Below are positions 1-49,999 of a stretch of 49,999 nucleotides of DNA, in pieces. The first letter of the stretch is position 1. Every line of letters starts with the position of its first letter. The notes below the pieces were generated by a model. It was not told where the DNA came from. It saw only the letters and a list, made by a program, of their open reading frames with translations, and did not search any database. A program made the translations under genes and the position numbers. This DNA is from an uncultured Pelagibacteraceae bacterium. GTDB lineage: Bacteria > Pseudomonadota > Alphaproteobacteria > Pelagibacterales > Pelagibacteraceae. The DNA lies in the NCBI GenBank assembly GCA_902604545.1, contig CACKZG010000003.1, positions 1 through 49,999 of the forward strand. Reading direction: 5' to 3'.

Positions 1-2
1 TA

Positions 3-62
3 TCAACCAAAGAAACACGTATTTTATCTGGGGTATTTGCAAGTTTAGGTAAAAAACGTTGA
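3..62 (+). CDS. Possible 3' end of a CDS truncated by the window edge (...STKETRILSGVFASLGKKR*)
   Basis: Open frame 3 from the window start to TGA at 60-62; protein-like composition, family not recognised. Confidence 0.3.
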   Translation, partial: STKETRILSGVFASLGKKR

Positions 63-90
63 TTGACAAAATGATGAGTAAGTTTATAAA
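63..90 (+). promoter_or_regulatory. Putative sigma70-type promoter for rpsD (TTGACA-N16-TATAAA)
   Basis: ttgaca at 63-68, 16 nt spacer, tataaa at 85-90, just upstream of the rpsD ATG at 103. Confidence 0.5.
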
Positions 91-102
91 GCCCACTATC
101 AA

Positions 103-720
103 ATGACAAAAAGATTAAACTCTAAACATAAAGTAGACAGAAGATTAAAAGTTAACCTTTGGGGAAGACCCAAAAGTCCTTTCAACACTAGGGCTTATGG
201 ACCAGGGCAACATGGTCAGACAAAAACATCAAAGCTATCTGATTATGGAATACAGCTTCAGGCTAAACAAAAATTAAAAGCCTATTATGGCAATATTAAC
301 GAGAGACAATTTAGAAATATTTATAAAAAAGCGGTAATGCTTAAAGGTGATACTGGTGAAAATTTAATCGGTCTTCTTGAAAGAAGATTAGATGCTGTGA
401 TTTATAGAGCAAAACTTGCAACAACAATTTTTTCAGCTAGACAATTAATTAATCATGGCCATGTAAAAGTAAATGGTAAAAAAGTGAATATTGGAAGCTA
501 TTTAGTTAAAGAAGAAGATACAATTGAGATAAGAGATAAATCTAAACAACTTGCAATAATTGATATTGCTCTTGCAAACAAGGAAAGAGAAACTCCAGAA
601 TATATTCAGATGGATGAAAAAAACAAAAAACTAAAGTTTGTTAGAGTTCCAAAGTTTGAGGAAGTTCCATATCCAATTGTTATGGAGCCTAATCTAGTAA
701 TTGAATATTATTCTAGATAA
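103..720 (+). CDS. rpsD: 30S ribosomal protein S4
   Basis: 205 aa; S4 N-terminus and S4 RNA-binding motif ([34 protein letters not shown]). Confidence 0.97.
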
Positions 721-1059
721 TTAGCTTTTAGCCTTAAAATTTATTTTTTTACTTTCAAAAAGTTTTGTCAATTCACCACTTTCATACATTTCTTTAACAA
801 TGTCACATCCACCTATAAATTCATTTTTAACATAAAGTTGTGGGATGGTTGGCCAATCACTAAAAATTTTAATACCTTCTCTTAAATTTTGATTTTCTAA
901 AACATTTATTCCTTTAAAATTTACTTCTAGTATTTTTAAAATATTTGAAGTAGCCATCGAAAATCCACATTGTGGAGCGTCAGGTGTGCCCTTCATAAAC
1001 AAACATACTTCGTTGTTTTCAATTTCATTTTTTATTAAATCATTTGTTTGTTGATCCAT
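721..1059 (-). CDS. grxD: Monothiol glutaredoxin (Grx4/GrxD type)
   Basis: FMKGTPDAPQCGFS motif, WPTIPQLYVKNEFIGGCDIV. Confidence 0.93.
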   Translation of the reverse strand: MDQQTNDLIKNEIENNEVCLFMKGTPDAPQCGFSMATSNILKILEVNFKGINVLENQNLREGIKIFSDWPTIPQLYVKNEFIGGCDIVKEMYESGELTKLFESKKINFKAKS

Positions 1060-1290
1060 TTAACTCTCCTTTGTTTTGATTGCTAATGCATGTAGTTCAT
1101 TGCCCATTCTACCTTTTAATGAGTTGTATACCATTTTATGTTGCTCAATTTTACTTTTTCCAGAAAATTGAGATGAGGTAATAGTAGCTGAATAATGATT
1201 TCCATCACCTGCCAAATCTTGTATTTCAACAACTGCATCAGGTATTGCCTCCTTTATAAAATTCTCAATATCTTTTAAATCCATTGCCAT
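1060..1290 (-). CDS. BolA family protein
   Basis: Short BolA-like protein (GDGNHYSATITSSQFSGKSKIEQHKMVYNSLKGRMGNELHALAIKT), adjacent to the monothiol glutaredoxin. Confidence 0.9.
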   Translation of the reverse strand: MAMDLKDIENFIKEAIPDAVVEIQDLAGDGNHYSATITSSQFSGKSKIEQHKMVYNSLKGRMGNELHALAIKTKES

Positions 1291-2432
1291 TATTTGCTCA
1301 TATAGTTATTTAACCAACTTTTATTTGAAGTTGATAATTCGTCAATTGTAACTTTTGTCTTATCATTAATATATAGTTCATTTTCAGTAATTGTACCAAG
1401 TTCATCAAAATGAACTGCATTTTTATTCAATATATCAGCTACTTTTTTAAAATCTTTTTTGTTTATTTCTATAATATATCTACCTTGATCTTCGGCAAAA
1501 AAGTATTCTATTTCATTAATTAGATATTTAGGTTTTTTAATTTTTATTCCTTTTTTTCCTTTAATACACATTTTCGCTACTGCAGTAATTATGCCTCCTA
1601 AAGAAACATCATGAGCACTTTTAATTAAATTATAGTCAATTAATTTGAGTAAAGTTTCTCCATTATTTTTTTCATTAAATAAATTTACTTCAGGCGGGGG
1701 TCCATTTTTTTCATCTAAAATAGTTCTTGCAAATAAAGTTTGATCAATATGTCCTTCAGTTTTTCCGATCACTAAAACTAAATTATCAACTTCTTTAAAT
1801 TCCATGGTGATCATATTATTATAATCCTTGATTAACCCAACTCCACCAATTGCAGGCGTTGGTTTTATCCCTTCCTCTTTTGTTTGGTTGTAGAAAGATA
1901 CATTTCCAGAAACTACTGGGAATTTTAAATATTCGCTCGCTTCACCAATACCTTGAACACATTCAACAAACTCACCCATGTTTTCTTCATTTTCAGGACT
2001 ACCAAAATTTAAACAATTGGTTATAGCAATTGGTTTTGCACCAACAGATATAAGATTTCTAAAACTTTCACAAACTACTTGCTTTCCACCAGTTAAAGGA
2101 TGCGCCCAACAATAAACTGCAGAAGAGTCTACAGAGGCAGCTACAGCTTTATCTGTACCATGAACTCTTACAACACCAGCATCCCCACCAGGTTTTTGTA
2201 TTGTATCTCCCATGACCGTATGGTCATACTGTTGCCAAATCCATTCTTTGCTACATATATTTGGATTGGCTAAAATTTTCTTTAAAGTATCAATAATTTT
2301 TAAATGTTTAATGTCTTCTTTTTTAATTTTATTCTTTTTAGGAAGTTTTGTTTTTTTTCCATTTACGATCATACATAGGAGAGTTTTCAACCAAAGTATT
2401 AACTGGAATGTCTGCAACTTTTTTTTCATCAA
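1290..2432 (-). CDS. purL: Phosphoribosylformylglycinamidine synthase II, C-terminal part (separated by a frameshift)
   Basis: PurL C-terminal half ([33 protein letters not shown]). Homologous sequence begins near 2358; the first ~24 aa of this ORF are out-of-frame read-through. Confidence 0.9.
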
Positions 2433-3483
2433 AATAAAGTTCTATTTTTTTTGACTTAGTAGTTTTTCCAATCACTGCAAAATCTAAGTTCCATTTTTCA
2501 AATATTTTTTGTGCTAGTTCTTCTTTACCGTTTTCTAAAATAATCAACATTCTTTCTTGGCTCTCTGAGAGCATAATTTCATAAGGTGTCATTTTGGCTT
2601 CTCTACAAGGCACTTTGTTTAAATTAATTTCAATACCAAGGTTTCCTTTTGACGCCATTTCTATACTTGAAGAAGTTAATCCAGCAGCGCCCATATCTTG
2701 AATGGCTATAATAGAGTCTCCAGCCATTAGCTCTAAACATGCTTCAAGTAAAAGTTTTTCAGTAAATGGATCTCCAACTTGAACTGTAGGTTTTTTTTCC
2801 TCAATTTTTTCATCAAAACTAGCTGATGCCATACTAGCACCATGTATTCCATCTCTTCCGGTTTTAGAACCAACATAAATTACAGGCTTATTTAAACCAG
2901 CTGCTTTAGAATAAAAAATCTTATCTTTTTTGACTAATCCTAATGTCATAGCATTAACCAAAATATTTCCATTATAAGAGTTATCAAAACTTGTTTGGCC
3001 AGCGATTGTAGGAACACCCATACAGTTTCCATAACCACCTATGCCATGAACAACGCCTCTTAATAAATTTTTTGTTTTTTTATGTTGTGGTGATCCAAAA
3101 TGTATTGAGTTCAAGTTAGCTATTGGTCTTGCACCCATTGTAAAAACATCACGCATTATACCCCCAACACCAGTTGCAGCACCTTGGTATGGCTCAATAA
3201 ATGAAGGGTGATTATGGCTTTCTATTTTAAAAACTATTGCATCGTTATCCTCAATATCAATAACTCCAGCATTTTCTCCAGGACCTTGAATAACTTTCTT
3301 TCCTTTAGTAGGTAGCTTCTTTAAATGTAATCTTGATGATTTATAAGAACAATGTTCATTCCACATTGCAGAAAAAATTCCTAGCTCTGTGATATTGGGT
3401 GTTCTCTTTAATAGTTCGCAAATTTTAGCATATTCATCTTTCTTTAAACCGTGATCAACTGCTACTTTTTCGTTTACAATCAT
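2338..3483 (-). CDS. purL: Phosphoribosylformylglycinamidine synthase II, N-terminal part (separated by a frameshift)
   Basis: [51 protein letters not shown]; frame is lost at the A8 tract (T8 on + strand, 2351-2358). Confidence 0.92.
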
Positions 3484-4163
3484 TTTAAGTTGTTAATTAA
3501 GTTTTTAAAAAATAACGACCCATCCTCACCAGATAAAGATGTATCAATCATTCTTTCAGGATGGGGCATCATTCCTAGAACATTTTTTTTTTTATTAAAT
3601 ATACCAGCAATATTTTTTATGGATCCATTAGGATTAAATTGATCTTCTATTTTTCCATTTTCATCACAATAGTTAATAGCTATTTGATTATTGTCCTCAA
3701 TTTCTTTTAATTGATCATTGGTACAAAAATAATTTCCCTCATTATGAGCTATATGAAATTCTAAAACTTCGTTATATACATTTTTAAAATATTTATTTTT
3801 TTTATCGTTAATTTTTACAAAAACGTTTTTACAGATAAATTCTAAATATTTATTTCTAAGCAAAACACCCGGAACCAAACCGGTTTCTACCAATATTTGA
3901 AATCCATTGCAGATACCCATAACCATGCCCCCTGAATTTGAAAAATTAATTACAGATTGCATTATTTTTGATTTAGATGCCATACTTCCACATCTTAAGT
4001 AGTCCCCATATGAAAAACCACCTGGCAGTACAACCAAATCACTTTTTGGTAATTCAGCATCAGCATGCCAAACCATTTTATTTTTAAATCCAAACTTCTT
4101 TAAAGCAACATCCATGTCTCTATCACAATTTGAACCAGGAAAAGTAATAACTGATGATTTCAT
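3480..4163 (-). CDS. purQ: Phosphoribosylformylglycinamidine synthase I (glutaminase)
   Basis: [38 protein letters not shown]. Confidence 0.97.
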
Positions 4164-4166
4164 TAA

Positions 4167-4409
4167 TTACTTTGGATCAATAATTTTATAATTTTCAATT
4201 ACAAGATTTGCCAAAAGTTTTTTACACATCTCTTCAACTTTAGCTTTTGCTTTGTCGTTATCAGTTTCTTTAGTGTCTATTTCAAAATATTTGCCTTGTC
4301 TAACTTCGTTAACATCTTCAAAACCCATTCCATCTAGAGTTTGATGAATAACTTTTCCTTGTGGATCAAGTACATCTTTTTTTAAAGTTATGATTACTGA
4401 AATTTTCAT
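4167..4409 (-). CDS. purS: Phosphoribosylformylglycinamidine synthase subunit PurS
   Basis: 80 aa; [30 protein letters not shown]; lies between purQ and purC. Confidence 0.95.
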
Positions 4410-5191
4410 TTTTTCCTTCTTTTAACCGAAGATAATTTAGTTACATTTACTGCTGAAACATTAGATTGTTCATGAAGTATACCTAATCTTTTTGCAACTT
4501 CAGTATAGGCTGGAATTAAATCACCCAGATCTTTTCTAAATCGATCTTTATCTAGTTTTTTTTCTGTAATACTGTCCCATAATCTGCATGTATCAGGACT
4601 AATTTCATCTGCTAAAATAACTTCATTTTTTCCATCAATTTTAATTCTTCCAAATTCTAATTTAAAATCTATAAGTTTAATCCCAACACCTCTAAACATT
4701 CCAATCATAAAATCATTAATTCTTAAAATGATTTTTTTAACTTTATCTATTTCAGTTTTTGATGCCCAATCAAAAGCTAAAATATGTTCTTCAGATATTA
4801 ATGGATCTCCAAGCTTGTCATCTTTCAAGCAGTATTCAATTAGAGGCTCTTTCAAAACAGTACCGTCCTCAATACCCAATCTTTTAGTAATTGAGCCTGT
4901 TGCAACATTTCTCACAATGAATTCGATCGGAATTATTTCTACAAGCTTTATAATTTGCTCACGCATATTTAATCTTTTTACTAAATGATTTTGAATTCCT
5001 ATTTGAGAGAGGTTAGAGAGTATATGTTCTGATATTCTGTTATTTAGAACACCTTTACCTTCAATGGTAGTTTTTTTTTGATTATTAAATGCAGTAGCAT
5101 CATCTTTAAAATATTGGATAACTAAGTTTTTATCATTTGTTGCATAAATGATTTTAGCTTTGCCTTCGTATAATTTTTTACCTTTTTTCAT
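4406..5191 (-). CDS. purC: SAICAR synthetase
   Basis: [45 protein letters not shown]. Confidence 0.97.
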
Positions 5192-6483
5192 TATTTAAAA
5201 ACTCTCCTAAAGATAAAATTTACATTTTTAAAGTGTTTAGAATAATTAAATATAGATTTTAGTTTTTTTGGGGAAATTTTACTCATTATAAATTTATCAG
5301 ATGAAATGACGTCAATTAAGTTTAAATTTTTTGCAAAACATTTTTTTGCATAAGATTGAACTAATCTATAAGATTTTTCTCTGCTTAATCCTGTTTTAGT
5401 TAATTCCAACATAACTTCTTGAGAAAAAATCAAACCTTTTGTTAAATTTAAGTTTTCAAGCATTTTTTTAGGGTAAACAATCATATTATCTAAAATATTT
5501 GTAAGTCTAACTAATGCAAAATTAGTTGTTATATTAGCATCTGGTCCGATATTTCTTTCAACACTTGAATGAGAAATATCTCTTTCATGCCAAAGCGCTA
5601 TATTTTCAAGTGCTGGTATTACCGCACTTCTAACCATTCTAGCTAAACCGGTAAGATTCTCACTTAAGATAGGATTTTTTTTATGAGGCATCGCAGAAGA
5701 GCCTTTTTGATTTTTTGAGAAATATTCTTGAAGTTCATAAACTTCTGTTCTTTGCAAATGCCTAATTTCAATTGCTACTCTCTCTATTGAACCCGCAATA
5801 ATTCCTAAAACTGAAAAATAAAATGCATGTCTATCTCTTGGAATTACCTGTGTTGATATTGGTTCAACTTTCAGAGCTAATTTTTTTGCGACATGTTTTT
5901 CAACACTTGGATTAATGTTGGCAAATGTTCCAACAGCGCCAGAAATTGCACATGTTGAAACTTCATCAATAGCATCTTTTAGTCTTTTTCTATTTCTTTT
6001 AAATTCTTCATAAAAAGAAGCTAATTTTAAGCCAAAAGTAATTGGTTCTGCATGGATACCATGGCTTCTTCCCATGCACGGCGTAAATTTATATTTTTTG
6101 GCTTGTTTTTTTAAAACTTTTAAAATTTGATCTATATCTTTTAAAATGATTTTACCTGATTGTACCAATTGAATATTAAAACTAGTATCTAAAACATCTG
6201 ATGATGTCATTCCTTGGTGAAGGTATCGTGCTTTAATTCCAGCTTTTTCAGTTACAGAAGTAAGAAATGCTATTACGTCATGTTTTACCTCAGATTCTAT
6301 TTTGTGAATTCTGCTTACATTAATTCTAGCTTTTTTTCTTACAACTGAAGAAACACCTTTTGGAATTTGACCAAGTTTTTCCATTGCTTCCGCAGCTGCA
6401 ACTTCAACATCTAACCAGATTTTATATTTATTTTCTTCTGACCAAATATCAGTTAATTCTTTTCGCGAGTATCTTTTAATCAT
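5191..6483 (-). CDS. purB: Adenylosuccinate lyase
   Basis: [34 protein letters not shown] signature. Confidence 0.97.
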
Positions 6484-6486
6484 TAA

Positions 6487-7257
6487 TTATAAGTATGGAG
6501 GCTTTGAATAACCTTTAGCAGATTCTGTAAAGATTTCATAACCATTTTCAGTAATTCCTAACGTATGTTCAAATTGTGCAGATAAAGATTTATCCTTTGT
6601 AACAGCTGTCCATCCATCATTCAACATTTTTACATCGTATTTACCTGCGTTTATCATTGGTTCTATCGTAAATGTCATACCAGGTATTAATTCCATACCT
6701 GTATTTTTTTTACCATAGTGTAAAATATTTGGTGGCTCATGAAATGTTGTACTTATTCCGTGACCACAAAAATCTCTGACAACTGAAAATCCTTTTTCTT
6801 CTACAAAAGATTGAATTTCATAACCAATATCTCCCAATTTAATTCCAGGTTTTAAAATTTTAATTGCTCTCATCATAGACTCATAAGTAGCATCTATAAG
6901 ATTGTTTAACTTTACTGGGGTTTTTCCAATACAAAACATTCTGCTTGTATCACCATAATGTTCATCAACAATTGCTGTAACATCAACGTTTACAGCGTCA
7001 CCTTCTTGTAAAATTCTATCTGAAGGTATTCCATGACATATTACATGATTTAAAGATGTGCATAAAGATTTTGTAAAGCCTCTATAATACAAAGGAGCTG
7101 AGTAGCCACCATTGTCTCTAATAAATTCATATCCGAGTTTATCGATATGATCAGTGGATATACCTTCTTTAATATTTTCAGTTAACATATCTAAAGTTCT
7201 TGCAGCCAAGTTGCCTGCAATTTTCATTTTTTCAAATTTTTCTTTGTAATCAGTCAT
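6487..7257 (-). CDS. map: Type I methionine aminopeptidase
   Basis: NHVICHGIPSDR, DVTAIVDEHYGDTSRMF, CGHGISTTFHEPPNI, FTIEPMI. Confidence 0.97.
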   Translation of the reverse strand: MTDYKEKFEKMKIAGNLAARTLDMLTENIKEGISTDHIDKLGYEFIRDNGGYSAPLYYRGFTKSLCTSLNHVICHGIPSDRILQEGDAVNVDVTAIVDEHYGDTSRMFCIGKTPVKLNNLIDATYESMMRAIKILKPGIKLGDIGYEIQSFVEEKGFSVVRDFCGHGISTTFHEPPNILHYGKKNTGMELIPGMTFTIEPMINAGKYDVKMLNDGWTAVTKDKSLSAQFEHTLGITENGYEIFTESAKGYSKPPYL

Positions 7258-7948
7258 CTATAATTTTTAATTTTTTATCTATAAAAATTTTTTTAGAACT
7301 TATATTACATCTATATGCTAAAAAATTTACACCAGCTTTTTTAGCTATTAAATAATTCTTATAATATTCTTCATCTATATCTTTAGCTATTTTAAAATAT
7401 TTCATATTTTGGATTTGAACTAAAAATATTAAGTATGTTTTATAACTTTTTTTTATGGCATCAATAAGGGTTAATAAATGCTTAATTCCTCTTGCTGTTG
7501 GTGCATCAGGAAATTCAGCAGTATCCTCATTTCTAAATAAAGTAACATTTTTAACCTCAACAAAAATTTTTTGATCTTTTTTTTCTAATAAAAAATCAAA
7601 TCTTGTTACTTTATTAAAAAAAACCTCGGGTTTAATAATGTCATTATTCTTGAGTTCATTTACCAGATTATTTCTGAGACCATGCTCAACTATTTTATTT
7701 GCCATATGAGTATTTACCCCAACTAAATTTTTTCTAGATTTAATAATCTCCAATCCATATTTAAGCTTTCGTTTTGGATCATTATTAGCAAGCAAATAAA
7801 CTGTATTACCTTCATCTAATAAACCTTTCATTGATCCCGTGTTAGGACAATGAGCTGTGACAATTTCTTTATCAAGTTTAACGTCAGTAAAAAACCTTTT
7901 ATAACGTTTGATTAGTTTGCCTTTTATTAAAGACTTGGTAAATTCCAT
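7250..7948 (-). CDS. sfsA: SfsA family DNA-binding protein / sugar fermentation stimulation protein
   Basis: TAHCPNTGSMKGLL, RFDFLLE..FVEVKNVTL, FPDAPTARGIKHL. Start placed at the internal Met (MEFTKSL) at 7948; the listed ORF begins at 7984. Confidence 0.92.
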   Translation of the reverse strand: MEFTKSLIKGKLIKRYKRFFTDVKLDKEIVTAHCPNTGSMKGLLDEGNTVYLLANNDPKRKLKYGLEIIKSRKNLVGVNTHMANKIVEHGLRNNLVNELKNNDIIKPEVFFNKVTRFDFLLEKKDQKIFVEVKNVTLFRNEDTAEFPDAPTARGIKHLLTLIDAIKKSYKTYLIFLVQIQNMKYFKIAKDIDEEYYKNYLIAKKAGVNFLAYRCNISSKKIFIDKKLKIIDD

Positions 7949-7968
7949 TACTAAATTATATATTTCAT

Positions 7969-8718
7969 ATGGATAAAAAAGCAAAATTTAATGCATCAAT
8001 TTTAATTATAGGTAATGAAATTTTATCTGGCAGAACTCAAGACACAAATACCTCAACCTTGGCAATTTGGCTAAATTCAATTGGTGTTAATATTGCAGAA
8101 GTGAGAGTAATTCCTGATGTTGAGGAGACTATTGTTGATACTTTAAATTTACTTAGATCAACAAACGATTATGTTTTTACAACTGGTGGTATTGGTCCTA
8201 CTCATGATGATATTACGGCTCAATCAGTTTCAAAAGCATTTGGAATTAAATACGAAGTTCATAAAGAAGCTTTTAAAATTTTAGAAGCTTATTACCAACC
8301 TGGTGAATTTAATGAAGGTAGACAAAAGATGGCATGGATGCCTGAGAATGCAAAATTAATTTTAAATCCAACAAGTGGCGCACCAGGTTTTAATGTTGAA
8401 AATGTATTTTCATTACCAGGAGTACCTTCTATTTTAAAATCAATGTTAGGTGGTTTGACTAACAGAATAGTAGGGGGAGAGCCTATAAAAAGTCTTACAA
8501 TCAGTTTAAGAACTGTTGAAAGTGAAATAGCTAACTCTTTAACAAAGGTACAAAATGACAATACAGATGTAGAAATAGGAAGTTATCCATTCTTTCATGC
8601 AGGAAAATTAGGAGTTTCTATAGTGATCAGATCAGAAAATCAAAATAAAATTGATAATTGTTATTCTCAAATTTTAAAATTTGTAAATGAAAAAAAAATT
8701 GAGGTAGTAGATAGATAA
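7969..8718 (+). CDS. CinA/MoaB-type molybdopterin-binding domain protein
   Basis: IIGNEILSGRTQDTNTSTLA, FTTGGIGPTHDDITAQSVSKAFG, LPGVPSILKSML. Confidence 0.9.
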   Translation: MDKKAKFNASILIIGNEILSGRTQDTNTSTLAIWLNSIGVNIAEVRVIPDVEETIVDTLNLLRSTNDYVFTTGGIGPTHDDITAQSVSKAFGIKYEVHKEAFKILEAYYQPGEFNEGRQKMAWMPENAKLILNPTSGAPGFNVENVFSLPGVPSILKSMLGGLTNRIVGGEPIKSLTISLRTVESEIANSLTKVQNDNTDVEIGSYPFFHAGKLGVSIVIRSENQNKIDNCYSQILKFVNEKKIEVVDR

Positions 8719-9122
8719 TGCTGTATTTTGCTTATGGAAGTAATCTTCATCATTTTCAAATGAAACGTAGATGTAAAGATAGTATCTTTTTAAAAAAAAT
8801 AAATTTAAAAGATTTTAAATTAACCTTTAGAAGCAAGTATAGAGCTGCTGATATTGAACCTAAAAAAAATTCAATTGTTCCTGGTGGATTATTTGAAATT
8901 TCAAAAAGTGATGAAAAAAAACTTGATGTTTATGAAGATTTTCCCTCACTTTATAAAAAGTATTATTTTTTTTATTATGGAAAAAAAGTGATGACCTACA
9001 CTATGGTAAATAAATCAGCATTTAGATTTCCAACTGAAAGGTATCTTAATATTGTTAAACGAGGATACAAAGATTGTGGTTTAAATAAAAAATATCTTTC
9101 CAAAAGTTTGCGAGGAACCTAA
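8718..9122 (+). CDS. Gamma-glutamylcyclotransferase (AIG2/GGCT-like) family protein
   Basis: MLYFAYGSNL motif, GGLFEISKSDEKKLDVYEDFP. Confidence 0.85.
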   Translation: MLYFAYGSNLHHFQMKRRCKDSIFLKKINLKDFKLTFRSKYRAADIEPKKNSIVPGGLFEISKSDEKKLDVYEDFPSLYKKYYFFYYGKKVMTYTMVNKSAFRFPTERYLNIVKRGYKDCGLNKKYLSKSLRGT

Positions 9123-9135
9123 ATCTAGGAAAATT

Positions 9136-10905
9136 CTATTTAAGTTTATATAAGCCATAATTTAACCCAAAAACTGGTTCTAAATCATCATTATCTGCAT
9201 TATCAACAAAATTATAATGATTAATCGTATTTGCGTAATAATTTATAACGTCCTGCTGACTTTTTAGATATATTTTTTCTTCATCAAAAAGAACTTTTTT
9301 TAAAGTATAATTTTCTTTTACATAAGATTTTATTTTTGCTTGATTGTTTCCATCATGTAAATGAAATGGAGTAGATTCTTCAATTACAACATAATCGAAA
9401 TCTTTTTCTAAAAACTCAAAAAATGATTTTAGGTCTTCTATTTGATTATTTGTATAATTAAAATAAACTATATCTTCTTTAAGATTTTTATCTTTTATTA
9501 TAATTTCCTTAGTATTTTGGATTTTTTTAATTTTTTGTTTGATATGACTATTAAATTTTTTTGACGAATCATCTTTTTTAATTAAATTATTATCATATAA
9601 TTTTATATAATATTTATTTTGATTTAAACTTTCTTGAAAACTTAAATCAACTAAGTAAAGTACCTTCGAGTTATTGACACTGATATTTTTGTTAAAATTG
9701 AAAAAAGAGTGGTTTTTTGAAACTATATTTTTAATTTCATTATATTTTTTAATATTATCATTAATTACATAAAAATTAAAAATTAAAAAAATTACAATAA
9801 AATATTTATAATTATTTTTATTAAATTCATTAAAAATTATTCCTATTAATATCAATACCACTGAGTTAATACCCGCAAAATATCTTAGTTGAGGAAGAAT
9901 ATCTTCTGCTATTGCAAATAGAATTATTGGTTCAAAAATTAAAAGAAAAATTATTAGGAATTCTTTTTTAAATTTAACGTATTTGTTAATTAAAAAAAAA
10001 GGAGCAATAAAGATCAATAATAAAGAATTTTTTTCAGTTAAGAAAAGCATTCTAAATCCTGCAAAAATATCGCTAAAGGCAGATTGTAAAAATAAACTCA
10101 TTGAAAAACTGCCTTCTCGTGTCAGTAACCAATAAAACGCATCTTTATTTGTAAATGATGAATTTATAAAAGGTCCGAGTATTAAAAAAATAATTAAAAA
10201 AAATAAAAGATAATTTATCTTTGATAATTTGTATTTAATAAGATGTAGTGAAAATACTGCATAGATAGAAACAAAAGCAGTCCAGTAATTTACCCCCCAA
10301 GCAAGAGAGGCAAGAATACCAAAAATAAAGTATGATTTAAAATTAAATTTTTCAATTTTTATTTGATATTTGATTAGATAATACAATTGTATTAAATAAA
10401 TTAATAAATATGATGAGTTTTTACTGAAGATCGTTGAAACGCTCAGCAATACTAGTGACGTTGCAAAAGTTGTTATTAAAGTAATTAAAATAATTGAGTT
10501 AATCTTTAATTTTTTAAAAATTAAATATAAACAAAAAATCGTTGATGACGCAGTAATTACACTACCTAGTCTCCCATAATAAACGAATAGTTCTGTGTTA
10601 AAATAAATTTTTGATTTAATTTGTGCAAAATTTAATGAGTTGATTAAAAATTCATTGATGAAAATAGATTTTAAAATAATAATTAAATTGAACAATGATG
10701 TATAAAAAGGATTATAATTTTTTTCAAAATAACCAGTGAGAATACTTAAAGATGAGAGTACACTTCCTTGAAAAGCTATTTCATCTCTATTCCAAAAATA
10801 CGGCAATCCATAAGAAATTTCATTTGAGCGATATTTAATAAATATAACTGTTACAGCTAATACGAATATTAATTCAATATATCGATTATATGATTTTAGT
10901 TTCAT
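9136..10905 (-). CDS. Multi-pass membrane protein, GT-C (ArnT/PMT)-like glycosyltransferase candidate
   Basis: 589 aa, about a dozen hydrophobic segments plus a soluble C-terminal domain; early RDE motif (FWNRDEIAFQGS) similar to the catalytic loop position of GT-C enzymes. Confidence 0.5.
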   Translation of the reverse strand: MKLKSYNRYIELIFVLAVTVIFIKYRSNEISYGLPYFWNRDEIAFQGSVLSSLSILTGYFEKNYNPFYTSLFNLIIILKSIFINEFLINSLNFAQIKSKIYFNTELFVYYGRLGSVITASSTIFCLYLIFKKLKINSIILITLITTFATSLVLLSVSTIFSKNSSYLLIYLIQLYYLIKYQIKIEKFNFKSYFIFGILASLAWGVNYWTAFVSIYAVFSLHLIKYKLSKINYLLFFLIIFLILGPFINSSFTNKDAFYWLLTREGSFSMSLFLQSAFSDIFAGFRMLFLTEKNSLLLIFIAPFFLINKYVKFKKEFLIIFLLIFEPIILFAIAEDILPQLRYFAGINSVVLILIGIIFNEFNKNNYKYFIVIFLIFNFYVINDNIKKYNEIKNIVSKNHSFFNFNKNISVNNSKVLYLVDLSFQESLNQNKYYIKLYDNNLIKKDDSSKKFNSHIKQKIKKIQNTKEIIIKDKNLKEDIVYFNYTNNQIEDLKSFFEFLEKDFDYVVIEESTPFHLHDGNNQAKIKSYVKENYTLKKVLFDEEKIYLKSQQDVINYYANTINHYNFVDNADNDDLEPVFGLNYGLYKLK

Positions 10906-11082
10906 TTATTTTTTAAATGATTTTTCTTTGATAGTTCGTTTATAGATAAATATTGATTATTTTGATACTTTTATTTTTAATGCTTTTACGGAACTATATA
11001 AAGACTTTCAGCTTTATATAAATTGAAGTATTTCTTGCAATTTTTTTCATTTCAATATAACTAAATTTGTTAAGTTCTCTAG

Positions 11083-12219
11083 ATGCTATTACAAAAAATT
11101 CAAAGTTTAATAATTTTGTTAGGATCTTCTTTTAATTTTTTATTTTTCCAATTTAAAAAAAAAAGAGATTTTGTTTTTTTTTCAGAGTCTCATAATTATA
11201 AATTAAATTACATAGATTTACTTAATAATCTTAATAAGGAACCTTATATAACATCATTAATTACATCAGATATAAATGAATATTTTGATTTTAAAAAAAA
11301 TAATTATGACGTTTATTATATCGGAAAAGGATTTTTTAGAACTGTAATTTTCAACTTTTTAAGCTGTAAATATATGATTATGACTATGACAGATTTAGGA
11401 AATAATCTAAATAAATCTTTGTTTTGTGAGAATTACGTTTATTTTTTTCATTGTATGCACAGCACACATAAAATCTATACTCCAAAAGCTTTTGACAATT
11501 ATGATATTATATTTTCTGTTGGAGCATTTCAAACTAATGAAATAAAAAAGAATGAAAACATAAACAATTTAAAAAAAAAAAAAATTTACGAAACTGGTTA
11601 TTTTTATTTAGATTATCTTGAAAAAAACTCTAACAAATCAATAGCTAAAACAAATTGTATTTTATTTGCCCCAAGTTGGAATTACGACGAAGATAGTTTG
11701 TTTAATAAGTATGCAGATTTAATAATTGATAATTTAATAAAATCAGGTTTTAATGTAATTTTTCGACCCCATCCAGAGATAATAAAAAGAAATAAAAGTC
11801 AATATCTTTTTATTTTAAATAAGTTTGGAACTAGTGAAAATTTTATCCTAGATTTAAGTCCCTCTAATGTTCAGGCTATGGAAAAGGCTTCATTGCTTAT
11901 TACAGATAACTCGGCAATATCAATTGAGTTCTCTTTTGCATTTTATAGACCTGTAATTTTTATAGATTATAAAGAGAAAATTCATAATAAAAATTATCAT
12001 TCTATTAGCAGTTCCACATTTGAAAGTGAATTTAAAAAAGAAATTGCCTTGTCTGTTACAATTAAAGAGATTAACAAGTTAAATCTTATTTGCGAAGATA
12101 CTATCAAAAATTATAAATTTAATATTCATAAAACTGATGTGTTAAAGAAAAATTTTTTATCAAATATTTCTAAATCTTCTGAAGTAGCAGCTCAATTTCT
12201 AATGAATGATAATAAATAA
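11083..12219 (+). CDS. CDP-glycerol:poly(glycerophosphate) glycerophosphotransferase-like protein
   Basis: FHCMHSTHKIYTPKAFDNYDIIFSVGAFQTNEI, ILFAPSWNYDEDS, FRPHPE, ASLLITDNSAISIEF motifs. Confidence 0.75.
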   Translation: MLLQKIQSLIILLGSSFNFLFFQFKKKRDFVFFSESHNYKLNYIDLLNNLNKEPYITSLITSDINEYFDFKKNNYDVYYIGKGFFRTVIFNFLSCKYMIMTMTDLGNNLNKSLFCENYVYFFHCMHSTHKIYTPKAFDNYDIIFSVGAFQTNEIKKNENINNLKKKKIYETGYFYLDYLEKNSNKSIAKTNCILFAPSWNYDEDSLFNKYADLIIDNLIKSGFNVIFRPHPEIIKRNKSQYLFILNKFGTSENFILDLSPSNVQAMEKASLLITDNSAISIEFSFAFYRPVIFIDYKEKIHNKNYHSISSSTFESEFKKEIALSVTIKEINKLNLICEDTIKNYKFNIHKTDVLKKNFLSNISKSSEVAAQFLMNDNK

Positions 12220-12241
12220 TTTTTCAAATTTTAAGATCGAT

Positions 12242-12259
12242 AATTTTTAATTAAAAATT
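12242..12259. terminator. Perfect AT-only palindrome between convergent genes, possible bidirectional terminator
   Basis: AATTTTTAATTAAAAATT in the gap between ORFs ending at 12219 (+) and 12262 (-). Confidence 0.3.
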
Positions 12260-12261
12260 GT

Positions 12262-13116
12262 TTATTTTGTTTTTTTTATTTTAACAAAAGTAACTGAGCT
12301 GTGTGAGTCAAGTTCTGTGTTAGGTAAATCAAAGTATTTTTTGTAATTTTTTGATAAAATTGGACTTTCTGTTTTCTCAAGTTTTTTAACTTTACTTTTC
12401 AACTTAAATATTGGTGGAAATTCAAAATATTTATCGATATTCTTATTGACATAATAAAAGTCGAATTTATTAGGCTTTTGATCTCTAAGTCTTGATTTTA
12501 AAATATCATTAGAAAAATAATAATTTTTTAAAATTTTTTTTTTTAGAATCATTGAAATAAAAATTAGTAAGGATTTAATCATACTTTTAAATGTAAGATG
12601 ATGATTAAACCCTTTATGTCGATAAGCGTGTTTTAAAGTATATAAATCTCCCTTTCCAACTGGATAATTATCATCAAATATTACGTTGTTAATGCCATAC
12701 CATTTACATTGCATCAATCTTTCAATTTGATTCTGATGATCATCAAAAAATACTAGTGAATTTTTTGGAATATTTTTAAAATTTTGATTTTTAAAATCTA
12801 TATTTGAATATTCTATTTTCTTGGAAATATATTCTCGATTTGAAAGATCGGGATCTATTGATAAAATTTTTGAATTAGGTAAAACTTTTTCGATTAACCA
12901 ACTAGTTTGGCCTTTAAAGACACCAGATTCAATTACAAACTTTGGTTTAATTTTTCTTAGAAAATAATACAAACCAAACATATTACCAAAAAACATTCCC
13001 CCTTTATTATTCTTAATTGGTCTATTTTTATACAAACGATAAAAATCAAATAAGTATTTCTTTAATTCTTTTTTATTTAAATTACTAAAATTTTTTCTAA
13101 AAGGACGAACGGTCAT
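12262..13116 (-). CDS. SAM-dependent methyltransferase-like / cephalosporin hydroxylase-like protein
   Basis: FVIESGVFKGQTSWLIEKVLPNSKILSIDPDLSNREYIS resembles a class I methyltransferase motif I and acidic motif. Confidence 0.6.
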   Translation of the reverse strand: MTVRPFRKNFSNLNKKELKKYLFDFYRLYKNRPIKNNKGGMFFGNMFGLYYFLRKIKPKFVIESGVFKGQTSWLIEKVLPNSKILSIDPDLSNREYISKKIEYSNIDFKNQNFKNIPKNSLVFFDDHQNQIERLMQCKWYGINNVIFDDNYPVGKGDLYTLKHAYRHKGFNHHLTFKSMIKSLLIFISMILKKKILKNYYFSNDILKSRLRDQKPNKFDFYYVNKNIDKYFEFPPIFKLKSKVKKLEKTESPILSKNYKKYFDLPNTELDSHSSVTFVKIKKTK

Positions 13117-13142
13117 AACTTATTAAAATTAAAAAACTTTAT

Positions 13143-14159
13143 TTAAGTTGAACTATAAGTTGTTTCATTATTGATATGGTTAAATTTATAAGTTTCACCC
13201 ATATAATCTGCATTACCAAGAGAACAATCAACACATAAGTCATATTTTTTTTTAAAACCTTTTTTTCTTTTTTGAATTGTATCTTTTGAAAATAAGGTAT
13301 TCACATAACCATCTTTTTTAATATTTGATATCTTAATATCATTACTATAATCAATACAACACAATCCAAGATTACCATTCCAATACACTACAGATTGATT
13401 CCTTGGAATATTGCAAATTGGATAATCAAAATTAAATTGCTTTCTTTTGAATTTATCTTCTTTTGGCAATAAAAAGCTCCATTTATTTTTAATTTCTTTT
13501 GTTGTGTGAGATCCCATACTTAATGATTTAAAATATATACTATCTGCACCTATTTCTTTAGCCCAAACAATCATGTCTTCTTTTTCTTTCATTGAAAGTG
13601 AAGTTATTAAAGTTTGAATTGATATATCTAATTTTTTTGGATTGTATTTTTTTTTTACACTTAAAAATGTTTCGATATTTTTTTTTATCTGTTTAAAATC
13701 TGATCCTATTCTGTAAGTATCATGTGACTCATTTGAAAAACCATCCACACAAAGATGAATTGATGATAATCCAGCTTTAATAAGTTTTTCTGAATTCATT
13801 TCATTAATAGCTGTAACATTAGTGCTAATAAAAGTCTTAAATCCATTTTTGTGAGCATAATCAACAAATTTATATATTCCCTTATTTAGCATTGGTTCAC
13901 CCGCAAAATTCATGGAGATTATTGGTTTTTTTTTATATTTATATAAATCATCAATTATACTTTTAAATACACTAAACTCCATAAATCCAAGTTTTCTATC
14001 CATTCCATAAGTAGTTGGGCAAACTGGACATTTTAAATTACACACATTTGTAGGTTCAATAATTATTTCGTCAGGTATTTTTTTAAATAGAAAGTCAGGT
14101 ACATAAATTTTAATTATTCTTTTTATAATATATTTAATTAATTGAGTTAAAAATCTCAT
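13143..14159 (-). CDS. Radical SAM protein with SPASM-like C-terminus
   Basis: EPTNVCNLKCPVCPT (CxxxCxxC), GEPMLNKGIYKFVDYAHKNG, C-terminal Cys cluster (LGLCCIDYS..CVDCSLGNADYMG). Likely start is MRFLTQ at 14159; the ORF extension to 14324 runs through tRNA-Leu remnant DNA. Confidence 0.88.
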   Translation of the reverse strand: MRFLTQLIKYIIKRIIKIYVPDFLFKKIPDEIIIEPTNVCNLKCPVCPTTYGMDRKLGFMEFSVFKSIIDDLYKYKKKPIISMNFAGEPMLNKGIYKFVDYAHKNGFKTFISTNVTAINEMNSEKLIKAGLSSIHLCVDGFSNESHDTYRIGSDFKQIKKNIETFLSVKKKYNPKKLDISIQTLITSLSMKEKEDMIVWAKEIGADSIYFKSLSMGSHTTKEIKNKWSFLLPKEDKFKRKQFNFDYPICNIPRNQSVVYWNGNLGLCCIDYSNDIKISNIKKDGYVNTLFSKDTIQKRKKGFKKKYDLCVDCSLGNADYMGETYKFNHINNETTYSST

Positions 14160-14183
14160 ATGTACTTCAATATATATATTTAA

Positions 14184-14215
14184 GATGAAATTGATAGATA
14201 CAAAGGACTTAAAAT
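14184..14215 (+). repeat. Degenerate tRNA-Leu 5'-half remnant
   Basis: gatgaaattgatagatacaaaggacttaaaat matches ggtgaaattggtagacacaaaggacttaaaat of the full tRNA-Leu at 29/32 positions. Confidence 0.8.
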
Positions 14216-14220
14216 AAAAA

Positions 14221-14340
14221 AAGATGAGTAAAAAAAATTTACTTATTACTCTTGTTGAATTATAAATATTAGCATAAACACTCATGAAATTCATTAATGC
14301 CCTCGTGGTGAAATTGGTAGACACTAAGGACTTAAAAGCC
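14221..14340 (+). repeat. Left direct repeat: tRNA-Leu upstream region plus truncated tRNA-Leu (tRNA part from 14299)
   Basis: Near-identical to 16290-16407 (…aattataaatattagcataaa[c/t]actcatgaaattcattaatgccctcgtggtgaaattggtagacac[t/a]aaggacttaaaa); diverges after the anticodon loop. Confidence 0.92.
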
Positions 14341-14347
14341 GAGGGAT

Positions 14348-14384
14348 AGTAGTTAAAGTCAGTCCATAGTAGTCAAAGGCAGTC
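14348..14384. repeat. 20-bp-period imperfect direct repeat at left end of the tRNA-Leu cassette
   Basis: agtagttaaagtcagtc (14348-14364) and agtagtcaaaggcagtc (14368-14384). Confidence 0.6.
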
Positions 14385-14389
14385 TTAAC

Positions 14390-14401
14390 ATCCTATAAAA
14401 T
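14390..14401. repeat. Left copy of a 12-bp cassette-end inverted repeat
   Basis: ATCCTATAAAAT; exact reverse complement at 16253-16264. Confidence 0.65.
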
Positions 14402-14500
14402 ATCATAATTTTAATTTAGCTTTTAATTAAGGTTAGAAATTTAAGTTAAATGAATTAGCTCAAACTAGAGCATAGTTAGATAATATGTTATTATACTATT

Positions 14501-14707
14501 ATGAAATCAACAAATTTAAGAACAATTGGGATTGTTATTCTTGTAATATCTATAATGTATCCACTTAATATTATGTTAAGCACAGGTCATACTTTTAAGA
14601 TGGCTCTGTTAGGCGGTGTTGGAAATTTTACATTACTGAGTGAAATTGGATTCATTGTAGGAGTTATTTTAATTGTAATATCCTTTTTGAAAAAAAAATC
14701 TAAATAA
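14501..14707 (+). CDS. Small membrane protein (two predicted TM segments), cassette cargo
   Basis: 68 aa: IGIVILVISIMYPLNIML ... IGFIVGVILIVISFL KKKSK; overlaps the start of the next gene. Confidence 0.7.
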   Translation: MKSTNLRTIGIVILVISIMYPLNIMLSTGHTFKMALLGGVGNFTLLSEIGFIVGVILIVISFLKKKSK

Positions 14708-16239
14708 TGAAAAAGTTTTTTCTGGTTTTTATTCTACTTTTTTTTCCTTTTACAAATGGATTTGCAAAATTTGAAAATTTAGCTGAAGTTTTAAAATTTC
14801 AAAACAATTGGAAGAAACATGGTACCATTTATTATAAAGGCTCAAAATACTCAATTCATACTAAACAAGATTATAAGGGAATAAATAAAGTTTTGAGAAA
14901 AATGGTAAGTATCCAAAAACGTGATCCTAATACGAACAAAAGACTTAGATCTTACTATATTGTGTACACAGAGAATTATACTTATTACCACAAATTATCT
15001 ATACCAAATGAAAGCAAAAGCAATGGATGGTATATTTATGAAAATGTGAAAGGTCAGTGGTACACTGAAAGAAGATTTTTTATCGATAGAAGAGATCTAA
15101 ATAACAGGAAATATTATGGGATATATAAAAGAAAAAATAATGGAAAATCAATTATAGGTCTTTATGAAACAAATGATGGATCTAGGGGTAACTGGACAGC
15201 TTATGAGTATGAGAAGAAGTTTTATTCTGAAGATGGATTATCCAAATCAAGAATTAAAGAAGAAGTTTTAAAAGCAAAAAAATATCTACCAAAGTTATAT
15301 GAAATTGAGGATTTACTTAAGAATATTGAAGTAAAATATTATGCTCAAGTAAAAAAGAATGGAAATACTCAAATTGTTGAAAAAAGTGACCGAGACGAAC
15401 TACCACTAGATCTACAAAGTGAAAAAGAAAAAATAGCTAAAGAAAAAAAAGAGTTAGAAATAAAGAAAAAGAAAATAGATGAAGAAAGAAAAATATTGGA
15501 AGAAGAAAAAGAAAGACTAAAAAAAGAAAAACAAATTGAGTTAGAGCAAAACAAATTGTATGCGTTTAGCTCTGGTTCTGGTTTTATTACAGAACAAGGA
15601 AATAATGGTACTGTTGTAACTAATGAACATGTTGTAAGTGGATGTGATTCAGTTTTATTGTCTCACAAAGGTGAAAAAATTAAGGCAAGAATATTTGCTA
15701 CTGATCCAACTAACGATTTAGCTATTTTAAAAGCTAAGATATATTCATCATTTGTTTATCCAGTTTCATTAAGTGATGCTAAATTATTAGAAGATGTAAT
15801 AATTGCTGGATTCCCTCTAGGAAAGGAAGTTAGTGCTGCAATAAAGATTTCCAAAGGTAGTGTTTCTTCTTTAGCAGGTTATGGAGACAATTATTCTAAT
15901 TTTCAAACAGATGCTGCTTTGAACCAAGGCAATAGTGGAGGTCCTATAATAAATAAAAAAGGAAATGTAGTTGGAGTTGCTGTTGCAAATTATGGAAAAA
16001 AAGAGGGAATTGAGAGTTTTAATTTTGGAGTCAAATCTTCAACACTAAGAGCTTTCGCTAATTCTAACGGTATTAATTTTACCTATCCAAATACTAGAGA
16101 TTTAACAAATGCCAAACTAGGAGAGGTAATAACAGAGGGAACAGTATTTATAGAATGTCATATGACTTTAGCAAATATAAAAAAAATATTTAGTGAAATT
16201 GAAAAAAATAAAAAAGCCATCTACGAAAAATATAAATAA
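14707..16239 (+). CDS. Secreted trypsin-like (HtrA/S1C-like) serine protease with novel N-terminal region and charged coiled coil, cassette cargo
   Basis: Signal peptide; Lys/Glu-rich coiled coil; catalytic motifs TNEHVV (His), DPTNDLAIL (Asp), LNQGNSGGPI (Ser). Confidence 0.85.
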   Translation: MKKFFLVFILLFFPFTNGFAKFENLAEVLKFQNNWKKHGTIYYKGSKYSIHTKQDYKGINKVLRKMVSIQKRDPNTNKRLRSYYIVYTENYTYYHKLSIPNESKSNGWYIYENVKGQWYTERRFFIDRRDLNNRKYYGIYKRKNNGKSIIGLYETNDGSRGNWTAYEYEKKFYSEDGLSKSRIKEEVLKAKKYLPKLYEIEDLLKNIEVKYYAQVKKNGNTQIVEKSDRDELPLDLQSEKEKIAKEKKELEIKKKKIDEERKILEEEKERLKKEKQIELEQNKLYAFSSGSGFITEQGNNGTVVTNEHVVSGCDSVLLSHKGEKIKARIFATDPTNDLAILKAKIYSSFVYPVSLSDAKLLEDVIIAGFPLGKEVSAAIKISKGSVSSLAGYGDNYSNFQTDAALNQGNSGGPIINKKGNVVGVAVANYGKKEGIESFNFGVKSSTLRAFANSNGINFTYPNTRDLTNAKLGEVITEGTVFIECHMTLANIKKIFSEIEKNKKAIYEKYK

Positions 16240-16252
16240 TGGTTCTAATGGG

Positions 16253-16264
16253 ATTTTATAGGAT
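16253..16264. repeat. Right copy of the 12-bp cassette-end inverted repeat
   Basis: ATTTTATAGGAT, reverse complement of 14390-14401. Confidence 0.65.
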
Positions 16265-16266
16265 AA

Positions 16267-16285
16267 CTTGGACATGACTTGGACA
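16267..16285. repeat. Paired 11-bp-spaced motif CTTGGACA-tga-CTTGGACA (putative arm-type site)
   Basis: Exact 8-mer at 16267 and 16278, adjacent to the inverted repeat at the right cassette end. Confidence 0.55.
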
Positions 16286-16289
16286 GAGG

Positions 16290-16407
16290 AAGATAAAATT
16301 AAAAAATTTTACTTATTAGGGTTGTTCAATTATAAATATTAGCATAAATACTCATGAAATTCATTAATGCCCTCGTGGTGAAATTGGTAGACACAAAGGA
16401 CTTAAAA
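16290..16407 (+). repeat. Right direct repeat (full tRNA-Leu copy side)
   Basis: Matches 14221-14338. Confidence 0.9.
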
Positions 16408-16454
16408 TCCTTGCCGCTTGCGGAGTGCCAGTTCGAGTCTGGCCGAGGGCACCA
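16369..16454 (+). tRNA. tRNA-Leu(TAA), CCA encoded
   Basis: Acceptor gccctcg/cgagggc, anticodon loop CTTAAAA within AAGGA/TCCTT stem, variable arm gccgcttgcggagt, T-arm gttcgagtc, CCA at 16452-16454. Confidence 0.97.
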
Positions 16455-16458
16455 CTAA

Positions 16459-17229
16459 ATGCAAAATCCACAAGTAATATCTGATAATAACAAAAAATCG
16501 TTAAAGATAAAAAAAATTTTAACAAAAAAAATTATTAGTAATAAATTTAAACAAGATAATCTAGTTATTGTTATTGGTGGAGATGGTTTTATGCTCCAAA
16601 CGTTAAAGAAAAATAAGAATTCTAAAAAAAAATTTTATGGAATTAATTCAGGAAATTATGGTTTTCTAATGAATAAATTTTCATCCAAAAATATAATTAA
16701 AAATTTATCTAGAGCTAACATGATTTCTATTTCTCCATTGGAAATGATTGTAAAAAATAGAAATAATCAATTAAAAAAATCATTAGCTATTAATGAAGTT
16801 TCTGTATTGAGACAAAGCAGACAAGCTGCGTCGTTATCAATTAAACATGGTTCAAAAAAGGTCATTAAAAATTTAGTTTCTGATGGAGTACTCGTTTCAA
16901 CGCCTGCTGGTAGCACTGCTTATAACCTTTCTGTACATGGTCCTATTTTAAGTTTAAATTCAAAAAAATTATCTATAGCTCCAATAAGTCCATTTAGACC
17001 AAGAAGATGGAAGGGTAAAATTGTCAATGATAAATTAAAAATTATTATTACTAATTTAAATCCTTCGAAAAGACCCATAAGCGCAGTTGCTGATAATTTA
17101 GAAGTAAGATATGCTAAATCTATTATAGTTAAGATTAATAATAAGATTAAGTTCAATCTTTTGTATGACAAAAATAGAAGTTTACAAAAAAAAATTAAGA
17201 TTGAACAACTAAGAAATGAAACAAATTAA
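16459..17229 (+). CDS. nadK: NAD kinase
   Basis: VIGGDGFMLQTLKK, GINSGNYGFLMN, NEVSVLR, DGVLVSTPAGSTAYNLS, PISPFRPRRWKG. Confidence 0.93.
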   Translation: MQNPQVISDNNKKSLKIKKILTKKIISNKFKQDNLVIVIGGDGFMLQTLKKNKNSKKKFYGINSGNYGFLMNKFSSKNIIKNLSRANMISISPLEMIVKNRNNQLKKSLAINEVSVLRQSRQAASLSIKHGSKKVIKNLVSDGVLVSTPAGSTAYNLSVHGPILSLNSKKLSIAPISPFRPRRWKGKIVNDKLKIIITNLNPSKRPISAVADNLEVRYAKSIIVKINNKIKFNLLYDKNRSLQKKIKIEQLRNETN

Positions 17230-17270
17230 TTTACTTTAAATCAAACATATTTGTATATAGTAGTTTTTAG

Positions 17271-17993
17271 ATGAAAGATTTTAAAGATATTACTGCTGTT
17301 ATCCTTGCTGGTGGTAAAGGTACAAGACTTGCTGAGCTAACAAGGCTTAAGCCTAAACCTTTAATTAAAATTGGCACCAAACCAATAATTTGGCACATTA
17401 TGAAAATTTATTCATTTTATGGAATTAACAAATTTGTAATTTGCTTAGGTTTCAAAGGCAATCTAATTAAAAAAGAATTATTGAAATATAGAAATCTAGA
17501 GAACTGGGATATAAATTTTGTAAACACAGGTATTAATACAATGACAGGTGGAAGAATAAAAAAAGTTAGAAATTTTGTTAAAAATGATAAGTTTTTTTGT
17601 GTCTCTTATGGAGATGGATTAAGTGATATAAAAGTAGATAAGCTAATTAAGTTTCATCAAAAAAAGAAAAAAGCCGCAACCTTGACTGCAGTAAGATATA
17701 AAAATCCAAAAGGTATTTTATCTATCTCTCAAAATTCTGAAGTTGCTAAAATTAAAGAAAAACCAATGGAATATATTAATGGAGGTTTTTTTATTTTAAC
17801 TAATAAAATTTTTAAATATTTAAAAAATAATAAAAGTATTTTTGAAGAAGACTGTTTGCCACAATTATCTAAAACCAAACAATTAAATGCATATAAACAT
17901 AATGGTTTTTGGGCCTGTATGGATACCATGAGAGAAAAAATTGAAATTAATAATATTTGGAAAAAGAAAAAAGCTCTCTGGAAAGTGTGGTAA
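17271..17993 (+). CDS. rfbF: Glucose-1-phosphate cytidylyltransferase-like nucleotidyltransferase
   Basis: VILAGGKGTRLAELTRLKPKPLIKIGTKPIIWHIMKIYSFYGINKFVICLGFKG; NTMTGGRIKK; next to rfbG/rfbH-like genes. Confidence 0.85.
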   Translation: MKDFKDITAVILAGGKGTRLAELTRLKPKPLIKIGTKPIIWHIMKIYSFYGINKFVICLGFKGNLIKKELLKYRNLENWDINFVNTGINTMTGGRIKKVRNFVKNDKFFCVSYGDGLSDIKVDKLIKFHQKKKKAATLTAVRYKNPKGILSISQNSEVAKIKEKPMEYINGGFFILTNKIFKYLKNNKSIFEEDCLPQLSKTKQLNAYKHNGFWACMDTMREKIEINNIWKKKKALWKVW

Positions 17994-18002
17994 TTTATAA
18001 TT

Positions 18003-19049
18003 GTGAGACCTACAAAGAAATACTGGAAAAATAAAAAAATTTTAATTACTGGTCATACAGGTTTTATGGGTTCCTGGCTGTGTTTAGTTCTAAAGTTATA
18101 TGGGTGCAAAATATACGGAATATCTAATAAGGAATATACAAAACCATCATTATTTAAAATAATGAAAATTGATAAATTAATCTTCAAACATTTTGTCATC
18201 GACATAAACGATTTTAAAAAATTAAAAAATATTTTTAAAATAATAGAACCAGATATAATTTTTCATTTAGCAGCCCAACCGCTTGTTAAATATTCAATAC
18301 TTAATCCAATTGAAACTTTTAAAACCAATGTAATTGGGACTGTAAATGTTTGTGAAGCATCAAGAAATTTAAAAAAATTAAGTAAATTAATCTTAATTAC
18401 AACAGACAAATGTTATAAAAATTCTAATTCAAAAAAAATAAAGTTTTTTAATGAAAGTAGTGAGTTAGGGGGTGGAGATCCTTACTCATCGAGTAAAGCT
18501 TGTGCAGAAATTGCTATACATGCATACCAAAACATTTTTTTTAAAAATAAAAAAGTTAAAATTTCATCAGCTAGAGCGGGTAATATCATTGGTGGAGGAG
18601 ACTGGGCAAAAGATAGATTAGTGCCAGATATATATAGATCTTTGCATAGTAAGAAATTTCTTAAAATTAGGTATCCAAATGCCACAAGACCTTGGCAACA
18701 TGTATTAGATGTTATAAATGGTTATTTATTACTTGCACAATCAAATTACTCAGGTGCATGGAATTTTGGCCCTAGTTTAAAGAAAACATTTAAGGTTAAG
18801 GATATTTTGTTGAATATAAAAAGAAGAAATCCAAAGTTAATATGGAAAATTTTAAAACCAAAAGAAGTTCAAGAATCAATTAATTTAAATCTTGATATAA
18901 AAAAAGCAAAAAACATATTGAAATGGCAACCAAAATGGAAAATAAAAAAAACTCTTGAAGAGACAAATAAGTGGTATGAAAATTTTTATAATAAAAAGAA
19001 TATAAATTATTTAACCATTAAACAAATAAAGGATTTTTTTAAATTATGA
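18003..19049 (+). CDS. rfbG: CDP-glucose 4,6-dehydratase-like SDR (GTG start)
   Basis: ITGHTGFMGSWLCLVL, FHLAAQPLVKYSILNPIETFKTNVIGTVNVCEA, ITTDKCYKN, YSSSKACAE. Confidence 0.88.
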   Translation: MRPTKKYWKNKKILITGHTGFMGSWLCLVLKLYGCKIYGISNKEYTKPSLFKIMKIDKLIFKHFVIDINDFKKLKNIFKIIEPDIIFHLAAQPLVKYSILNPIETFKTNVIGTVNVCEASRNLKKLSKLILITTDKCYKNSNSKKIKFFNESSELGGGDPYSSSKACAEIAIHAYQNIFFKNKKVKISSARAGNIIGGGDWAKDRLVPDIYRSLHSKKFLKIRYPNATRPWQHVLDVINGYLLLAQSNYSGAWNFGPSLKKTFKVKDILLNIKRRNPKLIWKILKPKEVQESINLNLDIKKAKNILKWQPKWKIKKTLEETNKWYENFYNKKNINYLTIKQIKDFFKL

Positions 19050-20248
19050 GAATAACATATGGAAAAAATGTTTACGGAAAAGAAGAAATATCTGCAGTTG
19101 TAAAGCAATTAAAAAAAACAACTCAAATGTCAGATAGTGTTAGAGGATTTGAAAAAAAAATTGCTAAAATATTTGGGAAAAAATATGGCTTAATGGTAAA
19201 TTCAGGGTCTTCAGCTCTCACTCTAGCTATGGATTTGATTAATATTAAAAAGGGTGATGAAATTATAACACCTGCATTAAATTTTGGAACAGCCATAACA
19301 TCGATAATAAAAGCAAATGCCAAACCAATTTTTGCTGATATAGATGTAGATACGTTACAAATATCAATAGAGGAATTAAAAAAAAAAATTACAAAAAAAA
19401 CAAGGGCATTATTAATACCAAACTTAATAGGAAACATTCCTAACTGGATTGAAATCAAAAAGATAATAAAACAATATTCAAACATTACTATTATTGAGGA
19501 TTCTGCAGACACATTGGGAGCTAAAATTGGAACTAAAAGCACAGGATACTTTAGCGATATATCAATAACTAGTTTTTATGGTTCTCATGTAATAAGTTGT
19601 GGAGGAAATGGAGGATTATTGCTTTTAGATAATAAAAAGTTTTATGAAAAAGCAAAGGTTCTTAGAAGCTGGGGCAGAATGTCGTCATTATTAAAAGACT
19701 CAGAGAATATCAATAAACGACTGGGAATTAAATTAAAAGGAATTGAGTACGATATGAAATTTGTTTTTTCAGAAAATGGTTATAATTTTGAGCCATCGGA
19801 AATTGGAGCAGCATTTGGTTTAGAACAATTAAAAAAATTTAAGAATTTTAGTTTAAAAAGAAATCAAAATTTTGAATTACACAAAACTTTTTTCAGTAAA
19901 TTTAAAGACTTATTTATTTTACCATCGATATTAAAGAATGTTAAAACAAATTTTTTATCTTACCCAATAATCATAAAAAAAAATAAATATTTTAATAGAA
20001 AAGAACTTCAAATTTATTTAGAAAATAATAATATTCAAACAAGACCAATTTTTACTGGTAACGCATTGAGACACCCAGCATTTAGTAGCCTAGTCTCAAA
20101 AAGGAACAAACTATCAAGTTTTAAAAATGCTGATTATATTATGAAAAACGGTATACTTATTGGTTGCCATCAAGGCTTAACAACAAATAATATAAAGTAT
20201 ATTCATAAATTGATTAATAAATTTTTAAAAAAAAATTTCAATAACTGA
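19046..20248 (+). CDS. DegT/DnrJ/EryC1-fold PLP enzyme, RfbH/ColD-like 3-dehydrase
   Basis: MVNSGSSALTLAMDLI, EDSADTLGAKIG, SFYGSHVISCGGNGG with His where aminotransferases have the PLP-binding Lys; ENGYNFEPSEIGAAFGLEQL. Confidence 0.82.
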   Translation: MRITYGKNVYGKEEISAVVKQLKKTTQMSDSVRGFEKKIAKIFGKKYGLMVNSGSSALTLAMDLINIKKGDEIITPALNFGTAITSIIKANAKPIFADIDVDTLQISIEELKKKITKKTRALLIPNLIGNIPNWIEIKKIIKQYSNITIIEDSADTLGAKIGTKSTGYFSDISITSFYGSHVISCGGNGGLLLLDNKKFYEKAKVLRSWGRMSSLLKDSENINKRLGIKLKGIEYDMKFVFSENGYNFEPSEIGAAFGLEQLKKFKNFSLKRNQNFELHKTFFSKFKDLFILPSILKNVKTNFLSYPIIIKKNKYFNRKELQIYLENNNIQTRPIFTGNALRHPAFSSLVSKRNKLSSFKNADYIMKNGILIGCHQGLTTNNIKYIHKLINKFLKKNFNN

Positions 20249-21171
20249 TGAAAGAAATAACGATAGTATGTCCAATTTTTAATGAAGAAGAAAATATTGA
20301 TTTTTTTATAAAAAATTTTAATGAAATATTTAAAAATCATCCAGATTATAAATTTTCTATATTGTTTGCGGATAACAATAGTACAGATTCTTCTAGAGAA
20401 ATATTAAAGAAAATTTGTGCAGAGAGAAAAGACATCAAATACATAAGATATGCAAAAAATAATGGAGTGATGAAGTCATTATTTAATGCAATAAAGCATG
20501 TAGATACTGATGCCTGCGCTGTATTTGATTGTGATTTACAAGATGATCCAAAATTACTAAATGAGTTCATAAAAAACTGGGAGTTAGAAATTAAGATTAT
20601 TTATGGAAAAAGAGTAAAAAGAAAGGAAATATTTTTCCTAGGATTTTTTAGAAATATTTTCAAAAAACTTAGTAATTATTTGAGAGGCTATGAAATTGAA
20701 ATTGAGTCTGGTGCTTGGTTTTTAGATAAAGAGGTTATTCAGCAAATCAGACATGATGAATATGAACCATTTTTACCATTATTGATTAACAATTTAGACT
20801 TTGAGAGCAAGGGTATTGAGTATGAGAGAATTGAGAGAAAAAGAGGATTTTCTAAATTTAATTTTTTTAACTATTTAAGTTACGCAGCCGAGGGACTTGT
20901 TAGTGGCACAATAAAACCTTTAAGAGTATCAGTTTATTTTAGTTTTTTATTTGGGTGCATTTCTTTTTTTGCAGCAATATATTTTCTTATAGCAAAGTTT
21001 TTTTTAAAGATTGTATTTGCAGAAGGTGTGGCTGCAATAATAATTATTAATTTGATTTCGTTTAGTTTAATATTTTTATTTTTAGGAATTTTAGGTGAAT
21101 ATATTGGTAAAATATATTTAAAAGATGAAAATAAAAAAATACCTAAAGTATCTGAAAAAATAAATATATAA
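20248..21171 (+). CDS. Family 2 glycosyltransferase (DPM1/GtrB-like) with C-terminal TM segments
   Basis: ITIVCPIFNEEENID, FADNNSTDSSREIL, FDCDLQDDP, two C-terminal hydrophobic segments. Confidence 0.9.
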   Translation: MKEITIVCPIFNEEENIDFFIKNFNEIFKNHPDYKFSILFADNNSTDSSREILKKICAERKDIKYIRYAKNNGVMKSLFNAIKHVDTDACAVFDCDLQDDPKLLNEFIKNWELEIKIIYGKRVKRKEIFFLGFFRNIFKKLSNYLRGYEIEIESGAWFLDKEVIQQIRHDEYEPFLPLLINNLDFESKGIEYERIERKRGFSKFNFFNYLSYAAEGLVSGTIKPLRVSVYFSFLFGCISFFAAIYFLIAKFFLKIVFAEGVAAIIIINLISFSLIFLFLGILGEYIGKIYLKDENKKIPKVSEKINI

Positions 21172-21179
21172 ATCAATAA

Positions 21180-22070
21180 ATGAAAAAGTTTTTGATTGTT
21201 GGCGCCTCAGGTTTTATAGGATCTAATATTTTAAACCTATTGCCTATTAAAATTGATCTAACAATTGTTACATCACAAAGAAAAAAGATAATTGAAAAAA
21301 TTAAAAAAAAAAAATTTTCTCGAATTACAATAAAAAATTACAATTTTATATCTTTTAAAAATAAAGGTATTATTCAAGAGGTTGATGTAATAATCAATTG
21401 CACAGGCGCTTACCCCAAAAAGAATAACAAAAAAAAACTTATATTTTTAAATTACAAACTTCCTAAATTGCTTTTTGATTTATCAGTAAGTAAAAAACCT
21501 AAACAATTTATAAATATAAATACATTATTAAAAAATAGAAGATCAACTTATGTAAAATATAAACACAAATTATCTGATTATTTTAAATCTAAACTTGAAA
21601 ACACTAAAGTTATTGATCTATTTATTGGTCATCTGTATGGAGATGTTAGAAATAAAAAAGAATTTATTTATTCAATGATAATTAAAATCTTAAAAAAAGA
21701 AAAAAAATTAAATTTTACAAAAGGTCAACAAAAAAGAGATTTTATTCATATCCAAGATTTTAGAAAACTTTTTAAAAAAATATTAAAAATAAAAACTAAT
21801 AAAAGATATTCAAAGTTTGATATCAGTAGTTTTAAAAATTATTCTATTAAGTCAGTAATTTTACTTATTAAAAAAATTACACTCTCAAACATCAATATTA
21901 ATTTTGGTTATTTTAAATATAGAAAAGGAGAGGATTTTTCAATTAAAGGTGATATTAAAACTTTAAGTAGATTTAATTGGAACCCAAAAATTAAACTATC
22001 AAGTGGTATAAAACTCTTATTAAAGGAAATTAAAATTGAACTACTAAAACAAAAAAAAATTAAAATATAA
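21180..22070 (+). CDS. NAD-dependent epimerase/dehydratase family protein (likely sugar 4-ketoreductase)
   Basis: FLIVGASGFIGSNIL N-terminal Rossmann motif; DFIHIQDF; gene context. Confidence 0.75.
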   Translation: MKKFLIVGASGFIGSNILNLLPIKIDLTIVTSQRKKIIEKIKKKKFSRITIKNYNFISFKNKGIIQEVDVIINCTGAYPKKNNKKKLIFLNYKLPKLLFDLSVSKKPKQFININTLLKNRRSTYVKYKHKLSDYFKSKLENTKVIDLFIGHLYGDVRNKKEFIYSMIIKILKKEKKLNFTKGQQKRDFIHIQDFRKLFKKILKIKTNKRYSKFDISSFKNYSIKSVILLIKKITLSNININFGYFKYRKGEDFSIKGDIKTLSRFNWNPKIKLSSGIKLLLKEIKIELLKQKKIKI

Positions 22071-23419
22071 TGAACTATTTAAAAAAGATATTCTCACCCT
22101 CTTTTTTTATTCTTTCAATTTTTTTATTTATTTATACATTTTATAAATCTGAAATTTATTGGGATGGAAATAAGAAAGATTATTATTTTACCTATTATCT
22201 AGTATCATCAATATTTATTTGCTTATCAATATTTACATTTTTTATTAATCATAAAATAAAAGAGTATTTAATCATTATAGTGATCAGCACAGTCATAACA
22301 TTATATTTCTTGGAGTCTTATTTGATTTTTAAAAAACAGATTTCAAAAGAACAGCTTTCAAAAAAAGATCAAATAAAGGAACAAATAATAAAAGACCAAA
22401 TTTATGAAAATATAACAGGAAAAAAATTTGATAAAAGAACAAGAGTAGAAATTTTAAATGATTTAAAAAAAAAGAATAGCAAAATACAAGTTACTGTTAG
22501 TCCATATAATTATTTAAATACTAATAAAGGTATATTTCCTCTTTCTGGTATTTCAAATTCAAAAACGATTTTTTGTAATGAAAATGGATATTATTCAATT
22601 TATCAAAGTGACAGATATGGATTTAACAATCCTGATGGTGAGTGGGATGCAAATAAAATAGAATATTTAATTGTTGGGGACTCTTTTGCTCATGGTGCGT
22701 GCGTAAATAGGCCAGATGATATTGGATCTGTTTTAAGAAACCTATCAAAAAAATCAGTCTTAAATTTAGCATATGCTGGGAATGGACCTTTAATTGAGCT
22801 TGCTACGATTAGAGAATACATGGATAGCAATGTTAAAAAAGTTTTGTGGATTTATTTTGAAGATAATGATTTGAGTGGTTTACATAATGAAATGTCTAAT
22901 AAAATTTTAATGAAATATTATAATGATAAAAATTTTACTCAAAACCTTAGATTAAAACAAAAGGAAATAGATAAACTTTCATTAAACTCTATACAAATAG
23001 GAAAAAGAGAGAAAAGACGAAAAGAGAGGCAAGAGAGAAATACTTTAGTAATAAAATTATTAAATTTTATTAAAATTACTAATTTAAGAGTTTTAATTTA
23101 TCCACCACCACAATTGACACCAAGACTGAAAGAAATACTAAAATTATCAAAAGAATTAGCTGATGATAATAACTCAAAATTATATTTTATATATTTACCT
23201 GGATACACACGATATAAAACTAATTATGATAACAAAGGTTATAATTTAATAAAAGATATTGTTAAAGAGCTGGATATTCCTTTTGTTGATATTCCGAAAG
23301 AAGTTTTTGAAAAAGAAAAAAATCCATTAAATCTCTTCCCATTTAAAATGAACGGTCATTATACAGCTGAGGGTTATAAAAAAGTTAGTGAAACAATTTA
23401 TAAGTTTACAAGAGACTAA
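22070..23419 (+). CDS. Membrane-anchored SGNH/GDSL hydrolase-like protein
   Basis: N-terminal TM segments; EYLIVGDSFAHGACV (block I GDS) and GHYTAEGYKKVSETI (C-terminal block V-like). Confidence 0.65.
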   Translation: MNYLKKIFSPSFFILSIFLFIYTFYKSEIYWDGNKKDYYFTYYLVSSIFICLSIFTFFINHKIKEYLIIIVISTVITLYFLESYLIFKKQISKEQLSKKDQIKEQIIKDQIYENITGKKFDKRTRVEILNDLKKKNSKIQVTVSPYNYLNTNKGIFPLSGISNSKTIFCNENGYYSIYQSDRYGFNNPDGEWDANKIEYLIVGDSFAHGACVNRPDDIGSVLRNLSKKSVLNLAYAGNGPLIELATIREYMDSNVKKVLWIYFEDNDLSGLHNEMSNKILMKYYNDKNFTQNLRLKQKEIDKLSLNSIQIGKREKRRKERQERNTLVIKLLNFIKITNLRVLIYPPPQLTPRLKEILKLSKELADDNNSKLYFIYLPGYTRYKTNYDNKGYNLIKDIVKELDIPFVDIPKEVFEKEKNPLNLFPFKMNGHYTAEGYKKVSETIYKFTRD

Positions 23420-23463
23420 ATTAAGTAGATGTAAAAACATTTAAAACTTTTATGGATTGAGTA

Positions 23464-24072
23464 ATGAAAAAAATTTTAGGGATCGTGGTTCTGGGTTTGT
23501 TGTTTAGTATAAAGGTATATTCAGCAAGTATTACAGAGGAGTTGAGTAAATTAAACGATTTGTATAAATCAGGTGCTCTTACAGAGGAGGAATTTTCTAA
23601 GGCCAAATCAATTTTACTAAATGAGTCTGGAGAAAAAATTATTATAGATGCAGAGTCGATAAAAGCTTTAATTAATGAGTCAATTGCTGAGGGTGAGGAA
23701 ATTTTAAAATCAAATAACGATAATTCAGAAGATAATAAAAATTTAAATAATTCAGTTCTTACACATAGTGAAGAGGACGCTCTTAAGGCACAAATATTCG
23801 GGTGTTGGAGCATTCCATTAGGATTACCGTATAATGAAAATTTATTAGTGAGAATAAAATTAGAATTAAAACCAGATGGAACTATCTCAAAAATAGAAAT
23901 TTTAGATCACGATAGAATGAATCAACCAGGTCAAGGTTTCTATAAAGTATTAGTTGAAAGCGCTCTAAGAGCAATTAAATTGTGTGAACCATTAAAAGTT
24001 CCTGCTGGTGATTATGAAAGATGGAAAGAATTATATTTAAATTTTGACGCAAGAGAAATGTTAGGTGGATAA
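23464..24072 (+). CDS. Secreted protein with SHOCT-like motif and TolA C-terminal-like domain
   Basis: Signal peptide; LSKLNDLYKSGALTEEEFSKAKSILL (SHOCT-like); GCWSIPLGLPYNENLLVRIKLELKPDGTISKIEI ... ALRAIKLCEPLKVPAGDYERWKELYLNFDAREML (TolA_C-like). Confidence 0.65.
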   Translation: MKKILGIVVLGLLFSIKVYSASITEELSKLNDLYKSGALTEEEFSKAKSILLNESGEKIIIDAESIKALINESIAEGEEILKSNNDNSEDNKNLNNSVLTHSEEDALKAQIFGCWSIPLGLPYNENLLVRIKLELKPDGTISKIEILDHDRMNQPGQGFYKVLVESALRAIKLCEPLKVPAGDYERWKELYLNFDAREMLGG

Positions 24073-24079
24073 ATAGATC

Positions 24080-24097
24080 ACTTGATTGGTCTACAAA
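24080..24097. repeat. 18-mer acttgattggtctacaaa, copy 1
   Basis: Exact copy at 25530-25547; both lie ~105 bp from a tRNA-Thr 3' end. Confidence 0.85.
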
Positions 24098-24100
24098 TCC

Positions 24101-24120
24101 GTCCACACTCTGACCACACT
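24101..24120. repeat. 11-bp-spaced motif pair GTCCACACT/GACCACACT (putative arm-type site)
   Basis: gtccacact 24101, gaccacact 24112; 83 bp from the tRNA fragment's TGG. Confidence 0.55.
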
Positions 24121-24148
24121 TAATTTATAAAGTAGTTAAACCTTATCT

Positions 24149-24230
24149 TTACAAAAATAATAAGTGTTGGTTTTATTGAGTGATGGTGCCCCCGCACGGA
24201 TTCGAACCGCGGACCTATTGATTACAAATC
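24149..24230 (-). repeat. tRNA-Thr remnant 1 (3' half plus 3' flank)
   Basis: ttacaaaaataataagtgttggttttattgagtgatggtgcccccgcacggattcgaaccgcggacctattgattacaaatc; tRNA portion 24184-24230 identical to the full gene from CCA to the anticodon. Confidence 0.93.
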
Positions 24231-24291
24231 TAATATCGCTGATCAAATAAATATGCTTTAGCAATATTTATAAACAATCATCAATAATCTC

Positions 24292-24310
24292 GACACACGT
24301 TTGACACAGT
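24292..24310. repeat. Cassette B left motif pair (GACACA at 24292 and 24303, 11-bp spacing)
   Basis: cgacacacgtttgacacagt, 62 bp from the tRNA remnant. Confidence 0.55.
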
Positions 24311-24324
24311 GTTATATTTTTACA

Positions 24325-24726
24325 ATGAGAAAAGGTTTTGGGTTTTTAATTATATGTTTGATGTTATCAAATTGTGCACCATCAGAAAAATCAATTAGTG
24401 AAACTCGTATTAAATACAGTAGACAGTCACCTTATGAACTATGTATGAATTATTTGAGTATGCCAGATTGGAATCAATGGCAACCTTATCGAGCAGAAGC
24501 AATTCAGAAAAGAGGAATAGATTGCTCACCCTGGTATGAAGAAGGGTATGCATTGAAACAAAAAAAGAGTGATGAGTTATTTGAGTCTGGAAAAAAAGCT
24601 TTTGACTCAACTATAGATGCAGCATATGGAGTTACTCCTGAATCCCAAAAAGGAAAGAAGTTGGTTTGCACAACACAAAGAATTGGAACTAGCGGTATGG
24701 CAAAAACAACTTGTAGAGAAAAATAA
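24325..24726 (+). CDS. Predicted lipoprotein, cassette B cargo
   Basis: MRKGFGFLIICLMLSNCAPSEKS = signal peptide plus lipobox LSNC. Start at 24325; the listed ORF begins at TTG 24301. Confidence 0.7.
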   Translation: MRKGFGFLIICLMLSNCAPSEKSISETRIKYSRQSPYELCMNYLSMPDWNQWQPYRAEAIQKRGIDCSPWYEEGYALKQKKSDELFESGKKAFDSTIDAAYGVTPESQKGKKLVCTTQRIGTSGMAKTTCREK

Positions 24727-24729
24727 TCA

Positions 24730-24748
24730 CGACACACTCACAACACAA
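24730..24748. repeat. Cassette B right motif pair (CGACACA/CAACACA, 11-bp spacing)
   Basis: cgacacactcacaacacaa; 84 bp from the tRNA remnant 2 TGG. Confidence 0.5.
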
Positions 24749-24778
24749 TAAACTTTAAAATTTAACCAAAATTTTATT

Positions 24779-24860
24779 TTGCAAAAATAATAAACGCTGA
24801 TTTTATTGAGTGATGGTGCCCCCGCACGGATTCGAACCGCGGACCTATTGATTACAAATC
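24779..24860 (-). repeat. tRNA-Thr remnant 2 (3' half plus 3' flank)
   Basis: Same 82-bp unit as remnant 1 with a few substitutions in the flank; tRNA part 24814-24860. Confidence 0.93.
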
Positions 24861-24919
24861 ATCTATAAAACTTCATATTATCGTTTACTTGCAATAATAA
24901 TTTCAAAGAATTTTAAGTT

Positions 24920-24938
24920 TGGTAACACTATGGTAGCA
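24920..24938. repeat. Cassette C left motif pair TGGTAACActaTGGTAGCA
   Basis: 11-bp spacing (24920, 24931), 60 bp from tRNA remnant 2. Confidence 0.6.
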
Positions 24939-24954
24939 ATGGTATATTTTTTTT

Positions 24955-25518
24955 ATGAAAAACAATTCAATGGTAATAATTGGGTGTATTGTGTTGGCAA
25001 TTATTATTTGGTCAATTCCGCTTTATAAATTACCCTTTGAAATGCCAATGATGCTTTTTGCATCAATAAAAGTATTTAGTGTTCTAATCCTCATAATAGT
25101 TGGATTGATGTATTTTCTTAATTCGTTAAATATTAAAGATGAGAAAAAAAAGGTAAAAGCATCCTCAAAATTAAAAAATAATAAAACCAATAAAACATCC
25201 TCAAATTTTATAGAAATAGTTTGGAATGGAAAAGAAACAATGTCCAAAACATTTTGGTTATATTGTATTCTGATAACTGGAATTGTAAGTCTAATTACAG
25301 GTATGCTTTCACCTCTAATTGGAAATTATTTATTTATAGTTCCAATGGTAGTTATTTTTTGGTCAAATATTGGATTATGGAATAGCAGTTCTAATTATAA
25401 AGCCAAACAATTAAATAAAAAAAAATCATATGGATGGGCAACAGCTGCAAAATTTTATGTGGTATTGAGTTTTATATACACATTGAGTCAGGCTGGTTTT
25501 ATTATTAGAGATTATTAA
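24955..25518 (+). CDS. Multi-pass membrane protein of unknown function, cassette C cargo
   Basis: 187 aa with several hydrophobic segments; WNGKETMSKTFWLYCILITG core. Confidence 0.75.
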   Translation: MKNNSMVIIGCIVLAIIIWSIPLYKLPFEMPMMLFASIKVFSVLILIIVGLMYFLNSLNIKDEKKKVKASSKLKNNKTNKTSSNFIEIVWNGKETMSKTFWLYCILITGIVSLITGMLSPLIGNYLFIVPMVVIFWSNIGLWNSSSNYKAKQLNKKKSYGWATAAKFYVVLSFIYTLSQAGFIIRDY

Positions 25519-25529
25519 GTTTAATGACT

Positions 25530-25547
25530 ACTTGATTGGTCTACAAA
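25530..25547. repeat. 18-mer acttgattggtctacaaa, copy 2
   Basis: Exact copy of 24080-24097. Confidence 0.85.
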
Positions 25548-25549
25548 AG

Positions 25550-25568
25550 TGGTAGCACTATGGTAACA
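25550..25568. repeat. Cassette C right motif pair TGGTAGCActaTGGTAACA
   Basis: 11-bp spacing (25550, 25561); 87 bp from the TGG (CCA) of tRNA-Thr. Confidence 0.6.
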
Positions 25569-25636
25569 CTTATTGCTACCAATTTATAAAATTTTTAATT
25601 TTGCAAAAATAGATAACGTTGATTTTACTAAGGAAG

Positions 25637-25712
25637 TGGTGCCCCCGCACGGATTCGAACCGCGGACCTATTGATTACAAATCAATTGCTCTACCAGCTG
25701 AGCTACAAGGGC
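25637..25712 (-). tRNA. tRNA-Thr(TGT), CCA encoded
   Basis: Minus strand GCCCTTGTAGCTCAGCTGGTAGAGCAATTGATTTGTAATCAATAGGTCCGCGGTTCGAATCCGTGCGGGGGCACCA folds as a tRNA; anticodon TGT. Confidence 0.97.
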
Positions 25713-25847
25713 ATTTGTATTGAAGAAGTTTTTAATGTTAAAAGTTTAATAAATCAATGTTAAAATAGTTATTCTATTTTCAAAGAAAGTTTATTGTTTA
25801 TAGTTTTGTATCTTGTTGTATACCATTAATTTGTTTAGATAACTGAA

Positions 25848-26951
25848 ATGCGTATTGCTTATTTATTTAATTCCTCAACTCCATCTTCAAATCCATCTAG
25901 TATTCAAGTTGTAAACACTTGTAGCGCGCTTTCCCAACTATCTAATTCTGTTAAGTTAATAGTCCCAAATACAGGACAGAATTTTTCTCTGACAAAATTT
26001 TATGGGATTAATAAATCACCAAAATTAATTAAATTGAAATATTTTAATAAATTTCCAATTGGTATTAGTTATTATTTATTCTCTTTTTTTTCTATAACTT
26101 ATGCTATTTTTGATAAAACAGAACTCTATATAACAAGAAATATTTTTAATCTTATCTTATTAAACATTCTAAAAAAAAAAGTAATAATCGAAATTCATCA
26201 TGATTTTAATTATGAAGGTAGAATAGTTAAATTTTTCTGTAAATATACCAATCTATTTGATAAAAAAAATATTGTTAAAATTGTAGCAATTACAAACGCT
26301 GTTAAAAAATATCTTGTTAAAAATTTTAGAGTTGATGCAAAAAAAATAGAAGTAATTTCTAGCGCATCATCTTTAAAATTTAAATTTAGCAACCTGAAGA
26401 AAAAAAATTTTTATAACATTGGTTATTTTGGAAGTTTAGATACCAGCAAAGGTATAAATTTTATTATTAAATTAGCAAATAAAGATAAAGTTAATAAATA
26501 TTATATCTATGGAGGTAGTCAACAAGATGTATCTAAATTAAAAAAAAGAAAAATTCCAAATAATTTAAAAATTAACCAGAGTGTTCAGTATGGAAGACTT
26601 AAACCTATTATCTCAAAAATGGATATCTTATTAATGCCATCAAATACAAAAAAAATTAGATCTATAGGTAAAATTGGTAATATTGTAAAATTTACATCAC
26701 CTTTAAAATTATTTGATTATTTAGCGTCTGGAAAATTAATTATAACTAGCAACGTAAGAGTTTTTAAAGAAATTTTAACAGATGGAAAAAATTGTTTAGT
26801 AGTAAATAATTTTAATATCAATAACTGGATAAAAAAAATTAATAAAGTCAAAATTGAAATATCAAAACATAATAAAATTAAAAAAAATGCTTTTAATTTT
26901 TCAAAAGAGTACACGTATTTAAAAAGAGCAAAAAAAATATTAGATTTTTAA
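25848..26951 (+). CDS. Family 4 (GT-B) glycosyltransferase
   Basis: NIGYFGSLDTSKGINFIIKLA, LLMPSNTKKI, SPLKLFDYLASGKLIITSNVRVFKEIL. Confidence 0.85.
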   Translation: MRIAYLFNSSTPSSNPSSIQVVNTCSALSQLSNSVKLIVPNTGQNFSLTKFYGINKSPKLIKLKYFNKFPIGISYYLFSFFSITYAIFDKTELYITRNIFNLILLNILKKKVIIEIHHDFNYEGRIVKFFCKYTNLFDKKNIVKIVAITNAVKKYLVKNFRVDAKKIEVISSASSLKFKFSNLKKKNFYNIGYFGSLDTSKGINFIIKLANKDKVNKYYIYGGSQQDVSKLKKRKIPNNLKINQSVQYGRLKPIISKMDILLMPSNTKKIRSIGKIGNIVKFTSPLKLFDYLASGKLIITSNVRVFKEILTDGKNCLVVNNFNINNWIKKINKVKIEISKHNKIKKNAFNFSKEYTYLKRAKKILDF

Positions 26952-26976
26952 ATTAAATTCTATAAAGCTTTACAGC

Positions 26977-27726
26977 TCATCTACTAATTATTTTTTTTAA
27001 ATAACTTAAATGATGAAAAACTATAGCAGCACTATTAGATATATTTAGACTTTCAATTTTTTTGTTTATATCTATTTTAACAAAAAAATCTGCATATTTT
27101 CCCGTATGCTCTCTCATTCCAAAGCCTTCAGAACCAAAGAGAAGAACATTTTTCCCCTCCCATTTAATTTCAGTAAAGTTTTTTTCACCTCTTGCATCAA
27201 AACCGTAAACCCAAAAATTTTTTTCTTTTAAGTTTTTAAGTGTTGAGTTAATATTAGATACTTGAAAAATATTTAAATGCTCCATACAACCACTTGCAGA
27301 TTTATATAAAAGTTTACTTTCTTTTGGAAATTGTCTTTCTTTTATAATTAATCCATCTATGTTAAAAGATGAAGCACTTCTAATTAACGAACCAATATTT
27401 CTTGGATCTGTTACTTCATCTAAACAAACAAGTGTACAATTCTTTTTTTCTTTTATAAATTCCTTTAATTTAGGTTGGTTCAAGTGTTCGATTTCGGCAA
27501 TGTAACCACCATGCATTAATTGTTCTTTTGAAGTGTATTTATCTAATTCCTTTTTAGATTTAAAATAAACCTTAACGTCTTCTAAAACATTTTTTTTTGG
27601 ATTTTTTCTGTGAATATTTTTTTTTGCATCTTCTGTCAAAAATACTCTTAAAACTTTTCGGTTTGGGTTTCTAAGAGCCTCTATTACAGCGTGTTGACCA
27701 GCAATAAAAAAAGATGATTTGTTCAT
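26977..27726 (-). CDS. rlmB: TrmH/SpoU family 23S rRNA 2'-O-methyltransferase (RlmB-like)
   Basis: FIAGQHAVIEALRNPNRKV, DEVTDPRNIGSLIRSASSF, LFGSEGFGMRE, LNISNSAAIVFHHL. Confidence 0.93.
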   Translation of the reverse strand: MNKSSFFIAGQHAVIEALRNPNRKVLRVFLTEDAKKNIHRKNPKKNVLEDVKVYFKSKKELDKYTSKEQLMHGGYIAEIEHLNQPKLKEFIKEKKNCTLVCLDEVTDPRNIGSLIRSASSFNIDGLIIKERQFPKESKLLYKSASGCMEHLNIFQVSNINSTLKNLKEKNFWVYGFDARGEKNFTEIKWEGKNVLLFGSEGFGMREHTGKYADFFVKIDINKKIESLNISNSAAIVFHHLSYLKKIISR

Positions 27727-27854
27727 AATTTTAAGAGACTTTTACACGTTTTTTTGAATATTTTCCTATTAAATCACGTGTTGCATTTGAACAAATAAAA
27801 TATATAAAACCCATGTTGTTTAAAGCTTTATTGAACAGGGGACACTTCCCCATG

Positions 27855-27940
27855 GGAGGGGTTCCAGAGCGGTCAAATGGGGCGGGCTGTAAACCCGTTG
27901 ACTTCGGTCTTCGAAAGTTCGAATCTTTCCCCCTCCACCA
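27855..27940 (+). tRNA. tRNA-Tyr(GTA), CCA encoded
   Basis: ggaggggttccagagcggtcaaatggggcgggctgtaaacccgttgacttcggtcttcgaaagttcgaatctttccccctccacca. Confidence 0.96.
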
Positions 27941-27984
27941 TTCAATAAATTTTAGGTAACGTGGAGTGTTACTCTTGGGGTTGT

Positions 27985-28058
27985 GCGGGTGTAGTTCAAT
28001 GGTAGAACGCTAGCCTTCCAAGCTGGATGTAAGGGTTCGATTCCCTTTACCCGCTCCA
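27985..28058 (+). tRNA. tRNA-Gly(TCC), CCA encoded
   Basis: gcgggtgtagttcaatggtagaacgctagccttccaagctggatgtaagggttcgattccctttacccgctcca. Confidence 0.96.
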
Positions 28059-28105
28059 AGAAATTAAAATTAGAAGAAACAAAAAAAAACTGAGGTAAAA
28101 ACGTA

Positions 28106-29296
28106 ATGTCAAAAGAAAAATTTGTAAGAAATAAACCCCACTGTAACATTGGGACTATTGGTCATGTCGACCATGGTAAAACAACTCTTACTGCTGCGAT
28201 TACAAATGTATTAGCACAAGCTGGCGGCGGAACTGCAGTTGCTTATGATCAGATTGATAAAGCACCTGAAGAAAAAGAAAGAGGTATAACTATTTCAACA
28301 GCACACGTTGAGTATGAAACTGAAAAAAGACACTATGCTCACGTAGATTGCCCTGGTCACGCTGACTATGTTAAAAACATGATCACTGGTGCTGCACAAA
28401 TGGATGGAGCAATTTTAGTTGTTAACGCAGCTGACGGCCCAATGCCACAAACAAGAGAGCACATTCTTTTAGGAAGACAAGTTGGTATTCCTGCAATTGT
28501 TGTTTATTTAAATAAAGTAGATCAAGTTGATGATAAAGAAATGATTGAACTTGTTGAAGAAGAAATTAGAGAACTTTTAACTTCATATAAATACCCAGGT
28601 GATAAAACACCAATTGTTAAAGGTTCCGCTTTAGCAGCAGTAGAGGGTAGAGATGATGAAATTGGAAAAAATTCAATTTTAGAATTAATGAAAGCTGTTG
28701 ACGAACATATTCCACAACCAGCTAGAGAAGTTGATAAACCGTTCTTGATGCCAATTGAAGACGTGTTCTCAATTTCTGGAAGAGGAACAGTTGCAACTGG
28801 TAGAGTTGAGTCAGGTGTAATTAAGACTGGAGAAGAAGTTGAAATAGTTGGTATTAAAGAAACTAAAAAATCAGTTTGTACTGGAGTTGAAATGTTTAGA
28901 AAACTTTTAGACTCTGGTGAAGCTGGTGATAACGTTGGAATTTTATTGAGAGGTATTGAAAGAACTGATATTGAAAGAGGCCAAGTTCTTTGTAAACCTG
29001 GTTCAATTACTCCACACACTAAATTTGAAGCTCAAGCGTATGTACTTAAAAAAGATGAAGGTGGAAGACATACTCCATTTTTTACTAAGTACAGACCACA
29101 GTTTTATTTTAGAACAACAGACGTTACAGGTGAAGTAGAATTACCAGCTGGTACTGAAATGGTTATGCCAGGTGATGATGCTAAATTTACTGTTAAACTA
29201 ATTACACCAATTGCTATGGCAGAGAAATTAAATTTTGCTATTAGGGAAGGTGGAAGAACTGTTGGAGCAGGAGTAGTAACTAAAATTATAGAGTAA
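28106..29296 (+). CDS. tuf: Elongation factor Tu
   Basis: [41 protein letters not shown]. Confidence 0.99.
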
Positions 29297-29306
29297 CTCT
29301 ATAAAT

Positions 29307-29382
29307 AGGAGTGTAGCTCAATTGGTAGAGCGCCGGTCTCCAAAACCGGAGGCTGAGGGTTCGAGTCCCTCCGCTCCTGCCA
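29307..29382 (+). tRNA. tRNA-Trp(CCA), CCA end encoded
   Basis: aggagtgtagctcaattggtagagcgccggtctccaaaaccggaggctgagggttcgagtccctccgctcctgcca. Confidence 0.97.
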
Positions 29383-29398
29383 ATTTGAGCTAAAAATT

Positions 29399-29590
29399 AT
29401 GAAGAACCCGATTAAATTTATACAGGAAGTAAAACAAGAGGCTTTTAAAGTTACTTGGCCTACTTGGAAAGAAACTTTGCAAGGTGCTTTAATGGTATTT
29501 GCAATGGCAGTTATTATGTCTTTATTTTTTCTTCTCTTAGATCAAGTTTTGAAATTTTTCTTAGAACTTTTACTTAAAGTGAGTATATGA
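29399..29590 (+). CDS. secE: Preprotein translocase subunit SecE
   Basis: 63 aa; FIQEVKQEAFKVTWPTWKET plus a TM segment; upstream of nusG. Confidence 0.95.
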   Translation: MKNPIKFIQEVKQEAFKVTWPTWKETLQGALMVFAMAVIMSLFFLLLDQVLKFFLELLLKVSI

Positions 29591-30120
29591 TGAAAAATTG
29601 GTACATAGTTCAGTCTCATTCTAGCTTTGAAAATAAAGTAGCCTCTTTAATAAAGGAAGAGGCAGATAAAGCCAAAATTGCTGATAAGTTTGAGGAAATT
29701 ATTGTTCCAACTCACGATGTGACAGAAGTTAAAAGAGGAAAAAGAATTCAAAGAAAAAAGAAATATTTTCCTGGATATGTATTAATAAAGAGTGAGATGG
29801 ATAATAATATTTACCATATGATCAAAGGAATAAAAAGAGTGAGTGGTTTCCTTGGATCAAAGGGTATCCCAGTTCCAGTTTCTGATAAAGAAGTTGAGAA
29901 AATTTTAGGTCAAATTAAAGATGGTGTGGCTCAGCCAAAATCTGGTATAGATTACAGCGTTGGTGAAAAAGTTCAGGTTGTTGATGGACCATTTGCATCA
30001 TTTAATGGAATGATTGAAGAAATTGATGAAGAAAAAGCTAGACTTAAGGTTTCAGTTTCTATATTTGGTCGTCCAACACCAGTAGATTTAGAATATAACC
30101 AAGTTGAGAAAGTAAGTTAA
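29587..30120 (+). CDS. nusG: Transcription antitermination protein NusG
   Basis: [39 protein letters not shown]. Confidence 0.98.
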
Positions 30121-30545
30121 TGGCAAAAGAGATTAGTGGATTTATAAAATTACAAATTAAAGGTGGACAAGCAAATCCTGCTCCTCCTGTTGGTCCAGCA
30201 TTAGGTCAACGTGGAGTGAATATAATGGAATTTTGTAAAGCATTTAATGATAAAACAAAATCTATGGCAGGAAAACCTGTCCCAGTTGAAATTACTGTTT
30301 ACAAAGATAAAAAATTTGATTTTAAAATTAAATCACCACCTGCATCGTTCTTTATTAAAGAAGCTGTAAAATTAAAAGGTGGATCAAAAGAACCAGGAAG
30401 AAATATTGTAGCTTCAATTTCAAAAAAGCAATTAGAGGATATTGCTAAAGAAAAAATGAATGATTTAAATGCTCACGATATAAATGAAGCAGTAAAAATA
30501 ATTGCAGGTTCAGCTAGATCAATGGGAATAGAGGTAAAAGAATAA
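30120..30545 (+). CDS. rplK: 50S ribosomal protein L11
   Basis: [36 protein letters not shown]. Confidence 0.98.
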
Positions 30546-31234
30546 TGGCTTCAAAAAGATATAAAAAATTACCAGAAAAAACCAAAGATTTAAATGCAGA
30601 GTCTATTGAAAAATTATTCACTGAACTTAAAAAAAACTGTACAACAAAATTTGATGAGTCGTTAGATTTAAGTTTTCAAATAAATAATAAGCAAAAAAAA
30701 GGTGAAGTTAACATTAGAACAGTAGTAAATCTACCTGGAGGAACAGGTAAGAAAGTTAAAGTTGCAGTTGTTTGTGAAGAAAATAAAATACAAGAAGCAA
30801 AAGATGCAGGTGCCGATATTGTTGGTGGAGATGAATTTGTAGAACAAATTAAAAGTGGAGATTTAAATTTTGAAAAATTAATTTGTACGCCAGGAATGAT
30901 GATTAAACTTTCAAAACTAGGAAAAGTATTAGGTCCAAAAGGATTAATGCCAAATCCAAAACTTGGATCAGTATCTGAAAATATTATAGAAGCAGTAACA
31001 AATGCTAAATCAGGACAAGTAGAAATTAGAAATGATAAAGATGGAAACATTGGAGTAAGTATTGGAAAAAAATCTTTTAGTGACGATCAATTATTAAAAA
31101 ATTATAATGCAATATTAGATGCACTGGAAAAGGAAAAGTCAAACAACACACTCAAAGGTGATTTGATTAAAGGTGTGTTTGCAACTTCTACAATGGGTGT
31201 TTCTTACAAAGTTAAATTAGGAAAGTCGATATAG
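30545..31234 (+). CDS. rplA: 50S ribosomal protein L1
   Basis: LGKVLGPKGLMPNPKLGSV. Confidence 0.98.
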   Translation: MASKRYKKLPEKTKDLNAESIEKLFTELKKNCTTKFDESLDLSFQINNKQKKGEVNIRTVVNLPGGTGKKVKVAVVCEENKIQEAKDAGADIVGGDEFVEQIKSGDLNFEKLICTPGMMIKLSKLGKVLGPKGLMPNPKLGSVSENIIEAVTNAKSGQVEIRNDKDGNIGVSIGKKSFSDDQLLKNYNAILDALEKEKSNNTLKGDLIKGVFATSTMGVSYKVKLGKSI

Positions 31235-31236
31235 TT

Positions 31237-31758
31237 ATGATGAACAAAGAACAAAAGAAAAATTATATTGAAGAAATGACTAGCAAGTTTGAGAATAGTA
31301 AAGCTGTTATGGTTACTCATTATCAAGGTTTAAACATGACTCAATTAGATGAATTGAGAGCAAAAATGAGAGAACATGGAATCATTTTCAAAATAACAAA
31401 AAACAGAATTACAAAATTAGCTTTAGAAAAAACAAAGTGTAAAGATTTATCAAATTTATTTTCTGGTCCTACAGCAGTTGCATTTGGAGAGGATGCTATA
31501 ATGTCTGCAAGGATTCTTTCAAAATTTGCAAAAGACAACGAAAACTTAAAATTAATTGGTGGAATTATGGATAACGAGGTCTTAGATCAGGCTGGCGTCC
31601 AAAATGTAGCAAGTTTACCTACATTAGATGAAGCAAGAGCCAATATTGTGGGTATTTTGAACGCTTCTGCATCTAAATTAATCAGTATTTTGCTTGCACA
31701 TTCAGAAAAAATGAGTAGTTTGTCGGCAGAAAATTCTGAAACACAACCTAAAGAGTAA
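31237..31758 (+). CDS. rplJ: 50S ribosomal protein L10
   Basis: L10-type sequence ([39 protein letters not shown]) in the rplKAJL order. Confidence 0.96.
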
Positions 31759-31763
31759 TACAT

Positions 31764-32129
31764 ATGCCTGACCTAAACAAAATTATAGAAGACTTATCAA
31801 GTTTGACTGTTGCAGAGGCAGCTGAACTTTCAAAACAATTAGAAGAAAAATGGGGTGTAACTCCAATGGCAGCAGCAGCTCCAGCAGCAGCAGGTGGTGC
31901 GGCTCCAGCAGAAGATAAAGATGATTTTACAATCATGCTAGTGTCTGCAGGTGATAAAAAAATTAACGTTATAAAAGAAGTAAGAGCAGCTACTTCATTA
32001 GGTTTAAAAGAAGCTAAAGATCTTGTAGAGGGAGCACCAAAAGAAGTAAAATCTGGTGTAAACAAAAAAGAAGCTGAGGAGATCAAAGCTAAGTTAGAAG
32101 CTGCTGGCGCTAAAGTAGAACTTAAATAA
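31764..32129 (+). CDS. rplL: 50S ribosomal protein L7/L12
   Basis: Ala-rich hinge and C-terminal domain ([53 protein letters not shown]). Confidence 0.98.
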
Positions 32130-32147
32130 ATAAAATAGAAAGAATTC

Positions 32148-32175
32148 AAATACTGGTTATTTTTAATCAGTATTT
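32148..32175 (+). promoter_or_regulatory. 12-bp-stem hairpin in the rplL-rpoB intergenic region
   Basis: AAATACTGGTTA-TTTT-TAATCAGTATTT; one G:U pair, TTTT loop. Confidence 0.65.
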
Positions 32176-32184
32176 TAAATATAG

Positions 32185-35100
32185 ATGCAATTATCTTTTA
32201 CTGAAAAGAAAAACATTAGAAAAAGTTTTGGTAAACTAAAAGAAGGTTTATCTATACCTAACTTAATTGAAGTACAAAAAAATTCTTATAAAGAATTAAC
32301 AGAATTTAATACTGAAGCAGCTGAACTCACCAAAGGTTTCGATAGAGTATTTAAAAGTATTTTTCCAATTGAGGATTTAAATGACAAAGCAACCTTAGAG
32401 TATGTTTCATACAGATTAGAAAAACCAAAATTTGATGTTGAAGAGTGTATAGCAAGAGGTCTTACTTATTCATCTGCTCTAAAGTGTACTTTAAGACTAG
32501 TTGTTTACGAAATAGACCAAGAAAATAATACAAAAGATATTTTGTCAGCTAAAGAGCAAGAAGTTTATATGGGCGAAGTTCCCATGATGACTAATAGTGG
32601 AACTTTTATAACTAACGGTGTTCAAAGAGTTGTAGTAAACCAAATGCATAGAAGTCCAGGTGTATTTTTTGATCATGATAAAGGCAAAACCCATGCAAGC
32701 GGTAAACTTTTATTTAATTGTAGAGTGATACCTAATAGAGGTTCTTGGTTAGATTTTGAATACGATGTTAAAGATTTTTTATATTTTAAAATTGACAGAA
32801 AAAAGAAAATTTTTTCATCTACTTTATTACTAGCATTAGGTTATACGAAATCAGAAATAGTAGATGAGTTTTACGAGAATGAACAATATACTTTTGATCC
32901 AAATACAGAAAAGTGGAAAACGAAATTTAATCCAGAAAACTATAAAGCTAAAAATTTCTCAGAAGAAGTAATTGATGCTAAGACTGGTAAAGTAGTAATT
33001 AAATTAGGTGACAAAATTAATTTTTTAAGTGCAAAAAAATTAGAAAAAGATGGTTTAAAAGATATATTAGTTTCTAGCGAGTCTTTATTTGGTAAATTTT
33101 TACATAGAGATATTAAAGTAGATGAAAAAGATGATGTATTCAAAATTGGTACTGAATTAAATGAGACAATTATTCAACAAATTTTAGATGCAAATATACA
33201 TACACTTCAAATTTCTGTTACAAACTCTATAAACAAAGGACCTTATCTCCTTACAACTATTTTAGCTGATAAAAATAATACCAAAGACGAAGCAATCACG
33301 GAAATTTATAAAATGCTAAGACCTGGAGAGCCGCCAACCATTGAAATAGCAACTCAAATATTTAACAATCTTTTCTTTAGTTCAGATAGATATGATTTGT
33401 CTGATGTTGGAAGGGTTAAAATGAACTCAAGATTAAACCAAGAATGCTCAGATAAAATTACTATATTGAGAAATGACGACATCATTGCAATAATTCATAA
33501 AATGTTAGATTTACGTGATGGTAAAGATGATGTTGATGACATAGATCACCTGGGAAATAGAAGGGTACGTTCTGTTGGAGAGTTAGTTGAAAACCAAGCA
33601 AGAATTGGTATTTATAGAATGGAAAGAGCCATTAAAGAAAAAATGACAACTCTAGATGTTGAGTCAGCAATGCCTCAGGATTTAATTAATGCAAAACCGT
33701 TAACAGTTTCTTTAAAAGATTTTTTTGCTAGTTCACAACTTTCACAGTTTATGGATCAAACAAATCCATTATCTGAAATTACCCACAAGAGAAGGGTATC
33801 AGCATTAGGTCCAGGTGGTTTAACAAGAGAAAGAGCAGGTTTTGAAGTTCGAGACGTACATCCAACTCACTATGGAAGAATTTGTCCAATTGAGACACCA
33901 GAAGGTCCAAATATTGGTTTGATAAATAGTTTATCTACGTATGCTAAGATTAATAAATATGGCTTTATTGAAAGCCCATATAAAAAAGTTAAAAATGGAG
34001 TTGTTCAAGACAAAGTTGAATACTTGTCTGCAATGGAGGAAACAAAATTCACTATTGCTCAAGCAAATACTAAACTTGATAAAAATGGAAAGATTACAGA
34101 AGAATTAGTTTCATGCAGACAAAATCTAAATTTTCTTTTAGCAAAACCTGATACAATTGATTACATCGATGTTTCACCTAAACAACTTGTATCAGTTGCA
34201 GCATCATTAATTCCTTTCTTGGAAAATGATGATGCAAATAGAGCATTGATGGGATCAAACATGATGAGGCAAGCAGTTCCATTGTTAAAACCTGAATCGC
34301 CACTTGTAGGTACAGGAATTGAAAGCGATGTTGCTTTAGACTCTGGGGTCACTATTGTTGCTAAGCGTAATGGTATTGTTGACAAAATAGATGGTAAAAG
34401 AATAGTTATTAAAGTAACCGAGGAAGCAGATTTTAGTAAGTCCGGAGTCGATATCTACAACCTTCAAAAATTTAAAAGGTCAAACCAGAATACTTGTATT
34501 AATCAAAGACCACTAGTTAGAGTTGGTGATAAGGTTAAATCTGGAGATATTATAGCCGATGGTCCTTCAACAAAATTAGGTGAACTTGCTTTAGGTAAGA
34601 ATGTTACTGTAGCATTCATGCCATGGCAAGGTTATAACTTTGAAGATTCTATCCTTATTTCAGAAAGGTGTGTTACAGATGATGTATTCACATCTGTTCA
34701 CATTGTTGAATACGAAATAATGGCGAGAGATACAAAACTTGGTGAAGAAGAAATAACTAGAGATATACCAAATGTAAACGAAGAAGCTTTAAAAAACCTT
34801 GATGAATCTGGAATAGTTTATATAGGAGCAGAAGTTAATGCTGGTGATATTTTAGTTGGTAAAGTTACCCCAAAAGGAGATTCGGCATCAGGACCTGAAG
34901 AAAAATTATTAAGATCAATTTTTGGAGAAAAAGCTATTGATGTAACTGATACATCTCTAAGAATGTCTAGAGGGTCAAGTGGAACGGTTGTTGATGTAAG
35001 GGTGTTTAATAGACATGGAATTGAGAAAGACGAAAGATCAATAACTATTGAGAGAGCTGAAATTGAGCAAGTTCAACAAGATAAAATTGTTGAGGAAGAG

Positions 35101-36270
35101 ATATTAGAAAGAAGTATCAAACAAAGAGCCTCACAATTCCTCTCGGGATCATCTTTAACTAAAAAAGTAAAAGATTTATCTGAAGGAACTAAGTTAGATT
35201 TTGATACAATTAATAAATTATCAATTAATGATGTTTTTAAAATCATAGTAGGAAATGTAAATAACGAAGCGACATTAGCTCAATTAAAAGATCAATATAA
35301 TAAAGCCAAACAAGACATCACAGAGAGGTTTGAAGATAAAGTTTTAAAAATTAGAAGTGGTGACGATTTATTACCAAGTGTAATGAAAATGGTAAAGGTA
35401 TTTGTTGCTATAAAAAGAAGACTAAGACCAGGTGATAAAATGTCTGGAAGGCATGGAAACAAAGGAGTTGTAAGTAAAATTGTACCTGTTGAAGATATGC
35501 CATATAGAGAAGATGGTAGACCAGTTGATATTGTATTAAATCCTCTGGGTGTACCAAGTAGGATGAACGTTGGACAAATTTTAGAGACCCATTTGGGATG
35601 GGCATGTAAAGAATTTGGTGAACAAGTTAAAAATTTAGTAAACGAAAATAACAAAAAAATAGAAAGAACAGAAAAAATCGAAAAATTCTTAAAATCTATT
35701 TACGGAGAAGAAATTTTCAACGAAAAAGTAGATAAGTTAAGCAAAAGTGAATTTAAAGATCTTTGTGAAAATTTACAAGATGGTATTGCAATCTCAACGC
35801 CAGTTTTTGATGGCGCTAAAGAAAAAAATGTTACTGAGATGCTTGAACTAGCAAATTTACCAGGATCTGGACAAACTTATTTATGGGATGGAAGAACAGG
35901 AGAGAAATTTGATAGACCAGTTACAGTTGGAATAATCTACATGCTTAAACTTCATCACTTAGTTGAAGATAAAATTCATGCAAGATCTACTGGACCTTAC
36001 AGTTTGGTTACACAACAACCACTTGGTGGTAAAGCACAATTAGGTGGTCAAAGATTTGGGGAAATGGAAGTGTGGGCACTCGAAGCATATGGTGCATCAT
36101 ATACATTACAGGAAATTTTAACTGTTAAATCTGATGACGTTGCAGGAAGAGTTAAAGTATATGAGACTATAGTTAAAGGCGAAGAAAACTTTGAGTCTGG
36201 AATACCAGAGTCATTTAACGTTTTAGTTAAAGAGATTAAATCATTAGCATTAAATGTGGAGCTTAATTAA
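32185..36270 (+). CDS. rpoB: RNA polymerase subunit beta
   Basis: 1361 aa; canonical RpoB motifs ([64 protein letters not shown]). Confidence 0.99.
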
Positions 36271-39200
36271 TGAAAAAAGAACTAACAGATCTATTTAAGG
36301 GCAGCGAAATTTCAGAAGCTCAAAATTTTAATAGCATTAAAATTTCACTTGCTAGCCCAGAGAAAATTAAATCCTGGACATTTGGTGAAATTAAAAAGCC
36401 TGAAACGATTAATTATAGAACGTTTAGACCTGAAAAAGATGGTTTGTTCTGTGCAAGAATTTTTGGACCCATAAAAGATTATGAATGTTTATGCGGTAAG
36501 TATAAACGAATGAAATTTAGAGGGATTATATGTGAAAAGTGTGGTGTTGAGGTTACAAAATCTAATGTAAGACGAGAGAGAATGGGCCACATTAATTTAG
36601 CTACACCAGTGGCACATATTTGGTTTTTAAAGTCTCTTCCAAGCAGAATTGCTTTGGCAGTTGACATGAAATTAAAGGAAATAGAGAGGGTTCTTTATTT
36701 TGAAAACTTTATAGTAATAGAACCAGGTTTAACTGGTTTACAAAAAAATCAACTATTAAATGAGGAAGAATTAGCAAAATACCAAGATGAGTTTGGTGAA
36801 GAAAGTTTTACAGCAGGAATAGGAGCAGAAGCTGTTCTTGAGATGCTGAAAAATTTAGACTTACAATTAGAGAGAAAAAATCTTGTTAGCTTTATTAAAG
36901 ATACTAAATCAAAGGTTAATGAAGAAAGAGCAATTAAAAGACTAAAATTAATTGAGTCATTTATAGAAACAGGTCAAAAACCTGAGTGGATGATTATGAC
37001 TGTTGTACCAGTTATACCACCAGAATTAAGACCATTAGTCCCTCTAGATGGTGGAAGATTTGCCACTTCAGATCTTAACGATTTATACAGAAGGGTAATT
37101 AATAGAAATAACAGATTAAAAAGGTTAATGGATCTCAAAGCGCCTGATATCATTGTAAGAAATGAAAAAAGAATGCTTCAAGAATCTGTTGATGCTCTTT
37201 TTGATAACGGAAGAAGAGGTAGAGTAATTACAGGTACAGGTAAGAGACCACTTAAATCTCTTGCTGAAATGTTAAAAGGTAAGCAAGGTAGATTTAGACA
37301 AAATTTACTTGGGAAAAGAGTTGACTATTCAGGAAGATCAGTAATTGTTGTAGGTCCAGATTTAAAACTTCATGAGTGTGGTTTACCTAAAAAAATGGCT
37401 TTAGAATTATTTAAACCATTTTTATATGCAAGATTAAATAAATTAGGTTTAGCATCAACTATCAAACAAGCTAAAAAACTAGTTGAAAAAGAAACAAACG
37501 CAGTATGGGACGCTTTAGAATTAATTGTTAGAGAGCACCCAGTGCTTTTAAATAGAGCACCAACACTTCATAGACTTGGAGTTCAGGCGTTTGAACCAAA
37601 ATTAATTGAAGGTGACGCTATAGAATTACACCCTTTAACTTGTGCTGCATTTAATGCAGACTTTGACGGTGACCAAATGGCAGTTCACGTTCCATTAAGT
37701 TTAGAAGCACAATTAGAGGCAAGAATTTTAATGTTATCTACAAATAATATTCTTTCTCCTTCAAACGGTAAACCAATTATCGTTCCGAGTCAGGATATGA
37801 TTTTAGGAATCTACTATCTATCACAAGAGCCTATATCTGATAAACCAGCTGGATACTTTACAAATTCGGATCAAATTGAATTTGCATTATCATCTGGTCA
37901 AATAAATGTGCATAGTACTATCATTTCAAGATATGAGACTATAGATGAGCAAGGGAATAAAAAAATAGAAAAATATACTTCAACAGCAGGAAGATTTTTA
38001 TTGGCAAATTTATTACCCAAGAATACTAACATTAAGTTCTCTTTAGTAGATAGAATATTGCCTAAAAAAGTAGTTTCTGAAATAATTGATATTGTATTTA
38101 GATTTTGTGGTCAAAAAACAACTGTAATTTTCTGTGATAAGCTGAAAGATTTAGGATTTAAACATGCGTTTAAAGCAGGAATTTCTTTTGGAAAAGATGA
38201 TCTTGTAATCCCTGAAAATAAAACTCAATTAATTGACGATACTAAAAAATTAATTGCAGATTATGAAACACAATATGCTGAAGGTTTAATTACAAGAGGT
38301 GAAAAATATAACAAAGTTGTAGATGCTTGGTCTAAGTGTACAGATAAAGTTGCTGGTGAAATGATGAAGGGAATTTCAGCGACAGAAAAAACTGATGAAG
38401 GATTAAAAATAAATTCTGTATTTATGATGGCTGACAGTGGTGCTAGAGGATCTGCCGCTCAAATGAAACAATTAGCTGGTATGCGAGGTTTAATTGCAAA
38501 ACCTTCAGGAGAAATTATTGAAAGCCCAATTATTTCAAACTTTAAAGAAGGTTTGACAGCATTAGAATATTTTAACTCAACTCACGGAGCTAGAAAAGGA
38601 TTAGCTGATACGGCACTGAAAACAGCAAGTTCTGGATATTTAACAAGAAGACTATGTGATGTAGCTCAAGATTTAACTGTTACTAAAAAAGCTTGTGACT
38701 GTAAAAATCCAGGATTTATTGAGCTTTCTGAAATATTAGAAGGTGGTAATGTTGTAGTTAGCTTATCTGAAAGAGCTCTAGGTAGAAATACTTTTGATGA
38801 GGTTAAACATCCTTTAACTGGTGAAGTAATTATAAAAAAACAAACTATGATCGACGAAGCTGGTTGTGATAAAATAGATGCAGCAGGAGTAAAATCGATA
38901 AAAGTTTACTCAGTAATGACTTGTGGTTCTAAAGAAGGTGTATGCGCTACTTCATATGGAAGAGATTTATCTAGAGGTAAAATGGTTCACGTTGGTGAGG
39001 CTATTGGAATGATTTCCGCACAATCAATTGGTGAACCTGGAACTCAATTAACAATGAGAACTTTTCACGTAGGCGGAACTGCATCTGTTAAACAAGACTC
39101 ACAAATTGTAAATAAGAATGAAGGAACGTTAAAAATTATAAATTCAAATATCTTAGAGGACTCAAAAAAGAATTTAATTGTGATGGGTAGAAATACTCAG

Positions 39201-40448
39201 CTTTCAATTGAAGATGATAATGGAGTTCAAATTGCAGTTTATAAAGTTGCTTACGGATCAAGATTATTTTTCAATAACGGCGACAAAGTAAAAGCTAATA
39301 CAAAAATATGTGAATGGGACCCATACACGACTCCAGTTATTGCAGAGAAAAGTGGTACAGCTAGTTATGTAGATTTAATTGATGGTGTGTCAATTCAAGA
39401 AACCACTGACGATGCAACAGGAATTTCTTCTAAATCAGTAATTGATTGGAGAGGTCAATCAAAAAGTACTGACTTAAAACCTAGAATTACACTTAGAGAT
39501 GAAAAAGGAAATGTTATTAAAAAAGCTGATGACAACGAAGCTAGATATTATTTAGTACCAGACTCAATTTTATCAATTAAAGATGGTCAAAAAGTTTACG
39601 CAGGTGACGTAATTGCAAGATTACCTAAGGAAACTACAAAAACAAAAGATATTACAGGAGGTCTTCCAAGAGTTGCTGAGTTATTTGAAGCTAGAAAAGC
39701 TAAGGATAGTGCAATTATTGCTGAAAATGATGGTAGTGTAGTATTTGGAAAAGAAGTGAGAGGTAAACAAAGAGTGTCTATAGTTCCTGAAGATGGATCG
39801 GAACCTTCAAATTATTTAATTCCAAAAGGGAAACATATCAATTTCAATCCTGGTGAAAAAATTCAAAAAGGAGAGTATCTTTTAGATGGTCAACCATTGC
39901 CACATGATATTTTAAGAATTTTAGGAATAAAAGAATTAACAGAATATTTTGTTAACCAAGTTCAAGAAGTCTATAGATTACAAGGTGTAATAATAAACGA
40001 TAAACATATCGAAACTATTTTAAGACAAATGCTTAAAAAGGTTGAAGTTAAAGTATCAGGTGACTCAAGTTATTTACCTGGTGAAGTTATCGATAGAATT
40101 AAATTTGATAATGTTAATGAGAAACTAGTTGCTGAAGGGAAAATACCAGCAGTTGGTGAAAGAGTTTTAATGGGTATCACTAAAGCTTCACTTCAAACTG
40201 AATCGTTTATTTCAGCAGCTTCGTTCCAAGAAACTACAAGGGTACTAACAGATGCTGCAATTAAAGGAAAAGTTGATCCATTAAATGGTCTAAAAGAGAA
40301 CGTAATTGTTGGAAGATTAGTTCCAGCAGGTACAGGTAATATCAAAAATAGATGGAACAATAAGGCTCTAGAGGACGATAATAATTTCTTGTCTGAGCAA
40401 GAAAAGATAGAAGCTTCCGAACCTGAAGAAACACAGACAAATCAGTAA
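36270..40448 (+). CDS. rpoC: RNA polymerase subunit beta'
   Basis: 1392 aa; [16 protein letters not shown] catalytic motif; [22 protein letters not shown] zinc-binding region. Confidence 0.99.
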
Positions 40449-40477
40449 AAAATCACCTAAAAATTGCAGTTTTAGTT

Positions 40478-40505
40478 TGACAAAGGGCTATTATTAAGTA
40501 TTTTG
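40478..40505 (+). promoter_or_regulatory. Putative promoter for the str operon
   Basis: TTGACA at 40478-40483 followed ~16 nt later by TATTTT in the 166-bp rpoC-rpsL gap. Confidence 0.4.
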
Positions 40506-40614
40506 GCGATGTTTTTGGTTGGAATGTAGTGCTTCTAACGGTACTAAACGCTGCCACAAAATAACCTGTCAGTTATTTTCATCTAAAAATAAATTAATTA
40601 ATTTTAAAAAATTT

Positions 40615-40986
40615 ATGCCAACTATTAATCAGTTGTTAAGAAAAAAAAGAGTGAAACCAGCAGCAAGGAACAAAGTTCCTGCTCTACAAAAACAACCCTT
40701 GAAGAGAGGTGTTTGTGTAAAAGTTTACACAACAACTCCTAAGAAACCAAACTCTGCATTAAGAAAAGTTGCTAGGGTAAGATTATCAAATGGATTCGAA
40801 GTTACAGCTTATATTCCTGGTGAAGGTCACAATCTACAGGAACACTCGGTAGTACTGATTAGAGGTGGAAGGGTAAAAGATTTACCAGGAGTTCGTTATC
40901 ATATTTTAAGAGGTAATCTAGATACACAAGGTGTTGCAAACAGAAAACAAAGAAGATCTTTATACGGAACAAAAAAAGGTAAATAA
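40615..40986 (+). CDS. rpsL: 30S ribosomal protein S12
   Basis: [12 protein letters not shown] ... [17 protein letters not shown]. Start at 40615; the ORF extension from 40519 is rejected. Confidence 0.98.
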
Positions 40987-41456
40987 TGTCTAGAAAAAAA
41001 ACTCAACCAAAAAAAAATGTAGTTCCAGATCCAAAATTTAAATCAACTATCATCCCAAAATTAATCAACAACATCATGTACGATGGTAAAAGAGGTATTG
41101 CTGCTAAAATAGTTTATGACGCTATCGATAAAATTAAAACAAAAACTAAAGATGAACCGATTAATATTTTCAATGAAGCAATTAACAATATCAAACCAAC
41201 TGTAGAAGTTAGATCTAGAAGAGTTGGTGGTGCAACTTATCAAGTTCCTGTTGAGGTAAAAAGTAAAAGAGCACAAGCATTAGCAATTAGATGGTTAGTA
41301 GAATCAGCAAGAAAAAGAAAAGATAAACATATGGCAGATAAAATTTTTAATGAGCTTTACGATGCTTATGAAAAAAAGGGTGCTGCTGTTAAAAAAAGAG
41401 AGGATGTACATAAAATGGCAGAGTCTAATAAGGCATTTGCTCATTTTAGGTGGTAA
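40986..41456 (+). CDS. rpsG: 30S ribosomal protein S7
   Basis: NNIMYDGKRGIAAKIVYDA; RRVGGATYQVPVEV; AIRWLVESAR. Confidence 0.98.
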   Translation: MSRKKTQPKKNVVPDPKFKSTIIPKLINNIMYDGKRGIAAKIVYDAIDKIKTKTKDEPINIFNEAINNIKPTVEVRSRRVGGATYQVPVEVKSKRAQALAIRWLVESARKRKDKHMADKIFNELYDAYEKKGAAVKKREDVHKMAESNKAFAHFRW

Positions 41457-41462
41457 CAAGAT

Positions 41463-43541
41463 ATGGCTAGAACTCATTCATTAGATAAATATAGAAACAT
41501 TGGGATCATGGCCCATATAGATGCTGGTAAAACAACTACTACTGAAAGAGTTCTTTACTATACAGGTAAGAGCCATAAAATTGGTGAGGTACATGATGGT
41601 GCTGCAACAATGGATTGGATGGAGCAAGAACAAGAAAGAGGAATTACAATTACATCTGCAGCCACTACTTGTTTTTGGAATGATCATAGAATTAATATTA
41701 TAGACACACCTGGTCACGTTGATTTTACTATTGAAGTAGAAAGATCTTTAAAAGTTTTAGACGGTGCTGTTGCTGTTTTTGATGGTGTTGCAGGTGTGGA
41801 GCCTCAATCTGAAACTGTATGGAGACAAGCCGATAAGTATAAAGTACCAAGAATTTGTTTTGTAAACAAATTAGACAGAACAGGTGCTGATTTCTTTAGA
41901 TGTGTAGACATGATTAGAGATAGATTAGGTGCCAAACCTTTGGTTGTGCAAGTCCCTATAGGAGCTGAAGCCTCTTTATCTGGTGTAGTTGATCTTGTTA
42001 AAATGAAAGCTCAAGTTTGGAAAAATGAGGCACTGGGAGCTGAATGGGAATACAAAGAAATTCCAGAAGATTTAAAAGAAATTTCAGAAAAATACAGAAC
42101 AGAATTAGTTGAAACAGCTGTTGAACAAGATGAAAAGCTAATGGAAGCCTATTTAAATGGCGATGAAATTAAAGAAGAAGATTTGGTCAAATGCATAAGA
42201 AAAGGAACTCTAAATTTTAGTTTTGTTCCAGTTTTGACAGGTTCAGCATTCAAAAACAAAGGTGTTCAGCCTTTGCTTGATGCTGTTGTTAATTATTTGC
42301 CAAGTCCCGTAGATATTGGATCTATCGAAGGAACTAAATTAGGTAGTGAAGATGAAATGGAAATGAAATTTGAAGATAGTGTTCCATTTTCTGCTTTAGC
42401 TTTTAAAGTGGCTAACGATCCATTTGTTGGCTCACTAACATTTATTAGAATCTATTCTGGTACAATCAAAACTGGTACAGCAGTCTTCAATTCTTCTAAA
42501 GAAAAAGAAGAAAGAGTTGGAAGAATGCTTTTAATGCATGCAAACTCTCGAGAAGATATTAAAGAGGCTAATGCAGGTGATATAGTTGCTTTAGCAGGAT
42601 TAAAAAATACTATTACAGGACATACTTTATGTGACAAAGAAAATTCCGTTCTTCTTGAACCAATGGAGTTCCCTGATCCAGTAATTGAAATTGCAGTAGA
42701 ACCAAAAACAAAAGCGGACCAAGAAAAAATGGGTGAAGCATTAGGCAGGTTAGCTAAGGAAGATCCTTCTTTTAGAGTTACTTCAGACGAAGAATCAGGA
42801 CAAACAATTATTAAGGGAATGGGTGAACTACACTTGGATATTATTGTTGATAGAATGAAAAGAGAATTTAAAGTAGAGGCCAATGTTGGAGCTCCACAAG
42901 TTGCTTATAGAGAAACTATAGAAGCTGCTTCAGAGGTTGAATACACTCACAAAAAACAAAGTGGTGGTGCTGGTCAATTTGCAAAAGTTAAACTTTTAGT
43001 AGAGCCTCAAGAACCTGGTAAAGGTAGAGATGTTGAGAGTAAAATTAAAGGTGGTGCGATTCCAAAAGAATTTATCCCTGGTGTTGAAAAAGGTATTGAA
43101 ACTGTCTCTGATAGTGGAATTTTGGCAGGTTTCCCAATGATTGATTACAAAGTAACCATTTTAGATGGATTGCATCACGATGTTGACTCAAGTGTACTAG
43201 CATTTGAATTAGCAAGTAGAGCTTGCTTTAAAGAAGCTTGTACTAAAGGTGGCCTAAAATTATTAGAGCCAGTAATGAGAGTTGAAGTAGTAACTCCTGA
43301 AGACTACATGGGTGATGTTATAGGTGATTTAAATAGTAGAAGGGGTCAAATCAGCACTCAAGAGCAAAGAGGTAACGCAACCGTAATAACAGCAATGGTT
43401 CCTTTGGCTAACATGTTTGGTTATATAAATAATTTAAGATCAATGTCTCAAGGTAGAGCACAATATTCAATGTTTTTTGATCATTATTCAAAAGTACCAC
43501 AAAATGTTCAAGACGAAGTTACTAAGAAGATTGCAGGTTAA
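41463..43541 (+). CDS. fusA: Elongation factor G
   Basis: [24 protein letters not shown]. Confidence 0.99.
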
Positions 43542-43543
43542 TC

Positions 43544-43852
43544 ATGGAAAAACAGAATATTAGAATTAAATTAAGAGCATATGACAATAAAGTTCTAGAT
43601 GCTTCTACAGAAGAGATTGTAAATACAGTAAAAAGAACTGGAGCAACAATTAAGGGACCAATACCATTACCCACTAGAATTGAAAGATATACAGTTTTAA
43701 GATCACCACATATAGACAAGAAAAGTAGAGAGCAATTTGAGTCAAGAACTCATAAAAGATTAATAGATATTATTGAACCAACACCACAAACTGTAGAAGC
43801 ATTAATGAAACTTGATTTAGCTTCTGGAGTAGATGTGGAGATAAAAATTTAA
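43544..43852 (+). CDS. rpsJ: 30S ribosomal protein S10
   Basis: [50 protein letters not shown]. Confidence 0.98.
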
Positions 43853-43854
43853 TT

Positions 43855-44565
43855 ATGAGTGAGATAGCTTTAATAGGAAAAAAAATAGGCATGACGAGAG
43901 AGTTCTATAAATCTGGTCAATTAGTTCCTGTGACTGTACTTAAGGTCGAAAAAGCTAGAGTTATTCAGGTTATTGAACAAGAAAAAAGAGGATACAAGGC
44001 TGTTCAGCTTGGATATGGGAAAGTTAAAAATTCAAAATTAACAAAAGCTATGAAAGGTGTTTTTGCTAAAAAAAATACTGAAGCTAAGAAAAAATTAAAA
44101 GAATTTAGAGTAAACGACACATCTGTTTACAAAGAAGGAAACGAGTTTGGTTTAGAAATATTCAAAGATATTAAATTTGTAGACACAAGATCAAAAACAA
44201 TTGGTAAGGGTTTTGCAGGTGCTATGAAGAGACATAATTTTGGTGGTTTAAGAGCCAGTCATGGTGTTTCTGTATCTCACAGAGCACATGGTTCAACAGG
44301 ACATAGTCAAGATCCAGGAAAAGTTTTTAAAGGAAAAAAAATGGCTGGTCATATGGGTGACAAGCTAAGAACTATGCTAAATATTGAAATTATAAAAACA
44401 GATTTAGAAAACGAGCTTCTTTATTTAAAAGGGTCAATTCCTGGTTCTAAAAATGCAGAGGTTATTGTTAAAAAATCTGTCAAAAACATAAGTAAAATGA
44501 CTATTGGTGAGAAACATGCAGCTGCGGAAGAAGCAAAAAAAACACCTGAAAAGAAGAAAAAATAA
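43855..44565 (+). CDS. rplC: 50S ribosomal protein L3
   Basis: IGKKIGMTREF; HGSTGHSQDPGKVFKGKKMAGHMG. Confidence 0.98.
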   Translation: MSEIALIGKKIGMTREFYKSGQLVPVTVLKVEKARVIQVIEQEKRGYKAVQLGYGKVKNSKLTKAMKGVFAKKNTEAKKKLKEFRVNDTSVYKEGNEFGLEIFKDIKFVDTRSKTIGKGFAGAMKRHNFGGLRASHGVSVSHRAHGSTGHSQDPGKVFKGKKMAGHMGDKLRTMLNIEIIKTDLENELLYLKGSIPGSKNAEVIVKKSVKNISKMTIGEKHAAAEEAKKTPEKKKK

Positions 44566-45188
44566 TGAAATTAGATAAAATCAGTATAGATGGAAAAAAA
44601 GATAGTATTGAAGTTTTAGACAATATTTTTTCAGCAAAAATTAACCACAAGTTGGTAAGTGCTGTTCTTTACAAAACAAATGCTAATTACAAAGGAAGAC
44701 ACGCAAAAACTAAACAACAAAATGAAGTAAAAGGTCCAACATCAAAAATATATGCTCAAAAGGGAACAGGTGGTGCAAGACATGCTAGTAGAAAAGCTCC
44801 TATATTTGTTGGTGGTGGTATTGCTCATGGACCAAAAGGAGAATTAGCTTATAAAAAAAGAAAATTAAACAAAACTGAGAAAAAACAAAGTGTAGCTTCA
44901 CTAATTACAGAAAAAAATAATAATAAAAACTTATTAATCTTAAATGACTTTAGTTCAGAAATTAAAAAAACTAAAGAGATGAACTCAATTATTAATAAAC
45001 TTGAAATTACAAATTCACTAATAATTCTAGATAAAAATTCAAAAGAAAAAATCGAAAAATCAGTAAGAAATATTCCAAATGTTAAAGTTACAGATGTAAA
45101 TCATTTCAGTGCTTACGACATTATTAAATTTAAAAAAGTAGTTTTCACAGAAAGTTCTGTAAAAGAACTAGAAAAGAGATACTCATAA
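44565..45188 (+). CDS. rplD: 50S ribosomal protein L4
   Basis: KGPTSKIYAQKGTGGARHASRKAPIFVGGGIAHGPK. Confidence 0.97.
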   Translation: MKLDKISIDGKKDSIEVLDNIFSAKINHKLVSAVLYKTNANYKGRHAKTKQQNEVKGPTSKIYAQKGTGGARHASRKAPIFVGGGIAHGPKGELAYKKRKLNKTEKKQSVASLITEKNNNKNLLILNDFSSEIKKTKEMNSIINKLEITNSLIILDKNSKEKIEKSVRNIPNVKVTDVNHFSAYDIIKFKKVVFTESSVKELEKRYS

Positions 45189-45189
45189 A

Positions 45190-45483
45190 ATGGAAAAAAT
45201 TCACTTATACGACAAAATTCTTTCACCTGTTGTTACTGAGAAATCTACTAATTTATCTGAACTTAATAAAATTGTTTTTAAAGTTCCGGATGGAGCAAAT
45301 AAGAAAAATTTAAAAAAGAATATAGAAAAAATATTTAAAGTTAATGTGACTAAGATAAATATTATAAACAAACAAAACAGAACAAAAGTTACTAGAGGTA
45401 GAAAAGTAAAAGTATCTGGTTATAAAAAAGCAATAATAACTTTAAAAAAAGGTCAAAGTATTGATCTAACAACAGGAATTTAA
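45190..45483 (+). CDS. rplW: 50S ribosomal protein L23
   Basis: ILSPVVTEKSTNL; position in the S10 operon. Confidence 0.96.
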   Translation: MEKIHLYDKILSPVVTEKSTNLSELNKIVFKVPDGANKKNLKKNIEKIFKVNVTKINIINKQNRTKVTRGRKVKVSGYKKAIITLKKGQSIDLTTGI

Positions 45484-45486
45484 TAA

Positions 45487-46326
45487 ATGGCATTAAAAAC
45501 TTTTAAACCATACACAAAATCTACAAGAGGCACTATTTTAGTTGATAGAACTGGTTTATGGAAAGGTAAACCATTCAAGACCTTAGTTTCACCTAAAAAT
45601 GCGATGAAAGGTAGAAATAATAACGGTCATATTACCTCTATTAATAGAGCCGGTGGACATAAAAAAATGTACAGACATGTGGATTTTTATCGAAAAAAAT
45701 TTGACATGGAAGCCACAGTTGAAAGAATTGAATATGATCCTAATAGATCATGCTACATTATGTTAGTTAAATTTGAAGATGGTACTCACTCATATTTCTT
45801 AGCACCACAAAAAATCAAAGTTGGAGATAAAGTTGAAAGTGGTTCTAAAAAAGAAATTAAAGTAGGTAATTGTATGCCATTACAAGATATACCAGTAGGT
45901 ATCAATATACATAATGTTGAGATACAGCCAGGTGGTGGTGGAAAAATCGCTAGAGCAGCTGGTTCATCAGTTACTATTAGTGGTCTAGATGGAAACTATA
46001 GTTTAATAAAATTAGCCTCAGGTGAGGTGAGAAAAATAGATTCAAGAGCATTAGCTACAATTGGAATTTTAAGTAATCCAGATCAAAAAAATATTAAAAT
46101 TGGAAAAGCAGGTAGATCAAGATGGTTGGGTAGAAGACCTCATACTAGAGGTGTTGTTAAAAACCCAGTTGATCACCCACATGGAGGTGGTGAAGGAAAA
46201 TCTGCTGGAGGAAGGCATCCAGTTTCACCTACAGGACAATCTGCTAAAGGTTTAAAAACTCGAGATAATAAGAGAACAGATAAATTTATAGTAAAGAGAA
46301 GAAATAAGAGGAAGGATACTAAATAA
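45487..46326 (+). CDS. rplB: 50S ribosomal protein L2
   Basis: [48 protein letters not shown]. Confidence 0.98.
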
Positions 46327-46622
46327 TGGCTAGAGCAGTTTGGAAAGGACCGTTTGTAGAAGAAAGCTTGATGAAGAAAGTTGACAAGTATAAAGACGAT
46401 CCAAAGAAAATTCCTATTAAAACTTGGTCAAGAAAATCTACAATTTTACCTGATTTTGTAGGGGTAAGTTTCCAAATTTATAATGGCAAAAAATTTATAC
46501 CAATTACTGTTTCAGAAGATATGGTAGGACATAAATTAGGTGAGTTTGCACCAACAAGAACTTTCTTTGGTCATACACCAGCTGATAAAAAAGCTAAACC
46601 AGCCACAGCAGAGAAGAAATAA
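46326..46622 (+). CDS. rpsS: 30S ribosomal protein S19
   Basis: [42 protein letters not shown]. Confidence 0.98.
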
Positions 46623-46624
46623 TT

Positions 46625-47023
46625 ATGGGTAAAAAAAAGAAAATTGATAAAACTAACGACAAAACAGTAAAATCTGTTAACAACGGTATTAGATCAAGCG
46701 TAAGAAAGCTAAATCCAATACTAAAAAGTATTGTTGGCAAAAAAGTTGATGTTGCAATTAGAGATTTACAGTTTTCAGAAAAGAGAATTACTAGAGATGT
46801 TAGAAAAACAATAAGCTCTGCAGTTGCTAATGCTGAAAATAACTTTCAATACGATATTGATAAATTGATTGTTAAAGAAGCTTATTGTGGAAAAAAAATA
46901 GTTATGAAAAGATTTAGACCTAGAGCAAAAGGAAGAGCAGCACCAATATTAAAACCTTGGTCAACTGTTACAATAATTTTATCAGAAGCAAAACAAATGG
47001 AGAAACATGGGACAAAAAGTTAA
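46625..47023 (+). CDS. rplV: 50S ribosomal protein L22
   Basis: [37 protein letters not shown]. Confidence 0.96.
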
Positions 47024-47687
47024 TCCGGTAGGTTTTAGATTAGGTGTCAACAGAGGATGGGACTCTGTATGGTATGCTAAGAAAAAAGATTTTGGAAATT
47101 ACCTAATCGAAGATTTTAAAATTAGGGAATATATTAAAAAAAATGTAATTAACTCTGGTGTATCCAAGGTAATGATCGAAAGAACATCTAATAAGTGTTA
47201 TGTTACAATTTACACTTCTAGACCAGGATTTGTGATTGGAAAAAAAGGAAGTGATATAGATAAAATTAAAAATAATCTTTCAAAATTCACAACAAATGAA
47301 GTTAATCTAAATATTAAAGAAGTTAAAAAACCTGAAACTAACGCTTATTTAGTAGCTGAAAACATAGCTCAGCAGCTTGTTAAAAGAATTTCATATAGAA
47401 GAGCTATGAAAAGAGCAATGCAATCTTGTATTAGACTCGGAGCAAAAGGAATTAAAGTTTCTGTTAGTGGAAGACTTGGCGGAAATGAAATAGCTAGAAC
47501 AGAGTGGTTAAGGGATGGAAGTATTCCATCACATACTTTAAGAGCTGATATAGATTATGCAGAGGCAGAGGCCCTTACAACATATGGAATTATTGGGATT
47601 AAAGTTTGGATTTATAAAGGTGAGGTTTTTGCTAGAGAATTTAGTCAAGAGACTAACAAGGTAACACCAAAGGAAGGTAAACAATAA
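47007..47687 (+). CDS. rpsC: 30S ribosomal protein S3
   Basis: [42 protein letters not shown]. Confidence 0.98.
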
Positions 47688-48097
47688 TGCTTCAACCAGT
47701 AAGAACAAAGTGGAGAAAAGCGCATAAAGGTAGAATTCATGGTAATGCTACAAGAGCAAGCACTATTAATTATGGTGCATACGCATTGAAAGCTTTACAA
47801 CCTGAAAGAGTTACCGGAAAACAGATTGAAGCTGCAAGAGTTGCTTTAACAAGACATATGAAAAGACAAGGAAGAGTTTGGACAAGAATATTTCCAAATA
47901 TACCAGTTTCAAAAAAACCAATTGAAGTCAGAATGGGTAAAGGAAAGGGTTCACCAGAATACTTCGCATGCAGAGTAAAACCAGGAAGAATTTTATTTGA
48001 AGTTGATGGTGTTTCTGAACAAATTGCAAAAGAAGCTCTATACAAAGCATCAGCAAAATTACCTATAAAGACTAAAACAATTAAGAGATTTGCATAA
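47687..48097 (+). CDS. rplP: 50S ribosomal protein L16
   Basis: [41 protein letters not shown]. Confidence 0.98.
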
Positions 48098-48288
48098 TGA
48101 AAAAACAAGAAATTAAAAAATTATCAAAGGACGAAATTGTGAAGAACGTTGATAAACTTAAAAAAGATCTTTTTAATTTCAGATTTCAAAAAATGAATTC
48201 ACAAGTAACAAACCCAGCTAAAATCGGGGAAACTAGAAAAACAATAGCAAGATTAAAAACAATTTTAAAAGGGAAAACAAATGCCTAA
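48097..48288 (+). CDS. rpmC: 50S ribosomal protein L29
   Basis: 63 aa; [33 protein letters not shown]. Confidence 0.95.
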
Positions 48289-48517
48289 AAAAATACTTAC
48301 AGGGATAGTTATAAGCGATAAACCAAGCAAAACAGTAACAGTTATGGTAGAACGCAAATATTCTCATCCACTTTTAAAAAAAGTAATTAGAGTTAGAAAA
48401 AACTATAATGCTCATGATGAAAACAATAAGTTTAAAACTGGTGACAAGGTTTCAATTATTGAGAGCAAACCGTTTTCTAAAAATAAAAAATTTCAAGTTG
48501 TGGAGAGTACAAAGTAA
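48281..48517 (+). CDS. rpsQ: 30S ribosomal protein S17
   Basis: [52 protein letters not shown]. Confidence 0.97.
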
Positions 48518-48885
48518 TGATTGGTGTTCAAACAGAATTACAAGTAGCTGATAATACTGGTGCAAAAAGAATTGAGTGTATTAAAGTTCTAGGAGGATCA
48601 AAAAGAAGATACGCTAGTATTGGTGATACAATTGTGATTGCAGTTAAAGAAGCAATTCCTAAAGGAAAAGTTAAAAAAGGATCTGTTCATAAAGCAGTAG
48701 TTGTAAGAGTTAAAAAAGGAATACATAGAAACGATGGATCTAAAGTAAGATTTGACAATAATGCAGCTGTATTAGTTGATGACAAAGGAGAACCAGTCGG
48801 AACAAGGATTTTTGGTCCAGTTACAAGAGAATTGAGAAGCAGAGGTCAAATGAAAATTATTTCATTAGCACCGGAGGTTTTATAA
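48517..48885 (+). CDS. rplN: 50S ribosomal protein L14
   Basis: [38 protein letters not shown]-type C-terminus. Confidence 0.98.
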
Positions 48886-49130
48886 TGATTAAAAAGGGTT
48901 TAAAAGTAATAGTTTTAACTGGAAAAGATAAGAAAAAAGAAGGTGAAGTTATTGAAATTGATAGAGCCAATAACAGAGCAAAGGTTAAAGAGATAAACAT
49001 GGTTAAAAAACACGTTAAAACAACAAAAGAGAAAAAAGGTGGAATTTTTCCAAAGGAAAGCTTTATTCATATTTCTAACATAAAACTAATTGATGAGAAA
49101 GTGGCTAAAAAAAAAGAGGCTAAAAAATAA
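48885..49130 (+). CDS. rplX: 50S ribosomal protein L24
   Basis: [40 protein letters not shown]. Confidence 0.95.
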
Positions 49131-49684
49131 TGACACCAAGATTAAAAGAAATATTCAATAAAGAAATTCAGCCTGCATTAAAAAATCAGTTTGGTTTTAA
49201 AAATATTTATATGGCTCCAAAAATTGAGAAAATTGTTTTAAATATGGGTCTTGGTTTAGATGCCACAGACTCTAAAATTTTAAAATCATGTGAAGAAGAT
49301 ATGGCAAAAATTACTGGACAAAAACCAGTTATAACAAAATTTAAAAAATCAGTTGCAAATTTTAAAACAAGAAAAGGTTCAAATGCTGGTTTAAAAGTAA
49401 CCTTAAGAAAAAATAGAATGTATGAATTCTTGGACAGATTAGTTAATATTGCATTACCAAGAATTAAAGATTTTAGAGGTTTATCACCAAAAGGATTTGA
49501 TAAATTTGGCAATTATACATTTGGTATTAAAGAGCATATAATTTTTCCAGAAGTAAGCTTTGATAGAGCAGACAAAGTTAGGGGTCTAGATATCATAATA
49601 GTTATTAAAGCAATAAATAAGGAGCATAGTTTTGCATTACTAGAAAAAATGAATTTTCCATTTATTAAAAAAGGAGACAATTAA
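49130..49684 (+). CDS. rplE: 50S ribosomal protein L5
   Basis: KIEKIVLNMGLG; KITGQKPVITKFKKSVANFKTRKG; GNYTFGIKEHIIFPEV. Confidence 0.98.
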   Translation: MTPRLKEIFNKEIQPALKNQFGFKNIYMAPKIEKIVLNMGLGLDATDSKILKSCEEDMAKITGQKPVITKFKKSVANFKTRKGSNAGLKVTLRKNRMYEFLDRLVNIALPRIKDFRGLSPKGFDKFGNYTFGIKEHIIFPEVSFDRADKVRGLDIIIVIKAINKEHSFALLEKMNFPFIKKGDN

Positions 49685-49686
49685 AC

Positions 49687-49992
49687 ATGGCAAAGTTAAG
49701 CGCTGTTAATAAAAATAAAAAAAGAATTAAGCTTTCAGATAGGCTTTATAAGAAAAGACAAGAATTAAAGAAGATTGTAATGGATAAAAAGATTCCATTA
49801 GAAGAAAGATTTAAAGCGCAACAAAAACTATCTAAACTGCCAAGAAACTCGGCCAAAATAAGAGTTATGAATAGATGTGAGATTACCGGAAGACCTCATG
49901 GTGTTTACAGAAAATTAAAGATTTCAAGAATTGCATTAAGACAATTAGGATTACAAGGAAAGATACCTGGCTTGGTTAAATCTAGCTGGTAG
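49687..49992 (+). CDS. rpsN: 30S ribosomal protein S14
   Basis: KLPRNSAKIRVMNRCEITGRPHGVYRKLKISRIALRQL. Confidence 0.97.
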   Translation: MAKLSAVNKNKKRIKLSDRLYKKRQELKKIVMDKKIPLEERFKAQQKLSKLPRNSAKIRVMNRCEITGRPHGVYRKLKISRIALRQLGLQGKIPGLVKSSW

Positions 49993-49999
49993 AAAGGAA

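Follow-up and report, generated by a model that had tools for sequence, protein, structure and literature searches.

Small gene cassettes arranged in tandem at the tRNA-Thr gene of Pelagibacteraceae (SAR11) genomes carry, near both ends, pairs of short motifs repeated at a spacing of 11 bp, and these pairs are real, not chance. The reading that we favour, with a probability of about 0.84 judged from sequence comparison, is that the pairs are arm-type sites of lambda-type integrases, and that the cassettes are integrase-less elements moved by helper integrases that share a single core site. In lambda, L5 and Tn916, attP contains a core together with arm-type sites. SAR11 bacteria are among the most abundant in the sea and have streamlined genomes, in which, to our knowledge, few mobile elements have been recognised.

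The tRNA-Thr locus and its cassettes

In the window, that is, the whole stretch of 49,999 nucleotides that was analysed, the 3′ half of tRNA-Thr is present at three places with identical sequence: in the intact gene and in two remnants, which delimit two cassettes, B and C, each with one gene and no integrase (Table 1). This half, which extends to the anticodon loop and is near-identical at the cassette boundaries, is a putative core site of the lambda type. Cassette C is presumably the most recent insertion, and the 3′ half now contained in the intact gene (25638–25683) was presumably brought in by the newest cassette. Segment A, to the left of remnant 1, is probably an older cassette whose left end has gone; a search to the left of it found no older tRNA remnant. 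The cargo proteins of B and C gave no family match above the cut-off.

Table 1. Features of the tRNA-Thr locus, in window coordinates
Feature	Position	Strand	Description	Basis
Gene of segment A	23464..24072	+	202 aa, SHOCT domain	Pfam SHOCT 3.4e-7
Segment A, right arm set	24090..24119	+	weak TCTACA (24090), GTCCACACT (24101), GACCACACT (24112)	
tRNA-Thr 3′-half remnant 1	24185..24230	-	from the acceptor end through the anticodon loop; delimits cassette B on the left	exact repeat
Cassette B	24231..24814	+	one gene, integrase-less	between remnants 1 and 2
Cassette B, promoter-like sequence in left arms	24290..24318	+	TCGACA -17- TATATT, extended -10 TGTTATATT at 24310	
Cassette B, left arm pair	24291..24309	+	CGACACACGTT-TGACACAG	
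Cargo gene of B	24325..24726	+	133 aa, N-terminus lipoprotein-like	by eye
Cassette B, right arm pair	24729..24748	+	CGACACACTCA-CAACACAAT	
tRNA-Thr 3′-half remnant 2	24815..24860	-	boundary between cassettes B and C	exact repeat
Cassette C	24861..25637	+	one gene, integrase-less	between remnant 2 and intact tRNA
Cassette C, promoter-like sequence in left arms	24919..24948	+	TTGGTA -18- TATATT, extended -10 TGGTATATT at 24940	
Cassette C, left arm pair	24920..24938	+	TGGTAACACTA-TGGTAGCA	
Cargo gene of C	24955..25518	+	187 aa, membrane protein	by eye
Cassette C, right arm set	25540..25581	+	weak TCTACA (25540), TGGTAGCA (25550), TGGTAACA (25561), inverted copy TTGCTACC at about 25573	
Intact tRNA-Thr(TGT) gene	25637..25712	-	putative current attB	ARAGORN

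Five 11-bp pairs, that is, ten motif copies, had been proposed in a sequence-only reading of this DNA at 24101/24112, 24292/24303, 24730/24741, 24920/24931 and 25550/25561, and all ten are present there. The distances given for them also hold: measured from the tRNA-Thr fragment, the left pairs start at 60–62 bp and the right pairs at about 86 bp. Under a regional Markov model, the probability of a pair with at least 7 of 8 matching bases in the position window is ~0.007 per left end and ~0.016 per right end, and each of the five ends in the window has such a pair.

The right arms of segment A are of the ACCACA type, which is also present at the right ends of other cassettes, and a weak third copy, TCTACA, accompanies the pair both here and at the right end of cassette C. 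The arrangement at the latter end is repeated in L043.0, L055.0, L170.0 and L194.1. At the left end of B, spacer and motif are nearly equal to those of L110 (TGACACACGTATGACACA), a pair located upstream of a Pelagibacteraceae-family integrase at tRNA-Met. A conserved box, CGACTACTTGATT, is found ahead of the right arm set in most small cassettes (ATGACTACTTGATT in cassette C, 25523–25536), and a similar one, TTTTTTGACTCTTGTTT, occupies the matching place in two integrase-bearing elements, L133 and L005.

Arm pairs across the genus

A search of 399 genomes of the genus for the tRNA-Thr fragment gave a match in 287, of which ~103 contained two to five copies. A discovery set of 40 loci with 57 cassettes and a hold-out set of 60 further array loci with 69 cassettes were assembled, 126 cassettes in total from about 100 related SAR11 genomes; the arrays reach up to five units in tandem. 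In the discovery set, 37/57 left ends had a lag-11 pair (shuffle mean 3.6), as did 52/57 right ends (shuffle mean 4.8). The hold-out set, which takes in one integrase-bearing element (L133), yielded 46/69 on the left and 64/69 on the right, with dinucleotide-shuffle means of 4.6 and 6.8. Shuffled AT-rich DNA, which might have been expected to yield equally good pairs, therefore falls far below the hold-out counts. Other lags gave at most 8 pairs on the left and 11 on the right in the hold-out set, save for lag 22, which corresponds to triple copies, and a lag-11 pair was seen in 6/125 interior control windows. The positions anticipated for the repeats, about +60 and −85, were recovered at about +60 and at −86 or beyond in most cassettes: almost all small cassettes have the left pair between +58 and +63, and three copies plus an inverted copy are common at right ends.

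The geometry had been described as constant, which is true of the small cassettes but not of a second class of tRNA-Thr elements, of 3.4–9.9 kb (L037.0, L040.0, L045.0, L048.0, L053.0, L054.0, L066.0, L069.0 and relatives in the hold-out set). Their arms, in another style (TTCACTACA, AAGACTACA, TTCACTTCA), are found at +76 to +79 and at about −137. Among the second-class elements searched, only L037.0 has an integrase, of about 450 aa, and one member matches Arm-DNA-bind_3. In L050.0, also at tRNA-Thr, the left end of an integrase element is decayed; it has TACACA/ACCACA arms and the sequence AGGAGG, and the ACCACA arm type may have come from it. The control tRNA-Asn was rejected as a second site of cassette arrays; it is duplicated in 1/119 genomes, where the cause is an integrase element, not cassettes.

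Agreement between left and right arms

The motifs had also been said to agree within a cassette, and this stands as a strong rule. In 62 nonredundant small cassettes, the concordance between left and right motifs is 0.917, compared with 0.764 ± 0.014 after permutation and 0.815 in the highest of 5000 permutations. The rule has exceptions, such as the discordant cassettes L041.0, L042.0, L166.0 and L068.0, which look like chimeras.

Several cassettes combine nearly the same first gene with different arms. The first ORF of L150.0 (GACAACA at both ends) is 99.7% identical to that of L173.0 (GGCACA at both ends), those of L059.0 (CGACACA), L065.0 (GACAACA) and L181.0 (ATACACA) are 95–98% identical, and those of L176.0 and L190.0 are 99% identical. 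In these same-cargo pairs, the DNA identity sets in around the −10 element, immediately internal to the left arms, and tapers off past the first gene; the right ends and the downstream genes differ. As the same first ORF is found with different arms at both ends, the arms change jointly while the first cargo gene stays.

Integrases with matching arms

A PF00589 search of 41 array genomes found no integrase in the small cassettes; only a 7.7-kb element in G039 has one. Intact tRNA-Thr integrases were located in just two host genomes (L107, in G830, and L108) and one virus contig (L005), and all of these elements have, next to the integrase gene, arms that match those of some integrase-less cassettes, as had been anticipated for integrating elements. 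The virus contig, from IMG/VR, contains a tRNA-Thr attP core flanked on either side by TCCGCA arms, with an integrase gene that begins immediately after the left pair; its right arms and cassette L044.4 have CCGCAATCTGTCCGCA in common, a 16-nt match. Relatives of its integrase are found at tRNA-Thr in Pelagibacteraceae genomes with GACAACA (L107) and GCAACA (L108) as the left pair. The L107 element, 6.9 kb long and bounded by tRNA-Thr fragments on both sides (L133:2349-9302), resides in a genome of the window's genus, and its right arms, TTTTGACAACAATCTGACAACACTAATTGTTGTCAG, match cassette L188.0 over 27 nt, the shuffled maximum being 13. At another tRNA, Asn by its anticodon region, the L106 integrase has GGTCGCA as left pair, and the G252 integrase element at tRNA-Asn has left and right arms that agree, also GGTCGCA.

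Three arm types, GACAACA, GCAACA and TCCGCA, thereby have a cognate integrase at tRNA-Thr by sequence, whereas no intact tRNA-Thr integrase was found for the TACACA, GTCACA, GGTARCA, GGCACA, CGACACA, TAACACA and ACCACA types. The idea of one core used with several arm specificities is thus sustained by three types, but not by the types of cassettes B and C themselves, for which no matching intact tRNA-Thr integrase was found. In addition to the integrase, a primase is encoded on L133 and both a primase/helicase and a small terminase on L005, which makes the helpers look like phage satellites. A blastn search of the tRNA fragment against a collection of isolated phages returned only tRNA-like matches. 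Of the 31 IMG/VR stretches that contain the tRNA-Thr 21-mer, the majority appear to be tRNA genes belonging to other phages, L005 being the only one that is an attP with an integrase, and a search for close relatives of its integrase among viral contigs retrieved only L005 itself.

An AlphaFold model of the integrase (mean pLDDT 85.8) has an N-terminus composed of three strands and a helix, and the best PDB match obtained with Foldseek is full-length lambda integrase on a Holliday junction (1z1g, E 1e-11). In 23 of 43 integrases of this family from phage contigs with upstream sequence, a perfect 7-base pair at lag 11 is present within 85 bp upstream of the gene, other lags giving at most 5; some integrases (L116, L119, L127, L264, L266, L276) use 12 bp, not 11.

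A correlation between arm motif and integrase had been predicted, and the motif does covary with the N-terminal domain. The integrases of L107 and L108 are 96% identical over the sequenced part of L108 that was compared, with differences mostly in the first 40 residues, and their arms differ. Among 40 nonredundant integrases, an acidic residue three positions past the aromatic residue of strand 2 (residue 14 of L107) is accompanied by CG in both arm copies in 8/8 cases, against 3/32 of the others (Fisher p 2e-6), a count that includes related sequences, though acidity arises several times. A tree that leaves out the first 50 residues shows about five changes of the acidic trait, and CG arms are present with all of the acidic integrases. 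The residue was picked after the alignments had been seen, and the acidic/CG code is therefore a hypothesis with support rather than an independent test.

A promoter-like sequence within the left arms

Behind the left pair, at a fixed offset (±1 bp), 103/106 small cassettes have an extended −10 element (TGnTA), which is found in 11/106 control windows. A −35-like hexamer lies inside the first arm copy, 17–18 bp upstream of the −10, which is usually followed after about 6 nt by the start codon, as for leaderless mRNA; in the cargo genes of both B and C the distance is 6 nt. The left arm pair appears to be embedded in a sigma70-like promoter and the cargo gene to be leaderless, a point absent from the sequence-only reading. 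Since the left pair would double as a promoter, part of its conservation may be transcriptional. A comparable overlap is known from the KplE1 prophage: there the promoter of intS overlaps arm sites of attL, and the IntS protein represses its own gene (PMC2951348). A helper integrase is predicted to repress the cargo.

The regularity of this arrangement, in offset, hexamer and start codon, is what would be seen if the pairs were mainly regulatory, that is, operator or promoter repeats of the cargo gene with no role in recombination. We consider this very unlikely, because the pairs and triples of the right ends are located at the opposite end of the cassette, close to the following tRNA, and show no promoter pattern by eye, the integrase elements are flanked by the same pairs, and the motifs switch jointly at both ends with the cargo unchanged. 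A promoter role as the sole explanation of the left pair is ruled out by the right ends and the integrase elements, and dual use, as in KplE1, is likely.

Cargo and decayed relatives

The type IV pilin N-terminal (N-methylation) motif is found in 25/105 ORFs (104 cassette ORFs and the gene of segment A). Other cargo matches include restriction endonucleases, Mom, TPR and candidate defence families. Among the 25 most frequent of the 58 Pfam families matched by cassette ORFs, none is for replication or packaging. Some cassettes are multi-gene (L044.1, L044.2, L049.0, L060.0, L060.1), with sizes and first-ORF homology that suggest pilin-like operons.

The cassettes could also be immobile fossils of larger islands or prophages that have lost the integrase, with the arms as relics, a reading that fits the rarity of integrases in genomes, the degenerate state of some older remnants and the case of L050.0, where the left end of an integrase element borders decayed content. 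It seems to us just as improbable as the purely regulatory one. The units are compact, mostly 0.6–3 kb, with the cargo starting where the integrase gene of the helper starts; the arms of both ends are still matched after cargo swaps; and L044.0 and L073.0, which are nearly identical cassettes, have different neighbours.

Less credible still is that a host tyrosine recombinase without an arm-binding domain moves the cassettes while the arms bind another protein. Most array genomes do encode an Xer/integrase-like tyrosine recombinase of 307–325 aa in which no arm domain was detected (for example G000:C2:58215-59168, the same as L278:716-1669), and the genome of the window (69% complete) has no other PF00589 match. 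However, this protein can be aligned with Xer-type recombinases from roughly residue 20 onwards, is not retrieved by the model of the arm-reading family, and leaves the match between arm motifs and element-encoded integrases unexplained; with no arm domain seen, it was rejected as the cassette mover. The gene at G000:C2:58215-59168 adjoins a glycosyltransferase-like gene. Finally, chance repeats in AT-rich DNA deserve practically no credence: a single 6/8 match at lag 11 is not unusual (p ~0.04–0.11 per end), but the shuffles, the lag profile, the interior controls and the hold-out counts rule out this origin.

Proposed mechanism and relation to known systems

According to the arm-site reading, the two ends of a cassette, once together, would form an attP with the right arm set (two to three copies, about −86 to −113), the core (anticodon stem-loop and 3′ half of tRNA-Thr) and the left arm pair (about +60), in that order. 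Another element with the same arm specificity would supply the integrase in trans, its small N-terminal domain binding the arms and its remaining domains the core. The circular cassette would then be inserted into the intact tRNA-Thr gene; the tRNA would be restored, with the previous 3′ half left behind as a remnant, and arrays would in this way grow beside the intact gene. As integrases with a common core would read different arm motifs, the motif would be an address. We infer that cassettes are also excised and pass between cells. A more far-reaching and tentative version, to which we would give somewhat less than even odds, is a market of addressed cassettes with one to a few genes each, in which both end modules are swapped together, allowing the cargo to change its helper, the arm motif obeys a readable protein-DNA code in the N-terminal sheet of the integrase, and the helper, by way of the cargo promoter that the left arms constitute, silences or releases the cargo that it moves.

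The cassettes resemble a lambda-type attP in having a tRNA core with tandem arm sites on both sides, and the modelled helper integrase resembles lambda Int in its predicted full-length fold, including the N-terminal sheet domain. They differ from it in that the SAR11 att sites bound single cargo genes without an integrase and that one core is common to many arm specificities. CIMEs and the integrase-less ssrA islands of Dehalococcoides are thought to be moved by the recombinase of another element (PMC3146451), and the cassettes are similar to them in lacking recombination genes, in being bounded by att sites and in their tandem accretion at one site; L133 and L108, which have an integrase and occupy the tRNA-Thr site as well, are candidates for the autonomous partner. 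Unlike CIMEs, the SAR11 cassettes are mostly 0.6–3 kb long, with one to a few genes and complete arm sites at both ends, their arm types match particular integrases, and arms are swapped independently of cargo.

As in integron cassettes and CALINs (PMC11389934), small gene units form arrays and the integrase presumably acts in trans. Here, in contrast, the core is half a tRNA, no IntI was found in the units by the PF00589 search, no attC is expected, and every cassette has its own promoter-like sequence. Small cassettes between repeated tRNA ends are also described for the additive flexible genomic islands of other streamlined marine bacteria, the Actinomarinales (PMC7771536) and Methylopumilus (PMC10872708); the available portions of these two accounts report no enzyme, recognition or arm sites, whereas arms and candidate integrases are identified for the SAR11 cassettes. 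Integration at tRNA genes is shared with PICI, PICMI and tycheposons, and the helpers L133 (integrase and primase) and L005 look like such satellites, from which the small cassettes differ in having no integrase of their own (PF00589 search).

Cassettes without an integration enzyme but with paired tags at their ends suggest an address system, in which small genes ride on the enzymes of others. The arm motifs would allow the integrase specificity of a cassette to be assigned from sequence alone, and would predict the element that mobilises it and permit a test of the recognition code of lambda-type arm sites. Since the cargo includes pilin-like proteins, restriction enzymes and candidate defence genes, phage-resistance genes may spread through the ocean by way of these cassettes.
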